NCBI RefSeq assembly: GCF_013359755.1
Contig: NZ_JABMCJ010000064.1
Coordinates: 1-64,000, forward strand
Source of the DNA: Tardiphaga robiniae
Lineage (GTDB): Bacteria; Pseudomonadota; Alphaproteobacteria; Rhizobiales; Xanthobacteraceae
Direction: 5' to 3'
DNA length: 64,000 nucleotides
Below, one piece after another: positions 1-64,000 of the stretch (position 1 is the first letter of the stretch; every line of letters starts with the position of its first letter). The position numbers were made by a program, and so were the translations under genes. Under the pieces are notes generated by a model, which made no database searches, was not told the origin of the DNA, and saw only the letters and a program-made list of their open reading frames with translations.

Positions 1-332
1 CCGAACGCGTTTCGATTTGGTCGTCCGTCACACTGTCCAGGGTCTGTCCATCCGAAGGCCGGCCGTCTCCTTGCCAGTGGCAGTGCTGGCGCAGATCCGT
101 CCTGCCCGAAGACAGACGTCCCCCGTGAACCGCGTGACGCCGCATCTCCGGCGTCCACCGCATCCCACCCCGCGAACGTGACGATCGCGATCGCCCCTCT
201 CGGTGGGGCAGGACGGAGGGGAATATAAACCTGATAGGGATGCTGTCAACGGGAGATAGGAAAAAATGTTTGATGGCTGCATCACCGCCCTACCCCGTCA
301 CCCCAAGCGGACCTTCGCGACAGCCATCGTCG
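1..332. other. Left-edge stretch without a supported gene
   Basis: I see no convincing coding region here. Open frames on both strands are arginine-rich and low in complexity, as expected for out-of-frame high-GC DNA. On the minus strand this is the 3' flank of the membrane-protein operon that ends at 333. An A-rich patch near 260-268 and an AT-rich patch near 222-240 break the GC-rich background and could belong to a promoter or a small RNA, but no defined motif supports either. Confidence 0.4.
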
Positions 333-938
333 CTACGGCACATCTTTGGCTGGCAGGACGGGCACGGGCAGCGGGGCGAATGTGATGGACTGGGAGTCGC
401 CGCGCATGAAAGCGGGGTCCAGCAGACCACCGCCGGATGGATCGCCGCCCGGTTCGCCGCTGGCGAACAACGCACCTGGCGGTCCCCCTGGTGGCAACTC
501 GCCCTCGCCGGATCCGAATTGCGCGGCGCGGCCACCTTGCGGATGCCCCGCGGCGATCTCAGTGCGCGCACGCTCAGCCTTGCGCGCGAGCGCAGTGGAG
601 TAAGGCCGCCGATAGGCCCGCGGCGCCCCGCTCGGGAGATTGTCGTCGTCGAGGGCCTCGACCCACATGTGGATGGCACCGGGCTCGCCCTGGGCGATGT
701 TGGGCTCGACGCTGCGCACCCACAACAACTGGAAGTTCGGCGGCAGCGGATCGTCCGCCGACCAGCCGAGCAGGCCCTGGGTGCGGAAGAACACCAGCAC
801 GTAAAACGCCGAAGTCACCGCCACCGCGCCGGCCTTCACCGGCCACGGCAGCCGCGTCCGCACCACCGCCAGCAACAGCAACAGGCCGAGCAGCGCGTAG
901 CCGAATGACAGACCGAGAATGCTGGCTTGCAGGCTCAT
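333..938 (-). CDS. Uncharacterised membrane protein, last gene of the ExbB-like operon
   Basis: A 201-residue protein. Residues about 5-25 form a hydrophobic segment and about 32-52 a second one, followed by a soluble tail. The last third is rich in Gly, Pro and Ser with no recognisable domain. It starts 4 nt after the stop of the upstream ExbD-like gene, which makes it part of the same operon as the ExbB/TolQ-type protein. I infer that it is an accessory subunit of that membrane complex, from position only. The minus strand was chosen over overlapping plus-strand frames because it has transmembrane segments and tight operon spacing. Confidence 0.7.
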   Translation of the reverse strand: MSLQASILGLSFGYALLGLLLLLAVVRTRLPWPVKAGAVAVTSAFYVLVFFRTQGLLGWSADDPLPPNFQLLWVRSVEPNIAQGEPGAIHMWVEALDDDNLPSGAPRAYRRPYSTALARKAERARTEIAAGHPQGGRAAQFGSGEGELPPGGPPGALFASGEPGGDPSGGGLLDPAFMRGDSQSITFAPLPVPVLPAKDVP

Positions 939-942
939 CGCT

Positions 943-1581
943 TCATCCGGCCTTGCGCTCCCTGTACCGCTTGTTCAGCATCCGCACGAGCGATGTCTGG
1001 TCGTGATTGACCTCCGTCACGTTGCCGGCCTTGTCCATGATGAAGCGCACCGCGGTTGTCTCGGCGCCGCCATGATCGACATTGACGGTGTCGTAGTGCA
1101 CCACCTGTACTTTCGGATTCAACTTCTCGACCTTGACCGTCACTGGCACTGGCTGTCCGGTCAGCGCCGCGAAATGGTAGATGTTGACGATGTATTCGCC
1201 GGCCACGATGCCGCGCAGGCTGACGATCTCCTGCCGGATCGGCGAGAGCACCTTCTGGCCATTGACCATGATGAAATCGTTGAGCCCGCCGCGATCATCG
1301 CGGTCGAGCACCATGAAGCCGGTCTCGCGCCGCCGGTACCACACGATATTGCCGATCGGGTCCTGCACGAACATGTCGATGTCGTCCGGGTGCTTGTCGG
1401 GCCAACTCACCGTGATCAAAAACTCCAGCTTGGGATCGACCTTGCCTTCGTCGTCCTTGGTCTTGATCGCCAGCAGCGCGATGAAGAACAGGAACGCGAT
1501 CACCTGCAGCGCCTTGAACAGCATGACGCCAAGCGGATCGAACGGCGCTTCCTTGTCAGCGAATTCGAACTCGTCGATCAC
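943..1581 (-). CDS. ExbD/MotB-like single-span protein with a DUF2135-like periplasmic domain
   Basis: A 212-residue protein with a short acidic N-terminus, one transmembrane helix at about 17-39 and a periplasmic domain. Just before the helix is a PFDP stretch with Asp15, positioned like the proton-conducting Asp in the PFID motif of ExbD/TolR. The periplasmic part contains a pattern of a tryptophan strand, Asp-Ile-Asp, Asp-Pro-x-Gly-Asn and Gly-Glu-Tyr that resembles DUF2135/YfaP-type beta-sandwich domains. The start codon overlaps the stop of the ExbB-like gene by 4 nt (ATGA), so translation is probably coupled. The ExbD assignment is inferred from topology and context; a direct family match was not tested. 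Confidence 0.65.
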   Translation of the reverse strand: MIDEFEFADKEAPFDPLGVMLFKALQVIAFLFFIALLAIKTKDDEGKVDPKLEFLITVSWPDKHPDDIDMFVQDPIGNIVWYRRRETGFMVLDRDDRGGLNDFIMVNGQKVLSPIRQEIVSLRGIVAGEYIVNIYHFAALTGQPVPVTVKVEKLNPKVQVVHYDTVNVDHGGAETTAVRFIMDKAGNVTEVNHDQTSLVRMLNKRYRERKAG

Positions 1582-2342
1582 CTCGCGTGCTCCGCTTCGC
1601 GTTCGAGCAGCGACACGGCGTGGACGTCGATGACGCCGACGGCAAAGGCGAACAGTTTGGCCGTTGCGTCCTCCAGCATGTAATACTGGATGCGGATCAG
1701 GATCGAACCGATCAGTCCCGCCAGCGTGGTGTACATCGCCACCGCCATACCCTCGCTCATCAGGTTCATGGAGGCCTTGATGGCGCCCTGATTGCCGGTG
1801 TCGAGGCCGGCGATCGGCGCCAGCATCATGATGAAGCCAACGATCGTGCCGATCAGGCCGAGTTTCATCAGCGTATCTCCGGCAAAGCCGCCGAAGCCGT
1901 TGGAGCCGCGCAGATTGCCGGCGAGACGACGCAGCAGCAGCGTCTGGTCGAGCCGTCGCTCACTTTGCAGCGCGGACTTCACGGCGAGGTCGCGGATATG
2001 CGACGCCATCAGGCCTTTCGGCAATGCGCCCACACCATCGATCGCGACACCGTCGCCAGCCACGACGATGCGTTGGCCGCCTTGCGCGAATAGCTGCGCT
2101 GCTCCCCGCGCCGCGTCGGCTTCGCGCGACACTGCGATCAGGCGCCACAGGCAATGCAGCGACGCACCGAAATAGAGCAGTACGATCACTGACGAGATAT
2201 AGGTGCGATCGACGGCAAGCATCTGCCGCACCAGGCCATAGTGCCAGAGCAGAACCCCGGCGAACAGACAGAGCCCGGTAAAGATCAACCAGTGCAGTAG
2301 CGGCGCGCGATCCGCCGGATCGAGATGATGCCGGCTCACCAC
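1578..2342 (-). CDS. MotA/TolQ/ExbB proton-channel family protein
   Basis: A 254-residue integral membrane protein of the ion-channel family that powers TonB, Tol and flagellar motors. Hydrophobic segments lie at about 15-36, 48-70, 158-179 and 198-220, with a long cytoplasmic loop between the second and third. The third helix carries the family-typical Leu-Gly-Leu-Ile-Gly-Thr-Ile pattern, and the following Ser-Glu-Gly-Met-Ala-x-Ala-Met-Tyr-Thr-Thr stretch matches the start of the last helix. It is the first gene of a three-gene minus-strand operon whose second gene looks like an ExbD partner. No tonB, tolA or flagellar gene is nearby, so what the motor energises is unknown. Confidence 0.85.
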   Translation of the reverse strand: MVSRHHLDPADRAPLLHWLIFTGLCLFAGVLLWHYGLVRQMLAVDRTYISSVIVLLYFGASLHCLWRLIAVSREADAARGAAQLFAQGGQRIVVAGDGVAIDGVGALPKGLMASHIRDLAVKSALQSERRLDQTLLLRRLAGNLRGSNGFGGFAGDTLMKLGLIGTIVGFIMMLAPIAGLDTGNQGAIKASMNLMSEGMAVAMYTTLAGLIGSILIRIQYYMLEDATAKLFAFAVGVIDVHAVSLLEREAEHAR

Positions 2343-2533
2343 ATGTCCCTCCTGCTGGTTGTTTCACCGATCACGATCGGCGGTTGGCTTCAATCTGCCG
2401 CCTGTACGACTGAGCCTCCAAGGGCATCGCACCCGCCACATACCGGGCAAATTGCCCAAACGATGCAGAACCGCTTGCCAGACCGCGATGCGTGCCGCTT
2501 TAATATCAATGTCTCACCGCGGGGAATGCGATC

Positions 2534-3913
2534 ATGCGCCTGCTGATACATCTCGTTCTTCGTCTCGTCGCCGTGGTGCTGCTCTGTCTGGCCTGTACGA
2601 TCGGATGGATTCTGGTCGATGCGCACCGCACCATCGAGGCCGACACCGCCGCCTCCGCCGACCGCGTCGCGACAACCCTGCAGAACCTGTACTGGCGCGA
2701 ATTGCTGTGGCGCGATGGCACTTACCGCGATGCACTGCTGCCGCTGCCGGACTGGAAATCCATTGCTACCATGAAGGTGATCGCGCCAGGCGTGTGCATT
2801 GACTTCCGGCTCGGCAGCGCGCCGCCTTTCGTCCTGTGCAGCCAGACCGAAGATATCGGCAGCCCGGCGCCGTCATGGTTCGTCAGTCTCTACGGCGGGC
2901 TGTTCGGGCCACATGCCACGGAGACGCGGCCGCTTACCGTGCGGCAGCGCGATGCCGGCACCGTGCAAGCCCGTGTCGAACCTGTCGCCGCCGTGCGTCA
3001 GGCATGGCGGCAGGTGACCGTGATGGTCAGCATCGCCGCGGCGATGGCGCTAGGCATCAGTCTGCTCGCGATCCTCCTGATCGGCCATGCGCTGATGCCG
3101 GCCCGGAGCATCGTACGCGGCCTGCGCCGCCTCGAACACGGTGACCACCGCCATCGCCTGCCCGCTTTCGGCGCCACCGAATTCAGCCATATCGCCCGCG
3201 CCGTCAACGATCTCGCCGGCCGTCTCGCGGCCACCACTGCCGAACGCGTCGCGCTGACCAAGCGACTGTTTCAGGTACAGGAAGAAGAACGCCGCGCACT
3301 GGCGCGCGATCTGCACGACGAGTTCGGCCAGTGCCTCACCGCCACCGCGGCGCTCGCCGCAGCCATAGAGACCGGCGCCACGCCCTCCCGTCCCGATCTG
3401 GCCGACGATGCCCGCGCAATCGCCCGCATCACCGGCCAGATGATGACGACGCTGCGCAGCGCGCTGGCGCGGCTGCGCTCGCAGGATCTCGAGGAACTGG
3501 GATTGCAGGCCAGCCTTGTGCAACTGGTGGCGCAGTGGAATGCGAGCGCAACGCGGCGCGCGGTGTTTCATCTCGACGTAACCGGCGATCTCACCGCCGT
3601 CCCCGCAGAAGCCGCCGTCAACATCTACCGCATCGCGCAGGAGTGCCTCACCAACGCCGCACGCCACGGCCGGCCGCAGCACGTTCATCTCCGCGTCAAC
3701 CATGGGGAAGAGGTCCGCGACGCCATCGCCGTCAGTGTCGAGGATGACGGCGGCGGCGACGCCACGCAGGCCCACACCGCCTCCGGTCACGGCATTCTCG
3801 GCATCCGCGAACGCATCGCAGCGCTTGGCGGCAGCCTGTCGATCGGCCCGGCGGCACACGGTATCCGCGTGGCCGCGGTGATTCCGCTGCTGCCGCGACA
3901 AGCGGCGGCATGA
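2534..3913 (+). CDS. Two-component sensor histidine kinase (HisKA_3 type)
   Basis: A 459-residue membrane sensor kinase of the NarX/UhpB type. A first transmembrane helix at about 5-27 and a second at about 162-184 enclose a periplasmic sensor region of some 130 residues. A HAMP linker follows, then a dimerisation segment with the phosphoacceptor His261 in the motif ARDLHDEFGQ. The C-terminal HATPase domain has the N-box around residue 370 (Gln-Glu-x-Leu-Thr-Asn-Ala-x-Arg-His) and a late Gly-His-Gly-Ile-Leu-Gly box. Its stop overlaps the start of the LuxR-type regulator by 4 nt, so the two are a cognate pair. The stimulus cannot be read from the sequence. Confidence 0.9.
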   Translation: MRLLIHLVLRLVAVVLLCLACTIGWILVDAHRTIEADTAASADRVATTLQNLYWRELLWRDGTYRDALLPLPDWKSIATMKVIAPGVCIDFRLGSAPPFVLCSQTEDIGSPAPSWFVSLYGGLFGPHATETRPLTVRQRDAGTVQARVEPVAAVRQAWRQVTVMVSIAAAMALGISLLAILLIGHALMPARSIVRGLRRLEHGDHRHRLPAFGATEFSHIARAVNDLAGRLAATTAERVALTKRLFQVQEEERRALARDLHDEFGQCLTATAALAAAIETGATPSRPDLADDARAIARITGQMMTTLRSALARLRSQDLEELGLQASLVQLVAQWNASATRRAVFHLDVTGDLTAVPAEAAVNIYRIAQECLTNAARHGRPQHVHLRVNHGEEVRDAIAVSVEDDGGGDATQAHTASGHGILGIRERIAALGGSLSIGPAAHGIRVAAVIPLLPRQAAA

Positions 3914-4560
3914 CCGCCGTCAGCATCCTGCTGGTCGACGACCATCCGGTCGTGCGCGAAGGTTATCGCCGGCTACTGGAGCGGCAGGTCGGTTTTCGCG
4001 TGAGCGCGGAGGCCGAGGATGCCGCTGCGGCCTATCGCGCCTATCAGGCAGAGCGCCCGGACGTGGTGGTCATGGATCTGTCGCTGCCCGGCCCCGGCGG
4101 GCTGGAAGCGATCCGGCATATCCGGCAATGGGATCGCACCGCGCGCCTGCTGGTGTTCACCATGCATGCAAGCGCTGCGTTCGCTCTGAAAGCGTTCGAG
4201 GCTGGCGCCTGCGGCTACATCACAAAGAGCAGCGCGCCGCACGAACTGGTGCGCGCCATCGCCACCGTCGCCCGCGGCGGACGTGCATTGAGCGAAGACA
4301 TCGCGCGCGAAATCGCCAGCGAGCGGCTCGGCAACGAACGGTCGCTGGTGGAAGATCTCGGGCCGCGCGAAACGGAAATCCTGCGGCTGGTGGCGTCAGG
4401 CTGGACCACGGAGCAGATCGCGACATCGCTCAATCTGAGCACCAAGACCGTGCAGAATTATCACTACCAGATCAAATCGAAGATCGGCGCGCGCACCGAC
4501 GCGCACCTGGTCTGGCTTGCCACCGCCGCCGGCCTGGTCGCGCCGGACAACGCGGCCTAG
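3910..4560 (+). CDS. NarL/FixJ-family response regulator with LuxR-type HTH
   Basis: A 216-residue regulator. The receiver domain (about 5-120) has the acidic pair Asp10-Asp11, the phosphoacceptor Asp56 in VVMDLSLPG and the conserved Lys in YITKSS. A LuxR-type helix-turn-helix spans about 150-205 (Gly-Pro-Arg-Glu-Thr-Glu-Ile-Leu, then Ser-Thr-Lys-Thr-Val). It is translationally coupled to the upstream kinase through an ATGA overlap. Targets are unknown; no obvious binding repeats stand out nearby. Confidence 0.92.
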   Translation: MTAVSILLVDDHPVVREGYRRLLERQVGFRVSAEAEDAAAAYRAYQAERPDVVVMDLSLPGPGGLEAIRHIRQWDRTARLLVFTMHASAAFALKAFEAGACGYITKSSAPHELVRAIATVARGGRALSEDIAREIASERLGNERSLVEDLGPRETEILRLVASGWTTEQIATSLNLSTKTVQNYHYQIKSKIGARTDAHLVWLATAAGLVAPDNAA

Positions 4561-4638
4561 CGTGTGATGCGCAGAGCGCGGGGCCTGCGCAGCGCTTGCG
4601 TGACCTCGCCGCCGCCAAGCCGGAGGCGAGGCGCAGCC

Positions 4639-4869
4639 TCAGCCGTTATCGACGAGGTCTTCTTCGAGGATCGCCATCTGGAACTGGAACGAGCGATCGT
4701 CGTCTTCGTCATCGACGAACAGCACGCCGATGAATTCTTCGCCGATATAGACTTCGGCGGAGTCGTCCTTCTTCGGGCGCGGCACCACGCGGAGCTTCTG
4801 GTTGCCGAACACGCGCTTGAGATAGGCGTCGAGCTTTCTGACTTCCTGAACGTCCACAGGTGTCTCCAA
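4639..4869 (-). CDS. DUF3126 family protein
   Basis: A 76-residue acidic protein with an N-terminal helix followed by beta-rich sequence and a strongly acidic run (Asp-Asp-Glu-Asp-Asp-Asp). It resembles the small DUF3126 family of alphaproteobacteria, which has no assigned function. It lies downstream of cysE on the same strand with a gap of about 160 nt, so co-transcription is possible. I recognise the family from sequence style and neighbourhood rather than from a defined motif. Confidence 0.75.
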   Translation of the reverse strand: METPVDVQEVRKLDAYLKRVFGNQKLRVVPRPKKDDSAEVYIGEEFIGVLFVDDEDDDRSFQFQMAILEEDLVDNG

Positions 4870-5031
4870 TGCAGTTGATGTCTGTTGAGCTGATGGAGAG
4901 AAGCTTTAATGCGAGATGACGGCCACGGCTAGGCCGTTTCTCGAAAAATCACGCCATCCCACAAGTGAACGAAAACGCGTGCAATATCAGCGCTTGCAAA
5001 TCGCAAGCCCAGAAGTCTCAGCCCCTGAAAA

Positions 5032-5859
5032 TCAGAGCCCGATCGCGTTCAGCATCTGGTTCATGGTGCGCGACGGCTCCGAACAGCCGGCTTCGCCGAC
5101 GATCTTCGCCGGCACGCCGGCCACGGTGACGTTGTGCGGCACAGGCTTGACGACAACGGAACCCGCGGCAATGCGCGCGCAATGGCCGACCTCGATATTG
5201 CCGAGAATCTTGGCGCCGGCGCCGATCAGCACGCCGTGGCGAATCTTCGGATGGCGGTCCTCGTTTTCCTTGCCGGTGCCGCCGAGCGTCACGCCGTGCA
5301 GGATCGACACGTCGTCTTCGATCACAGCGGTCTCGCCAACGACAAAGCCGGTCGCGTGATCGAGAAAGATTCCGCGGCCGATCTTGGCGGCGGGATTGAT
5401 GTCGGTCTGGAAGGCCGCCGACGAGCGGCTCTGCAGATACCACGCAAAGTCCTTGCGGCCCTTTTTGTGGAGCCAATGCGCAAGACGATGCGCCTGGATG
5501 GCATGAAAGCCCTTGAAGTATAGCAGCGGATCGATGAAGCGCGTGGTGGCGGGATCGCGGTCGAACACGGCGACAAGATCGGCGCGGAACGCATTGCCAA
5601 GATCCGGCTCGTCGCGCAGCGCTTCGTCGAAGGTCTGGCGGATCAGGTCGCCGGACAGCGCTGCGTGATCGAGACGTTCCGCAACGCGGTGCACCACCGA
5701 ATCTTCCAGACGGTTGTGATGCAGCACGGTCGAATAGATGAAGGATGCGAGTTCAGGCTCGCGATGGACGATGTCTTCCGCCTCGGAACGGATGCGATCC
5801 CAGATTGGATCCAGCGTTGCGAGTTTTGAGTTCTGCGGATTGATGCTCTGCACGGCCAT
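5032..5859 (-). CDS. cysE: Serine O-acetyltransferase
   Basis: A 275-residue enzyme that transfers acetyl from acetyl-CoA to L-serine, the first step of cysteine synthesis. The N-terminal half is the helical SATase domain. The C-terminal half is a left-handed beta-helix of hexapeptide repeats, with the catalytic region DHATGFVVGE and the downstream run HGVTLGGTGK characteristic of CysE. The length matches the family. The ATG at 5859 gives the expected N-terminus. The gene is followed by a DUF3126 gene on the same strand. Confidence 0.95.
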   Translation of the reverse strand: MAVQSINPQNSKLATLDPIWDRIRSEAEDIVHREPELASFIYSTVLHHNRLEDSVVHRVAERLDHAALSGDLIRQTFDEALRDEPDLGNAFRADLVAVFDRDPATTRFIDPLLYFKGFHAIQAHRLAHWLHKKGRKDFAWYLQSRSSAAFQTDINPAAKIGRGIFLDHATGFVVGETAVIEDDVSILHGVTLGGTGKENEDRHPKIRHGVLIGAGAKILGNIEVGHCARIAAGSVVVKPVPHNVTVAGVPAKIVGEAGCSEPSRTMNQMLNAIGL

Positions 5860-6085
5860 GGCGGACTCGCAATTTCCTGAATACGGCGTCGATTATAGCA
5901 CAAGGCGCATCGCTGTCGCGACACGGCTCCTGCCATCGTGAACGGTGGCTTACCCGGAAATCACCTGCCAACACGTTGAAAGCGCAGGCATTTCCGGTGG
6001 AAGCCCCGTCCGCCCAAAAACCGGGCGTGCATCAGAAGTGGGCGCTCGTGTGATCAAAACAAGGTGCGCCCCTCGCCAATTGTCA

Positions 6086-6838
6086 TCACGGGCGGCGGGA
6101 CAGGAAATCCAGCACGCCTTCCTTGTAGACGCGATCGCCAACCGCCCGCATGTGATCGCGGTTCGGAATATCCAGCACTTCAGAGCCGGCGATGACCTTC
6201 TGCAACTCCTGCGCGGAGCCGCTGATCTCGTCCGTCGTTCCCACCGCGATCAGCAGCGGCACCTTGATGGCGGCGGCTTCCTCATTCGTCATCAGCCGGC
6301 GCGAACCGCGCAGACAGGCTGCGAGCGCGCGGCGATCCGAACGGGTCTGATCGGCGAAAGCGCGGAACGTGCGGCCCACGGGATCGGTGACGTCGTCGAG
6401 CGAGTCCGCCTCGAGCGCGAGGGCGACATTCTCGCCGGGACCACCGCCCTTGATGAGGCCGATGCCGAGACCGCCGAAGATCGCGCTGCGGATCAATTCG
6501 GGATGGCTGTAGGCGATATAGGCAGTGATGCGCGCGCCCATCGAATAACCCATCATGTCGGTGCGCCCGATGCCAAGATGCGCGAGCAGCGCGCGCACGT
6601 CAGCGGCCATCGCACCAATGCTGTATTGTTCGGAATCGTAGAGCTTGCTGGAATCGCCATGGCCGCGATTGTCGAGCGCGATGACGCGGCGATTGTGCTT
6701 CTTCAATTCCGACACCCAGGTCGGATAGACCCAGTTGACGTTCTTGCTCGATGCAAAGCCGTGCACGAGAACGATCGGATCGCCCTCGCCTTCATCGAGA
6801 TAAGCAATTTCGACAGCGCCGTTGTGAAAGCTCGGCAT
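6086..6838 (-). CDS. Alpha/beta-fold hydrolase
   Basis: A 250-residue soluble hydrolase. It has the oxyanion-region motif LVHGF at about 24-28, the nucleophile elbow GYSMGA with Ser99, and a late His in NRDHMR near residue 229, giving a plausible Ser-Asp-His triad. The fold resembles small esterases and enol-lactone-type hydrolases. Nothing in the neighbourhood fixes a substrate. It is monocistronic or loosely linked to the upstream gene on the same strand (gap 69 nt). Confidence 0.85.
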   Translation of the reverse strand: MPSFHNGAVEIAYLDEGEGDPIVLVHGFASSKNVNWVYPTWVSELKKHNRRVIALDNRGHGDSSKLYDSEQYSIGAMAADVRALLAHLGIGRTDMMGYSMGARITAYIAYSHPELIRSAIFGGLGIGLIKGGGPGENVALALEADSLDDVTDPVGRTFRAFADQTRSDRRALAACLRGSRRLMTNEEAAAIKVPLLIAVGTTDEISGSAQELQKVIAGSEVLDIPNRDHMRAVGDRVYKEGVLDFLSRRP

Positions 6839-6907
6839 CCAGAATTCCGTTACGATTGAGAGATGGGTGATTGAGAGAATGAATGGTGGTGGTGGGAAGC
6901 GCGCAGT

Positions 6908-8116
6908 TTACCCGTGGACGAGCACCGGCGCCAGTGAGTGAGCCGGCGCGGGATGGCGGAGAGCCATGTCCCTGAGTAATGCGTCCTTGCGTGAGATCTC
7001 CTGCAGCAGCGCATCCTGACGCACCGCCAGTTCCCGGCGCGCGCGCCTCGCCTTGGAGCGCTGCAGCCACGACCACGTGATGCGCTCGGTGGTTGCCTTG
7101 ATCGACACGACAAATCCAAGCAGCGCGAACAATGCCCAGAACACCCACATCGAAAGATTGAACGCGCCAGCCGCCAGCAGCAGCGCGCCCCGGCCGAACA
7201 TCTTCATGATCGCGCGGGTCTGGCCGCCCTTGACCGTGGCCAGACGCGCTGCGCGCGTAACATCCTTGGGGCTCTGGGCGATACGCAACGTATCGAGCGC
7301 GCCGCGCGTGCCGGCTTTCTCGCCGACGCGGCCAACATCCCCGGCGAGACGCACGATGCCGCCGGCCTTCTCGGTGCGGAACGCCGCCTTCACCGCGGTG
7401 ATGGTCTGGCCCGGACGCAGCAGCGAGGCATCGGCCACCGCAGCCCGCAACATCGGCCCGTCCACCACGCCGCGCGCCGAGCGCGCCGCCCAGGTGGTGA
7501 GCCCCTCGCCGATCCGTCCGACCTTGCGCGCATCCTTCACCAGCGTGAGGCCCGCGCGCACCGGCGCGACGCCGCCGACGCTGACATAGGTCGCGGCGGT
7601 CACAGCGAGACCTGCAGCAGCAAGGCCGAGAATGAGGTGATCGGTGTCCTCACCCATCGCCATGTGCTTGCTCTCGCGCACCACGTCGCGGATATCGCCG
7701 AACACAAAGAGATCGCCGGCGACGGTACCCGACAGGCTGCCGAGATCGTCGGCAGTGCCGGTGACAAAGCCAGTCGCAAAGCGGCTGGCGAAATGGGAGG
7801 CGGAATTCTCGTCCGCAACCGCCTCGGTCACGCGCCGGGCGAGGTCGTCCGGCAGTTGAACATTTCTGGCAGCCGCAACGTCGGCAAAACTCTTGGCAAG
7901 GTCCGCATCCCTGGCCGCGAGCGCGTCCTCGATATTGCGGGCGAGCACCGCGGGATCCTTCCGCAATGCAGAGCTGAGTTGCGCATCGGCCAGAGCGACC
8001 GGGTCATCCTGGGCGGTCAGCACCGCGCCGGCGTCGCGCGCATGCGGCAGCAACAGCAGGCCGGCGGTCGCGCAGACCGCTACCCCCGTCAAAGCTGTAT
8101 CAAGCCGGAACCACAT
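6908..8116 (-). CDS. Uncharacterised membrane protein
   Basis: A 402-residue protein I do not recognise. It has an N-terminal hydrophobic segment (about 10-26), a second segment near 140-160 and a strong C-terminal one near 315-335, followed by a basic, coiled-coil-like tail rich in Arg, Lys and Glu. Between the first two is an Ala- and Asp-rich region with repeated short helices. The pattern suggests a membrane-anchored protein with a large Ala-rich domain. No catalytic motif is visible. Confidence 0.7.
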   Translation of the reverse strand: MWFRLDTALTGVAVCATAGLLLLPHARDAGAVLTAQDDPVALADAQLSSALRKDPAVLARNIEDALAARDADLAKSFADVAAARNVQLPDDLARRVTEAVADENSASHFASRFATGFVTGTADDLGSLSGTVAGDLFVFGDIRDVVRESKHMAMGEDTDHLILGLAAAGLAVTAATYVSVGGVAPVRAGLTLVKDARKVGRIGEGLTTWAARSARGVVDGPMLRAAVADASLLRPGQTITAVKAAFRTEKAGGIVRLAGDVGRVGEKAGTRGALDTLRIAQSPKDVTRAARLATVKGGQTRAIMKMFGRGALLLAAGAFNLSMWVFWALFALLGFVVSIKATTERITWSWLQRSKARRARRELAVRQDALLQEISRKDALLRDMALRHPAPAHSLAPVLVHG

Positions 8117-8345
8117 GGCGGGAAACCCTATCCTTGCACCTCTTTAGAAATGGTGCGTCACATCGTGGACACAACTGCCCCGACGAAAGAAGGGCTATTC
8201 GGAGACACCCGAATTGTGTCGAATTTGTACGAATGAATGACCCCTGCGCGGTCTAGGAATCATGGTTCCGGACCAGTATGGTGCGACGCACTGAATGGCG
8301 CGCCGGTTCATACGCCCGCGGCTGTTGCGAGCAAAGGTAGAGAAG

Positions 8346-8591
8346 ATGTCCGACCACGTGGTTCCGCACTTTCACAATGACGCCGGCGTTCCGATCATCG
8401 AGATCGGCTCGCAGGAATTCATGTGCGTGGGTGCCAATCCGCCGTTCGATCATCCGCACGTCTTCCTCGACCTCGGCAACGACAACGAGATCATCTGCCC
8501 GTATTGCTCGACCCTGTATCGCTTTGCCGCCGATCTCGGCGCCGGCCAGTCACGTCCGCCGGAATGCGTGGTGAAAGACAAGGTTGCCTGA
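8346..8591 (+). CDS. Zinc-finger (zf-CHCC type) protein
   Basis: An 81-residue protein with Cys28 in the strand EFMCVG, a His (HPHVFLDLG) and the pair CPYC, matching the CHCC zinc-ribbon family related to the mitochondrial complex I accessory subunit NDUFS6. The ATG at 8346 was chosen over an upstream ATG at 8295 because the family usually starts close to the domain. It precedes the FAD monooxygenase by 9 nt, so the two are probably co-transcribed. In alphaproteobacteria the family is thought to be linked to respiratory complex I; that is family knowledge, not shown here. Confidence 0.85.
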   Translation: MSDHVVPHFHNDAGVPIIEIGSQEFMCVGANPPFDHPHVFLDLGNDNEIICPYCSTLYRFAADLGAGQSRPPECVVKDKVA

Positions 8592-8600
8592 TTTCCGGCC

Positions 8601-9767
8601 GTGACGGCGCCGCGCACCATCGTCATCGCTGGTGCGGGCATCGGCGGACTGACGGCTGCGCTGGCGCTCGCTGCCAAAGGGTTTCGTGTCCTCATCCTTG
8701 AGAAGACCGGACGGCTCGAAGAGGCCGGCGCCGGACTGCAGCTCTCGCCCAATGCGACCCGCATACTGATCGGCCTCGGCCTGCAACCGCGCCTTGCGCC
8801 CCATGTCACGACGCCCGCCAGTGTGAGCATCATGACCGCGCGCAGCGGCGGCGAAGTGATCCGCCTGCCACTCGGCAGCGCCCGCGATGACGCACCCTAC
8901 TGGCTGGTGCATCGCGCCGATCTGCAATCGGCCTTGCTTGGCGCGGTCACCGCGCATCCCGACATTGAACTGCGCCTCGGTTGTCCCGTGGACAACCTCC
9001 GCGCCACGCCCGCCGGTATCATCGTCAACGGCGAGTCGGCGCTGGCCTTGATCGGCGCCGATGGCGCGTGGTCTTTCGTGCGACGGCAACTGTTTCCCGA
9101 AACGCAGCCGCACTTCTCCGGCCTGATCGCCTGGCGTGGGACGCTGGAAACGAGCCGGCTGAAAAGCGACCTGGTCCCCCATGGCGTCCAGCTCTGGATG
9201 GGGCCGAAAGGCCATCTCGTTGTCTATCCGGTGTCATCGGGCGAGCGGATCAACATGGTCGCGATCATGCCCGGCGCCGCGATACAGCCGGGCGGCAGCG
9301 ATGCTGGCGACGCCAGCGAGATCCGCCAACATTTTGCAGCGTCGCGCTGGCCCGCCAATGCACGTGCCATGATCGAGAGCGTCGATAACTGGCGGCGCTG
9401 GCCGCTGTTCACGATGCCGGACGGCGGCATGTGGCATGAAGGGTCCGTGGCGCTACTGGGCGATGCCGCCCATGCGATGCTGCCTTTCGCCGCGCAGGGC
9501 GCAGGCATGGCCATCGAGGATGCGGCGGTGCTGGCGGAGTGCCTTGCCGCCGCTGGCCACGATGCCGCAGCGATCGCGCCCGCATTGGCGCGCTACGCCG
9601 CGCTACGCCAGCCACGCGTCGGCCTGATACAGCGCACCGCCCGACAATCCGGCCAGATTTATCATCTGCGTGGCCCCATGGCGCTGGCGCGCGACCTCGC
9701 CATGCGCGCGCTCGGTGCAGAGCGTCTACAGGCGCGGCAGGATTGGATCTATGACTGGAAACTCTGA
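8601..9767 (+). CDS. FAD-dependent aromatic monooxygenase (UbiH / salicylate hydroxylase-like)
   Basis: A 388-residue flavoprotein hydroxylase. The N-terminal Rossmann motif IAGAGIGG (about 9-16) binds FAD, and GDAAHAMLPFAAQG near residue 290 is the second FAD motif (GD box) of class A monooxygenases. Such enzymes hydroxylate aromatic rings with NAD(P)H and oxygen. Translation starts at a GTG (8601). The gene follows the zinc-finger gene closely. Substrate is not predictable from motifs alone; salicylate-type hydroxylase is the nearest description. Confidence 0.85.
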   Translation: MTAPRTIVIAGAGIGGLTAALALAAKGFRVLILEKTGRLEEAGAGLQLSPNATRILIGLGLQPRLAPHVTTPASVSIMTARSGGEVIRLPLGSARDDAPYWLVHRADLQSALLGAVTAHPDIELRLGCPVDNLRATPAGIIVNGESALALIGADGAWSFVRRQLFPETQPHFSGLIAWRGTLETSRLKSDLVPHGVQLWMGPKGHLVVYPVSSGERINMVAIMPGAAIQPGGSDAGDASEIRQHFAASRWPANARAMIESVDNWRRWPLFTMPDGGMWHEGSVALLGDAAHAMLPFAAQGAGMAIEDAAVLAECLAAAGHDAAAIAPALARYAALRQPRVGLIQRTARQSGQIYHLRGPMALARDLAMRALGAERLQARQDWIYDWKL

Positions 9768-9778
9768 TCCTGACAGGC

Positions 9779-10195
9779 TCAGGAGCGGGCGCCAGCCCGC
9801 TTGCGCGGCGTAATGGGTTCTGATGCCGCCGGCGCTTTCGGCGCACTCGCCACACACTTGCTCTTCTGCCAGTTCTCTTCCGCCAGCTTGGCCTGCGCAC
9901 GCGTCGAGATGTAATCGTTGCGATAGGCGAGTTCGCTGACCACCGCGCCGCCCGTGCCGGTCTGCGCCTTGTCGATCAGTCCCTGCAATTCGGCCGTCCG
10001 CGTCGCAAGCATCTTGCGCTCGGTCTCAAGCTGCGGACAGTCATAGAGGTCATATTTCGCAGGATCGACAAAGGCGCCCGACACCATGCCATCGCCCATG
10101 CTGGCGCAGCCGCCGAGATAGCCGGCCAGAACGAGCAACGACGCCATCGCGGCAGCGCGCAGCGGCAGGCGGAAACGGGACGGAGAAACGATCAT
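9779..10195 (-). CDS. Small lipoprotein of unknown function
   Basis: A 138-residue protein with an N-terminal signal peptide ending in a lipobox (Leu-Gly-Gly-Cys30), so it is probably lipidated and membrane-anchored. The mature part has a twin-helical, Lys/Glu/Gln-rich region suggestive of a short coiled coil, then a basic C-terminus rich in Pro, Ala and Arg. I do not recognise a family. It converges on the FAD monooxygenase gene with an 11-nt gap. Confidence 0.75.
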   Translation of the reverse strand: MIVSPSRFRLPLRAAAMASLLVLAGYLGGCASMGDGMVSGAFVDPAKYDLYDCPQLETERKMLATRTAELQGLIDKAQTGTGGAVVSELAYRNDYISTRAQAKLAEENWQKSKCVASAPKAPAASEPITPRKRAGARS

Positions 10196-10343
10196 CGGGA
10201 CTTTCTAGCCGGGTACTATTGAAGTTGCGTAAAGCAGCCGCCGGTGGCCGGATTGAGGCCGAAGCTGCGCCCCCGCCCGCCATTTGCCTGATCTCGCAAG
10301 CGATTTGGCGACTGGCGATTTTAAAGGTAAGGAAGCGCGGCCT

Positions 10344-10429
10344 GCCCCCTTGATGGAATTGGTAGACATACAAGACTTAAAATCTTGAGTCCTCTGGGCG
10401 TGCCGGTTCGAGTCCGGCAGGGGGCACCA
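10344..10429 (+). tRNA. tRNA-Leu (anticodon TAA)
   Basis: The sequence folds as a tRNA with a long variable arm. The 7-bp acceptor stem pairs GCCCCCT (10344-10350) with AGGGGGC (10419-10425). A D-arm contains GGTAGA. The anticodon stem is CAAGA/TCTTG with loop CTTAAAA, giving anticodon TAA. The T-arm is GCCGG-TTCGAGT-CCGGC. The discriminator is A and the 3' CCA is encoded. The extra arm and length of 86 nt fit a class II leucine tRNA reading UUA/UUG. Confidence 0.96.
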
Positions 10430-10433
10430 GCGG

Positions 10434-11198
10434 CTAGACGCCAGCCACCACGATTCGCGCCCCTGCACTCTCCATCAGCCTGCGCTGCTCCGCAGGCGCA
10501 CCGGCGCCCGTCACCAGCGTCCAGCGCGGCGGCAGCGGCGCCCAGGCGTCTTGTTCGGCGCGGCCAAGCTTGCCGGCGTCGGCGAGCACGATGACCTCCT
10601 TGGCCTGCTGCATCATCAGGGACTTCAAGGCGACCTGATCCAGATCCGCTTCGCAGAGGCCACGACCACTGACGACACCGTCGGCGCTCATGATGGCGCG
10701 GTCGGCCGTGAGCCGGCGCAGTCCCTCGCTGGCCAGAGGTCCCATGGTGCTCATGCTGGTCGAGCGCAGCGCGCCGCCCAGCACCACGAGTTCGATGCTT
10801 GGCGCCTTGGCGAGAAACGGCAGCAGCGCGATATTGTTGGTGATGATGCGCAGGCGGCGCTGCAGCAGCAGCTTGCCGAAAGCGGCGACCGTCGATCCGG
10901 CATCGAGGATCAGCGTATCGCCGTCCTCGATCAGGTCGATCGCGGCGCGCGCGATGGCCTGTTTTTCCTTGCCCTGGACCGCGAAGCGCTGGTCGAGCGT
11001 GGTCTCTGCGACATGGCCGGTGAGAATCGCGCCACCGTAAGTGCGGCGAACCGCGTTGTTCTTCGAGAGATGCTGCAGGTCGCGCCGCACGGTGGACCCG
11101 GACACACCGAAGCGCCGTGCGAGATCGTCGACATCGATCTCGCCGGCGTTCAGGGCGTCCAACAGGCGGGCGTGCCGCTCCTTGCTGCGCATCGACAT
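10434..11198 (-). CDS. DeoR-family transcriptional regulator of the D-threonate operon
   Basis: A 254-residue repressor-type protein. An N-terminal winged helix-turn-helix (about 4-58; VDDLARRFGVSGSTVRRDL) is followed by a DeoR sensor domain that binds a phosphorylated sugar-like effector. It is the last gene on the minus strand after kdgT-dtnK-pdxA2, separated from pdxA2 by a REP-like palindrome. I infer that it controls that operon through the TGCGCAA-type palindromes upstream of the permease gene, with a phosphorylated four-carbon acid as a likely effector. This link is by context only. Confidence 0.88.
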   Translation of the reverse strand: MSMRSKERHARLLDALNAGEIDVDDLARRFGVSGSTVRRDLQHLSKNNAVRRTYGGAILTGHVAETTLDQRFAVQGKEKQAIARAAIDLIEDGDTLILDAGSTVAAFGKLLLQRRLRIITNNIALLPFLAKAPSIELVVLGGALRSTSMSTMGPLASEGLRRLTADRAIMSADGVVSGRGLCEADLDQVALKSLMMQQAKEVIVLADAGKLGRAEQDAWAPLPPRWTLVTGAGAPAEQRRLMESAGARIVVAGV

Positions 11199-11236
11199 CG
11201 AACCTCAGCCAATCAAGCTGGTATTTACCAGCGTTT

Positions 11237-11338
11237 CGTCATGCCGGGCAGCGCGAAGCAAGCTTCGCTTGACGTCCCGGCCGTCCACGTCTTCGAAGTA
11301 ACAAGACGTGGATGCCCGGCACAAGGCCGGGCATGACG
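11237..11338. repeat. REP-like palindromic element (CGTCATGCCGGGC type)
   Basis: The element begins CGTCATGCCGGGC and ends with its exact complement GCCGGGCATGACG. An inner inverted repeat (CCACGTCTT / AAGACGTGG) lies within. The same terminal sequence recurs at 36289-36320, and related elements with different arms occur at 31034, 34376 and 36965. It lies between the pdxA2 and deoR genes. Confidence 0.85.
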
Positions 11339-11345
11339 GAGATTG

Positions 11346-12343
<998 letters not shown>

Positions 12344-12347
<4 letters not shown>

Positions 12348-13606
12348 GTGAAGATTCCTTGGGTTCGGACGGTGTGAAGACGTTCGTGAATTTTGATCAG
12401 ACTGTTCTCGTCGCCAAAGGCGCCGGCCTTGGTTGCAATCGGAACGGACAATGCGCCAAGTGTCAGCCCGAGCGAAACGCCGGGCTCGATCTCGTCGGCC
12501 AGACGGATGCCGTTGACGCCGAAGCGCGACAGCAATGCCGCCGCGGTCTCGCCGCCGGTTGCGGCAAAGGCGCCGATGCTGGACGCCACGGGCATGAGGG
12601 CATCGGCGAGATTCTGCGCGAGCTGCGGACCGAGCGACATTTTCGGATTGTCATCCATCACGATCTCGACCAGCACATCACCGCCCGCCAACAGTCCTTC
12701 GGTCACGCGGGTGGCCAGTGCCGCCTGCCCGGCTTTGTCGCCGAGCAGAACTTCCGGCGTAACCGGCAGATGGGTCACGGTGCCGCTCGCGACCAGTTTG
12801 CGCGCTGCGGAGCGCGATGCACCGGCGAGCGATCCGACAACAATCAGGGTGCCATATGTGCTAGTCGGAATTTCGAGCTTCTCGGCAGAGCTGGCGTCAT
12901 CGAGCTCAGCCAGTGCATGCGCGAGGCCGGCACTGCCGATGAACAGCGTCGCCGGTGAAATCTTCAGACTGGCTTCCGCAATCAGATGCAGGTCTTGCTC
13001 GGTCTCCGCATCGCAGATCGCAACAACGCTGTCAGCGGATGCAATACGCGCAAGGCGAGCCTTGAGATCGCCGCCGCGGATGGTTTCGAGCAGCACCTTC
13101 TCGCTGCGCACACCGGCCGAGGCCAGCACATCGGCGATATCGGCGTTGTCGTAGGTGTGATCGCGCTTCCAGACCTCGGCTTCTTCCAGCGGACGACCGC
13201 CAACGACGACGCGGCCATTGATCGTGGTGCGGTTCGTCGCGGGAAAGGCCGGCGCGAAGATGCCGAAGGCCGAACCCGACTGCGCCTTGAGATGCGCCAG
13301 CGCAGCGGCCGTCTCGGAAGCCGGCTGGCCGCGCAGCGTCGAGTCGATCTTCTTGAACAGGAGCCGACCGGGCTCCATCAACTGTTGCAATATCTCGGCG
13401 TGCCGACGCGCAGCGGCCTCAGCCGTAAGGCCGCGGCTCGCTGCATCATAGGAGAGAACCGGATGCTGGCGATCCCCGGCACTTACCCCGGCGCCTGCGA
13501 TCTCGCCCCAGGTCACGGCAGCCGCAAGGCCCCGACGACCGAAGGCGATGGCGCAGTCCGCTGCACCGGTAAGATCGTCAGCGAGGATCAGCCAGCGACC
13601 CGTCAT
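12344..13606 (-). CDS. dtnK: Four-carbon acid sugar kinase (DUF1537; D-threonate kinase type)
   Basis: A 420-residue kinase. The N-terminal DUF1537 domain has the typical ILADDLTGAADCA motif and KKIDSTLRG, which bind the acid-sugar substrate. The C-terminal nucleotide-binding domain has a GGETAAALL motif. It should phosphorylate the C4 hydroxyl of a four-carbon sugar acid. The ATG at 13606 was chosen because it sits right at the conserved start and lies 1 nt after the permease stop; an upstream ATG at 13705 would overlap the permease. Pairing with PdxA2 suggests D-threonate as substrate, with D-erythronate as the alternative. Confidence 0.9.
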
Positions 13607-13607
13607 C

Positions 13608-14636
13608 TTAGCGCCCAGCCACTGGTGCGGGTGATGCGACGCTTGGCGCAGCAGGCGTCGTCGCCTCCGCTTCCGGCTCGACATCACGGCCGACGATGCC
13701 GGCAACCCATGAGGTGAGGATCGGCGTCAGGATCGCCGTCACGACCACGCAGGCCGCGATGAGGATGGTCGCCGGGCCGGCAGCAGCCGCATAGGCCGGA
13801 TTGGCCGCAGCGACGATCGCAGGCACAGCCGCCGCATTGCCGGCGGTCGACGCCGCAGCAACACCCGCAACGCCGTTGCCGCCGGTGAGACGATCAACGA
13901 AGAACAGCGGGATGCCGGTCACGATGACGACGGCAACGCCCATGCCGACGCCGAGCAGACCAGCCTGCCAGACCTGGGTCAGGTTCAGGCCGGTGCCGAG
14001 CGCGAAGGCGAAGAACGGAATCATCACAGGCACGGCCTTGCTGAGGAAGTCGCGCAACTCGCGATCGAGATTACCAAGGATCATGCCGGCAACCAGCGGC
14101 AGGATCGCGCCGACGAGCGCGGGCCACTGGAACGACGACAGACCGGCAACGCCGAGCGTCACCATGGTGAGGAACGGACCGCTTTCCAGCGTCATAATGC
14201 TGTAGGCACCGACGTCACGCGGACGACCATACTGGCCCATCAGCGCCATGTAGAGGCCGCCATTGGTGTCGTTCATTGCGGCGACGATCGCCAGCGTCGA
14301 GACGCCTGCGAAGATGCCGGCCGTGATCGGCGCTTCGCCGAGCAGGCGGCCGAAGATCAGGCCGAGGACGATGGCGGTACCGACCTTCACGATCATCAGG
14401 GCGCCGCCCTTCTTCACGATGTAAGGCGTCGCCTTGAAGTCGATGCTCGCGCCCATGCACACATAGAACACGGCGAGAATGCTGAGAGCGCCGCCGGAGA
14501 ACAGCGCGCCGGTGAACGAGCCGAAGAATTTCGGGGTGTTGGGGGCAAAGGTCGCGAACAGCGCGCCGATCAGCAGCGGCACCGTCATCATGCCGCCCGG
14601 CACCTTCTCAATCGCCCGCTTAATTGGAATCTGCAT
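13608..14636 (-). CDS. kdgT: 2-keto-3-deoxygluconate permease-family transporter (KdgT)
   Basis: A 342-residue transporter of the KdgT family with about ten hydrophobic segments and typical sequence at the N-terminus (Pro-Gly-Gly-Met-Met-x-Val-Pro-Leu) and in [11 protein letters not shown]. Members import sugar acids by cation symport. As first gene of the operon with the DUF1537 kinase and PdxA2, it probably imports a four-carbon sugar acid rather than ketodeoxygluconate. The C-terminus ends in an acidic and Pro/Ala-rich tail. Confidence 0.9.
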
Positions 14637-14768
14637 GGTCTATTTCCTTCCCGCATCCTGCGCGTCACTGATTATTCTGCGCAATTTCCCTCAGGAGCCC
14701 CTGCGCACGCCGCCCAATATGCGCAAATTGCGCATCCATCAAACACTTTTTGCGCAAATTGCGCAATT
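14637..14768 (-). promoter_or_regulatory. Promoter and palindromic operators of the kdgT-dtnK-pdxA2 operon
   Basis: Two identical palindromes TGCGCAA-A-TTGCGCA lie at 14720-14734 and 14751-14765, exactly 31 bp (about three helical turns) apart. Extra half-sites occur at 14678-14684 (TGCGCAA) and 14702-14708 (TGCGCAC). On the minus strand a possible -35 (TTGATG, 14742-14737) and -10 (TATTGG, 14719-14714) are 17 bp apart, so the first palindrome fills the spacer. I infer repression by the DeoR regulator encoded downstream. The palindromes are directly visible; the promoter call and regulator assignment are inference. Confidence 0.65.
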
Positions 14769-14914
14769 TCTAAAAATTAGTTAAACCATCAAGGTATGTT
14801 TGTAAGCCATCCAAAGCGGGCGTTTCGCTGACCGGAAGGTCGCGCCCCTCGATTGAACGCAAACAGGCGGCAACGGATGACCGTTGCCGCCTGTTGGGCC
14901 GTCAGATCAGGACG

Positions 14915-15871
14915 TCAGAGATCGAGAACCAGACGATCCCCAGCGGAACCCGCCACGCAGACCAGGAGGCTGCGTTCGCGCTCCGCCGGCGACAGCACGC
15001 GGTCGCGATGCACGGGCTGCCCTTCCAGCCAGTCCACCTTGCAGGAGCCGCAGATGCCGCCGCAGCAGGATGCGGGCACGTCGATTCCGATATCTGTCAG
15101 CGCCGACAGCATGGTCTGCCCTGCGGCCACGGTGATTTCCCGGTTCGATTTTGCGAGCGCGAGCACATAGGGCTTCGCGTCGGGGTCGACCGGCAGCGGC
15201 GGCGGCACGAAGCGCTCGATATGAACGCGATGGGCGGGCCAGTCGCGCGACGCCTGTTCGAAGTCGTCGATCATGCCGTCGGGACCGCAGCAGGCGAGCG
15301 CGACGTCCGACAGCGGCCGGCCGACCAGTGCCGCGATATCCGGGCGTTGCCCGCTCGACGTGTCGTGAATCACCACATGACCGGACTTGCGCAGCGGCGC
15401 GAGCAGATCGGCGAGTGGCGGCTCGCCGCGCGCAATCATGTGCAGCGTGAATTTCGAACGGCCGGTGCGCTTGAGCCAGACCGCCGCCGACAGGAACGGC
15501 GTGACGCCGATGCCGCCGCCGATGAAGGTGAAGCGCGTCACATCCGCAGATAGATCGAGCCCGCCGCGCGGCAGCGTCACGCCGATGGTGTCGCCGACCT
15601 TGACCGCGTCATGCAGCACGATCGAACCGCCCCGCCCTTCGGCCTCGCGCTTCACTGCCACGACATAGCGCTTGTCGTCGGCCGGATCGTTGCAGAGCGA
15701 ATAAGTCCGCACCAATCCACCGGGCAGATGCAGATCGATATGCGCACCCGGCCGAAATGGCGGCAGCTCCCAGTGATCGGGATCGACCAGCGAGAACAGT
15801 TTGATGCCCGGGCCCCCGTCCTCGATCTGCTCGACGATCGTCCTGACTTTGGTGATCGGCACCGCGGTCAT
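14915..15871 (-). CDS. PDR/VanB-family flavin reductase with C-terminal 2Fe-2S domain
   Basis: A 318-residue electron-transfer protein. It has an N-terminal FAD/FMN-binding ferredoxin-reductase domain (about 1-105), a middle NAD(P)-binding domain (TFIGGGIGVTPFLS near 110) and a C-terminal plant-type ferredoxin domain whose cluster Cys residues are visible (CCGGICGSC and a later VCVAGS). Such reductases normally feed a Rieske oxygenase, but no oxygenase gene is nearby. Its start overlaps the stop of the MOSC gene by 4 nt, so I infer that it reduces the MOSC protein or a partner of it. The ATG at 15871 was preferred for this overlap. Confidence 0.9.
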   Translation of the reverse strand: MTAVPITKVRTIVEQIEDGGPGIKLFSLVDPDHWELPPFRPGAHIDLHLPGGLVRTYSLCNDPADDKRYVVAVKREAEGRGGSIVLHDAVKVGDTIGVTLPRGGLDLSADVTRFTFIGGGIGVTPFLSAAVWLKRTGRSKFTLHMIARGEPPLADLLAPLRKSGHVVIHDTSSGQRPDIAALVGRPLSDVALACCGPDGMIDDFEQASRDWPAHRVHIERFVPPPLPVDPDAKPYVLALAKSNREITVAAGQTMLSALTDIGIDVPASCCGGICGSCKVDWLEGQPVHRDRVLSPAERERSLLVCVAGSAGDRLVLDL

Positions 15872-16389
15872 TGCACATTCCGCACGGCATCGCCGACGCG
15901 CACGGTGCCACCCTGCAGGATCTTGCAGTTGAGGCCAGAGCGGTTGATCAGCGGATCGAAGATCGCCTTGCCGGTGATCTCCTCGATATGCCGGCACGGG
16001 ATCGACAAACGCGTCGATTCCAGCAGCGTTTCGCCGAGCCAGAACTGGCGACCGACCAGATGCGTCAGCGGCACGCCGGATACGGTGACATTGCGCCGAT
16101 GTTCCTCGGGACCCAGATCGATATTGTGATCGCGCTTGAGCGCTACCAGCGTCTCATATTCGAACAGCGTGACCTGGCGCCCTTCTTCAGGCTTGTGCGA
16201 ATAGAAGCCCTCCTCGCGGCCGATCATGTAGCGATCGCCCTCGATGCCCTTGCCGGCGACCAGCGTGAGCTCAGGCATTTCGCGCATCGGCAGGAATGCG
16301 CGCGGCGTGATGTGGAGATAGCGCACCACGCCGGTCCATGACGGGACCACGGAGCCGGGTGCAGGTTTGGCAGTCAACGTATCGAGCAT
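15868..16389 (-). CDS. MOSC-domain protein
   Basis: A 173-residue single-domain MOSC protein, the fold that binds molybdenum cofactor in YcbX/YiiM-type N-hydroxyl reductases and in cofactor sulfurases. A conserved Cys is present in IPCRHIEE, and NRSGLNCKIL lies downstream. It has an ATGA overlap with the flavin/2Fe-2S reductase gene. The pair resembles a two-component Mo reductase, with YiiM-like MOSC protein plus reductase. Substrate class (hydroxylamines, amidoximes, N-oxides) is inference. Confidence 0.9.
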   Translation of the reverse strand: MLDTLTAKPAPGSVVPSWTGVVRYLHITPRAFLPMREMPELTLVAGKGIEGDRYMIGREEGFYSHKPEEGRQVTLFEYETLVALKRDHNIDLGPEEHRRNVTVSGVPLTHLVGRQFWLGETLLESTRLSIPCRHIEEITGKAIFDPLINRSGLNCKILQGGTVRVGDAVRNVQ

Positions 16390-16476
16390 CGCTCATATCC
16401 CTTCTGCGGAAATCATCATCGCAGTCATTGATAGGCAGGCATATGGGGCGGCAGCCGTACTGCCGCCCCGTTGCCG

Positions 16477-17796
16477 TCAGGTCAGTTCCTTGTTCGCCAT
16501 TTCCGGCGCAAAGGACGTCGCGATGGCGGTGATGCAGGCGCAGAAGATCAGGAACACCGACACCGGCCAGGTCGCACCGGCCCACGTCATGAGCGACGCC
16601 GCGATGAGTGGGCTGAGACCGCCCGAGATGGCCGCACCGACCTGGAAGCCGAGCGACGCACCGCTATAGCGCAGCTTCGCGGTGAACAGCTCCGAGTACC
16701 AGGGCGCGCCGATGCCGAACATCACCATCTGGCCGAACGAGATCGCGACAACGATGGTGAGGATCACGATGGTCGGATCGCGCGTATCCAGCAGCCAGAA
16801 CATCGGGAATGCGAAAGCCGCGCAAAAGAGGCAGCTCGCATAGAACATCGCCTTGCGCCCGACCTTGTCCGACAGCCAGCCGAAGAACGGGATCGAGAAC
16901 AGTGCAACGAAGGATGCGATGAAGGCGCCGTTCAGCACCAGCCCGCGCGACAGGCCGAGCTTCGACGTCGCATAGGACATGATGAACACGCCGGCGATCG
17001 AGGCATAAGCGATCTCCGAGATCTTCAGACCGACGGCCGTGAAGAACGGACGGCGGTGATACTTGAAGATGTCCACGATCGGCATCTTGGCGACTTCGTT
17101 CTTCGCCTTGAGCGCGCGAAACGCCGGGGTCTCTTCCATGCTCATGCGGATCCAGAGGCCGACGCCGACCAGTAGGATCGAGATCAGGAACGGAATGCGC
17201 CAGCCATAGCTCATGAAGTCTTCTTCAGGCAGTTGCGACACCAGCGCGAACATGCCGATAGCCGCGAGATTGCCGACGGGATTGCCGACCTGCACCATGC
17301 TGCCGAGGAAGCCGCGTTTATGTGTCGGACAGTTCTCGACCACCATCAGCACCGCACCGCCCCACTCGCCGCCAAGGCCGATGCCCTGCAGGAAACGCAG
17401 TGCGATGAGCAGGATCGGCGCTGCGATGCCGATCTGTGCGTAGGTCGGCAGCAGGCCGATGGCGAATGTGCCGAGGCCCATCACCATGATCGTAATGGCG
17501 AGCATCGCCTTGCGGCCGACACGGTCGCCATAGTGACCGAAGATCGCCGCGCCGAGCGGACGCGCGAGGAAGCCGACAGCATAGGTGCCGAAGGCTGCAA
17601 TGGTCGCGAGCGCCGGATCGCCGGCCGCGAAGAACACCTTGTTGAACACCAGCGCGGTCGCTGCGCCGTAGATCAGGAAGTCATACCACTCGACGGCGGT
17701 GCCGATCACGCTCGACCAGACGATCTTGCGCATGGCCGCATCGTCGGGATTCTCCGCCGTGGCGGTGACTGTATTGAATTCTTCTGCGACGGTCAT
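16477..17796 (-). CDS. MFS transporter, metabolite:H+ symporter (MHS) type
   Basis: A 439-residue transporter with twelve hydrophobic segments. The N-terminal WYDFLIYG and the GDRVGRKAML loop 2-3 signature are characteristic of the MHS subfamily (ShiA, KgtP, ProP). This family imports organic acids, betaines and aromatic acids with protons. The start at 17796 was chosen because a GGAG lies at correct spacing; an ATG at 17817 is also in frame. It lies between MOSC and RidA genes on the same strand. Confidence 0.92.
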   Translation of the reverse strand: MTVAEEFNTVTATAENPDDAAMRKIVWSSVIGTAVEWYDFLIYGAATALVFNKVFFAAGDPALATIAAFGTYAVGFLARPLGAAIFGHYGDRVGRKAMLAITIMVMGLGTFAIGLLPTYAQIGIAAPILLIALRFLQGIGLGGEWGGAVLMVVENCPTHKRGFLGSMVQVGNPVGNLAAIGMFALVSQLPEEDFMSYGWRIPFLISILLVGVGLWIRMSMEETPAFRALKAKNEVAKMPIVDIFKYHRRPFFTAVGLKISEIAYASIAGVFIMSYATSKLGLSRGLVLNGAFIASFVALFSIPFFGWLSDKVGRKAMFYASCLFCAAFAFPMFWLLDTRDPTIVILTIVVAISFGQMVMFGIGAPWYSELFTAKLRYSGASLGFQVGAAISGGLSPLIAASLMTWAGATWPVSVFLIFCACITAIATSFAPEMANKELT

Positions 17797-17954
17797 GTTC
17801 ACTCCTTCAAAAGACATGTTCAGTTTCAGGCGCGTGGGCTCGTTCCGTGCCACGACATCTCGCGGCGCAGTCCGGGTCTTCTCGTGAACTTTCGCTGTTG
17901 CTTCAGTCGCCTCAGCGCAGGCGTCGGCGATGCTTAAGGAATGGCAGCGATTCC

Positions 17955-18302
17955 CTAGAGAATCGCAGCGATGGCTGCGATCTCGACTCTGATCGAGGGA
18001 TTGGCGAGCCGCGCTTCGACACAGGCGCGTGCAGGCGATGCGCCTGCCGGCACCCACTCATCCCAGACCGTATTGAAAGCCGCGAAATCCGCGATGTTGG
18101 GCAGCCACACCGTGGCGCTCAGGATCGATGACTTGTCCGTGCCGGCTTCGCCGAGCAGTGCATCGATCTTGGCGAGCACTTCGGCGGCCTGCGCTTCGAC
18201 ACCGACAGACAGATCGTCCGGCACTTGCCCAGCGAGATAAACGAGACCACCATGAACAGTAGCCATGCTGAGCCGCTTACCGGGCTTCAAACGCTTGATC
18301 AT
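17955..18302 (-). CDS. RidA family protein (enamine/imine deaminase)
   Basis: A 115-residue protein of the RidA/YjgF/UK114 family, which forms trimers and hydrolyses reactive enamine or imine intermediates. It shows GLVYLAGQVPD near the N-terminus. The usual late Arg is represented by SPARACVEARLANP. It is the first gene of the minus-strand cluster leading to the MFS transporter, MOSC and reductase genes, divergent from the XRE-cupin regulator. A second RidA-family gene lies at 50323. Confidence 0.9.
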   Translation of the reverse strand: MIKRLKPGKRLSMATVHGGLVYLAGQVPDDLSVGVEAQAAEVLAKIDALLGEAGTDKSSILSATVWLPNIADFAAFNTVWDEWVPAGASPARACVEARLANPSIRVEIAAIAAIL

Positions 18303-18631
18303 ATATCTGCCTTCGTGTCGTTTTCTGAGGACATATTCCCGTCATCAAAATCCAACATGTTTACTGACAGAAATCAACGTCACGAAAATCGGCATCTGAT
18401 GCCTAAATCGGCAAAAGGCAGCCGATGCACATAACGCAGGCTAAAAATCGGCATTCTCCGGCACTTTTGCCTAAATTATCCTTGCCCGTGCTGGAAATAT
18501 CTGCAGCAATGTTTTCCTGTAGAAACACTCCGGCATCGCTCTGGAGCTCTTTCAAAGAGATCAGCGAGACGGCCCTTCCACCATCGCCGCGCGCCCTCTA
18601 AAAGAACAGGTACCTCATCAGGAGATCGACG
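18303..18631. promoter_or_regulatory. Divergent control region with AAATCGGCA repeats
   Basis: Between the ridA gene and the XRE-cupin regulator the base composition drops and short repeats accumulate. AAATCGGCA occurs three times in direct orientation (18386, 18405, 18445). Small palindromes accompany them, such as GGCAT-CTG-ATGCC at 18391-18403 and TGCC-N6-GGCA right after it. The clustering within 70 bp fits binding sites for the XRE regulator encoded at 18632. No promoter hexamers can be fixed with confidence. Confidence 0.5.
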
Positions 18632-19195
18632 TTGCTCGACGTCAGCAAGAATGCGGTTGGTTTCAACCTGCGCCAGCTACGCACCACCAAGGGACTGACG
18701 CTGGATCAGCTCGCCACCCAGAGCGAGTTGACGCGCGGCTATATCTCCCTCGTCGAGCGCGGTCTGAAAACGCCGTCGGTCAATGCGCTGCTGCGCCTCG
18801 CCGCGGCGCTCGATGTCAACGTCACCTATCTGTTCGACCCCAACCCGACGCCCGCCCCGCGCTACACGCTGTTCCGGCAGGATGAACAGCAAACGCCCAT
18901 GCAGGACGACGGCGTCGATCTGCTGGCGCTGGCTGCGGGACGCACACGCAAGATGATGGAGCCGTTCCTGATCCGGCCGCCGCTGAAATTCGCGCCGCGC
19001 GCGTCGCATGCGGGCGAGGAATTCCTGTTCGTCATATCAGGCAAGATGGCGATCAAGATCGAGGACGAAGAGATCGTCCTGAAGAAAGGCGACTGCCTGT
19101 ACTTTTCCGGCGAGACGCCGCACTGGGTGCGCAGCATCGGCAAACCCAAGGCCGACGTGCTGCTCGTGGTATCGGCGGCATCGCCCGAGCGGTAG
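18632..19195 (+). CDS. XRE-family regulator with C-terminal cupin domain
   Basis: A 187-residue transcription factor. An N-terminal HTH (about 10-65; LTLDQLATQSELTRGYISLVERG) is followed by a cupin sensor domain (about 105-185; HAGEEFLFVISGKM, then GDCLYFSGETPHWVRS). This architecture usually controls adjacent amino-acid, polyamine or amine-compound catabolic genes by binding a small molecule in the cupin. Translation starts at a TTG with GGAG upstream. It is divergent from the ridA-MFS-MOSC-reductase cluster and probably regulates it. Confidence 0.9.
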   Translation: MLDVSKNAVGFNLRQLRTTKGLTLDQLATQSELTRGYISLVERGLKTPSVNALLRLAAALDVNVTYLFDPNPTPAPRYTLFRQDEQQTPMQDDGVDLLALAAGRTRKMMEPFLIRPPLKFAPRASHAGEEFLFVISGKMAIKIEDEEIVLKKGDCLYFSGETPHWVRSIGKPKADVLLVVSAASPER

Positions 19196-19218
19196 TACCG
19201 GCCCATCCCCGTCATTAC

Positions 19219-19270
19219 GAGGTCATTCGCAAAAACAAAGACGCCGGCCTGATCACTCAGGCCGGCGCTC
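19219..19270 (-). terminator. Terminator of the first binding-protein gene
   Basis: An 11-bp perfect stem (19242-19252 with 19257-19267, loop TCAC) lies just downstream of the first solute-binding protein gene. On the minus strand it is followed by the T-rich run TCTTTGTTTTTG. The same block, nearly identical, recurs at 21241-21291 after the second copy. Confidence 0.8.
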
Positions 19271-19304
19271 TCTTATTCAAACCTGCCCGCCGCAGCGGCG
19301 TCGG

Positions 19305-20930
19305 TTATTCCGTCTTGTCGATGTTCCAGAACACCGGAGTGGCGGCGCCCGGCAGCACGCCGGTCAGCGACTTCCGCCATATGCTGGGGATCCGGTATTC
19401 GCCAAGCGGCAGATACGCGACCTGCTCGAGCGCACGGGCCTGGACTTCCGCAGCGGCAGCCTTTTGTTCCGCAGGCGTCGCTGCGCGCGCATACTTGTCG
19501 CGCAGTTCTTCGATCTTGGCGTCCTCGAACCATCCGAACCAGCCGCCATTCTTGCCGCGGCCCGACGTCGAGACGTTGGAAACCGGGTTAAGAATATCAG
19601 CAGCGACCCAATTGGTGAAGAACATGTTCCAACCGCCCTCCTTGACGGGCTTCTGGCTGGCGCGGCGCGTCACCACGGTCTGCCAGTCGGTGGCTTGCAC
19701 TTCGACCTTGAAGCCGGCATCGCGCAGAAGCTGCGCTGCAACGATCGGCTGCGCCTTCAGCGACGACACATCGGTGGGCGCCATGATGACCACGGGCGTG
19801 CCATCATAACCGGATTCGGCCAGCGCCTTCTTGGCTTCCGCCATGCCGCTGCCCTTGACCATGGTTTCCGAACCGACGTCGGTATCATTCGGCGTGCCGC
19901 AGCCGAACATGGCACCGCAGATCTTCATGTAGTCGGGATTACCGACCAGCGCATCGAGCACCGGCTTCTGGTTCATCGCGAGGAATGCCGCGCGGCGAAC
20001 CTTGACGTTGTCGAAGGGAGGCAACAGGAAGTTCATACGGCCCAGCGTCTGGTAACCGAGCTCGTTCAGAACCTCGATCTTGAGGTCCTTGTCCTTGACG
20101 AGAATCGGCAGCAGGTCGTAGGGACCGTTCTCCATGAAATCGATGTCGCCGGACTGCAGTGCGTTCACCGCCGTCTGCGCATCGGGCATCGTGACCCATT
20201 CGACGCGGTCGACCTTGACGACCTTGCCACCGGCCGCCCAGCTCGCAGGCTCGGAGCGCGGCACGTAGTCCTTGTTCTTCTCATAGACCGCCTTCACGCC
20301 CGGCTGGAATTCAGCCTGCACGAACTTGAACGGACCCGAACCGATCTGCTCTGGAATGGCCTTGCCGGCGGGCGTCTCGGCGAGACGCTTCGGCATCATG
20401 AACGGCACCAGCGACGATGGCTTGGCAATCGAGTCGAGCACGAGGCCGTAGGGCTCTTTGAGCGTCAGCACGATGGTCTTGGCGTCTGGCGCCTCGATGC
20501 TCTTGGTGAAGTCCATGAGCTTCTGGCCCATGCCGTCGTTACGACCCCAGCGTTGCAGCGATGCGGCGCAATCTTCCGCGGTCACCGGCTTGCCGTCGTG
20601 CCACTTCAGGCCATCGCGTAGCGTGAAGGTGTAGACCATCTTGTCATCGGAGACTTTGTACTCCGCCATCTGCGGCTGGACTTTGAAGTTTGCGTCCATC
20701 GCCAGCAACGTGTCGTAAACCATGTAACCGTGATCGCGCACGATATAGGCCGTGGTGATGCCCGGATCGAGCACGCGCAGATCCGAGTGCATCACTGCGG
20801 TGATGGTCTTGCCGGCAGCATGCGCGGGCGACGCCAGCACCGGCAGCGCGAGCGCAACGGCTACCGCCAGACCTGGTAGCGTCAATTTCGTGAAGGCCGC
20901 AGAACGCTGCCAACGTGACATGTAGGACAT
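19305..20930 (-). CDS. ABC transporter solute-binding protein, family 5 (peptide type), copy 1
   Basis: A 541-residue secreted binding protein of the DppA/OppA/NikA family. A signal peptide runs to about residue 38 (hydrophobic core, then Ala-Gly after His-Ala). The mature protein has the family pattern YTFTLRDGLKWHDGKPVTAED. The start at 20930 has AGGAGA at the right spacing. It is a close paralogue of the gene at 21327-22955, with long identical stretches, for instance around Arg-Trp-Gly-Arg-Asn-Asp-Gly-Met-Gly-Gln. Both should deliver ligand to the permeases at 24658-26497. The ligand is probably a peptide or related amide, judged from the hydrolases nearby. Confidence 0.92.
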   Translation of the reverse strand: MSYMSRWQRSAAFTKLTLPGLAVAVALALPVLASPAHAAGKTITAVMHSDLRVLDPGITTAYIVRDHGYMVYDTLLAMDANFKVQPQMAEYKVSDDKMVYTFTLRDGLKWHDGKPVTAEDCAASLQRWGRNDGMGQKLMDFTKSIEAPDAKTIVLTLKEPYGLVLDSIAKPSSLVPFMMPKRLAETPAGKAIPEQIGSGPFKFVQAEFQPGVKAVYEKNKDYVPRSEPASWAAGGKVVKVDRVEWVTMPDAQTAVNALQSGDIDFMENGPYDLLPILVKDKDLKIEVLNELGYQTLGRMNFLLPPFDNVKVRRAAFLAMNQKPVLDALVGNPDYMKICGAMFGCGTPNDTDVGSETMVKGSGMAEAKKALAESGYDGTPVVIMAPTDVSSLKAQPIVAAQLLRDAGFKVEVQATDWQTVVTRRASQKPVKEGGWNMFFTNWVAADILNPVSNVSTSGRGKNGGWFGWFEDAKIEELRDKYARAATPAEQKAAAAEVQARALEQVAYLPLGEYRIPSIWRKSLTGVLPGAATPVFWNIDKTE

Positions 20931-21240
20931 TCGATCTCTCCTGACTTGAAACTGACCATCGGTCGATGATTGCTTGTGCAACGCGATAGAAATTTAGGCG
21001 CCACCACGCGTTGGCTTTATCTTTTAGACATCAAAGACTTGCATCAAGCGTGATGCGCGTCAATCGCGTTTTCCACGCGCTACATCCACATGCTGCAGAA
21101 TGCATTCCAATGCACATCGTCAATTTGCAAAGGAGATTGCCTGCTGCTGCCAAGTCACGCACGCAGTCAACGGCATGCTCGCCCCCGCTGCACGCGACAT
21201 GGCAATCATGGGTGCGACCATCGAACGCATCGCTCGTGGA
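20931..21240. pseudogene. Duplicated upstream region with relic of the M20 peptidase gene
   Basis: This interval repeats the sequence upstream of the second binding-protein gene (22956-23179). It then jumps to a 68-bp segment (21166-21233) that matches codons 33-55 of the M20 peptidase (23374-23441). About 190 bp, including the peptidase start codon, are missing between the two matches. The relic has no start and runs directly into the terminator block of the second copy. It marks one breakpoint of a tandem duplication. Confidence 0.85.
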
Positions 21241-21295
21241 GAGGTCATTCGCAAAAACAAGAACGCCGGCCTGATCACTCAGGCCGGCGTTCTGT
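21241..21295 (-). terminator. Terminator of the second binding-protein gene
   Basis: A 13-bp stem (21262-21274 with 21279-21291, loop TCAC) is followed on the minus strand by a T-rich stretch. It is the duplicate of the terminator at 19219-19270, including the flanking GAGGTCATTCGCAAAAAC. Confidence 0.8.
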
Positions 21296-21326
21296 TACTT
21301 CACACGAACCGCGACAGCGGCGCCGG

Positions 21327-22955
21327 TTAGTCCTTCTTGTCGATGTTCCAGAACATCGGAATGGCAGCGCCCTGGGTGACGCCGGTCAGCGAGGTGCGCC
21401 AGATGCTCGGCACCTTGTATTCGCCGAGCGGGATGTAGATGACCTTGTCATAGATCTCCTTCTGGATCTCGGCGGCGAGCTTCTTCTGCTCTTCCGGCGT
21501 GGTCGCGCGTGCGTATTTGTCGCGCAGCACTTCCAGCTCGGCATCTTCGCTCCAGCCGAACCAGCCGCCATTGCTCTTGCCGCGGCCGGAGGTCGCGACA
21601 TTGCTGATGGGGTTGAGAATGTCGGCGCCGACCCAGTTGGAGAAGAACATGTTCCAGCCGCCTTCCTTGATGGGCTTCTGGCTCGGACGACGGCTGAGCA
21701 CCGTCTGCCAATCGGTGGCCTGCACTTCGACCTTGAAGCCGGCATTGCGGAGCAGTTGCGCCGCAACGATCGGCTGCGCCTTCAACGTGGTCACGTCGGT
21801 CGGCGCCATGATCACCACCGGCGTGCCGTCATAACCGGCCTCGGCGAGCAGCTTCTTGGCTTCCTCGACGCCATTGCCCTTCACAAGGCTTTCCGAACCG
21901 ACATCCGTCGCATTCGGCGTGTCGCAACCGAACACCGCGCCGCAGACCTTGTAATATTTGGGATCGCCAACCAGCGCATCCAGCACCGGCTTCTGGCTCA
22001 TTGCCAAAAACGCGGCACGGCGAATCTTCGGATTGTCGAAGGGCGGGTTAAGGAAGTTCATGCGGCCAAAGGTCTGGAAGCCCAGAGGGTTGAGCACTTC
22101 GATCTTAAGCTCCGGATCCTTCGCCAGGACCGGCAGCAGGTCGTAGGGACCATTTTCCATGAAGTCGATGTCACCCGACTGCAGCGCATTCACCGCGGTC
22201 TGTGCATCGGGCATGGTGATCCATTCGACGCGATCGACCTTCACCACCTTGCCGCCGGCCTGCCAGTCGGTCGGCTCGGAGCGCGGCTTGTACTCCTTGA
22301 ACTTCTCGTAGACGGCCTTCACGCCGGGCTGGAATTCCGACTGCACGAATTTGAACGGACCCGAGCCGACCTGCTCGGCGATCGCCTTGCCGGCGGGCGT
22401 CTCAGCCAGACGCTTCGGCATCATGAACGGCACCAGCGACGATGGCTTGGCGATCGAATCCAGAACGAGGCCGTAGGGTTCCTTCAGCGTCAGCACGATG
22501 GTCTTGGCGTCGGGCGCCTCGATGCTCTTGGTGAAGTCCATGAGCTTCTGGCCCATGCCGTCATTGCGGCCCCAGCGCTGCAGCGACGCGGCGCAGTCTT
22601 CGGCCGTGACCGGCTTGCCGTCATGCCACAGCAGGCCGTCGCGCAGGGTAAATGTATAGACAAGCTTGTCGTCGGAGACCTTCCAGTCGGCCATCTGCGG
22701 CTTGATCTCGTATTTCGAGTTCATGCCGAGCAGCGTGTCGTAAACCATGTAGCCGTGGTCGCGGACGATATAACCGGTGGTGATACCGGGATCGATCACA
22801 CGCAGATCGGAATGCATCACTGCAGTGATGGTCTTACCTGCAGCATGCGCGGGCGACGACAGCACCGGCAGCGCGAGCGCAACGGCGACCGCCAGACCGG
22901 GCAGCGCAAATTTCGTGAAGGCCGCAGAATGCTGCCAACGTGACATGTAGGACAC
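21327..22955 (-). CDS. ABC transporter solute-binding protein, family 5 (peptide type), copy 2
   Basis: A 542-residue paralogue of the preceding gene with the same signal peptide and start context. Differences cluster in the middle and C-terminal third (for example Lys-Tyr-Glu-Ile in place of Asn-Phe-Lys-Val near residue 80), as expected if ligand preference diverged after duplication. It is divergent from the M20 peptidase at 23278. Being closest to the intact promoter region, this is probably the ancestral-position copy. Confidence 0.92.
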   Translation of the reverse strand: MSYMSRWQHSAAFTKFALPGLAVAVALALPVLSSPAHAAGKTITAVMHSDLRVIDPGITTGYIVRDHGYMVYDTLLGMNSKYEIKPQMADWKVSDDKLVYTFTLRDGLLWHDGKPVTAEDCAASLQRWGRNDGMGQKLMDFTKSIEAPDAKTIVLTLKEPYGLVLDSIAKPSSLVPFMMPKRLAETPAGKAIAEQVGSGPFKFVQSEFQPGVKAVYEKFKEYKPRSEPTDWQAGGKVVKVDRVEWITMPDAQTAVNALQSGDIDFMENGPYDLLPVLAKDPELKIEVLNPLGFQTFGRMNFLNPPFDNPKIRRAAFLAMSQKPVLDALVGDPKYYKVCGAVFGCDTPNATDVGSESLVKGNGVEEAKKLLAEAGYDGTPVVIMAPTDVTTLKAQPIVAAQLLRNAGFKVEVQATDWQTVLSRRPSQKPIKEGGWNMFFSNWVGADILNPISNVATSGRGKSNGGWFGWSEDAELEVLRDKYARATTPEEQKKLAAEIQKEIYDKVIYIPLGEYKVPSIWRTSLTGVTQGAAIPMFWNIDKKD

Positions 22956-23277
22956 TCAATCTCTCCTGACTGGAATCTGACCATCGATCGATGATCGATT
23001 ATGCAACGCGATAGAATTTTAGGCGCCTTCGCGTATTGCCTTTATCATTTAGGCTTCAAGGACTTGGCATCAAGCGTGATGCGCGTCAATCGCGTTTTCC
23101 ACGCGATACATCCACACGGTGTAGAATGCATTGCAATGCACATCGTCGATTTGCAAAGGCGATTGCGCTGCTGCTAAGTCATGCGCGAACTCTCGCCGAC
23201 AAACTCTCGCAATTGTGCGCAGGCACGGAGCGCCTCGATCATCCGTGACGAAATTCTCATCCAAGAGGAATGACTTG

Positions 23278-24411
23278 ATGAACCCCGCCGAACTCCCGTT
23301 TGATCTCGAGAATATGCTGCAGGGCCTGCGCGTCTGGGTCGAATGCGAGAGCCCCACATGGGACGCGAATGCGGTCAACAGGATGCTCGACCTCGCTGCA
23401 CGCGACATGGCAATCATGGGTGCGACCATCGAGCGCATCGCGGGACGTCAGGGATTCGGCGGCTGCATCCGCGCCCGTTTTCCACATCCGAAATTCGGCG
23501 AACCCGGCATCCTGATCGCGGGCCACATGGATACCGTTCACCCGGTTGGCACCATCGAAAAGCTGAAGTGGCGCCGCGATGGCGAGCGCTGCTACGGCCC
23601 GGCGATCTGCGACATGAAGGGCGGTAATTATCTATCACTGGAAGCCATCCGCCAGCTCGCACGTATCTCCTATACGACGCCGCTACCCATCACCGTACTG
23701 TTCACGCCCGATGAGGAAGTCGGCACGCCATCGACCCGCGACATCATCGAAGCTGAAGCCGCGCGGAACAAATACGTGCTGGTGCCGGAGCCCGGTAGTG
23801 CGGGCAACGGTGTCACCACTGGCCGCTATGCGATCGCCCGCTTCAATCTCGAAACCATCGGCCGGCCCAGCCATTCGGGCGCGACGCTGTCGAACGGCCG
23901 CTCCGCGATTCGCGAAATGGCGAAGAAGATCGTGCAGATCGACGAGATGACTGGACCGGACTGCACGTTCAGCGTCGGCATCGTGCATGGCGGACAATGG
24001 GTCAACTGCGTTGCCTCGTCATGCACCGGCGAAGCGCTGAGCATGGCCAAGCGTCAGGAAGATCTCGATGCCGGCGTCCAGCGCATGCTCGCTCTCTCAG
24101 GTACCGAGAATGACGTGACCTTCAACGTCACCCGCGGCGTCACCCGCCCGGTGTGGGAACCGAACGCGGCGACCATGGCGCTGTTCGAGAAAGCCAAGGC
24201 CATCAATGGTCGCCTCGGCCTGCCCGAACTGACCCATGGCAGCAAGGGCGGCGGTTCGGATGGTAATTTTACCGGCGCGATGGGCATCCCGACCCTCGAC
24301 GGGCTCGGCGTTCATGGCGCCGATATGCACACGCTCAACGAATATATCGTCGCGCAGAGCCTTGTTGATCGTGGCCGCCTGATGGCGGGATTGCTGGCAA
24401 CCCTCGATTGA
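23278..24411 (+). CDS. M20-family metallopeptidase (glutamate carboxypeptidase-like)
   Basis: A 377-residue di-zinc peptidase. Visible ligands and catalytic residues include GHMDTVHP (His, Asp), CDMKGG (Asp), PDEEVG (catalytic Glu and ligand Glu), a Glu in VPEPGS and a late His in GADMHTLNE. The dimerisation domain has GRPSHSGATLSNGRSAI. The family cleaves C-terminal amino acids or N-acyl groups. The ATG at 23278 is preceded by AGAGGA. It is divergent from the duplicated binding proteins and upstream of the matching permeases. Part of its 5' coding region has been copied to 21166-21233. Confidence 0.9.
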   Translation: MNPAELPFDLENMLQGLRVWVECESPTWDANAVNRMLDLAARDMAIMGATIERIAGRQGFGGCIRARFPHPKFGEPGILIAGHMDTVHPVGTIEKLKWRRDGERCYGPAICDMKGGNYLSLEAIRQLARISYTTPLPITVLFTPDEEVGTPSTRDIIEAEAARNKYVLVPEPGSAGNGVTTGRYAIARFNLETIGRPSHSGATLSNGRSAIREMAKKIVQIDEMTGPDCTFSVGIVHGGQWVNCVASSCTGEALSMAKRQEDLDAGVQRMLALSGTENDVTFNVTRGVTRPVWEPNAATMALFEKAKAINGRLGLPELTHGSKGGGSDGNFTGAMGIPTLDGLGVHGADMHTLNEYIVAQSLVDRGRLMAGLLATLD

Positions 24412-24657
24412 TGCAACGTCGTCCGGTTTGCACATGCATCGCATGGCGCAAATCGGGCGGTGGCACAGGACTTGCTACCTTTACGTTTAAGTTTAGCGAA
24501 CTTCGGGTTGAGGCAAGTTGCGACAGTGAACCATTGTTTCTCGAAAAATCTGTGTTTCTCGCGGACAATGACGACCAAGAGCAGCGAGCCCGTGACGTTT
24601 CCGGTTGACCGACGCGGTCCAGTTACGTTCGATCAACACCACCACTAGGAAAGCGCC
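24412..24657 (+). other. Spacer before the permease operon
   Basis: This 246-bp stretch between the peptidase and dppB-like genes shows no supported small gene. It is less GC-rich in its middle (24480-24600), which would suit a promoter for the permease-ATPase operon, but I could not assign hexamers. A ribosome-binding AGGAAAG precedes the permease ATG. Confidence 0.35.
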
Positions 24658-25599
24658 ATGCTCGGATACCTCATTCGCCGGATTCTTGCGGCCATACCCG
24701 TTATGGGTGTGGTGGCCCTGTTTGTCTTCCTGCTGCTTCGGCTGACGCCCGGCGATCCTGCCGCGATCATCGCCGGCGATAACGCGACGGCCGAGCAGCT
24801 CGACCGCATCCGGACGCAGCTCGGTCTCAACGAACCGCTCTACACGCAGTTTTTCAGCTGGGTCTGGCGGCTGCTGCACGGTGACTTCGGCACCTCGCTG
24901 ATCTCCAACGTGCCTGTGCTGCAGATGGTCAACCAGCGCATCGAGCCCTCTTTGAGCATTGCATTGAGCGTGATGCTGGTTTCGATCCTTGTTGCGATCC
25001 CGCTCGGCGTCATCGCCGCATGGAAACACGGCACATGGATCGACCGTTTCGTGATGGCGCTGTCAGTGATCGGCTTCTCCGTGCCGGTGTTCGTGATCGG
25101 TTACGTGCTGGTCCAGGTGTTCGCGATCGAACTGCGCTGGTTTCCGGTGCAGGGTTTCCGCAGCATCTCGCGTGGCTTCGGGCCGTTCTTTGAGCGCATC
25201 ACGCTGCCGACCGTCGCGCTGTCCTTTGTCTATGTCGCGCTAATCGCGCGCATGACCCGCGCGGCGATGCTCGGAGTGCTCGGCGAAGACTATGTCCGCA
25301 CCGCGCGCGCCAAGGGCATCAACGAGAGCGGTGTGCTGTTCCGCCACGCGCTGCGTAACGCCGCCGTGCCGGTCATCACGGTGATCGGTACCGGCTTCGC
25401 ACTGCTGATCTCCGGCGTCGTCGTCACCGAAAGCGTGTTCAACCTGCCCGGCATCGGTCGCTTGACGGTCGACGCCGTGCTGGCGCGGGATTTTCCCGTG
25501 ATCCAGGCCATGATCCTTTTGACCTCGGGCGTTTATGTCGGGGTCAATTTGCTTATCGACCTTGCCTACGCACTGCTCGATCCCAGAATTCGTTACTAG
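24658..25599 (+). CDS. Peptide-type ABC transporter permease (DppB-like)
   Basis: A 313-residue inner-membrane permease with six hydrophobic segments. The N-terminal LIRRILAAIPV and TPGDPA are typical of the DppB/OppB subfamily, and the cytoplasmic EAA-type loop (Tyr-Val-Arg-Thr-Ala-Arg-Ala-Lys-Gly) contacts the ATPase. It pairs with the DppC-like permease 13 nt downstream and with the fused ATPase. With the two binding proteins on the opposite strand it forms a complete importer. Confidence 0.93.
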   Translation: MLGYLIRRILAAIPVMGVVALFVFLLLRLTPGDPAAIIAGDNATAEQLDRIRTQLGLNEPLYTQFFSWVWRLLHGDFGTSLISNVPVLQMVNQRIEPSLSIALSVMLVSILVAIPLGVIAAWKHGTWIDRFVMALSVIGFSVPVFVIGYVLVQVFAIELRWFPVQGFRSISRGFGPFFERITLPTVALSFVYVALIARMTRAAMLGVLGEDYVRTARAKGINESGVLFRHALRNAAVPVITVIGTGFALLISGVVVTESVFNLPGIGRLTVDAVLARDFPVIQAMILLTSGVYVGVNLLIDLAYALLDPRIRY

Positions 25600-25612
25600 G
25601 AATCTGTATCTG

Positions 25613-26493
25613 ATGGCGATCGAATCCCTTCCCAACCCGGCCCTCCCCTCCCGCAGCGGTCCGTCGCTCGGCTTTCTCACCGCGACGCCGATTATCGCCT
25701 TGGCGACGATTTGCCTGACGCTGGTGATCCTGTCGGCGATTTTCGCACCGTGGCTGACGTCGCACGATCCGCAATTGCTGGCACCCGCCTTGCGGCTGAA
25801 GCCGGCCAGTTCGGAATATCTGCTCGGCACCGACGCTTACGGCCGCGACGTGCTGGCGCGCATCCTCTATGGCGGTCGCATCTCGCTCCTGATCGGCCTC
25901 GGCGCCGCCGTCACCAGTATTGTCATCGGCCTCTTCATCGGCCTGTTCTCGGGCTTTTTCAAATTGGCCGACGCTGTGATGATGCGTGTCATGGACGGCC
26001 TGATGGCAATGCCCGGCGTGCTGCTGGCCATCGCCGTCGTGTCGCTGTCAGGCGCCACCCTGACGACGGTGCTGATTGCGATCACTATTCCGGAAATCCC
26101 CCGTGTCGCGCGACTGGTGCGTTCCGTGGTGCTGTCGGCACGTGAGGAGCCCTATGTGGAGGCGGCGATCTCGCTCGGCTCCAGCATGCCGAAGATCATG
26201 TTGAAGCATCTGATGCCCAACACGGTGGCGCCGCTGATCGTCCAGGGCACCTTCATCGCCGCATCCGCCATTCTCACCGAGGCGATCCTGTCGTTCCTCG
26301 GCGCCGGCATCAGCCCGGAAACCCCCACCTGGGGGAATATCATGGCCGAGGGTCGCGCCTTCTTCCAGGTCAAGCCATCGCTGATCTTCTGGCCGGGATT
26401 ACTGCTCTCGATTGCCATCCTCTCCGTCAATCTGATCGGCGACGCTGCCCGCGATGCGCTCGATCCCCGCATGAAACAGCGTGAGGCCGGCAA

Positions 26494-26497
<4 letters not shown>
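25613..26497 (+). CDS. Peptide-type ABC transporter permease (DppC-like)
   Basis: A 294-residue second permease subunit. The signature YLLGTDAYGRDVLARILYGGR at the periplasmic side and the EAA loop (Glu-Pro-Tyr-Val-Glu-Ala-Ala) mark the DppC/OppC type. The ATG at 25613 with AGGAATC upstream was chosen over an upstream start inside the preceding gene. Its stop overlaps the GTG start of the ATPase gene. Confidence 0.93.
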
Positions 26498-28179
<1,682 letters not shown>

Positions 28180-28209
28180 GCCCATACCGAAACTGACCCT
28201 GGATTCTGA

Positions 28210-29733
28210 ATGACCCGTATCGCTGTCGGCGGCTTTCTGCACGAGACGAACACGTTTGCGCCGACCAAGGCGACCTATGAGGCCTTTGTACATGGCGGCG
28301 GCTGGCCGTCGATGACGCATGGCGCCGACGTCCTCAAGGTGATGCGTGGCATCAATGTCGGCCTCGCCGGCTTTATCGAGGAAGCCGAGACACGCGGCTG
28401 GGAGCTGATCCCGACCATCGCCTGCGGCGCAAGCCCTTCGGCCCATGTCACCAGGGACGCGTTCGAGCGCATCGTCGGCGAGATGATTGACGGCATCAGG
28501 GCAGCGCTGCCCCTCGATGCGATCTATCTCGATCTGCATGGCGCCATGGTCACCGAACATCTCGACGACGGCGAAGGCGAAATCGCGCGGCGCGTGCGCG
28601 AGGTGATCGGGCCGGACATTCCGTTCGTGGTCAGCCTCGACCTGCATGGCAACATCTCGCCGGAGACGGTCGAATACACCGACGCGCTGATCGCCTATCG
28701 CACCTATCCCCATGTGGACATGGCCGACACCGGCCGCGCCTGTGCACGCCACATGGACTTGCTGCTCGCCGGCAACCGCTTCGCCAAGGCATTCCGGCAA
28801 TTGCCGTTCCTGATTCCGATCAGCTGGCAATGCACCAATGACGAGCCGACCAAGAGCATCTATCTGAAGCTGGCCGCGCTGGAACATGACCAGGTGCCGA
28901 CGCTGTCGTTCTGCCCGGGCTTTCCTGCCGCCGATTTCCCGCATTGCTGCCCGAGCGTGTTCGCCTATGGCGTGACGCAGGCTGATGCCGACGCTGCAGC
29001 GGACACCATCGTCAAGCTGGTGATGGGCCACGAGGATGATTTCAACGGCAAGATCTACAGGCCGGACGAAGGCGTGCTGCATGCCATGGAGCTGGCGAAG
29101 ACCCTCACCAAGCCGGTCGTTATCGCCGACACCCAGGACAATCCCGGCGCCGGCGGCGACAGCGACACCACCGGCATGCTGCGCGCGCTGGTGAAGAACA
29201 AGGCGATCAAGGCCGCCCATGGCGTGATCTACGATCCCGCTGCAGCGAAGGCTGCCCATCAGGCCGGCGAAGGCGCTACGGTCAAACTCTCCATCGGCGG
29301 CAAGTCGGGCATCCCCGGCGATGCGCCTTACGAGAACACGTTCGTGGTCGAGAAACTGTCGGACGGCAAGTTCGTCGCCAACGGCCCCTATTATGGCGAT
29401 CGCGACATGGATATGGGCCTCTCGGCCTGTCTGCGTATCGACGACGTCCGCGTCGTCATCTCCTCGCACAAGGCCCAGCTCGCCGACCAGTCGATGTATC
29501 GCTATGTCGGTATCGAGCCGACTGAGCAGAACATTCTCGTCAACAAGAGCTCGGTGCATTTCCGCGCCGACTTCGAGCCGATCGCCGGCAAGCTGCTGAT
29601 CTGCGCCGCGCCCGGCGCGATGCCGGCGGATACGTCCGTGCTGCCCTGGAAGCATTTGCGCCCGGGCATCCGGCTGAAGCCGAATGGCGAACCATTTACG
29701 CCCCAGACCTCATCACCTGCCCTCGTGCCGTGA
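28210..29733 (+). CDS. M81-family metallopeptidase (MlrC-like)
   Basis: A 507-residue protein of the M81 family. The N-terminal GGFLHETNTF and the motifs DLHGAMV and LDLHGN supply probable zinc ligands (His and Asp). The founding member MlrC takes part in degrading the cyclic peptide microcystin after ring opening. Relatives are common beside dipeptide-type ABC importers, as here. I infer hydrolysis of an imported peptide or amide, in the cytoplasm since no signal peptide is visible. Confidence 0.9.
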   Translation: MTRIAVGGFLHETNTFAPTKATYEAFVHGGGWPSMTHGADVLKVMRGINVGLAGFIEEAETRGWELIPTIACGASPSAHVTRDAFERIVGEMIDGIRAALPLDAIYLDLHGAMVTEHLDDGEGEIARRVREVIGPDIPFVVSLDLHGNISPETVEYTDALIAYRTYPHVDMADTGRACARHMDLLLAGNRFAKAFRQLPFLIPISWQCTNDEPTKSIYLKLAALEHDQVPTLSFCPGFPAADFPHCCPSVFAYGVTQADADAAADTIVKLVMGHEDDFNGKIYRPDEGVLHAMELAKTLTKPVVIADTQDNPGAGGDSDTTGMLRALVKNKAIKAAHGVIYDPAAAKAAHQAGEGATVKLSIGGKSGIPGDAPYENTFVVEKLSDGKFVANGPYYGDRDMDMGLSACLRIDDVRVVISSHKAQLADQSMYRYVGIEPTEQNILVNKSSVHFRADFEPIAGKLLICAAPGAMPADTSVLPWKHLRPGIRLKPNGEPFTPQTSSPALVP

Positions 29734-29745
29734 ACGGATAGACCC

Positions 29746-30906
29746 ATGCCCACACTCGAACGTATCGACGCCTTCGCCGACGAACTCACCGCCATCCGCC
29801 GCGACCTGCACGCGCATCCGGAAATCGGCTTCGAGGAAGTCCGCACCTCCGGCATCGTCGCCGACAAGCTGACCTCCTGGGGTGTCGAAGTGCATCGCGG
29901 CTTAGGGGGTACCGGCGTCGTCGGCGTGCTGAAGGGCAAAGGCTCGGGCACCAAGCGCATCGGCCTGCGCGCCGACATGGACGCGCTGCCGATGGAAGAA
30001 AACACCAATCTCGCCTGGCGCTCCACCATTCCGGGCCGTTTTCACGGCTGCGGTCATGATGGCCACACCACCATGCTGCTCGGCACCGCTCGCTATCTCG
30101 CCGAGACCCGCAATTTCGACGGCACCGTGCATTTCATCTTCCAGCCCGCCGAAGAAGGCCTCGGCGGTGCGCGCGCGATGATCAAGGACGGTCTGTTCAA
30201 GCAGTTTCCCTGCGATGAAATCTATGGTCTGCACAATGCACCGGACATGAATCACGGCGAAGTCGGCATCTTCCCGGGCCCTGCAATGGCCGCCGCTGAT
30301 TTCTTCGACATCACCATCCGGGGCTACGGCGCGCATGGCGCGATGCCGGAGCGCTCCAAGGATCCTGTCGTGATCGCGATGTCGCTCGGTCAGGCGATGC
30401 AGTCGATCGTCAGCCGCAACGTCAATCCGTTCGAATCCGCGGTGCTGTCGATCACCCAGATCCATTCCGGCTCGGCCTATAACGTCATCCCGGATGATGC
30501 GAAGCTCTGCGGCACCGTGCGCTGTTTCTCCGAGAAGGTCCGGATGCAGATCCGCGAGCGGATGCATGCGCTCGCTGCCGGCATGGCGACGGCATTCGAT
30601 TGCGAGATCAAGGTCGATATCCGCGACGGCTTCAGCGTGCTGGTCAATCAGGAAGAGCATTCCAAGGCCGTCGAGGACGTTGCACGCACGATCGTCGGCG
30701 ACGCCAATGTGATCACCCGCGCGAAGCCGAAAATGGGCTCCGAAGATTTCGCCGACATGCTGCATGCCGTGCCCGGCGCCTATTTCTGGGTCGGCCAAGA
30801 AGGCTCGGTGCCGGTGCACAATCCCGGCTATTATCTCGACGATAAGATCCTGCCCATCGGCGCCAGCATGTTCGCCCGCATCGTCGAAACCCGGCTGCCG
30901 GCGTAA
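29746..30906 (+). CDS. M20-family amidohydrolase (hippurate hydrolase / aminoacylase type)
   Basis: A 386-residue metal-dependent amidohydrolase. Motifs seen include DLHAHPEIGFEE, RADMDALPM, the metal-binding GCGHDGHTTMLLG, PAEEGLGGA and the late GSEDFADML. Such enzymes release amino acids from N-acyl-amino acids or peptides. It follows the M81 gene by 12 nt in the importer operon and would act as a final deacylation step. Confidence 0.93.
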   Translation: MPTLERIDAFADELTAIRRDLHAHPEIGFEEVRTSGIVADKLTSWGVEVHRGLGGTGVVGVLKGKGSGTKRIGLRADMDALPMEENTNLAWRSTIPGRFHGCGHDGHTTMLLGTARYLAETRNFDGTVHFIFQPAEEGLGGARAMIKDGLFKQFPCDEIYGLHNAPDMNHGEVGIFPGPAMAAADFFDITIRGYGAHGAMPERSKDPVVIAMSLGQAMQSIVSRNVNPFESAVLSITQIHSGSAYNVIPDDAKLCGTVRCFSEKVRMQIRERMHALAAGMATAFDCEIKVDIRDGFSVLVNQEEHSKAVEDVARTIVGDANVITRAKPKMGSEDFADMLHAVPGAYFWVGQEGSVPVHNPGYYLDDKILPIGASMFARIVETRLPA

Positions 30907-31033
30907 GAAGCGGCAGCCAACGCTGTCGGCATAATTCCGCAGGATGGGTTGAGAGCAGCGAAACCCGTCACGCTTGTGTGCGAAGGATGGGTTTCACAAG
31001 AGCCCTACCCATCCTACAATCCTGCACCTAGCA

Positions 31034-31140
31034 CGTCATTCCGGGGCGCGCGCATCTTCGCGCGCGAACCCGGAATCCAGTAGTAATGAAAACACGTCGG
31101 GATTCCGGGTTCGCGCCAAGTGGCGCGCCCCGGAATGACG
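31034..31140. repeat. REP-like palindromic element (CGTCATTCCGGGGCGCG type)
   Basis: The element starts CGTCATTCCGGGGCGCG and ends with the exact complement CGCGCCCCGGAATGACG. Inner parts also pair (CGCGAACCCGGAATCC with GGATTCCGGGTTCGCG, allowing a few mismatches). It fills most of the gap between the amidohydrolase and crotonase genes. A short version is at 34376-34401. Confidence 0.88.
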
Positions 31141-31180
31141 ATTTCAACGACAACAAAAAATAAACAGGGAAGAAACCACC

Positions 31181-32071
31181 ATGGCCTATGAGACCATCCT
31201 CTACAGCGTCGAAGACCAGATCCTCACCATCACGCTGAACCGCCCTGAAAAGCTCAATGCCTATAACGCTACGATGCAGGCCGAGTTGATCGATGCCTTC
31301 GACAAGGCCGATGCGGACGACAATGTGCGCGCGATCATCGTGACCGGTGCCGGACGTGGTTTCTGCGCGGGTGCGGATCTCTCCTCGGGCGCCGACACAT
31401 TCGACCGCGACGCGCGGCGCGGCCCGGTGAAGCGCCTCGCCAGCGGCGATGTCGATTACAGCGATCCGATGGTGCGCGACGGCGGCGGTCAGGTGACCCT
31501 GCGGATCTTCAAATGCCTCAAGCCGGTCATCGCCGCGGTGAACGGCCCGGCCGTTGGCATCGGCGCCACCATGCAGCTCGCGATGGACATCCGCATCGCC
31601 TCGGAAGCTGCACGCTTCGGCTTCGTGTTCTCCCAGCGCGGCATCGTGCCGGAAGCCGCGTCGAGCTGGTTCCTGCCGCGCCTCGTCGGCATCTCGCAGG
31701 CGCTGGAATGGTGCTACTCCGGCCGCGTGTTCCCGGCGCAGGAGGCCCTCGCCGGCCGACTTGTCAGCAAGGTCGTGCCGCCCGAGGAGCTACTGCCGAC
31801 CGCACGCGCGCTGGCCAAGACCTTCATCGACAAGACGGCGCCGGTGTCTGTCGCGCTGATCCGCCAGATGATGTGGCGCATGATGGGCGCCGACGATCCG
31901 ATGGAAGCGCACAAAATCGACAGCCGCGGCATCTATACGCGCGGTCGCTCCGAGGACGTCAAGGAAGGCGTCGTGGCCTTTCTCGAGAAGCGCCCGGCAG
32001 CATTCAAGAACAAGGTCAGCACGGACATGCCGAGCTATTTCCCGTGGTGGGACGAGCGCGACTACAAATAG
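31181..32071 (+). CDS. Enoyl-CoA hydratase/isomerase (crotonase) family protein
   Basis: A 296-residue crotonase-fold enzyme. The oxyanion-hole regions GAGRGFCAGADLS (about 57-70) and GPAVGIGATMQLAMD are clear, and a Glu in RGIVPEAASS matches a catalytic glutamate of hydratases. These enzymes hydrate or isomerise enoyl-CoA thioesters. The position after a REP element suggests its own promoter. The alpha/beta hydrolase gene follows 8 nt later. Confidence 0.9.
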   Translation: MAYETILYSVEDQILTITLNRPEKLNAYNATMQAELIDAFDKADADDNVRAIIVTGAGRGFCAGADLSSGADTFDRDARRGPVKRLASGDVDYSDPMVRDGGGQVTLRIFKCLKPVIAAVNGPAVGIGATMQLAMDIRIASEAARFGFVFSQRGIVPEAASSWFLPRLVGISQALEWCYSGRVFPAQEALAGRLVSKVVPPEELLPTARALAKTFIDKTAPVSVALIRQMMWRMMGADDPMEAHKIDSRGIYTRGRSEDVKEGVVAFLEKRPAAFKNKVSTDMPSYFPWWDERDYK

Positions 32072-32079
32072 GACGACGA

Positions 32080-32751
32080 ATGAATCCGACGCCCTCTGGT
32101 CGTCCACTCGAGGGCGTCATTTTCCTGCACGGCATCAGCCGGTCGTTCCGATCTTTCATCAAGATGCAGCAGGCGGTCGAAGCCGCAGGCTTCGCCACGC
32201 GGAACATTGGCTATCCCAGCCGGCGCAAGACGCTGTCTGCACTGGCCGATGACATCCACCCCGCCATCGCGCCGTTTGCTGAAGCCAACGAAGGCTGCAC
32301 GCATTTCGTCTGCCATTCGATGGGGGGCCTGCTGGCGCGTGTCTATCTGGCGCGCCACCGTCCATCACGTCTGGGCCGCGTGGTGATGCTGGGCACGCCG
32401 AATGGCGGCAGCGAAATCGCCGATCTGTTCAAGAACTGGCTGCCCTATCGCCAGTATTTCGGTCCGGCGGGGCAACAACTCGTTACGATGCGGGATGACG
32501 TAACTGAGGCGATGCTTCCTCCAGTTGACTATCCGGTCGGCATCATCGCCGGCGATCGCACGCTCGATCCGATCGCTTCGCGCTTGATGTTGCGTGGCCC
32601 GAATGATGGTCGTGTCACCGTCGCGCGCACAAAACTTGAAGGCATGACTGACCACCTCGTCATCCACGCGTCACATGCGATGATGATCCGGAACAGGGAA
32701 GCGATCGATCAGGCGATAGCCTTCCTGAAGGACGGCCGGTTTCGGCGCTGA
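32080..32751 (+). CDS. Alpha/beta hydrolase (lipase-like)
   Basis: A 223-residue hydrolase. It has FLHGI near the N-terminus and the nucleophile elbow CHSMGGLLAR, the Gly-His-Ser-Met-Gly-Gly pattern typical of lipases, here with Cys before His. A late His (VIHASHAMMIRN) can complete the triad. Residues 20-45 match the lipase/PGAP1-type opening (Ser-Phe, then Gly-Tyr-Pro-Ser). The ATG at 32080 lies just after the crotonase stop and gives the expected N-terminus. Substrate unknown. Confidence 0.88.
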   Translation: MNPTPSGRPLEGVIFLHGISRSFRSFIKMQQAVEAAGFATRNIGYPSRRKTLSALADDIHPAIAPFAEANEGCTHFVCHSMGGLLARVYLARHRPSRLGRVVMLGTPNGGSEIADLFKNWLPYRQYFGPAGQQLVTMRDDVTEAMLPPVDYPVGIIAGDRTLDPIASRLMLRGPNDGRVTVARTKLEGMTDHLVIHASHAMMIRNREAIDQAIAFLKDGRFRR

Positions 32752-32755
32752 GCGC

Positions 32756-33733
32756 TCAGCCCATGGTCAGCGCCACACGCCCGATCGCCTTGCGCTCCGT
32801 CAGTAGCCGCATGGCAGCTGCGACATCCGCCAGCGGCAGGCGATGCGAAACATTTGGCCTGATCTTTCCTGCCTCTGCCCATGCGAGGAGCTGCGCGATG
32901 CGGGCTTCGCCGATCTTCGGATCGCGCCGCGCCGCCTCGCCGGCGCGGACGCCGAGCACGCTGGCGCCTTTGATGAGCACGAGATTGGTTTTCGCCACGC
33001 CGATGCCGCCGGTGAAGCCGATCACCAGCAGGCGGGCGCCCCAATTGATGCAGCGCAGGCTCTGCTCGAAGATATCGCCGCCGACCGGGTCGAACACCAC
33101 ATCGGCACCCTTGCCATCGGTGATGCGTTTCACGGCATCGCGGAACGGCTCCGCGCCATACAGCACGCCATGATCCGCGCCGCGCGCACGCGCGACGGCG
33201 AGCTTCTCTTCTGACGACGCGGCAGCGATCACGGTGGCGCCCAGCAGCTTGCCAATCTCCACCGCTGCCAAACCGACGCCGCCGCCGGCACCATGCACCA
33301 GCTGCGTTTCGCCCGGCTTGATCTGGCCGCGATCGACCAGCGCATGATGCGCGGTGCCATGCGCGGCGAGAAACGTCGCCCCCTCCGCGTAGTCGAATGT
33401 CGATGGCAGTGGGGTGAGTTGCGCCGGCGTCACCACGACCTCGTCGGCGTAGCCGCCATGACGCAGCTTGACGATAACGCGGTCCCCAACCGCGACGCCC
33501 GGCACATCGCCGGCGACTTCGCTGACGTCGCCGGCCGCTTCCATACCCGGCGTGAATGGCAGCTCGGGCTTGAGCTGATATTCGCCAGCCGCCATCAGAA
33601 TATCCGGGAAGTTGATCCCCGCGGCGCGCACGGCAACGCGGACCTGCCCCGGCTTTAGCGCCTTTGACTCGAATTGTTCGAGGCGCAGACTTTCCGGCGC
33701 TCCTAGCTCACGGCAGACAATCGCTTTCGGCAT
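32756..33733 (-). CDS. NADPH:quinone oxidoreductase (zinc-free MDR family)
   Basis: A 325-residue medium-chain reductase. The NADPH-binding motif HGAGGGVGLAAVEIGK lies near residue 145, followed by a Ser-Ser-Glu-Glu-Lys cofactor-specificity turn. Metal-ligand Cys residues of alcohol dehydrogenases are absent, as in quinone oxidoreductases. Its start shares one base with the stop of the isomerase gene (TGATG), so the two are coupled. With the downstream GST it forms an electrophile-handling group, though the substrates are unknown. Confidence 0.92.
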   Translation of the reverse strand: MPKAIVCRELGAPESLRLEQFESKALKPGQVRVAVRAAGINFPDILMAAGEYQLKPELPFTPGMEAAGDVSEVAGDVPGVAVGDRVIVKLRHGGYADEVVVTPAQLTPLPSTFDYAEGATFLAAHGTAHHALVDRGQIKPGETQLVHGAGGGVGLAAVEIGKLLGATVIAAASSEEKLAVARARGADHGVLYGAEPFRDAVKRITDGKGADVVFDPVGGDIFEQSLRCINWGARLLVIGFTGGIGVAKTNLVLIKGASVLGVRAGEAARRDPKIGEARIAQLLAWAEAGKIRPNVSHRLPLADVAAAMRLLTERKAIGRVALTMG

Positions 33734-34344
33734 CAGGCAGCGCTCGCCTTGCGGCGCTGTAGCGCCTCACGCATCAGCGGCAGGCGGTCATTGCCGAAAT
33801 ACATGTCGGTCTTGTCGAGATAGATGGTCGGCGAGCCGAAGCCGCCCCGTGCGATCACGTCATCCGTATTGACCTTGAGCTGGTCCTTGATCGCCTGATC
33901 GCCGATGCCCGCGAAGAAATTCGCGGGATCGATGCCGGTGCGCGTGCAGATCTCGGTCAGGACGTCATCCCTGGAGATATCCATGTCTTCGCCCCAATAG
34001 GCTTCGAACACCGCGCGCGCAAACGGCACCATCGCATCGTTTCCAAGCCAGATGCAGCCGCGCATCGCCTTGACGCTGTTCACCGGAAACACCGTCGGCG
34101 GCATCTTGATCGCCAGGCCGGCCGAGCGCGCCCAGTCGCCGAGGTCCTTCTTCATGTAGCGCGCTTTGGCCGGCACCGGCGTCTTGCGCGATTCATAGAC
34201 GCTGGGATTGATCGAATTGAAGATGCCGCCGACCAGAATGGGCCGCCACGAGATTTCCTCGCCGAACTCCTTCGCCAGCGGCTGGATGTTGTGGAAGGCG
34301 AGATAGGTCCAGGGGCTGGAACAGTCGAAGAAGAATTCGATCAT
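33733..34344 (-). CDS. DsbA-family 2-hydroxychromene-2-carboxylate isomerase-like protein
   Basis: A 203-residue thioredoxin-fold protein of the HCCA isomerase (kappa-class GST-like) family. The N-terminal FFFDCSSPWTYLAF carries the active-site Ser region, and GGFGSPTIYLD near residue 175 is the family cis-Pro motif. Members isomerise aromatic catabolic intermediates using glutathione. It lies between a GST gene and the quinone oxidoreductase gene on the minus strand. Confidence 0.9.
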   Translation of the reverse strand: MIEFFFDCSSPWTYLAFHNIQPLAKEFGEEISWRPILVGGIFNSINPSVYESRKTPVPAKARYMKKDLGDWARSAGLAIKMPPTVFPVNSVKAMRGCIWLGNDAMVPFARAVFEAYWGEDMDISRDDVLTEICTRTGIDPANFFAGIGDQAIKDQLKVNTDDVIARGGFGSPTIYLDKTDMYFGNDRLPLMREALQRRKASAA

Positions 34345-34375
34345 GGGTGTTTCCTCGTTTTGTTATTATTTTCTT

Positions 34376-34401
34376 CGTCATGCGCGCGCCCCGGAATGAC
34401 G
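34376..34401. repeat. Truncated REP-like element
   Basis: A compact element running from CGTCAT to CGCGCCCCGGAATGACG. It has the same right arm as the element at 31034-31140 but lacks the interior. It separates the isomerase and GST genes. Confidence 0.6.
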
Positions 34402-34405
34402 AGCT

Positions 34406-35110
34406 CTATTGCTGAGCCTGCGCATGTGCCGGCGCATCGACACCGAACATGATCTTCCTCGCCTGCTCATCCATCGGCTTCTTCTCCTGCTTACCGACGG
34501 CAAGCCCCACCTGTACCTGCGGCCGCGCGCGGACCAGCGCAAACCAGCGCTTCACGTTCGGGAAATCATCCAGCGTCAGGCCCTGCGCCTTATGGGTCAT
34601 GATCCACGGAAAGCACGCCATGTCGGCGATGGAGTAGTCGCCGGCGATGTAATCGCGGCCTTCCCCGAGATGCGCATCGAGTACGCCGTACAGGCGCTTG
34701 GCTTCGCGGGTATAGCGATCCATCGCATAGGGAATCTTCTCGGGGGCATAGAGCAGGAAATGTCCATTCTGGCCGAGCATCGGACCAAGCCCGCTCATCT
34801 GCCACATCAGCCACTGCATGACGTCGAAACGCTTGCGCATCTCGGCCGGCATGAAACGGCCGGACTTCTCCGCGAGATAGATCAGGATTGCGCCGCTCTC
34901 GAAGATCGACACCGGCGCGCCGCCATCGGCAGGCGCATGATCGACGATGGCCGGCATGCGGCCGTTGGGGCTGAGTTTCAGAAACTCCGGCTGGTGCTGG
35001 TCGCCGCGACCGAGTTGCATCGGGACGACCGTATAGGGGAGCCCGCATTCTTCCAGCATAATCGAGATTTTCCAGCCATTCGGCGTCGGTGCGTAATGCA
35101 GGTCGATCAT
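34406..35110 (-). CDS. Glutathione S-transferase family protein
   Basis: A 234-residue protein of the YfcG/nu-class GST type. The N-terminal thioredoxin domain has YAPTPNGWK and the glutathione-contact GRMPAIVDH and FESGAILIYLAE. The C-terminal helical domain follows. The start at 35110 was chosen because the domain begins directly there. It is divergent from the MetE-like gene, with a 134-bp shared upstream region. Confidence 0.9.
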   Translation of the reverse strand: MIDLHYAPTPNGWKISIMLEECGLPYTVVPMQLGRGDQHQPEFLKLSPNGRMPAIVDHAPADGGAPVSIFESGAILIYLAEKSGRFMPAEMRKRFDVMQWLMWQMSGLGPMLGQNGHFLLYAPEKIPYAMDRYTREAKRLYGVLDAHLGEGRDYIAGDYSIADMACFPWIMTHKAQGLTLDDFPNVKRWFALVRARPQVQVGLAVGKQEKKPMDEQARKIMFGVDAPAHAQAQQ

Positions 35111-35244
35111 GTAATTTTCCCGGCGTCCTCGATACGTTTTGGGCGATCCTAGCCCTCCCTTATGGATGCGCCAATCCCATATACGGAGGGTCAGGAACGT
35201 GGCAGATAGGCCTCCGCAAAACACAATTTCCGGGGAGCGAACAA

Positions 35245-36267
35245 ATGCTGTTTCCAACCACCATCGCCGGCTCGCTGCCGAAGCCCGAATGGCTCGCCGA
35301 GCCGAACAAGCTGTGGCCAACCTGGCGCTCCTCCGGCGACGAACTGGTACGCGCCAAGCGCGACGCGACGCTGCTGGCGGTGAAAGTGCAGGAAGATGCC
35401 GGCGTCGATATCGTCACCGAAGGCGAACAGGCGCGGCAGCATTTCGTCCATGGCTTTCTGGAAAAGGTCGACGGCATCGACTTCGTCCACAAGGTCGAGA
35501 TGGGCATCCGCAAGGATCGCTATAAAGCGATGGTGCCGCAGGTGATCGCGCCGCTGCAGCTCAAGGGCCGCGTTCACGCCTTCGAGGCGCAGGCTGCCCG
35601 CGCGCATACGACGAACAAGCTCAAGTTCACACTGCCCGGTCCGATGACCATTATCGACACCCTGTCGGACAGCTATTACGGCGACCGCGTCAAGATGGCC
35701 TTTGCTTTCGCCGAACTGCTGAACCAGGAAGCGCTCGCGCTGCAGGCCGACGGCGTCGACATGATCCAGTTCGACGAGCCGGCCTTCAACGTCTTCATGG
35801 ACGAAGCCGCCGACTGGGGCGTCAAGGCGCTCGAGCGCGCCGCACAGGGCCTCACTTGCGCGACAGCCGTTCACATCTGCTACGGCTACGGCATCAAGGC
35901 CAATACCGACTGGAAGGAAACCCTCGGCAGCGAGTGGCGACAGTATGAAGAGATCTTCCCGGCCATCGACGCCAGCCCGATCCAGCAGGTCGCCATCGAA
36001 TGCCGGAACTCCCGCGTGCCACTGGAATTGCTGGGACTGCTGAAGAACAAGGTCGTGCAGGCCGGCGTGATCGATGTCGCGAGTGACACTGTCGAGACGC
36101 CGGAGGATGTTGTCGCCACCATCGAGGCCGTGATGAAACACGTGCCGAAGGACAAGATCGTGCCGACGACCAATTGCGGCATGGCGCCGATGCAGCGCGA
36201 TATCGCGGAAGCGAAGCTGCGGGCGCTGGGTGCAGGTGCGAAGCTGGCAAGGCAGAAGCTGGGATAA
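35245..36267 (+). CDS. Core methionine synthase-like protein (MetE C-terminal domain only)
   Basis: A 340-residue TIM-barrel protein matching the catalytic half of cobalamin-independent methionine synthase, without the long N-terminal half of MetE. Probable zinc ligands are visible: the His and Cys in VHICYGYG, a Glu in the TEGEQ region or DEPAF, and the late Cys in TTNCGM. The ATG at 35245 has GGGGAG upstream. Such core enzymes can methylate homocysteine from donors other than the triglutamate folate. No riboswitch or metF is nearby, so the methyl donor is unknown. Confidence 0.85.
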   Translation: MLFPTTIAGSLPKPEWLAEPNKLWPTWRSSGDELVRAKRDATLLAVKVQEDAGVDIVTEGEQARQHFVHGFLEKVDGIDFVHKVEMGIRKDRYKAMVPQVIAPLQLKGRVHAFEAQAARAHTTNKLKFTLPGPMTIIDTLSDSYYGDRVKMAFAFAELLNQEALALQADGVDMIQFDEPAFNVFMDEAADWGVKALERAAQGLTCATAVHICYGYGIKANTDWKETLGSEWRQYEEIFPAIDASPIQQVAIECRNSRVPLELLGLLKNKVVQAGVIDVASDTVETPEDVVATIEAVMKHVPKDKIVPTTNCGMAPMQRDIAEAKLRALGAGAKLARQKLG

Positions 36268-36288
36268 GACGTTCCCCGCAACAAACGC

Positions 36289-36320
36289 CGTCATGCCCGG
36301 CCTTGTTGCCGGGCATGACG
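36289..36320. repeat. Short REP-like hairpin (CGTCATGCCCGGC)
   Basis: A perfect 13-bp stem (CGTCATGCCCGGC with GCCGGGCATGACG) and a 6-nt loop between the convergent MetE-like gene and the hypothetical gene at 36325. It may also act as a bidirectional transcription stop. Confidence 0.85.
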
Positions 36321-36324
36321 AATT

Positions 36325-36948
36325 CTAGTTTCCCGCGGCAGCACTCGCGTGCAGCACCGGACGATAGCCGGCGCGAAATGCATTCAGCGTCGATGGTGGC
36401 GTCAGCAGCTGCGCGTCGACGAGCTCGACATCCGCCGCGCGATAGCCCGCAAACGACCACTGCAGCGCCTGCCCCTGCGCGACCAGATAGCTCTCACCAC
36501 CCGCCTGCACCATCGCCCCATCCGGCAATGCCTCGATAGGCCCATCCACCGGATACGATCGCTTCTTCCTGTTATCCAGCCGCTCACGATGCAGCACCGC
36601 ATCGATCTCCGTCGCCCGCACACGCACGACGCCATTGCCCTCCTCCCATGCCGCGCGAAAGCGGTTCGCGTCATCGCGGCGGCAATAGAAGCACGGGCGG
36701 TGACCGGCGGCGAAGGATGTGGCCTCGTCGAGGAAGAACAGCTCGGTCCAGCTACGTGTCGCCATCACATCGCGGCGACGCCCGCGAAACTCGCAGACAC
36801 AGGTGATCCAGGCCGGATTCGACCAGCGCCTGTTCAGGAGCGTTTTGGTCGAAGGATCGTGGATGATGCCACGATTGCCGGTGAACGTCCCGTGCTCCGG
36901 TGTCGCGACGATGTCGCCTGTCGGCGTGACACGATTTTGCAGCGGCAT
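36325..36948 (-). CDS. Conserved hypothetical protein with CFYCRR motif
   Basis: A 207-residue protein I cannot assign. The sequence includes a Cys-x2-Cys pair (PCFYCRRDDANRF near residue 90) and an earlier CVCEF, which together could hold a metal as in small nuclease-like folds. Basic stretches (Gly-Arg-Arg-Arg-Asp; Arg-Lys-Lys-Arg-Ser) are compatible with nucleic-acid binding. It converges on the MetE-like gene over a REP hairpin. Confidence 0.75.
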   Translation of the reverse strand: MPLQNRVTPTGDIVATPEHGTFTGNRGIIHDPSTKTLLNRRWSNPAWITCVCEFRGRRRDVMATRSWTELFFLDEATSFAAGHRPCFYCRRDDANRFRAAWEEGNGVVRVRATEIDAVLHRERLDNRKKRSYPVDGPIEALPDGAMVQAGGESYLVAQGQALQWSFAGYRAADVELVDAQLLTPPSTLNAFRAGYRPVLHASAAAGN

Positions 36949-36964
36949 ATCCCTGTCCTCTCCA

Positions 36965-37047
36965 CGTCATTGCGAGCGCAGCGAAGCAATCCAGAAGCAA
37001 CAAGCCAAGACGGGATTGCTTCGTCGCAAGTGCTCCTCGCAATGACG
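36965..37047. repeat. REP-like palindromic element (CGTCATTGCGAGC type)
   Basis: It begins CGTCATTGCGAGC and ends GCTCCTCGCAATGACG, imperfect complements. An inner pair (GAAGCAATCC with GGATTGCTTC, allowing small offsets) lies inside. This is a third arm type in the window, lying between gpt and the CFYCRR gene. Confidence 0.85.
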
Positions 37048-37064
37048 GCTGAAGAGCTGGTGCC

Positions 37065-37589
37065 CTAGCCTGCGCCTTCGCGCATCGGCGGCTGGAACGA
37101 CAGGCCGAGATCCCACGGAAAGAAGATCCAAGTGTCCTGCGACACTTCGGTGATGTACGTATCCACCAGCGGCCGGCCCATGGGCTTGGCATAGACAGTC
37201 GCAAAGTGCGCTTTCGGCAGCATGTCGCGAACGATACGCGCCGTCTTGCCGGTATCGACGAGGTCGTCGATGATCAGGAGGCCCTTGCCGTCGCCGCCAC
37301 CGAGTTTCAAAGCATCGGCCGACAGCCCCTTCAGTACCTGCAACTCGCCGCGCTTGTTGTGCTCATAGCTGGCGATGCACACCGTATCGATGACGCGGAC
37401 GCCGAGTTCGCGCGCCACGATCGCCGCCGGCACAAGCCCGCCGCGGGTAATGGCGATGATCGCGTGAAATGGACCGGCGCTGTTCAGCCGCCAGGTCAGC
37501 GCGCGGCAATCGCGATGGAATTGATCCCAGGACACCGGGAATGCCTTCCCGGCGCGCTCCTCAGCACTCAATTCCGGATGATCGGCCAT
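37065..37589 (-). CDS. gpt: Xanthine-guanine phosphoribosyltransferase
   Basis: A 174-residue purine salvage enzyme that attaches xanthine or guanine to PRPP. The PRPP-binding motif [15 protein letters not shown] (about 103-117) is clear, and [14 protein letters not shown] is the PPi-loop region. The length agrees with the family. Confidence 0.92.
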
Positions 37590-37662
37590 GTTCGTCTCCT
37601 CACATCGGTCGCCCTCAGGCGGCCGGACTTATGTTGATCCACTCGTTAGTTCACTCTCAATT

Positions 37663-38397
37663 TCACTTGGGCGCGTTGATTGTCGCCAACATCGCCTTGA
37701 CGGCCTCCATTGCCGCATTGAGCTTATCCTGATCGCGCGAACGCACCACCAGATTGGTGTTCGGCTTGCCCTGTTCGTCCATGAACGGATAGCTGCCGAT
37801 GATCGTATCCGGATGCGCCTGCGCGATATCGCGCAGCGGACCACCGACGTCGCCCTCCCGCGCATTGGCCTTCACCGTATCGGATAGCATCCGCAAACCA
37901 GATTTCAGCTTCGGCGACACGATGTCCATCATCGCCTGCATGATCGTCGGCACGCCGGCCATCACGATCACATTGTCGATCTTGAAGCCGGGCGCCAGGA
38001 TGGTCGCGCTCTGGATCAGGTCGGCGCCGTCGGGAATACGGGCCATCCGCAGCCGGGCTTCGTTCAGGTCGGCGCCGAAGCGCTCCTGGAAACGCGCGAC
38101 CACCTCGGGATGATGATCGATCTTGACGCCGAACGCCTTGGCGACCGCATCGGCGGTGATGTCATCGTGGGTGGGGCCGATGCCGCCAGTGGTAAAAACG
38201 TAGGTGTAGCGTTTACGCAGCGCATCGAGCGCAGCAATGATGTCCGGCTCATCGTCAGAGACGACGCGGACTTCTTTGAGATCGATGCCGATATTGGTGA
38301 GGTACTCGGCAATGAATCCGATGTTCTTGTCCTTGGTCCGACCTGACAGAATCTCGTCGCCGATCACCAGGATGCCCGCGGTCACAATCTCGGTCAT
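37663..38397 (-). CDS. Molybdopterin-binding (MoaB/CinA N-terminal type) protein
   Basis: A 244-residue protein with the MoCF-biosynthesis fold: IGDEILSGRTKDKN at the start and TTGGIGPTHDDITADA near residue 65, matching the N-terminal domain of CinA and MogA-like proteins. It lacks the C-terminal nicotinamide-mononucleotide deamidase domain of full CinA. Function may be nucleotide-pyrophosphatase-like or cofactor-binding. The start at 38397 was chosen for the conserved N-terminus and a GGGAACG upstream. Confidence 0.88.
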   Translation of the reverse strand: MTEIVTAGILVIGDEILSGRTKDKNIGFIAEYLTNIGIDLKEVRVVSDDEPDIIAALDALRKRYTYVFTTGGIGPTHDDITADAVAKAFGVKIDHHPEVVARFQERFGADLNEARLRMARIPDGADLIQSATILAPGFKIDNVIVMAGVPTIMQAMMDIVSPKLKSGLRMLSDTVKANAREGDVGGPLRDIAQAHPDTIIGSYPFMDEQGKPNTNLVVRSRDQDKLNAAMEAVKAMLATINAPK

Positions 38398-38618
38398 TTG
38401 TCGTTCCCTACCATTCCCGGGACCATGCGCAGGCAAAGTCCTGATGTCACGGGGTTTTGCTGCCGAAACGAGCAGCGTCCAGCCGTTTTTTCAGGCAGCT
38501 TTACACGCATCTCATACGAATTGCTCTTGTTGAATGCATATCGTGCTGGCCCGCCCCTTGCTACCATCCCTTTCAGTCGTGCAATCTCCGTACGGCCTCG
38601 AAACAACAGTCAGGGTAC

Positions 38619-40037
38619 ATGGCAGTCGCGTTCGACGAAATGAACGGGCCCCAAGGCGAACTCCGCCCGGCCTATGAAGAACTCTCCCGCTGGCTCAAGG
38701 AGACGCCTCCGGACGCTTTGGAACATCGCCGCCAGGAAGCGGAGCTGCTGTTCCGCCGGATCGGCATCACCTTCGCGGTTTACGGCGACTCCGAATCCAC
38801 CGAACGGCTGATCCCCTTCGACGTCATTCCGCGGATCATTTCCGGCAAGGAATGGACCCTGCTGGAAAAGGGCCTGAAGCAGCGCACCCGCGCCATCAAC
38901 ATGTTCCTCAAGGACATCTATCACGGCCGCGAAATTCTCCGCGCCGGCCTGATCCCCGATGACCTGATCTTCCAGAACCCGGTGTTCCGTCCGGAGATGA
39001 ACGGTCAGGACGTCCCCCACGATGTCTATGTGCACATCGCCGGGATCGACATTGTCCGCACCAATCCGGACGAATTCTTCGTTCTCGAAGACAATGCCCG
39101 CACGCCCTCCGGCGTCTCCTACATGCTGGAGAACCGCGAGATCATGATGCGGCTTTTCCCCGACCTGTTCGCGCGACATCGCGTCGCGCCGGTCGAGAAA
39201 TATCCAGACGAGCTGCTGTCCTGCCTGCGCTCCGTCGCACCGCGCTCGGCCTCGACGGAGCCCACCGTCGCACTGATGACACCCGGCGTCTACAACTCGG
39301 CCTATTACGAACACTCGTTCCTGGCCGACAAGCTCGGCGTCGAACTGGTCGAGGGCCGCGACCTCATCGTCAAGAACGATGAAGTCTTCATGCGCACCAC
39401 CGAAGGCCTCAAACGCGTCGACGTGATCTATCGCCGCGTCGATGACGATTTCCTCGATCCCCTCACCTTCCGCCCGGATTCAGCGCTCGGCGTCCCCGGC
39501 CTGATGTCCGCCTATATGGCCGGCAACGTCACGCTGGCTAATGCAGTCGGCACCGGCATCGCCGACGACAAGGCGATCTACAGCTACATGCCGGAAGTGG
39601 TGAAGTTCTATCTCGGCGAAGAGCCGATCCTGAAGAATGTGCCGACTTGGCGCTGCCGCGAACCTGGCGATCTCGCTTACGTGCTCGATCACCTCGGCGA
39701 ACTCGTCGTCAAGGAAGTCCACGGCTCCGGCGGTTACGGCATGCTGATCGGCCCTGCCGCGACCAAGGCGACCATCGAGGCGTTCCGCGACAAGCTGAAG
39801 CGCGAGCCGGAAGGCTTCATCGCGCAGCCGACGCTGGCGCTGTCGACTTGCCCGACCTGCACCGAGTCAGGCCTCGCGCCGCGGCATGTCGATCTTCGCC
39901 CCTTCGTGCTCACCGGCAGCAAGAACGTCTCCATCGTCGCAGGCGGTCTGACCCGCGTCGCGCTGAAGGAAGGCTCGCTGGTGGTGAATTCCAGCCAGGG
40001 CGGCGGCACCAAGGATACATGGATACTGGACGAATAA
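38619..40037 (+). CDS. Circularly permuted type-2 ATP-grasp protein
   Basis: A 472-residue enzyme of the CP_ATPgrasp_2 family, expected to join a carboxylate to an amine at the cost of ATP. Family stretches include RRIGITFAVYGD near the start, EFFVLEDNARTPSGVSYMLENR in the middle and LVVKEVHGSGGYGMLIGP, the nucleotide-binding loop, later. The ATG at 38619 fits the domain start. It is the first gene of an operon with alpha-E, transglutaminase and Anbu genes. The product is unknown; peptide bond formation is the general expectation for the family. Confidence 0.92.
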   Translation: MAVAFDEMNGPQGELRPAYEELSRWLKETPPDALEHRRQEAELLFRRIGITFAVYGDSESTERLIPFDVIPRIISGKEWTLLEKGLKQRTRAINMFLKDIYHGREILRAGLIPDDLIFQNPVFRPEMNGQDVPHDVYVHIAGIDIVRTNPDEFFVLEDNARTPSGVSYMLENREIMMRLFPDLFARHRVAPVEKYPDELLSCLRSVAPRSASTEPTVALMTPGVYNSAYYEHSFLADKLGVELVEGRDLIVKNDEVFMRTTEGLKRVDVIYRRVDDDFLDPLTFRPDSALGVPGLMSAYMAGNVTLANAVGTGIADDKAIYSYMPEVVKFYLGEEPILKNVPTWRCREPGDLAYVLDHLGELVVKEVHGSGGYGMLIGPAATKATIEAFRDKLKREPEGFIAQPTLALSTCPTCTESGLAPRHVDLRPFVLTGSKNVSIVAGGLTRVALKEGSLVVNSSQGGGTKDTWILDE

Positions 40038-40099
40038 CTCTCGATATAGGCAACCGGACTTCGACCGACGACCCACTTTTCAAAGAGTAACATCCCCGC

Positions 40100-41044
40100 A
40101 TGCTGTCGCGCACCGCCGAGAACCTTTACTGGCTAGCCCGCTATGTCGAACGCGCCGAATATCTCGCGCGCACGATCGAGGCGACACTGCGCGTCACCGC
40201 GCTGCCGAATACCTATATCGGCCAGACCAACGAATGGGATTCGGCGCTACTAACCGCAGGCGTCAGCGCGGCCTTTTACGAGATCTACGAGGAAGCCAAC
40301 GAGACCAATGTCGTTGAATATCTCTCGTTCTCGACAGCCAATCCCTCCTCGATCCGCAACTGCATCGAGGCGGCGCGGCTGAATTCGCGCTCGGTCCGCA
40401 CCGCGCTGACTGGCGAGATGTGGGACACGATCAACAGCGCTTGGCTGGAATTGCAATCCGCCTGGAGCGGCGGTGCCAAGACACGCGAGCAGCTGGCGAA
40501 TTTCTTGCGCTTTGTGCAGGAGACATCGCTGCGCTTCGACGGCTCAGCCTACCGCACCATGCTGCGCAACGACGCCTACTGGTTCTCGCGGCTCGGGCTG
40601 CATCTGGAGCGCGCCGACAACACTGCGCGCATTCTGGATGTGAAATATCATCTGCTGCTGCCCGAGGATGAACATGTCGGCGGCCCGCTCGATTACTATC
40701 AGTGGACTTCGATCCTGCGCTCGGTCTCGGCGCTGACGGCCTATCACTGGGTCTATCGCGAGACGCTGAAGCCGTGGCTGATCGCGGATCTGCTGATCCT
40801 CAACGACACGCTGCCGCGCTCGCTGGCGAGCTGCTACGGCAATCTCGTCCGCAATCTCGACCAGATCGGCGTGTCCTATGGCCGTCAGGGCGCAGCGCAG
40901 CGCCACGCCCGCGGCGTCCGAAACCGCCTCGAACACAGCAACATGCAGGATATTTTCCAGCATGGGTTGCATGAATTCATCCAGGAATTCATTGCAGATA
41001 ACAGCCGTCTGGGCGACATCATTGCCAAACAATACCTGATTTGA
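40100..41044 (+). CDS. Alpha-E domain protein
   Basis: A 314-residue all-helical protein of the alpha-E family. The N-terminal LSRTAENLYWLARYVERAE is diagnostic. The function is unknown; it is almost always encoded beside a CP-ATP-grasp gene and may be a partner or scaffold for the ligase. Here it sits 62 nt after that gene and 40 nt before the transglutaminase gene. Confidence 0.93.
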   Translation: MLSRTAENLYWLARYVERAEYLARTIEATLRVTALPNTYIGQTNEWDSALLTAGVSAAFYEIYEEANETNVVEYLSFSTANPSSIRNCIEAARLNSRSVRTALTGEMWDTINSAWLELQSAWSGGAKTREQLANFLRFVQETSLRFDGSAYRTMLRNDAYWFSRLGLHLERADNTARILDVKYHLLLPEDEHVGGPLDYYQWTSILRSVSALTAYHWVYRETLKPWLIADLLILNDTLPRSLASCYGNLVRNLDQIGVSYGRQGAAQRHARGVRNRLEHSNMQDIFQHGLHEFIQEFIADNSRLGDIIAKQYLI

Positions 41045-41084
41045 GCTAGCGTCCCGGCTCATCTGCAGATTCGGACACGTTGCC

Positions 41085-41927
41085 ATGCGCCTGCGTATCG
41101 CCCATTCGACCACCTATCGCTACGAGCCGCCGGCTTCGGGCGTGATCCAGATTCTGCGGATGACCCCGGGCAGCCATGACGGCCAGTATGTCGCCGAGTG
41201 GCAGATCGACGTTTCCACGGATTCGCGCCTCGATCTGCATGAGGATGCATTCGGCAATGTCACCCATGTGCTGACCCACGGGCCCATCGCGGACCTCACG
41301 GTCACCGTCGAAGGCCTGATCGACACCCAGGACACCGGGGGCGTGCTGAAGGGCACCGATGAGCGGTTTCCGCCGAGCTTCTTCCTGCGCCAGACCGACC
41401 TGACCGACGCCAGCGCGGCGATGCAGTCCTTCGCCAAGGACCTTGCGCCAAGCGCGGAAACTGACGTGCTCGGCTTCCTGCACGCGTTGATGATGGCCAT
41501 CAACGAGCACATGACCTTCGACGTCGATCCAACCAGCACCGGCACTTCGGCCAGCGAGGCCTTCATCGGCAAGCGTGGCGTCTGCCAGGATTACGCGCAT
41601 ATCTTCATCGCCTGTGCCCGGTCGGCCGGCGTTCCTGCCCGCTTCGTCTCCGGCCATTTCTGGCGCGCCGACGGCGAGACCAACCAGCAGGCCGGCCATG
41701 CCTGGGCCGAGGCCTATGTCCCGGATCTCGGCTGGGTCGGCTTCGACCCCGCCAATGCCATCTGCACCACCGACGCCCATGCCCGCGTTGCCATCGGCCT
41801 GGATTACCTCGGCGCAGCCCCCGTCCGCGGCACCCGCTATGGCGGCGGCACGGAAACCCTGACGGTCGCCGTCAAGGTCGATCAGGCCAATGGCCGCGGC
41901 CAGTCGCAGTCGCAGAGCCAGTCCTGA
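41085..41927 (+). CDS. Bacterial transglutaminase-like cysteine protease (operon copy)
   Basis: A 280-residue protein. An N-terminal beta-rich domain (MRLRIAHSTTYRYEPPASG) precedes a transglutaminase core with the catalytic Cys in RGVCQDYAH, His in AGHAWAEAYV and Asp in GFDPANA. Such bacterial proteins usually act as cysteine peptidases. The C-terminus ends in a Gln-Ser repeat (QSQSQSQS). It is the third gene of the ATP-grasp/Anbu operon and may process what the ligase makes. Confidence 0.93.
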   Translation: MRLRIAHSTTYRYEPPASGVIQILRMTPGSHDGQYVAEWQIDVSTDSRLDLHEDAFGNVTHVLTHGPIADLTVTVEGLIDTQDTGGVLKGTDERFPPSFFLRQTDLTDASAAMQSFAKDLAPSAETDVLGFLHALMMAINEHMTFDVDPTSTGTSASEAFIGKRGVCQDYAHIFIACARSAGVPARFVSGHFWRADGETNQQAGHAWAEAYVPDLGWVGFDPANAICTTDAHARVAIGLDYLGAAPVRGTRYGGGTETLTVAVKVDQANGRGQSQSQSQS

Positions 41928-42006
41928 ACAACCTTCAAACTGGCTTTCCGAGGTTGCCCGGTCGATACCCACCGCGTAAGACGCTTCCCTGACCAAGGGA
42001 CCGACG

Positions 42007-42753
42007 ATGACCTATTGCTGCGGAATTCTCGTCAAGGACGGCCTGGTGATGATCGCGGACACGCGCACCAATGCCGGGCTCGACAACATCTCGACCTTCC
42101 GCAAGCTGCATATCTTCAACCAGCCCGGCGACCGCATCATGGCGGTGGCATCCGCAGGCAATCTCGCCATCAGCCAATCGGTGCTCTCCACCCTGAGCGA
42201 GGGGCTGGAGAACCCGACCACCGGTGAGCTGGAGACCCTGCTGAACGCACCTACGATGTTTCAGGCTGCGCAGCGCATCGGCCGCGCCATCCGGCACGTC
42301 AACGCCACCGAGGGCAAGGCGCTGGAGGCCGAGGATATCAATTTCGACGTCTCGTTCCTGTTCGGCGGCCAGATCAAGGGCGCCAAGATGCGGCTGTTCA
42401 TGATCTACCCGGCCGGCAATTTCATCGAATGCACGGTGGACACGCCCTATCTGCAGATCGGAGAGCACAAATACGGCAAGCCGGTGCTCGACCGCGCGAT
42501 GCATTACGACGTCGAACTCTATGAGGCACTCAAGACCGGCCTGATCTCGATGGACTCGACCATGCGCTCCAATATCGGCGTCGGCCTGCCGATCGATGTG
42601 CTGGTGGTGCGCACCGATGTCTGCGACGCCGACCTCAATCACCGTATTGAAGCCGGCGAGCCCTATTTCCACGACCTGCGCTCGCGCTGGTCGGCAGCAC
42701 TGCGCGCGGCACATCAAAACATTCCGCGCCCGCCCTACAAGAAAGACAATTGA
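42007..42753 (+). CDS. Anbu, proteasome-like N-terminal nucleophile hydrolase
   Basis: A 248-residue protein of the Anbu (ancestral beta-subunit) family of bacterial proteasome homologues. The N-terminal sequence Met-Thr-Tyr-Cys-Cys-Gly leaves Thr2 as the candidate nucleophile after Met removal. MIADTRTNAGLDNISTFRKLH supplies the conserved Asp-x-Arg and Lys residues of the active site. Family members assemble into open-ring or helical oligomers. No ATPase (HslU-, Mpa-like) gene is present, so substrates must reach it another way. It follows the transglutaminase by 79 nt in the same operon. Confidence 0.93.
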   Translation: MTYCCGILVKDGLVMIADTRTNAGLDNISTFRKLHIFNQPGDRIMAVASAGNLAISQSVLSTLSEGLENPTTGELETLLNAPTMFQAAQRIGRAIRHVNATEGKALEAEDINFDVSFLFGGQIKGAKMRLFMIYPAGNFIECTVDTPYLQIGEHKYGKPVLDRAMHYDVELYEALKTGLISMDSTMRSNIGVGLPIDVLVVRTDVCDADLNHRIEAGEPYFHDLRSRWSAALRAAHQNIPRPPYKKDN

Positions 42754-42764
42754 GCGCGGCCGCG

Positions 42765-43283
42765 ATGACCGCAGCCCCGATGAAATGGCGCATCATGACG
42801 GAGGCAGACCTGTCGTCCGTCCTCGCCATCGCCGATGCCGTTCATCCCGATTTCCCCGAAGATGAGGTCGTGTTCGCGAACCGCCTGGCGCTCGATCCAA
42901 ACGGTTGCGCCGTGCTCGAAGCCCAGGACGGGATCAAGGGTTATCTCGTCAGCCATCCCTGGCAATTCAGGGGGCCGCCGTCGCTGAACAGCCTGCTGAC
43001 AATGCCCGCAGCGCCGTCGACCTTCTACATTCACGATCTCGCATTGCTGCCCGAAACCCGCAGATCCGGCGCGGCGACCGTGGCCGTCGATATGATGGCG
43101 GCACGCGCCAGGCTGATGCAACTGCCCAACATGACGCTTGTTGCCGTCAACAATTCAGTTCATTTTTGGCAGCGGCACGATTTCACCATCATCCGCGATT
43201 CCGAATTGGATCAGAAACTGCAAAGCTACGGCGACAACGCACGTTTCATGGTTCGGGACCTCACTCAAAAAGACCTCTCGTAA
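42765..43283 (+). CDS. GNAT-family N-acetyltransferase
   Basis: A 172-residue acetyltransferase. A core of [19 protein letters not shown] matches GNAT motif A, with the Arg-x-x-Gly-x-Ala loop binding acetyl-CoA. The start is uncertain: a TTG at 42750 overlaps the Anbu stop, and ATGs at 42765 and 42780 are in frame; I show 42765. The close spacing to Anbu makes co-transcription likely, so it could acetylate a product or component of that system. Substrate unknown. Confidence 0.85.
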
Positions 43284-43305
43284 AAAGAAAACAGGGACGA
43301 AACAG

Positions 43306-44064
43306 ATGACCAACAAGATCGCACTCGTGACCGGAGCTGGCACCGGCGTCGGCCGTGCCGCATCGCTTGCGCTGATGAATGCCGGTTTCACCGTCGTGCT
43401 CGCCGGTCGCCGGCTCGAACTACTGCAAGAGACCCAGAAGCTCGGCGCGGCCAATGGCGGCAAGAGCCTCCCCGTGAGCGCTGACATGGCCGCCCCCGCC
43501 TCCATCGCCGCGCTATTCGCCAGGATCATGCAGGAATTCGGCCGGCTCGACGTGCTGTTCAACAACGCCGGCATGGGCGCGCCCGCGATTCCGTTCGAAG
43601 ACCTCGGCCTCGAACAGTGGCAGGCTGTGGTGAACACCAATCTCACCGCACCGTTCCTGTGCACGCAGCACGCCTTCCGCATCATGAAGGATCAGACGCC
43701 CCGCGGCGGCCGCATCATCAATAACGGCTCGATCTCAGCGCATGCGCCGCGCCCGTTCTCCGCCGCCTACACGTCGACCAAACACGCCATCACCGGCTTG
43801 ACCAAGGCCAGCAATCTCGACGGCCGCGCCTATGACATCGCCGTCGGCCAGGTCGATATCGGCAATGCCGCCACCCCCATGACCGACCGCATGGTCAACG
43901 GCCCCGGCGTGCTGCAGCCCGACGGCACCTCGAAGCAAGAGCCACGCATGGACGCCAAAGCCGTCGGCGACGCTGTCGCCTATATGGCCGGCCTGCCGCT
44001 CGACGCCAATGTGCTGACCATGACGGTCATGGCGACGAAGATGCCGTTCGTCGGACGCGGCTAA
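43306..44064 (+). CDS. Short-chain dehydrogenase/reductase (SDR)
   Basis: A 252-residue NAD(P)-dependent oxidoreductase. The cofactor motif [12 protein letters not shown] (about 9-20), NNAGMG and the catalytic Ser-Tyr-x3-Lys set ([11 protein letters not shown]) are present. The ATG at 43306 has AGGGACG upstream. It follows the acetyltransferase by 22 nt and may be the last gene of the Anbu operon. Substrate unknown. Confidence 0.9.
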
Positions 44065-44144
44065 AACGTAATCCGCCTCAGCGGCATTGCGATTGCATGA
44101 CATGGGGAGCCGCGGCATCATCGCGCCGCGACTTCGGGGGATTT

Positions 44145-45395
44145 ATGCTTCAGCTACAATCGGCGTTCGGCGTCATCGCGCTTTTGGGGATCGCCTGGGC
44201 GCTCGGTGAAAACCGCAGCAGGGTGTCGCTGAGACAGGCCGCGATCGGTCTCGCATTGACGATCGTCGCTGCCGTGATCCTGCTGAAGCTTCCCGTCGTG
44301 ACGCGCGCCTTCAGCAGCATCAACGATGCTGTCAGCACCATCGCCGCAGCGTCGCGCGCCGGCACCTCCTTCGTGTTCGGTTATCTCGGCGGCGGCGCAT
44401 TGCCGTTCGATCTCAAGAATCCCGGCGCGGATTTCGTGCTCGCACTGCAGGCACTCCCCGTGGTGCTGGTCATCAGCGTGCTGACCAGCCTGCTCTTCTA
44501 CTGGCGTATCCTGCCGCCGATCGTACGCGGCATGGCGTGGCTGCTCGAACGCACACTCGGCATCGGCGGCGCGGTCGGGCTGTCAACGGCCGCGAACATC
44601 TTTCTGGGCATGGTCGAGGCCCCGCTGTTTATTCGCCCTTACCTCGCACAGCTCACGCGCAGCGAACTGTTTCTGGTGATGACGGGCGGCATGGCGGGGA
44701 TCGCCGGTACCGTGCTGGTGCTCTACGCCACTTTCATGGCGCCACTGATCCCCGATGCGTCGGCGCATTTCGTGATTGCTTCCGTGCTCTCGGCGCCAGC
44801 TGCGATCCTTGTCAGCCTGATCATGGTGCCTGAGACGGAGGATCGTCGCACCGGCGGCTTGCTCGCCAATCCGGACGCATCGGCCACGAGCACGATAGAT
44901 GCGATCGTCAAGGGCACGAGTGCAGGCATGGAACTGCTCGTCAACATCATCGCCCTGCTGCTGGTCTTCGTGGCGCTGATGTATCTCATGAACGCGATCC
45001 TCATGATGATGCCGACCGTGGGAGGCAACACGCTGTCCGTGCAGCGCATGCTGGGTTACGTGATGGCACCGGTGTGCTGGCTGATGGGCCTGCCGTGGGA
45101 CCAGGCGCTGACCGCAGGCTCGCTGATGGGCGTCAAGACGATCCTCAACGAGTTGATCGCCTATGTTCAATTGGCGAAGCTCGGTCCCGATGCGCTGGAT
45201 GCACGCTCGCGCCTCATCATGCTTTATGCGCTGTGCGGATTTGCAAATTTTGCCAGCCTCGGAATTATGATCGGAGGCCTGGGCACCATGGCGCCGGAAC
45301 GTCGTAACGAAATCAACGCGCTCGGTGTGAAGTCGATCGTCTCGGGGACGCTGACGACCTGCCTGATGGGCGCGATCGTCGGCATGCTCACCTGA
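44145..45395 (+). CDS. Concentrative nucleoside transporter (CNT/NupC family)
   Basis: A 416-residue transporter with about ten hydrophobic segments. Family motifs include FVFGYLGGG with nearby PFDLKNPG, VEAPLFIRPY (nucleoside-binding Glu) and the late GFANFASLGI. It should import nucleosides with H+ or Na+. The start at 44145 has a strong GGGGG upstream. It stands alone, convergent with the M19 dipeptidase gene. Confidence 0.93.
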   Translation: MLQLQSAFGVIALLGIAWALGENRSRVSLRQAAIGLALTIVAAVILLKLPVVTRAFSSINDAVSTIAAASRAGTSFVFGYLGGGALPFDLKNPGADFVLALQALPVVLVISVLTSLLFYWRILPPIVRGMAWLLERTLGIGGAVGLSTAANIFLGMVEAPLFIRPYLAQLTRSELFLVMTGGMAGIAGTVLVLYATFMAPLIPDASAHFVIASVLSAPAAILVSLIMVPETEDRRTGGLLANPDASATSTIDAIVKGTSAGMELLVNIIALLLVFVALMYLMNAILMMMPTVGGNTLSVQRMLGYVMAPVCWLMGLPWDQALTAGSLMGVKTILNELIAYVQLAKLGPDALDARSRLIMLYALCGFANFASLGIMIGGLGTMAPERRNEINALGVKSIVSGTLTTCLMGAIVGMLT

Positions 45396-45414
45396 GACAC
45401 GCCGCCAGCGCCGG

Positions 45415-46476
45415 TCAGCCGATCGTCCGCTGCAGCAGATCGAGCCAGTTGCGCGCGCCGAGCTTGCCGAGCAGCGTCTCGGAATAGCCCTTGTCGCGCA
45501 AGGCCACGAACAGCGCCTGCAGGCCCGCGGCGGAGTCGATGGCCTCGGGCACCACCGCGCCGTCGAAATCCGATCCCAGCCCGACGTGATCCTCGCCCAG
45601 CTTCTCCAGCAGATAGTCGATCTGCTGCACCATCAGCTCGATGCCGGTGTCGGGCCGCATGCTGCCGTCGGGGCGCAGGAAGCAGGTCGCGAAATTCAGG
45701 CCGACCATGCCGCCGGTGTCGCGGATCGCGGCGAGCTGCTTGTCGGTGAGATTGCGCGGCGACGGGCACAGCGCATGGGCATTGGAATGGGTCGCCACCA
45801 GCGGCGCCTTCGACAGCCGCGCCACGTCCCAAAAACCCTTCTCGGTGATGTGTGACAGGTCGACCAGAATCTTCAGGTCATTGCAGGCGCCGATCAACCG
45901 CTCGCCGGCCGCGGTGAGACCGTCGCCGAGATCGGGCCCGGACGGGAAGTGAAACGGCACGCCATGGCCGAAGATGTTGGTCCGGCTCCACACCGGCCCG
46001 ATCGACCGCAACCCCGCCGCATAGAGAACGTCGAGGAATCTGAGCTCGGCGTCGATGGCCTCCGCGCCTTCCAGATGGACCACCACGGCCAGCGCCTTGC
46101 GCTCAATGGCGGACCGGATTTCGGCGGTGGTGGTGCAGATCGCCACCGCGCCTGCGGAAGCACGTTCGAGCTGCAGCAGGATGGCCAGTTCGGCGACGAC
46201 GGAATTGCGCGCCTCGTCCATCGTCAGCGGCTCGGGAAGCGGCACGGCGTAGCGTCCGCCCGTCATCTGCGCCATGAATCCCGATGACGCCTGAGCCGCC
46301 GGCGAATACAGCGCGAACAGCCCGCCGACGAACGCGCCGGCCTTCGCCTTCGGCAGGTCGATGTGACCGGCGGCTTCCCCGGTCAGGAAGTCGGATACCG
46401 GATCGTGCGATTGCGATTTGTACAGCCGCAGCAGCACATCGTTGTGACCGTCGAAAACCGGAACGGATGCAGTCAT
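45415..46476 (-). CDS. M19-family membrane dipeptidase (renal dipeptidase type)
   Basis: A 353-residue zinc dipeptidase. The zinc-binding pair in DGHNDVLL near the N-terminus, the bridging Glu in HLEGAEAI, and His residues in DLSHITEKG and ATHSNAHAL are all visible. Members cleave dipeptides, including those with D-residues. No signal peptide is seen, so a cytoplasmic role is likely. It could finish dipeptides entering through the importer at 19-28 kb, but it is not linked to it. Confidence 0.92.
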   Translation of the reverse strand: MTASVPVFDGHNDVLLRLYKSQSHDPVSDFLTGEAAGHIDLPKAKAGAFVGGLFALYSPAAQASSGFMAQMTGGRYAVPLPEPLTMDEARNSVVAELAILLQLERASAGAVAICTTTAEIRSAIERKALAVVVHLEGAEAIDAELRFLDVLYAAGLRSIGPVWSRTNIFGHGVPFHFPSGPDLGDGLTAAGERLIGACNDLKILVDLSHITEKGFWDVARLSKAPLVATHSNAHALCPSPRNLTDKQLAAIRDTGGMVGLNFATCFLRPDGSMRPDTGIELMVQQIDYLLEKLGEDHVGLGSDFDGAVVPEAIDSAAGLQALFVALRDKGYSETLLGKLGARNWLDLLQRTIG

Positions 46477-46577
46477 GAGATACTCGTTGAGGGCCAGGGC
46501 AGCGACGGGCTCAGCATAGCTGATTCAATGCCACTGCGACGCGCGAACAAGGCACGCGTCGCATTTCCGCACGCGAA

Positions 46578-47126
46578 CTACCGGACTTCCACCGTCTTGA
46601 ATTCCGCCGGCAGGATTACTTCAAGCAATTCGCAATTGTCGGAGTAATCGCGGATCAGGTGCCTGATGCGCGGCGGCTGGGTCCAGCATGACCCCTGACG
46701 CATGGTCATCTCGCCCTCGCCTTCCATATAGGCCTTCACCCAGCCATTCAGCACATAGACCAGCTGAAACTCGGCATCGTGATAGTGAAGCTTGGAGACC
46801 TCTTTCGGATCGCAAGGTCCGATCAGCCGGATGACATGCGCATGCGCCAAACCGCCGGTCGCAGCGGCAACGCCGAGATCGCGATACTTCGCGTAGGCAC
46901 GCAGGCCGTCGCCGAGAAATGCTTCTTCCTGATAGTGGCTGATCGCGACGCGCTGCTTGCGGCGCGGGCCGGGTTTCGCCGCGGCCTTGGCGACAGCTTT
47001 TGTACTCGCCTTGGCCGGCTTGCCAACAGCGAGCTTTTTTGCTGCTTTCGCTACCACCTGTGTCGCAGGCTTCTTCGTCCCAGCCGTTTTCGCCGCGCTC
47101 TTTGACGTTCGCTTCAGCTTCGCCAT
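46578..47126 (-). CDS. Cupin-domain protein with Lys/Ala-rich N-terminal tail
   Basis: A 182-residue protein. The first 60 residues are Lys-, Ala- and Pro-rich with repeated Ala-Lys-Ala-type units, like histone H1 tails. The rest is a cupin with probable metal His residues in KLHYHDAEFQLVYVLNG and RIRHLI. The ATG at 47126 was chosen over a TTG 33 nt upstream. The tail suggests binding to nucleic acid or an acidic surface; the cupin function is not clear. Confidence 0.8.
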   Translation of the reverse strand: MAKLKRTSKSAAKTAGTKKPATQVVAKAAKKLAVGKPAKASTKAVAKAAAKPGPRRKQRVAISHYQEEAFLGDGLRAYAKYRDLGVAAATGGLAHAHVIRLIGPCDPKEVSKLHYHDAEFQLVYVLNGWVKAYMEGEGEMTMRQGSCWTQPPRIRHLIRDYSDNCELLEVILPAEFKTVEVR

Positions 47127-47233
47127 GTCGTGTTTCCCACCCGGCGCAATGCCTAACAAACGGCCAGCGCGTCCGGGAACCTAGCTGTAGTTCAGCACAG
47201 CGGCAATTCATCCGGCGCGTTGAGAGGCGCGGA

Positions 47234-47524
47234 CTAGTGCAACCGGAAGACGCCATCCACGGCACGAAGCTCGGCCGGCTTGATCAGTTTCGAATGCGCG
47301 ACGGTGACCGCAAAGAGCGGGCCATCGAGCTTCTCCTGCCAGAAATCAAGGAAATCCTTCAGCGCGGGAAACTTCGGAAACAAATCATAGTTCTGCCAGA
47401 CATAGGTCTGCAGCAGCGAGGGATGGTCGGGCATGCGGTAGAGGATCTGTGCCGTCGTCAGCCCGTAGCCAAGCACCTGCTTTCTGAAATCGTCAGAAAC
47501 TGCATTTCTCGAGACCATGTTCAA
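47234..47524 (-). CDS. Usg family protein
   Basis: A 96-residue protein with the strongly conserved Usg stretch LTTAQILYRMPDHPSLLQ and YDLFPKFPALKDFLDFW. Usg proteins are alphaproteobacterial, first noticed near tryptophan genes in some species; the function is unresolved. It lies upstream of groESL on the opposite strand. Confidence 0.9.
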   Translation of the reverse strand: MNMVSRNAVSDDFRKQVLGYGLTTAQILYRMPDHPSLLQTYVWQNYDLFPKFPALKDFLDFWQEKLDGPLFAVTVAHSKLIKPAELRAVDGVFRLH

Positions 47525-47772
47525 CCTCCATGGACAGAGCGCATTCGGCTAAGTGGATTCCGGTTTGACGTCGAACTTCGCTCTGCTCTCCTGTGACCGT
47601 GCTGACTGCAGCGAACCGGCTTCCACTTCGCCCGTGACAACACGATGCATGAAATGTGACGCAAGCAACGTCTTCATCACAAGCTTAAAAGTTTAATAAT
47701 GTATTGAAAGCCGAGTGTTAGCAGCCACTTACCGTGGATGCTAACGGATTCGAGGACCGGTATCGGAGGGTC

Positions 47773-47809
47773 TTAACCAATTCTGGCACCCGTCATATTT
47801 GAGTGCCAA
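47773..47809 (+). promoter_or_regulatory. CIRCE operator over a housekeeping-type promoter of groESL
   Basis: An inverted repeat CTGGCACCC (47783-47791), a 9-nt spacer, and GAGTGCCAA (47801-47809) matches the CIRCE layout recognised by HrcA, with two mismatches in the left arm. A possible -35 (TTAACC, 47773-47778) and -10 (TATTTG, 47796-47801) with 17-bp spacing overlap it, so HrcA binding would block this promoter. The CIRCE call is firm; the hexamers are inference. Confidence 0.85.
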
Positions 47810-47826
47810 AATATTTGATACAGACC

Positions 47827-47858
47827 CTTGCCGGTGGGGAACGTTCGGCCTATGTCCG
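47827..47858 (+). promoter_or_regulatory. RpoH (sigma-32) promoter of groESL
   Basis: CTTG at 47827-47830, an 18-nt spacer, then CCTATGTCCG at 47849-47858. This agrees with the alphaproteobacterial RpoH consensus CTTG-N17/18-CYTATNTNNG at every specified position. It lies 18 bp downstream of the CIRCE element and 80 bp upstream of groES. Confidence 0.88.
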
Positions 47859-47937
47859 GACCAGCTGCGCTGGCACTTGTTGGCTCAGACTGCCAATTTA
47901 AATTTCTCAAGCATCTACAGAAACTTAGGAGGACTGC

Positions 47938-48255
47938 ATGAAATTCCGTCCGCTTCACGATCGCGTTGTGGTCAAGCGTATCGACGCCGAAGAGAAGTCC
48001 GCTGGCGGCATCATCATTCCGGATAGCGCCAAAGAGAAGCCCTCCCAGGGCGAGATCGTCTCCGTCGGCCCGGGCGGCCGCGACGAAGCCGGCAAGCTGA
48101 TCCCGATCGATCTGAAGGTCGGCGAGCGCGTGCTGTTCGGCAAGTGGTCGGGCACCGAGGTCAAGATCGACGGTCAGGACCTTCTGATCATGAAGGAAAG
48201 CGACATCATGGGCGTTCTCGAAGGCGCCGCTCCCGCCAAGAAGAAGGCCGCTTAA
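47938..48255 (+). CDS. groES: Co-chaperonin GroES
   Basis: A 105-residue subunit that caps the GroEL ring. The N-terminal [13 protein letters not shown], the mobile-loop region ending in [13 protein letters not shown] and KKKAA at the end are characteristic. AGGAGG precedes the ATG at 7 nt. It is followed by groEL after 41 nt and controlled by the CIRCE and RpoH elements upstream. Confidence 0.98.
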
Positions 48256-48278
48256 GCGCCTTTCCTCTCTCCCCTTAA

Positions 48279-49940
<1,662 letters not shown>

Positions 49941-49972
49941 GTCCAACGCTTCAAGCAACTATCAGAATGCAG

Positions 49973-49999
49973 AACCCCGGCAGCGATGCCGGGGTTTTT
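49973..49999 (+). terminator. Terminator of groESL
   Basis: A 10-bp stem AACCCCGGCA / TGCCGGGGTT with loop GCGA is followed by a T run (TTTTTG). It ends the groESL transcript about 32 bp past the groEL stop. Confidence 0.9.
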
Positions 50000-50322
50000 G
50001 TTTGGCTGATACTCAAGTCTTTTGAATTTCATGTCTGATAAAGTTAGACTCTTTCACTTTTCGTCGGCAGTTTTTCCAGTACAGCTTCGAGAAGCTCTTG
50101 AAGGCTCGTGATTTGATTGATTAGTTCGACGGCCTCTCGCCTATTAATCCCCTGACAATTATCTCGCTGCCAAAGCACACCGGCCCGAGGATTTCCTTGA
50201 ACCCATCGCAATCCGAAAGATGGGTATCGCTGCGCTCACCCATCCGACACACTTCGACCTCCGCCGAAACATCGCCGTTGGCGATCCTGTACGACGTGAC
50301 CATCGCCTAGGGAGCATGGATC
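50000..50322. other. Lower-GC intergenic stretch after groESL
   Basis: This 320-bp region is clearly less GC-rich than its surroundings in its first half (50005-50150). It holds one candidate small minus-strand frame (listed separately) and otherwise nothing I can support. The 60-codon frame at 50121-50303 on the minus strand lacks a ribosome-binding site and recognisable sequence. Confidence 0.4.
50044..50178 (-). CDS. Possible small protein or gene remnant
   Basis: A 44-residue frame starting at GTG (50178). Its sequence is more protein-like than neighbouring frames: Leu-Trp-Gln-Arg-Asp-Asn-Cys, then an amphipathic helix (EAVELINQITSLQELLEAVL) and a basic end. The frame stays open for another 22 codons upstream without an ATG, so it may be the 3' end of a decayed gene. 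The ribosome-binding site is weak. Low GC compared with its neighbours hints at foreign origin. Confidence 0.3.
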   Translation of the reverse strand: MLWQRDNCQGINRREAVELINQITSLQELLEAVLEKLPTKSERV

Positions 50323-50718
50323 ATGAAACAGGTTATCCGCATCGAGCCGCTATCGACCTACATGGAGCGGCGGCGGGCGCCGGTGTCCGCCGTGACCCGC
50401 CACGGCGACACGCTCTATGTGTCGGGTTTTCCGCCGTTCGATCCAGCCACGGGTGAGATCGTCGTCGGCGCGTCGGTGGAGCGCCAGACCGAGATCGTGC
50501 TTGATCAGCTGAAACTTTGCGTCGAGACCGCGGGCTCATCGCTGGACCAGGTGCTCAAATGCAACGTCTATTGCACCTCGGCCGAACACTTCCCCGCCGT
50601 GAACGCGATCTACGCGCGTTATTTTCCCAACGACCCGCCTGCCCGCATCTTCGTCTGCGTGCCGACATGGTTCGCCGATTTCGATATCGAAATCGATTGC
50701 ATCGCGGCGATCGGCTAA
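50323..50718 (+). CDS. RidA family protein
   Basis: A 131-residue RidA/YjgF-family protein. GDTLYVSGFPPFDPATGEIV resembles the substrate-pocket region, and ARIFVCVPTWFADFDIEID occupies the place of the usual late Arg-x-x-Val segment, so activity as imine deaminase is plausible but the pocket differs from classic RidA. The 3' end overlaps the end of the convergent ArsR gene by 4 nt. Confidence 0.88.
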   Translation: MKQVIRIEPLSTYMERRRAPVSAVTRHGDTLYVSGFPPFDPATGEIVVGASVERQTEIVLDQLKLCVETAGSSLDQVLKCNVYCTSAEHFPAVNAIYARYFPNDPPARIFVCVPTWFADFDIEIDCIAAIG

Positions 50719-51029
50719 CCCGCCTCCGCGTGCGTCAGGATCAGCTTCAGCAATCCCGGAAACCGCGCGTCAATGTCGGCCTCGCGGACAACGTTGCGAT
50801 GCTCGACGCCGCGCTTGGTGGTCTGCACCACGCCAGCCTCGCGCAGGATGCGAAAGTGATTGGAGACCGTCGACTTGGCCATGGTGCAGGGTGCCGCCGC
50901 CGCGCACGACATGCAGTCGTGCTGGCCGATCATCGCCTTGACCATCTGCAACCTCGCCGGATCGGCCAACGCCGAGAGCACGCCGGCCAGCGTGATGTCC
51001 TTGGTCGCGGGGTGAACGAACTGAACCAT
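50715..51029 (-). CDS. ArsR-type winged-helix transcriptional regulator
   Basis: A 104-residue HTH regulator of the ArsR/SmtB fold. The recognition region (KSTVSNHFRILREAGVV) is clear. A Cys-rich segment before it (HDCMSCAAAAPC) could sense metal or oxidants. The ATG at 51029 was chosen; an upstream start would run through the operator. It is divergent from the SDR gene at 51113 with a perfect inverted repeat between them. Confidence 0.9.
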   Translation of the reverse strand: MVQFVHPATKDITLAGVLSALADPARLQMVKAMIGQHDCMSCAAAAPCTMAKSTVSNHFRILREAGVVQTTKRGVEHRNVVREADIDARFPGLLKLILTHAEAG

Positions 51030-51059
51030 GAAAAAGATATAGGCGCCCCCTTGCGCTCG

Positions 51060-51090
51060 TTCAATAGTCCCATACTTCCGAACTATTGAA
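51060..51090. promoter_or_regulatory. Perfect inverted-repeat operator between arsR-type and SDR genes
   Basis: TTCAATAGT (51060-51068) and ACTATTGAA (51082-51090) are exact complements with a 13-bp spacer. The position, 22 bp before the SDR start and 30 bp before the regulator start, fits a site where the ArsR-type protein represses both genes. Confidence 0.8.
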
Positions 51091-51112
51091 GCATCCAAGA
51101 GGGATCACGACC

Positions 51113-51865
51113 ATGACCAAGACATTCGAAGGCAAAGTTGCGCTGGTGACCGGCGGCTCAAAGGGCATCGGCGCTGAAATCGCCATCCAGCTCGCCGCCG
51201 GAGGCGCTGCCGTCGCCGTCAATTACGCATCCAGCAAGAGGGGCGCCGACGAGGTCGTCGCGAAGATCACAGCCAAGGGCGGCAAGGCCATCGCGGTGCA
51301 CGGCAATCTCGCCGAGCCGGACGGCGCCAAATCCGTGGTGGCCGAGACCGTCAAGGCGTTCGGACCGATCGACATTCTCGTCAACAATGCGGGCGTCTAT
51401 GAATTCGCCCCTCTCGACAGCATCACGCCGGAGCACTTTCACAGGCATTTCGATCTGAACGTGCTCGGGCTGCTGCTCGCTTCGCAGGAAGCGGCCAGAC
51501 ACTTCAACCCCAATGGCGGCAGCATCGTCAACATCTCATCGGGCGTCTCTACGATCACCCCACCGGGTTCAGCGGTCTACACCGCGACCAAGGCTTCCGT
51601 CGATGCGATCACGTCGGTACTGGCGAAGGAGCTCGCGCCGCGCAAGATCCGCGTCAACGCCGTCAATCCCGGCATGATCGCGACCGAGGGCGTGGTGTCA
51701 GCCGGATTCCATGAAGGCGACATGCGCAAGTGGATCGAATCCGCCACGCCGATGGGCCGCATCGGCAAGGTCGAGGAAATCGCTTCCGTCGTCGCATTCC
51801 TCGCTTCTGATGCTGCATCTTACGTGACGGGCGAAACGCTGCACGCCACCGGCGGCTTCAGGTAA
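51113..51865 (+). CDS. SDR-family oxidoreductase
   Basis: A 250-residue NAD(P)-dependent reductase of the FabG/glucose-dehydrogenase-like group. It has TGGSKGIGAEIAIQLA, NNAGVYEF, the catalytic Ser (ISSG), SAVYTATKASV (Tyr-x3-Lys) and a C-terminal YVTGETLHATGGF. A ribosome-binding AGAGGGA precedes the ATG at 51113. It is probably controlled by the divergent ArsR-type regulator. Substrate unknown. Confidence 0.92.
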   Translation: MTKTFEGKVALVTGGSKGIGAEIAIQLAAGGAAVAVNYASSKRGADEVVAKITAKGGKAIAVHGNLAEPDGAKSVVAETVKAFGPIDILVNNAGVYEFAPLDSITPEHFHRHFDLNVLGLLLASQEAARHFNPNGGSIVNISSGVSTITPPGSAVYTATKASVDAITSVLAKELAPRKIRVNAVNPGMIATEGVVSAGFHEGDMRKWIESATPMGRIGKVEEIASVVAFLASDAASYVTGETLHATGGFR

Positions 51866-51903
51866 CCCACGCGCTCTGCTCAACAGTCTATCCGACATAG
51901 GCC

Positions 51904-51934
51904 AAGGGCGGTGCAATCAGCACCGCCTTTGCTT
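51904..51934 (+). terminator. Terminator of the SDR gene
   Basis: An 8-bp GC stem GGCGGTGC / GCACCGCC with loop AATCA, extended by A-T pairs, is followed by TTTGCTTG about 40 bp after the stop codon. Confidence 0.8.
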
Positions 51935-51963
51935 GTTATCGCGAGGCCAAATCTCTCCTTGCC

Positions 51964-52317
51964 TCAATCATCATCACCGCCGGCCGCCGGCATCTGCGGC
52001 ATCGACGGTGTCTGCATGCGATCCGCCGCTGATGGCTTCATGCGTTCGCGTGACGGAGCTTGCCCACGCATCATCTGAGCCTGATCGTGCTCGACCTGCG
52101 GAAAGAACACATCGTAGCAAGCGCGGCTCAAGCGCGGTCCTGCGCTGCGCAGACAGTTTTCCACGCGCCCCTCGTCCGGCATCGCGGATGTACAGAGGCG
52201 AAACGCATCGGGCGTGCAGGCTTCGCGCTGTGCGTCGGTGCCGCTGGCCAAAGCCGCGGCGCTGAAACCCGCGATCAACGCCATGGCGGTCGTCAGGCTT
52301 GTCAGAGTGTTTGCCAT
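51964..52317 (-). CDS. Small secreted Cys-containing protein
   Basis: A 117-residue protein with a clear signal peptide (residues 1-25, ending Ala-Leu-Ala-Ser). The mature part has four Cys residues in a helical pattern (Cys-Thr-Pro-Asp-Ala-Phe-Arg-Leu-Cys, later ENCL and RACYD) resembling Cys-rich repeat proteins of the periplasm. The C-terminus is rich in Met, Pro and Asp. The start at 52317 was chosen for the signal peptide. Function unknown. Confidence 0.8.
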   Translation of the reverse strand: MANTLTSLTTAMALIAGFSAAALASGTDAQREACTPDAFRLCTSAMPDEGRVENCLRSAGPRLSRACYDVFFPQVEHDQAQMMRGQAPSRERMKPSAADRMQTPSMPQMPAAGGDDD

Positions 52318-52444
52318 CGGTCCTGTCCTTACGAAGTTATGACAGGTGAAATTCTCAGTGGCGCGCTCGGTTCCTTCCTGGCCGCTCACATGCTGCTGAA
52401 AATGCAGGCTTAAGCGAGTGTAACGACAGAGCCCACAAAGCGAG

Positions 52445-53272
52445 TCAGTTGACCGCCTGCGTGCTTTCGTCGATCTCGTCGGTCCACACCTTGAAACTCA
52501 CCAGCGTGTTCGGCCCAAAAGTTTGCGTGATCGGCACATCCGCGGCATCGCGGCCCTGCGCGATCAACACGCGTCCGATCCGCGGGATGTTGTTGCGGGC
52601 GTCAAACGTATACCAGCGGCCGCCGATATAGGCTTCGAACCAGCCAGCGAAATCGCCGTCGGCCCATGGCTTCGGCATACCGATGTCACCGAGATAGCCG
52701 GTGCAGTAGCGCGCTGGAATATTCATGCAGCGACAGAAGGTGATGGCCAGATGTGCATAGTCGCGGCAAACGCCCTTCCCCTCGTTGTAAGCGTCCCAGG
52801 CGGTCTTGGTCGCGCGTGCGTGCTCGTAACCGAACTGGATATGGTTATGCACGAAATCGCAGATTGCCTGCACGCGCGCCCAGCCAGGCACAGTCTTCTC
52901 GAACAACTGCCAGGCGACGTCCGACAGCCGATCCGTCTCGCAGTAACGGCTACCGAGCAGATAGACGATCGTCTCGGCCGGCAGATCCTCCACTGCGTGC
53001 TGCACAGCGGACGGCACGATGATATCCGGCTTGCCGCTATCGTTGACGATACCGTCGGCTTTGAACGTGATGCGGCCCGTCGGCGCAACAATGCGGCTGC
53101 ACCAGTTGCCAAAGCCATCGCGATACGGCGTGATCGGAACTGAGGGATTTATCGTGAGATAGTCCGGCACCACCACGTCGGAGGCACGCGTGAAGTGCAT
53201 GCCCATCACGATCATGACAGGCGTCGGCTGCGGGAAATCATAGATCATCTCGTAGCCAACACGGATCTTCAT
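52445..53272 (-). CDS. Transglutaminase-like cysteine protease (second copy)
   Basis: A 275-residue protein with an N-terminal beta domain and a transglutaminase core: catalytic Cys in GKGVCRDYAHLAI, His in the segment with Trp-Phe-Glu-Ala-Tyr, and Asp in TFDARNN. In place of the usual Ala-x-His-Ala it has ADGDFAGWFEAYI, so the His position is altered and should be checked. The start at 53272 has GAGGTG upstream. It is related to the transglutaminase of the Anbu operon (41085) but stands alone. Confidence 0.88.
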   Translation of the reverse strand: MKIRVGYEMIYDFPQPTPVMIVMGMHFTRASDVVVPDYLTINPSVPITPYRDGFGNWCSRIVAPTGRITFKADGIVNDSGKPDIIVPSAVQHAVEDLPAETIVYLLGSRYCETDRLSDVAWQLFEKTVPGWARVQAICDFVHNHIQFGYEHARATKTAWDAYNEGKGVCRDYAHLAITFCRCMNIPARYCTGYLGDIGMPKPWADGDFAGWFEAYIGGRWYTFDARNNIPRIGRVLIAQGRDAADVPITQTFGPNTLVSFKVWTDEIDESTQAVN

Positions 53273-53550
53273 GCAAAACACCTCATCCCGGCAAATCGTT
53301 GATTTCAAAAGCGAGACATCGCAAGCGTTGCACATTGCGCGACGATCTTGCGAGAAAAACTCAGCGCAAGCGTCCGGCCAGAATGTCATCGATGTCAGAT
53401 ACATCCTCGAAATGGCGACAAAACGTCCAATAACAAGACAATCATAGCGAAATTCGACGAAACACCGGATCGCTCAAAGAAATCGGTGGCTAATATCTGT
53501 GAATAGGCGCACGCTGAACGGATGCCGGATCTCAGCAGCGACATGCGCGC

Positions 53551-53814
53551 GTGACCACGAGATCGCGCCGTGAGACCGTTACTTTCAAGCATCCTTTCCA
53601 GTTGAAGGGCCTTGGTCGTTTGATCCCGGCAGGGTCGTATGACGTCATCACCGATGAGGAGATGATCGAGGGACTGTCCTTCGCCAGCTACCGGCGCACG
53701 GCGACCATGATGATCGTGCCCGGAGCACCACCTCATACAAGTTCCATGGAGATGATCTCCATTGGGTCGCTTGAGCTGGCAGATGTGCAGCGCATCGATG
53801 CGAGCGCACCATGA
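53551..53814 (+). CDS. Small hypothetical protein
   Basis: An 87-residue protein from a GTG start. The sequence (PFQLKGLGRLIPAGSYDVITDEE, then SYRRTATMMIVPG) looks beta-rich and ordered. Codon use is normal for the region. Its stop overlaps the start of the next gene by 4 nt (ATGA), which supports reality. No family recognised. Confidence 0.7.
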   Translation: MTTRSRRETVTFKHPFQLKGLGRLIPAGSYDVITDEEMIEGLSFASYRRTATMMIVPGAPPHTSSMEMISIGSLELADVQRIDASAP

Positions 53815-54107
53815 CCGACACTCCCGTCGAGCTGGATAGCCGCCGCGGCATGGCGGCACAGAAAGCCACCGATATCCGGCGCAGTCTCGCCGAAGTGGAA
53901 TCCAATGCCGCAGCGCTGCGTGAGCGGCAGCTGGCACTCGAAGAGCAGTTACTGACCACGCCGGCCACCACATGGCCTGAGGCTGCAGCAAAGGCGCGCT
54001 ACGTCCTCAATCTCTACGGCGCATCGCTCAGCGCACAGGATACCCAGCACCGCGATCTGATCGCGATCGTGCTGGACGACTTCACGCGGCTTGCCGCCAA
54101 CGACTGA
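53811..54107 (+). CDS. Small hypothetical protein with a coiled-coil segment
   Basis: A 98-residue protein. Residues about 12-48 are rich in Ala, Glu, Arg and Leu with heptad-like spacing (RRSLAEVESNAAALRERQL), suggesting a coiled coil. The rest is helical. It is translationally coupled to the preceding gene. Function unknown. Confidence 0.7.
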   Translation: MTDTPVELDSRRGMAAQKATDIRRSLAEVESNAAALRERQLALEEQLLTTPATTWPEAAAKARYVLNLYGASLSAQDTQHRDLIAIVLDDFTRLAAND

Positions 54108-54169
54108 TCCCATCATTACGCAGGTCGCAGCGATCCCGCAGCAGCCAGCGCTCAACCGAAAGCATCCTC

Positions 54170-54349
54170 ATGCAGAACCTCTTGCACCGTCACGTTCAAG
54201 TCGCAGAATCTCTCCGCCTCGGCGTCGAGTCCGGCTGGTACAGCACCAAGATCAGCGGAACCTTTGTTACGGGCCCACATCCCACCGAGGCCGAATGCTT
54301 GCGCAAGATCGCTGAACTCAACCCTGTCGTACCGAAGCGCAAGGTCTAA
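54170..54349 (+). CDS. Short hypothetical protein (59 residues)
   Basis: ATG at 54170, TAA at 54347-54349. The product (MQNLLHRHVQVAESLRLGVE at the start, then Ser-Gly-Trp-Tyr-Ser-Thr) has good residue diversity, a helix followed by a GWYST beta-turn, and a basic end (KRKV). It fits between two other small genes on the same strand. No family recognised; it may be missed by automatic calling because of its length. Confidence 0.6.
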   Translation: MQNLLHRHVQVAESLRLGVESGWYSTKISGTFVTGPHPTEAECLRKIAELNPVVPKRKV

Positions 54350-54364
54350 CGCGGGAAGACGACG

Positions 54365-54640
54365 ATGGCGCTTACACACGGTGTTTTCCAAAGCTTCGAA
54401 TATAATCGCATGGTCGTCCTGTTCTCGATGATGAATGACACGACCGAAGTGACCTGCGCGATCAGCACCAGTGCGATGGACGAGCTTGAAAAGGCGAAAC
54501 GCACCAAGCCCGAACAACGCGAGGAGCAATTCGTCCGGTTGCGCGATCGCATCGAGGCCTGCGCAGCGCGCAAATTCGCGAACGCCGAATTTGAGGGCAA
54601 GCCGCCCGGTATCGTGCTGCGCAGCATCGATTTCCGGTAG
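54365..54640 (+). CDS. DUF1488-like small protein
   Basis: A 91-residue protein. The opening MALTHGVFQSFEYNRMVVLF and an acidic-basic C-terminal helix followed by VLRSIDFR resemble DUF1488 proteins, small alphaproteobacterial proteins of unknown function. It follows the 59-codon gene by 15 nt. The family call is moderate. Confidence 0.7.
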   Translation: MALTHGVFQSFEYNRMVVLFSMMNDTTEVTCAISTSAMDELEKAKRTKPEQREEQFVRLRDRIEACAARKFANAEFEGKPPGIVLRSIDFR

Positions 54641-54709
54641 CCTCTCCCACCATTGAACCCTTCCTCCTCGCGGTGTGACCAACGCCTGTCACACGCGAGA
54701 GGTCGAACC

Positions 54710-55624
54710 ATGCGCCACTTTCCAAGCCTGAACCGTTGCGCCATCCGCGTCCTGTTCGCTGCCATGCTGGCGAGCGCAGCAATGCCGATCGCGCAAGCTG
54801 CTGCCGACGATGCACAGCAATGTACCGATGCCTCCGGCGTCCTGGCGATCGCGGCCTGCGACCGCGCCATCGCGTCGGGCAATTACCGCGGCCGCCAGCT
54901 TGCTGAGCTGCATTTCAACCGCGCCTTCGAATATCACGAGCGGCACGAGAGCGGCCCTGCCATGGCTGCCTTCGACGAAGCCATCCGCCTGAACCCGGAT
55001 TATGCCCGCGCCTATTTCATGCGCGGCAATCTCTGGCTCGCCCGCGGCGACAACGACCGCGCCATCAGCGACTTCAGCGTAGCGCTCGATCTCGATCCCA
55101 ACAATACCGATGCCTATGTCAATCGCGGTGTCGCCTGGTACGCCAAGGACGATAACGACCGCGCTATTGCCGACTACGACATGGCGATCCGTCTCAATCC
55201 GCAGGAAGGCGGCGCCTATAGCAATCGCGGCGGCGCCTGGCTTGTGAAGGGCGATCATGCGCGCGCCATCGCCGATTTCGGCGAAGCAATCCGGATCAAT
55301 CCGAACGACCCCTGCCCGGTGTTCAACCGCGGCTTCGCCTTCAGCCTGAAGGGGGACAACGATCGTGCTATCGCCGACTACAACGAGGCGATCCGCATCG
55401 CACCGACCTATGTGGCGGCGCTGACCAATCGTGGCGGCGTGTGGTCCGACAAGGGTGACAACGACCGCGCCATGGCGGATTTCAATGAGGCGCTGCGCAT
55501 CAATCCGAAATACGCCAAGGCGCTCTATCTGCGCGGCATGACACGGCTTGAAATGGGCGACAGTACGGGCGGCGCGGCAGATGTCGCCAGCGCACGGAGG
55601 ATCGATCCGAAGGTCGGCTCATAA
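54710..55624 (+). CDS. Secreted tetratricopeptide-repeat protein
   Basis: A 304-residue protein with a signal peptide (about 1-30, ending Ala-Gln-Ala-Ala-Ala-Asp) and about six to seven TPR units of 34 residues. The repeats share DNDRAIADY followed by an Asn-Pro end (for example IRLNPQ, IRINPN). TPRs mediate protein contacts in the periplasm. The ATG at 54710 with AGAGG upstream was chosen over a TTG farther up. Confidence 0.9.
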   Translation: MRHFPSLNRCAIRVLFAAMLASAAMPIAQAAADDAQQCTDASGVLAIAACDRAIASGNYRGRQLAELHFNRAFEYHERHESGPAMAAFDEAIRLNPDYARAYFMRGNLWLARGDNDRAISDFSVALDLDPNNTDAYVNRGVAWYAKDDNDRAIADYDMAIRLNPQEGGAYSNRGGAWLVKGDHARAIADFGEAIRINPNDPCPVFNRGFAFSLKGDNDRAIADYNEAIRIAPTYVAALTNRGGVWSDKGDNDRAMADFNEALRINPKYAKALYLRGMTRLEMGDSTGGAADVASARRIDPKVGS

Positions 55625-55671
55625 TGACTGAACACGCATCGCCCTCAAGGGCGACACGTCAGTCATATCGA

Positions 55672-56868
55672 TCAGTCGAGTTTGGCAACCACGATAAGGC
55701 GCTTCACTTCGCCGTTGCGATAGGCCTGCAGGAACTTGTTGTAGTCCCGGAACGAGACGCAGCCATTGGAATCGCCATTGGGGCCGAGCATGTAGGTATG
55801 CGCGAGCAGACCCGTGCGGCCATGGATCGCGCCCTCGCCGCCGACCGGCGTCAGGCGCAGCGCGGCCACGCCGTGGAACAGAGCCTCGCGCGGCTTCAGA
55901 TCATAGATGTGCGGCGGCGTCACGCCGCGCATCTTCTCATGGGCATAAGCGGGATTGTCGAGACGGCTGCCGAGGCCGGAATGCGCTTCCAGCTTGGTGC
56001 CGTCGGGCATGTAAACTTTACGCGCTGAGATGTCGTAGACTGCGGTGGTGCGATCGCTCAGGGTGGGTTCGTTGCTGGCCGCCGCATCAGTGCCGTTGCT
56101 CAGCACGCCGCCGTCGGAGCCGGCATAAGCGAGCACGGGGCCGGACTGCGGAGCGTTGCCGCCGAACAGTTTCTCGAAGACATTGAAATTGCCGGACTTG
56201 GGCTGTGCGGCCAGCGCCAGCCGTGCCTTCTGCACCAGCGAGTCGTGGCCATAGGCGCCGCCCCTGGCGGCGCTGGCCTGTGCGACCGGCTGCGACGGCG
56301 CTTGTGTCGCCTGCTGCGGCGCGGACGGCGCACGGGCATCCGAGGGCCGTGCGGCCGGCATCGGAATGCTGTCGACGAGCTGGCGCACCGTTGGTGCCGG
56401 CTGCATCAGCGCGACTTCCTGCGGCTTTGCAGCCGGTGCGGGGACTACGGACTCGGAAGCTGGCGTGCGCCTGACGAAGCGCTCGGGCGCAGCGCCCATC
56501 GAATAGGTCGGGTCGAACCAGGCGACTTGGCGCTTCGGCTCGGGCTGCGCGGCAGCGAGCGGCGCATTCACGGCCGGCTCGAAACGCTCGGAGAAGGATG
56601 TGCGGTGTTCGGTGCGTGAGAAGCGGCTGTCGAAGCGTTCGGCGAAGGACGACTGGCCAACGCCCGCATCATTGCCGAGATTGGCGGAGACCATCGCAGG
56701 CTGCACGCCGTTCTGGAAAAGCTTGCCGGCGAGCGTCCATCCACCGGTCAATGCGACAGCGGCAAGAGCAGCGCCGCTCACGAACATGCGTGAACTGGAT
56801 TTCGACACTTGATGCTGGCCTCGGCGTGAGGGTGCAGAATGGTTCAACGCACGTTTACTGCTGCTCAT
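55672..56868 (-). CDS. DUF2778/Tlde1-like L,D-transpeptidase-type protein
   Basis: A 398-residue membrane-anchored protein. Residues about 22-44 form a single transmembrane segment. A long disordered Ala/Pro/Gln-rich region is followed by a C-terminal domain (about 270-398) with the catalytic His in IHGRTG and Cys in SNGCVSFRDY, the pattern of DUF2778/Tlde1. Tlde1 is a peptidoglycan-modifying effector in type VI systems; here no T6SS genes are present, so a housekeeping cell-wall role is more likely. A CtrA-like site lies 110 bp upstream. Confidence 0.85.
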   Translation of the reverse strand: MSSSKRALNHSAPSRRGQHQVSKSSSRMFVSGAALAAVALTGGWTLAGKLFQNGVQPAMVSANLGNDAGVGQSSFAERFDSRFSRTEHRTSFSERFEPAVNAPLAAAQPEPKRQVAWFDPTYSMGAAPERFVRRTPASESVVPAPAAKPQEVALMQPAPTVRQLVDSIPMPAARPSDARAPSAPQQATQAPSQPVAQASAARGGAYGHDSLVQKARLALAAQPKSGNFNVFEKLFGGNAPQSGPVLAYAGSDGGVLSNGTDAAASNEPTLSDRTTAVYDISARKVYMPDGTKLEAHSGLGSRLDNPAYAHEKMRGVTPPHIYDLKPREALFHGVAALRLTPVGGEGAIHGRTGLLAHTYMLGPNGDSNGCVSFRDYNKFLQAYRNGEVKRLIVVAKLD

Positions 56869-56886
56869 ACGCCTGACGTCCAACAC

Positions 56887-57285
56887 ACGTTTACTAAGCT
56901 CCCTGCCCGTTGTGCCTGACGAGACACACAGGTCTCGAAAAGCACCGCGCAGGGATGCGAAACGCCATTAAGGCGAGTTTTAGTTAAATGCGGATTAATT
57001 GGAGGTCCCCCACCGATACCTACCTAAAGGCCTGCCAATCATGGCCTTTTTGAGTAACCGACAGGACGAATTCGGGGAACCTGCGAGAGCTTTCTGAGGC
57101 TCTCGCAGGCCGGTCTCAGGCGCGCTGGGGTTTTGGGTCACGCCCGGCCCGAACTATTGGCGCGCTGTGATTAGGCCATTGGCCTAGTGCGAGGCTGGTG
57201 CGCGGGGAACCACATTTCCTTTTGCGGTATTTAGGTAATCACAACGATCAATTTGTACCGGCTAAGGCGTCAAATGATCACGACC
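56887..57285. other. Structured intergenic region, possible small RNA
   Basis: No gene is supported. It contains a CtrA-type motif (56984-56998) and a series of hairpins: AAAGGCC / GGCCTTT with a T5 tail (57026-57051), a perfect 11-bp stem (57080-57090 with 57099-57109), direct repeats of GGCGCGCTG (57119, 57159) and TAGGCC / GGCCTA (57172-57186). The density of paired elements exceeds that of other spacers in the window. Confidence 0.45.
56984..56998. promoter_or_regulatory. CtrA-like binding motif
   Basis: TTAA (56984-56987), 7 nt, TTAA (56995-56998), the exact core TTAA-N7-TTAA bound by the cell-cycle regulator CtrA. It sits 116 bp upstream of the DUF2778 gene on the opposite strand. The motif is short and AT-rich, but this is rare in GC-rich DNA. 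Confidence 0.45.
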
Positions 57286-57987
57286 TCAGTAGTTCAGCTT
57301 CGGATACCAGTCGGTCCCCCGCCCCTCCGGCGTGACATCCAGAACCGTCCAGAGCGGCATCAGATCCGGCGCCCCACGCGGGTCCTGGCCGGGATCGGCC
57401 GTGGATCCATCCATCTCGCCGCTCCAGAAATGGCGAATCTTGCCACTGCGGCGGGTGAAGACGTTGAAGGCAGCATCGTCGCCGCCGTCCTTGGTCAGCC
57501 CGTGATAGTCACGGCTGAACGCGCTGGAGGTGTCCGCGAACAGCGGCAGGTAATGCCAGCCACGCTGCTTCTTGAAAGCGACCAGCCGCTCGATCGGCGA
57601 GCGCGCCACAACGGCCAGCGCCACGCGCTGAGTAATGTCAGGTACCTCGCCGTCCCAGGCCGACAGCAGCGATGTGCACATCGGGCACGGCTTCTCGCGC
57701 TGCGGCCCATACATGTAGGAGTAAACGACGAGCGTCTGCTTGTCGCCGAACAGGCCCGCGAAATTCACGGGGCCCTTCTCTCCGATGAAGTCGTAGTCCT
57801 TGGTCACCTCGCCGCCATCTGGCAGCGCACGACGCAGCTCCGCGACGCGTTCGATCTGACGCCGCAGTTCGATCTCCTCGACAAGCAACGCATTACGCGC
57901 ATCGCGGTATTCACGGCTCTCATTGGGAAAGCGAAAACTGGCCTTCTTCACGAGTTCGGCCGCAGGCGTCAGGCTGGAACCGGTCAT
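57286..57987 (-). CDS. DUF899 family (thioredoxin-like) protein
   Basis: A 233-residue protein of the DUF899 family, which has a thioredoxin-like fold. Typical sequence: YDFIGEKGPVNFAGLFGDK, the CPMCT motif, and ADTSSAFSRDYHGL. The CPMC pair may have redox activity. Function is not established. It is transcribed alone. Confidence 0.88.
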   Translation of the reverse strand: MTGSSLTPAAELVKKASFRFPNESREYRDARNALLVEEIELRRQIERVAELRRALPDGGEVTKDYDFIGEKGPVNFAGLFGDKQTLVVYSYMYGPQREKPCPMCTSLLSAWDGEVPDITQRVALAVVARSPIERLVAFKKQRGWHYLPLFADTSSAFSRDYHGLTKDGGDDAAFNVFTRRSGKIRHFWSGEMDGSTADPGQDPRGAPDLMPLWTVLDVTPEGRGTDWYPKLNY

Positions 57988-58154
57988 GACATGATCCTCC
58001 CTTGGTGAATTTCAACGTGTTCCGTCTGAAAGACGTTCCGGGAGCGGCCAATCCGACATGACGATCCACAAATTCATCATGCGCAGCTTCGTGAACGGCC
58101 AGAACACGCATGAGGGTCATTGACGCGCTGAGCACGGACGCACATGAGTGCACC

Positions 58155-58676
58155 ATGCGCCTGTTTCATTTTAGCGAAGAGAACAACATCGAAGTCTTCA
58201 TGCCGGGGCCGGCGGAGATTGCGACGCCTCGCGCCCAGGGACAGGAGTGGCTCAATGGCCCCTTGGTCTGGGCCATCGATGACTGGCATGCGCCGATGTA
58301 TCTGTTCCCGCGCGACTGCCCGCGCATTTTTGTCTGGCCGACAGCGAGCACGACGCCGGAATACCTCACGGCCTACAAGAAGATGACCACCTGCCGCATG
58401 GTTGCGCATATCGAACTCAGCTGGCTGGACCGACTCTCCCACACCACCATCTATCGCTACGAGCTTTCGCCAGACGGGTTTGAATCGCTGGACGATGCGG
58501 GTATGTGGATTTCGCGCACGCCGTCCATGCCGCTGAACATGGAGCGGATCGACAACATCGAAAAGGCACTGGAAGCCGCCGGTGTCGAATTGCGCGTCCT
58601 GCCATCCCTGAAGACGCTGGCGCCCTTGTGGGAGACATCGCTGCATGTCAGCGGCATTCGCCTCCGCAGTGCATAG
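58155..58676 (+). CDS. DUF6886-like conserved protein
   Basis: A 173-residue protein. MRLFHFSEENNIEVFMPGP at the start and WLNGPLVWAID, YLFPRDCPRI resemble the DUF6886 group of conserved bacterial proteins. The ATG at 58155 matches that N-terminus better than the upstream ATG at 58110. Function unknown. Confidence 0.75.
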   Translation: MRLFHFSEENNIEVFMPGPAEIATPRAQGQEWLNGPLVWAIDDWHAPMYLFPRDCPRIFVWPTASTTPEYLTAYKKMTTCRMVAHIELSWLDRLSHTTIYRYELSPDGFESLDDAGMWISRTPSMPLNMERIDNIEKALEAAGVELRVLPSLKTLAPLWETSLHVSGIRLRSA

Positions 58677-58843
58677 GACGGACCGATCGCGCTGCCCTAA
58701 ACCGACAAAGCATGCCTGGACGTTCAGGAGCCGTAGGATCGTAGCATCCTCGCGACATTCATCGCTCGTTGTCACGATGTGCGACGAGTATCGCTTTGAC
58801 GTGATGCGCCTACGTTCTACCCATCCTGTAATGACCCACGAGC

Positions 58844-61393
58844 TCAGGCCGCGGTGTCGGCCTTTGCACGGCGATGACTGACCACGACGCGGTTGCGGCC
58901 CTCTCGCTTGGCCTCGTAAAGCGCGGCGTCGGCGGCCGCGAGCAGATCATCGCCCTCGGCGACGTGCACCGGCATCACCGCCAGACCGATCGACAGTGTG
59001 ACGCCATCGAGCGTGGCCGATGGCAGCGTCACCTGCATGCGATGCACGGCATCGAGCACCTGCTGCGCCCGCTGCGCCGCAACCTCGACCGTGACGCCCG
59101 GCATCAACATCAGGAACTCCTCCCCGCCGAACCGGCCGATGATATCCGAGGCGCGCGTCGTCTCACGCAATATCCTGCCGAGGCCGCGCAGCACGGCATC
59201 ACCGGCCTCATGGCCGTGGCTGTCATTGATACCCTTGAAGTGATCGATGTCGAGCATCGCCAGCGCGAGCGGCTTGCCGTCCTGCTGGCTGCGCGTGGTC
59301 TCGCGCACCAGGGCATCTTCGAGGTAGCGGCGGTTGTGAAGATCCGTCAGCGGATCGCGCACCGCCTGCTGACGCAGCAGCTCGCGGAGTTCGAGATTGG
59401 CCATCGCCAGCGACACCTGTTCGGCCAGCATCGTCGCCAATTGATCCGCCCCCTCACCGAACACAGAAGTATGCTCGCGATACAGCAGACCAAGCAGGTT
59501 GTTCTGCGCGATCAGCGGCTGACAAACGAATCCCGTACCGGTGGCACCGCACGGACCGGCATGATTGCAGACCAGTCCCTGACTCGCCTCGGAAATCGGG
59601 AATGTCGTGCCACGACGCAGCGCCCAGCAGTCATCGACCGGAAACGACACCGCATCGGCCTGTAGTGCCCCCCAATGGGCGCCGCGCTGAACTGCGTTGC
59701 GTGCGTTATTCAGATAGTACAGCGCTCCTGCCTCTTCCGTGAACAGGTAGCCTGCATAGGTCTGAACCGCCGCGAAAATCTCTTCGCGCGACTGACACGA
59801 CTGCAGCACGCCCGAGAGTTCCGTGAGCAGAACGATTTCCTTGGCGCGAATTTCCGCCAGTTGCAGCGAGGTCGTCAGCCGTTCGTTGGCCTCCTCCATA
59901 GCCTGCGCATGCGCGCGCCGCTCCGCCTCGACAGCGAGCGCGTCGGTCTTGTCCTGGATCACCCAGAGGATATCGCCGGTCGCCAGCGGCTTGCCATAGG
60001 CATCGACCAGCAGCGTGGAGCCGTCGCTGCGGCGTAGATGCAGTTCGACTTCCGTCGCCATGGCGCTGTCACGAATGCGATTCAACGCGGCATCGAACGC
60101 CTCCCCGTCCGCCTTCGTCGCAACCAGCTCGTCGATCGTGTTGCCGGGAAGCGCAGTGGAGTTGCGACCGCAGAGTTCGGCGATCCGGCGATTGCCGCGC
60201 AGGATCCGGTGGCCGGCCGTAAACAGGATGCCTGCCAGCGGATTGTCGACCAGCGCGCGCTGCTCGGCATCGAGGGTGCTGAGATTGCCGGACAACCGGC
60301 GCGACCTCATCGTGATCACGGCGAGTAGCATCATCAGGACGCTGATGGCGCTGCCGCTGGCGAGGACGACGTTCGGCACTGTATGGCTGACTTCGTAGAT
60401 CGAGCCGGGATTGGTGGTGAACAGCACGCGCCAGACGCGCTCGCCGACAACCAGCGAACGATCCGCCGAGATCCCCGCCGACATCACCATCTGCGTGACG
60501 AGACCGAGATTGGGTTCAAGACTGTCATACATGAGGGTCGGAGTGACGGTCGTATCTTCCGGCTCGCCAATCATGACGCCTTCCTGCGTCGGCTTGGCAT
60601 AACCGCGATCAACCACCTGGATATGCATCTGCTGCAACGTCCGCGGATCGAGGATGCCGCGCATCAGGTCATTGGTGCGATAGACCGATGCAACGAAACC
60701 GTGGAGCGCTGCGTTTCGCTGCGAGACGGTCTGCGTGGGCTCGCCGGCCCGGTAGATCGGCGCGCGGATAATGAAACCGAGGCCACCCGAGGTGTCCTGC
60801 ACCAGTTTGACCGGCGGCGTCGCGACAATCCGGCCGGTCTCCGCGGAACGCCGCAGCGAGTCCAGTTGCGCAGGATTGGCACCGGCATCGAAGCCCAGCG
60901 CATTTTCGTTGCCACGCATCGGCTCGACGAATTCGACTACGTTGTAAATTGATCGTGGCCCCGGCGGACGCACGGCGAAATCCGGCTGTCCGGAATGCTC
61001 GATGCTCTTGTCGGCACGAACTTCCGCAATGAAGGCATCTAGATGATCCGGCGTCACATGACGCAGCGACTGCAAGGCCTGGAAGCCGGGATAGCGGCGG
61101 CCGAGATCGAGCACATCGATGTAGCGTCGGAACTGGGCGCGATCGACACGGCCGATCGAGGCGTACAATCCCTGCATGCTGACCAGTACTTCGGCGTGGG
61201 TGCGCAGCCGTTCGCTGATCGCATTGGAAATATCGACGGCGTCGGCAGCGAAGCGACGCTGCATATCGGCCGCTATCAGGCGTTCCGAGAACTCGCGAAT
61301 GGCAAATGTCGCGGCAAGGCCGGCTCCGAGAATGGCTGCTGCAACGAAAGTCGTCCGCCGCGCCTGCGGCGCCAGCAAGTCACGCAATGCCAT
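58844..61393 (-). CDS. Membrane diguanylate cyclase: CHASE-PAS-GAF-GGDEF
   Basis: An 849-residue signalling protein that makes cyclic di-GMP. A transmembrane helix at about 13-33 and a second near 310-335 flank a periplasmic CHASE domain (RRYPGFQALQSLRHV). A PAS-like segment follows (about 365-480), then a coiled linker, a GAF domain (about 520-660) and a C-terminal GGDEF domain. The active-site loop reads GRFGGEEF, and an inhibitory RxxD (Arg-Ala-Ser-Asp) lies five residues before it, so product inhibition is expected. The ATG at 61393 has AGGGAAC upstream. Confidence 0.92.
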   Translation of the reverse strand: MALRDLLAPQARRTTFVAAAILGAGLAATFAIREFSERLIAADMQRRFAADAVDISNAISERLRTHAEVLVSMQGLYASIGRVDRAQFRRYIDVLDLGRRYPGFQALQSLRHVTPDHLDAFIAEVRADKSIEHSGQPDFAVRPPGPRSIYNVVEFVEPMRGNENALGFDAGANPAQLDSLRRSAETGRIVATPPVKLVQDTSGGLGFIIRAPIYRAGEPTQTVSQRNAALHGFVASVYRTNDLMRGILDPRTLQQMHIQVVDRGYAKPTQEGVMIGEPEDTTVTPTLMYDSLEPNLGLVTQMVMSAGISADRSLVVGERVWRVLFTTNPGSIYEVSHTVPNVVLASGSAISVLMMLLAVITMRSRRLSGNLSTLDAEQRALVDNPLAGILFTAGHRILRGNRRIAELCGRNSTALPGNTIDELVATKADGEAFDAALNRIRDSAMATEVELHLRRSDGSTLLVDAYGKPLATGDILWVIQDKTDALAVEAERRAHAQAMEEANERLTTSLQLAEIRAKEIVLLTELSGVLQSCQSREEIFAAVQTYAGYLFTEEAGALYYLNNARNAVQRGAHWGALQADAVSFPVDDCWALRRGTTFPISEASQGLVCNHAGPCGATGTGFVCQPLIAQNNLLGLLYREHTSVFGEGADQLATMLAEQVSLAMANLELRELLRQQAVRDPLTDLHNRRYLEDALVRETTRSQQDGKPLALAMLDIDHFKGINDSHGHEAGDAVLRGLGRILRETTRASDIIGRFGGEEFLMLMPGVTVEVAAQRAQQVLDAVHRMQVTLPSATLDGVTLSIGLAVMPVHVAEGDDLLAAADAALYEAKREGRNRVVVSHRRAKADTAA

Positions 61394-61536
61394 GTCGAGT
61401 TCCCTGAACTGACCCGGCCCCCGGCTTCGGATCACAGTACCTAGGTCGGGTGATACCGGCATCGGGATTTAGATTCTGTTGCGCTGCCCACCTGCGAACC
61501 ACCTCAGGACCGGACACTTGACGACATCCTTAATCA

Positions 61537-61553
61537 TGGATAATAATTATCCA
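61537..61553. promoter_or_regulatory. Inverted-repeat operator before the Rrf2 regulator
   Basis: TGGATAA (61537-61543), TAA, TTATCCA (61547-61553): perfect 7-bp arms, extended outward by ATC / GAT. It lies 22 bp before the start of the Rrf2-family gene and fits an autoregulatory site. Confidence 0.8.
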
Positions 61554-61574
61554 CGATAGAGGTGAAATAGAGCC

Positions 61575-62078
61575 ATGAAGATGAGCGACGGGGTTGAGCA
61601 GGCGATCCACAGCGTGGCGATGCTCGCAGGCCTGCAATCGAACGGCGTGTTGTCCGCCGGCGCCCTCGCCGAATTTCATGGCGTATCCACCAGCTATCTC
61701 CTGAAACACCTGCAGGCGCTTTCGGGCGCCGGCTTGCTCATCGCACAGCCTGGCCCGACTGGCGGCTATCGCCTTGCCCGGACGCCAGACCAGATCACCC
61801 TGCTCGATGTCGTCCTTGCCGTTGAGGGCGATGCGCCCGCCTTCCGCTGCAGCGAAATCCGCCAGCGCGGCCCCAATCCCCTGCCCGGCAAACCCACGGC
61901 GCCCTGCGGCATCAATGCCGCGATGTTGCGTGCCGAGCGCGTCTATCGCGATGAGCTGGCCAAGGTGAGCATTGCCGATGTGCTCGGCGATCTCCGCGCC
62001 AAGGACACCGACGGCGCCATTGCCGCCCGCGGCTGCGCCTTTCTGGAACTCAACGAACGACGCCGTAACGCCAACTGA
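61575..62078 (+). CDS. Rrf2-family transcriptional regulator
   Basis: A 167-residue regulator with an N-terminal winged helix (LSAGALAEFHGVSTSYLLKHLQ, then AQPGPTGGYRLAR). Two Cys residues in FRCSEI and PCGINAAM may bind a metal cluster or sense redox; the usual three-Cys cluster of IscR/NsrR is only partly present. It precedes a carboxymuconolactone decarboxylase-like gene by 31 nt and probably controls it through the operator upstream. Confidence 0.9.
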   Translation: MKMSDGVEQAIHSVAMLAGLQSNGVLSAGALAEFHGVSTSYLLKHLQALSGAGLLIAQPGPTGGYRLARTPDQITLLDVVLAVEGDAPAFRCSEIRQRGPNPLPGKPTAPCGINAAMLRAERVYRDELAKVSIADVLGDLRAKDTDGAIAARGCAFLELNERRRNAN

Positions 62079-62109
62079 AACCTGAAACCGCACACCAAGG
62101 AGAAAGACC

Positions 62110-62574
62110 ATGCAAGCCCGTCTCAACATCGCCAAGGCCGCCCCCGACGCCTACAAGGCCGTCGCCGCGCTCGATCAATATGTCGTCAAGGAAAGTGGCC
62201 TCGAGCCTGCGATCGTCCACCTCATCAAGCTCCGCTCGTCGATCATCAATGGCTGCGCCTTCTGCGTCGATATGCATGTGAAGGAATCCCGTCACGACGG
62301 TCTCAGCGAGCAGTGGATTAACATGATGTCGGTCTGGCACGAATCGACGGTCTATACGCCACGCGAGCGCGCTCTCCTCGGCTGGGTCGATGCCGTCACG
62401 CTGATCGCGCAGACTCGCGCACCCGATGCCGATTATGAGGCCCTGCGCGCACATTTCTCGGAAGAGGAATGCCTCAAGATCACCGTAGCGATCGGTGCCA
62501 TCAATGTCTGGAACCGTCTTGCCGTCGGCTTCCGCGTTCCGCATCCGATCGAGAAGCCGAAGGCTGCTGCCTAA
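62110..62574 (+). CDS. AhpD-like carboxymuconolactone decarboxylase family protein
   Basis: A 154-residue helical protein with the redox motif CAFCVDMH (Cys-x2-Cys followed by His), as in AhpD alkylhydroperoxidases. It is likely a small peroxidase or disulfide reductant. The preceding gene is a redox-type Rrf2 regulator, which fits an oxidative-stress pair. AGGAG precedes the ATG. Confidence 0.92.
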   Translation: MQARLNIAKAAPDAYKAVAALDQYVVKESGLEPAIVHLIKLRSSIINGCAFCVDMHVKESRHDGLSEQWINMMSVWHESTVYTPRERALLGWVDAVTLIAQTRAPDADYEALRAHFSEEECLKITVAIGAINVWNRLAVGFRVPHPIEKPKAAA

Positions 62575-62605
62575 ACACAGGCTTCAGCAGATAATCGACA
62601 AGCAA

Positions 62606-62640
62606 AAGGCCGGGTTGAAACATCAACCCGGCCTTTCTTG
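62606..62640 (+). terminator. Terminator of the Rrf2/AhpD-like operon
   Basis: A 13-bp perfect stem (62606-62618 with 62623-62635, loop AACA) followed by TCTTGGTTT. It could serve both the plus-strand operon and the minus-strand solute-binding gene that ends at 62686. Confidence 0.9.
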
Positions 62641-62685
62641 GTTTCAGCTTGGCCCGACCGATGTGTCAGGCAATATGGCTAGTGG

Positions 62686-63672
62686 TCAGAAAAGCTTCGC
62701 GCCCGACGCATCGACGACGCGTCCCCAGCGCGCGTAATCGTCCTTGATCGTCTTGGCGAAGGCCTGAGGCGTCGAGGTCGTGATGCTGAGGCCCTGCTTT
62801 TCGAGACGCTCGCGAACATCCGGCAGCGCGCCGATGCGCACCACTTCGGCGTTCAGGCGATCAACAATGGCATCGGGCGTCCCTGCAGGCACGACGAGGC
62901 CGAACCAGGAGTCGACGACAAAGTCAGCCACGCCTGCTTCCGCCGGCGTCGGCACATCGGGAAGCTGCGACGAGCGCTCGCGGCTGGTGATCACGAGACC
63001 CTTGACCTTGCCGTCGCGGATCTGCGGCGCCAGCACCGTCAGCGTGTCGAAAGACAGGTTCACCTGATTTCCGAGCAGCGCATTCACGGCGGGAGCGCTG
63101 CCCTTGAACGGCACATGCAGCAGATCCGTCTCGGTCAGGCTCTTGAACAGCTCGCCGCTCAGATGGCAGAGCGTGCCGGGTCCGCACGACGAGTAGGTGA
63201 ATTTCCCCGGCTCGCGTTTCGCAGCAGCAACGAGCTCCTTCACTGATGACACCGGCGTATCGGGGCTAGCCGCGAGCACGTAAGGCACCGACGTCAGCAT
63301 GGCCACCGGCGTGAAGCTCTTGAAGGGGTCGTAAGAGATGGTCTTGTTGATATGCGGCAGGATCGTGAGCTGTCCAGCAGGCGCCAGCGACAGCGTGTAG
63401 CCATCCGGATCGGCCTTGGCGACAGCATCGGCAGCAATAGCCGTACCGGCACCAGCCTTGTTCTCGACCACAATGGTTTGCTTCAGCGCCTCGCCGAGCT
63501 TGTCGGCATAGACCCGCGCCGTGATGTCCGCAGCGCCGCCCGGCGGGAACGGAACGATCAGCTTGATCGTCCGGCTCGGCCAGCTGTCAGCGAGCGCCCC
63601 CGTCGCGCCGGAAACCAGCAGCACTGCCGCGAAAGCACCTGAGAGGAAGCGAAAAGACATGACGGACCGCAC
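62686..63672 (-). CDS. Bug-family tripartite tricarboxylate transporter solute-binding protein
   Basis: A 328-residue periplasmic binding protein of the TctC/Bug family. The signal peptide is followed by WPSRTIKLIVPFPPGGAADI, the family opening that forms the ligand-binding loop. Such proteins bind carboxylates or small aromatic acids. The GTG at 63672 was chosen because AAGGAA lies 7 nt before it; an ATG at 63660 is also in frame. The partner TctA/TctB genes are not in the window, so this is an orphan here. Confidence 0.92.
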   Translation of the reverse strand: MRSVMSFRFLSGAFAAVLLVSGATGALADSWPSRTIKLIVPFPPGGAADITARVYADKLGEALKQTIVVENKAGAGTAIAADAVAKADPDGYTLSLAPAGQLTILPHINKTISYDPFKSFTPVAMLTSVPYVLAASPDTPVSSVKELVAAAKREPGKFTYSSCGPGTLCHLSGELFKSLTETDLLHVPFKGSAPAVNALLGNQVNLSFDTLTVLAPQIRDGKVKGLVITSRERSSQLPDVPTPAEAGVADFVVDSWFGLVVPAGTPDAIVDRLNAEVVRIGALPDVRERLEKQGLSITTSTPQAFAKTIKDDYARWGRVVDASGAKLF

Positions 63673-63954
63673 GGTCGTATTCCTTATGATCGATAATGAG
63701 AGTGTTTTGCCCGTGGCTCCCGCGAGGTTTCGCGGAGATTTCGCAATCATTTCAGCGATGTGGGAGCACGTTTGTTACCACTGAAAATGTCATCGAGACG
63801 GGTTTCCGACAAGGAAACGCCTTTGCAAATAAGATCCGGACGATGGTGGATTGCTATCGTCGGACGGGCGGATGCGAGAAGTTGCTTCTTTTGACGGAAC
63901 TATTCGGCAGCGGAACCTTATGCTCTGATCGGACCGTCGGAGTCGGAGAGCGTC

Positions 63955-64000
63955 ATGACCGAGCTGAACCAGTCGACCGAGAAGAGCCGCTACCTCAGCG
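63955..64000 (+). CDS. Start of a gene cut by the window end
   Basis: An ATG at 63955 preceded by GGAGAG opens a frame (Met-Thr-Glu-Leu-Asn-Gln-Ser-Thr-Glu) that continues past the edge. Too little is visible to identify the product. Confidence 0.5.
   Translation, partial: MTELNQSTEKSRYLS

Follow-up and report, generated by a model that had tools for sequence, protein, structure and literature searches.

A peptidase gene remnant at a tandem-duplication junction between two binding-protein genes of Tardiphaga robiniae

Background

Tandem paralogous binding proteins that work with a single ABC importer are found in the argT-hisJ system with HisQMP and in livJ/livK with LivHMGF. The Tardiphaga locus described here resembles these systems in that paralogous binding-protein (SBP) genes are located near one permease/ATPase set, with diverging copies and a single importer. 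It differs from them in that its SBPs belong to family 5 (class C), that the importer is of the Opp/Dpp type and the SBP genes are divergent from the peptidase and permease genes, and that the locus carries a junction scar and SBPs with exchanged mature parts; sharing of the importer is presumed here. Among other Nitrobacteraceae, arrays with extra SBPs on the same side of the same cluster are present in the BTAi1 group (three copies) and in part of the B. japonicum group (two copies); however, these arrays fall on separate branches of the SBP tree, i.e., have separate origins, and have no peptidase fragment between the copies. Published work on CuaD (PMC10384115) describes an extra SBP of a cellobiose system that was found by experiment to function in sensing and not in uptake; CuaD and the second Tardiphaga SBP both accompany a transport system, whereas the regulator next to the Tardiphaga array is an XRE-cupin protein. 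The same whole-protein fold is shared with 8vdx, a family 5 SBP from Bordetella bronchiseptica, followed by AapF, MoaA and DppA (Z 34-39), but identity is 37% at best (8vdx) and approx. 20% to the proteins with known ligands, so that a ligand can not be transferred.

One way for a bacterial importer to gain a broader range is the duplication of its binding proteins, and the junctions of such duplications are seldom recognisable. A literature search on tandem SBP duplication found nothing on the Tardiphaga locus. The type of event is well known and ordinary, and the locus is a clear new instance of it, i.e., a genuine and well-preserved tandem-duplication scar that is older and more mosaic than a first reading of the sequence (the initial annotation) had suggested.

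Results and Discussion

Two direct repeat blocks are separated by a peptidase gene remnant

The features of the locus in the window, i.e., the whole 64,000-nucleotide stretch of T. robiniae DNA that was analyzed, are listed in Table 1. Blastn self-alignment placed positions 19219-21163 and 21241-23187 in one match (1953 columns, 82.4% identity, E = 0), and blocks 19219-21162 and 21241-23187 thus represent direct repeats with 82% identity. Each block contains a terminator hairpin, a minus-strand gene for a 542-residue SBP and approx. 230 bp of upstream sequence. The sharing of terminator, binding-protein gene and upstream region proposed in the initial annotation was borne out by the self-alignment and a terminator scan, and the self-alignment check proposed with it found similarity that is not confined to the coding regions, as it extends to both terminators, to GAGGTCATTCGCAAAAACA preceding them and to the upstream region of approx. 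230 bp. That both SBPs carry copies of one promoter, also proposed there, would be consistent with the shared upstream sequence; a scan, which does not cover promoters of other types, found no sigma-70 consensus upstream of the SBP genes.

Table 1 Features of the SBP locus (positions in the window)
Feature	Position	Strand	Basis or remark
XRE-family HTH + cupin regulator gene	18632..19195	+	Pfam HTH_3, Cupin_2; left neighbour of the array
Left edge of block 1: flank GAGGTCATTCGC and SBP1 terminator hairpin (12-bp stem, T tract)	19219..19271	-	Terminator scan
SBP1, distal copy, family 5 (class C), mature part "type 1"	19305..20933	-	PF00496 (E 2.6e-71), trees, residue polarity
SBP1 upstream region, copy of the SBP2 upstream region	20934..21162	-	93% identity over 21041-21140
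M20 peptidase remnant, codons 32-55, MAIMG	21163..21233	+	Alignment, shuffles; in 4 of 392 genomes
Filler (approx. 7 nt), shared flank, SBP2 terminator hairpin (15-bp stem, T tract)	21234..21293	-	Terminator scan
SBP2, proximal copy, family 5 (class C), more derived	21327..22955	-	PF00496 (E 1.5e-70), fold Z 39.4 to 8vdx
Divergent intergenic region SBP2/M20 peptidase	22956..23277	.	23187-23277 within the stretch absent from block 1
M20 metallo-hydrolase gene, source of the remnant (23371-23441)	23278..24411	+	NF005678; first 93 nt absent from block 1
Opp/Dpp-type permeases (24658-25599, 25616-26497) and fused ATPase (26494-28179)	24658..28179	+	NCBIfam; gene order conserved across the family
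M81 (MlrC-like) metallopeptidase and M20 amidohydrolase	28210..30906	+	Pfam PF07364/PF07171, PF01546; downstream cluster genes

While block 2 continues into the divergent M20 peptidase gene (start at 23278), block 1 ends instead in a remnant of this gene. Positions 21163-21233 match 23371-23441 over 71 columns (91.5% identity, E about 1e-24; blastn self-alignment), i.e., codons 32-55 (nt 94-164 of the gene) on the same strand as the peptidase gene. An ungapped comparison gave 65 identities in 71 positions, and the best of 200 dinucleotide shuffles over the window gave 42/71; a chance match was thus ruled out. Block 1 has no counterpart of 23187-23370 (approx. 184 bp), a region that includes the peptidase start, and between the remnant and the SBP2 terminator lie a few filler bases (approx. 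21234-21240), then the shared flank GAGGTCATTCGC. In these respects the initial annotation was right in outline and is adjusted in extent: it described a 68-bp copy of codons 33-55 at 21166-21233 and a loss of about 190 bp including the peptidase start, and the few unassigned bases before the next terminator are an addition to it.

The terminator-side flank GAGGTCATTCGC is common to both copies in genomes of clade X (see below) and is present in no other genome. Microhomology at the deletion of approx. 184 bp amounts to at most 3-4 bases, too few to be informative. No mobile or repeated element was found at the junction, as a query with the junction matched nothing in its own genome except the peptidase gene and the two upstream copies, and no known RNA family was found there (all matches were far below the gathering score). 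An assembly artefact was ruled out because three other independently assembled species show the same arrangement and scar, for a total of four independent assemblies.

Predicted functions of the encoded proteins

Both SBPs matched PF00496 above the gathering score (241 and 239 bits vs. a cut-off of 32.4), and the AlphaFold2 model of SBP2 (pLDDT 82) shows a class C periplasmic-binding fold. This model matched 8vdx with a Z of 39.4 over 496 residues (37% identity) and DppA (1dpp) with a Z of 34.2; behind 8vdx, the fold matches comprise binders of peptides, opines and nickel chelates. Neither SBP reached the NCBIfam cut-offs for the DppA, GsiB and NikA equivalogs (GsiB, 119-121 bits at best, cut-off 594; NikA, approx. 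100 bits, cut-off 393; DppA, 44-52 bits, cut-off 1005), and as both are below every NCBIfam equivalog cut-off, a ligand can not be assigned. The M20 metallo-hydrolase, on the other hand, matched NF005678 (PRK07473) over its full length with 727 bits (equivalog cut-off 386); its nearest solved relative is carboxypeptidase G2, which is distant. Only one permease set is present in the cluster, and other SBPs of the family are encoded elsewhere in the genome; the two binding proteins presumably serve one Opp/Dpp-type importer. The likeliest role of the cluster would be to take up small peptide-like compounds and hydrolyse them, the two SBPs widening the range or dose of one importer. The dN/dS ratio was 0.155 between the two copies and 0.02-0.09 among near orthologues; these low values indicate that both SBP genes are under purifying selection.

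Distribution of the scar and of tandem SBP genes among relatives

In a genus sample of 18 Tardiphaga species genomes (one genome per species), housekeeping genes gave clades X (G017, G007, G003, G015 and G000, which contains the window), Y (G005, G001, G002, G004 and G014) and Z (G016, G011, G006, G008, G012 and G013); G009 was too incomplete for the housekeeping tree and is Y-like at the SBP locus. A search of 392 family genomes found the scar junction in four, all of them X species, and nowhere else. In X genomes other than G003, the gene order is XRE regulator - SBP1 - remnant - SBP2 - M20 - permeases - ATPase - M81 - M20; the XRE regulator adjoins the array in G000, G007, G015 and G017, and the single SBP gene in G003. 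Y genomes carry a tandem SBP pair with spacers that differ from those of X, while Z genomes and G003 carry a single SBP gene divergent from the M20 gene. Bradyrhizobium and Rhodopseudomonas have the same cluster, nearly always with one SBP gene divergent from the M20 gene. In other tandem SBP spacers examined (Y Tardiphaga and Bradyrhizobium), neither blastn nor blastx found peptidase sequence.

Comparison with one-copy relatives, as called for in the initial annotation, thus yielded the presumed unduplicated order, which is that of most Bradyrhizobium, of Z and of G003; a partial copy of the neighbouring gene, i.e., the 71-bp fragment of the peptidase 5' end, lies between the blocks and bounds the second copy in the same orientation. 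A duplication private to this lineage, on the other hand, did not hold, as the sister clade Y also carries tandem pairs.

The housekeeping genes place G003 within X. In this genome (L148, reverse strand, about 5.7-12.3 kb), a segment of approx. 6.6 kb, which begins at the SBP 3' end and extends to the ATPase gene, is only 70-90% identical to the sister species, while the flanks around it are 86-99% identical; the SBP pair was lost here when a diverged allele took the place of this segment.

Two further observations concern the SBP loci of other Tardiphaga genomes. The spacers between tandem SBP genes in Y (L142:7864-8917, L139:7949-9540 and L144:8402-8948) contain arrays of palindromic REP-like repeats (CTCATCCTGAGGAGC...TCTCGAAGGATGG...CTCATGGTTCGAGACG...CTCCTCACCATGAGGG), among which G001 and G002 carry a small GIY-YIG nuclease ORF (PF01541, E 1e-17 for G001). 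In G008 (L151:6136-7744), the SBP gene of the locus is split over two frames by an apparent frameshift, and a diverged SBP gene (64%) adjoins an M20 gene at another site of the genome (L152).

Age of the duplication

We compared trees and silent divergence for SBP1 and SBP2 of X (X1 and X2) and for the distal and proximal copies of Y (Yd and Yp). In a tree of the 5' region (promoter and signal peptide, approx. 260 columns), the proximal copies of X and Y formed one clade (95/91) and the Yd copies a separate clade (100/99), X1 was placed outside both, and all X/Y copies were set apart from the single-copy genomes; this topology is as expected if the duplication preceded the split of X and Y. 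Consistent with this, dS was greater between Yd and Yp (0.53) than between X2 and Yp (0.41), which indicates that the duplication occurred no later than the separation of X and Y. For the mature part (body), dS between X1 and X2 was 0.79, as compared to approx. 0.2 within X orthologues. We thus infer that the duplication is old and would predate the split of the two clades; as the scar is undetectable in Y, a single shared duplication is deduced for that clade and not seen.

The remnant itself carries information on age. It reads MAIMG, while 9 of 10 X/Y peptidases read MQ(I/V)MG. The A form is prevalent among peptidases of Z, G003 and Bradyrhizobium and was therefore taken as ancestral, which suggests that the remnant was derived from the peptidase before the change to the MQ form; its allele is closest to those of single-copy genomes. 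The remnant is hence a peptidase copy, as initially annotated, but of an older allele and not of today's neighbouring gene. A surviving junction with an allele older than the living gene helps to date a duplication.

In the window, the peptidase itself, alone among X/Y species, reads MAIMG and is identical to the remnant over 38 bases (23395-23432); codon 45 is GCA as in the remnant, and nt 114 and 120 also match. This tract may represent a short gene conversion from the remnant or import from a G003-like allele. Conversion from the remnant is only one of these two possibilities, because the G003 peptidase carries almost the same tract and further G003-like sites occur in G000.

Mosaic history of the two copies

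The promoter regions and signal peptides of SBP1 and SBP2 are approx. 90% identical, and the silent difference between the copies rises from 0.15 over the first 60 codons to mostly 0.3-0.7 in the rest of the gene. The synonymous divergence along the blocks, which the initial annotation had suggested comparing, is low at first and higher after, and does not act as a simple clock since the duplication. In the body tree, the mature part of X1, the distal copy of G002 (G002_1) and the single SBPs of Z formed one group (96/98), while the 5' region of G002_1, unlike its body, is of the Y type (100/99). A third body type unites G016 with G003 (100/100), though the 5' region of G016 groups with G013 (95/90). 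The switch points between partners lie close to codons 42-60 on one side and at about the stop codon on the other. As the body tree places SBP1 with single-copy genomes, a shared duplication needs an exchange step; in the body tree alone, SBP1 and SBP2 of X/Y as one clade is weakly rejected (p-AU 0.035). The dS of X1-Z (0.52) is lower than that of the M20 genes of X and Z (0.73), which suits exchange of the SBP1 body after the lineages split. These data make an exchange of the SBP1 mature part between lineages, in one direction or the other, probable. X SBP2 is nested near the Y copies with G002_2 as sister, which indicates some exchange between X and Y as well. At the 62 fixed differences between SBP1 and SBP2 of X, polarity assigned 32 derived residues to SBP2 and 16 to SBP1, which thus retains the larger share of ancestral residues.

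The locus thus appears to combine a fixed promoter and signal peptide with a mature binding domain that passes between species, and it is a good teaching case for the caution that coding divergence of tandem copies need not reflect the age of their duplication.

Proposed history and alternative explanations

The sequence itself shows the junction and the mosaic pattern, while the order of events would follow from the trees. We consider it probable that a tandem duplication in the X/Y ancestor, with its junction in the peptidase gene, was followed by the deletion of approx. 184 bp, exchange of the SBP1 body and divergence of SBP2. In this sequence of events, an ancestor with one SBP gene divergent from the M20 peptidase gene would have duplicated the terminator, the SBP gene, its upstream region and the first approx. 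164 nt of the peptidase gene, with the truncated peptidase 5' end as junction. Approx. 184 bp with the start codon would then have been deleted from the copied part, and the 71-bp remnant would have been kept in X; it is not detectable in Y. The promoters and signal peptides of the two copies would have stayed alike, while the distal copy swapped its mature part with single-copy lineages and the proximal copy gathered more changes. Today, two secreted SBPs with somewhat different specificity may supply one importer with small peptide-like ligands, and the M20 and M81 enzymes would process the imported cargo. Of the history in the initial annotation (duplication, deletion and divergence), the tandem duplication, its breakpoint inside the peptidase gene and the later loss are supported; the coding divergence is not a simple clock.

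The MAIMG allele of the remnant and its closeness to single-copy genomes, together with the grouping of the SBP1 body, would also be explained if a foreign segment with SBP2 and an intact peptidase gene had entered a resident locus with SBP1 and a MAIMG peptidase, of which the remnant would be the stump. Replacement at this locus is known in the genus (the approx. 6.6 kb of G003). We nevertheless regard such an insertion as unlikely, as both X blocks share a terminator-side flank that is absent elsewhere and have near-identical upstream and signal regions, both as predicted by duplication, and as the M20 tree unites the peptidases of X and Y like the species tree. The position of SBP1 with the Z singles in the body tree, the rejection of the alternative topology and the similarity of body dS between X1 and X2 (0.79) to that of M20 between X and Z (0.73) would instead fit a duplication older than the whole genus, with loss of SBP2 in the single-copy Tardiphaga. 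This is quite unlikely, since the 5'-region tree sets Z apart from all X/Y copies, the X1-Z dS of 0.52 is below the expectation for vertical descent, and Z shows no trace of a second copy or of the scar. The plain reading of the blocks, a recent duplication private to X followed by fast divergence, agrees with the confinement of scar and shared flank to X and with upstream regions that are mutually closest between the two X copies; it is, however, very improbable given the body dS of 0.79 between the copies vs. approx. 0.2 within X orthologues, the orthologues of the 5' regions of both copies in Y, and the ancestral MAIMG of the remnant.

Conservation of the remnant and of the intergenic region

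Among the four X species, only 3 of 75 sites were variable in the remnant (21163-21233 and equivalents in L136-L138), as compared to 29%, 27% and 48% of fourfold sites in SBP1, SBP2 and the peptidase gene (Fisher p 6e-7, 3e-6 and 2e-13, respectively) and to 28% of sites in a comparable intergenic stretch beside the peptidase gene (p 4e-5). In the intact peptidase gene, the corresponding stretch was variable at 13 of 71 positions. It is tempting to hypothesize that the remnant was recruited as a functional non-coding element, i.e., a regulatory part or a short RNA, but we consider this unlikely; local exchange of the segment among species would explain the low variation equally well and is more likely, in a comparison of constraint with exchange that rests on four sequences. 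A short RNA that starts from the copied peptidase promoter and is ended by the SBP2 hairpin is likewise an improbable form of recruitment.

In the SBP2/M20 intergenic region, 98 bp (23083-23180 and counterparts in L136-L138) showed 1 variable site in 98 among the four species. These 98 bp include a perfect 14-bp palindrome, TGCATTGCAATGCA, and the palindrome region is a possible candidate operator.
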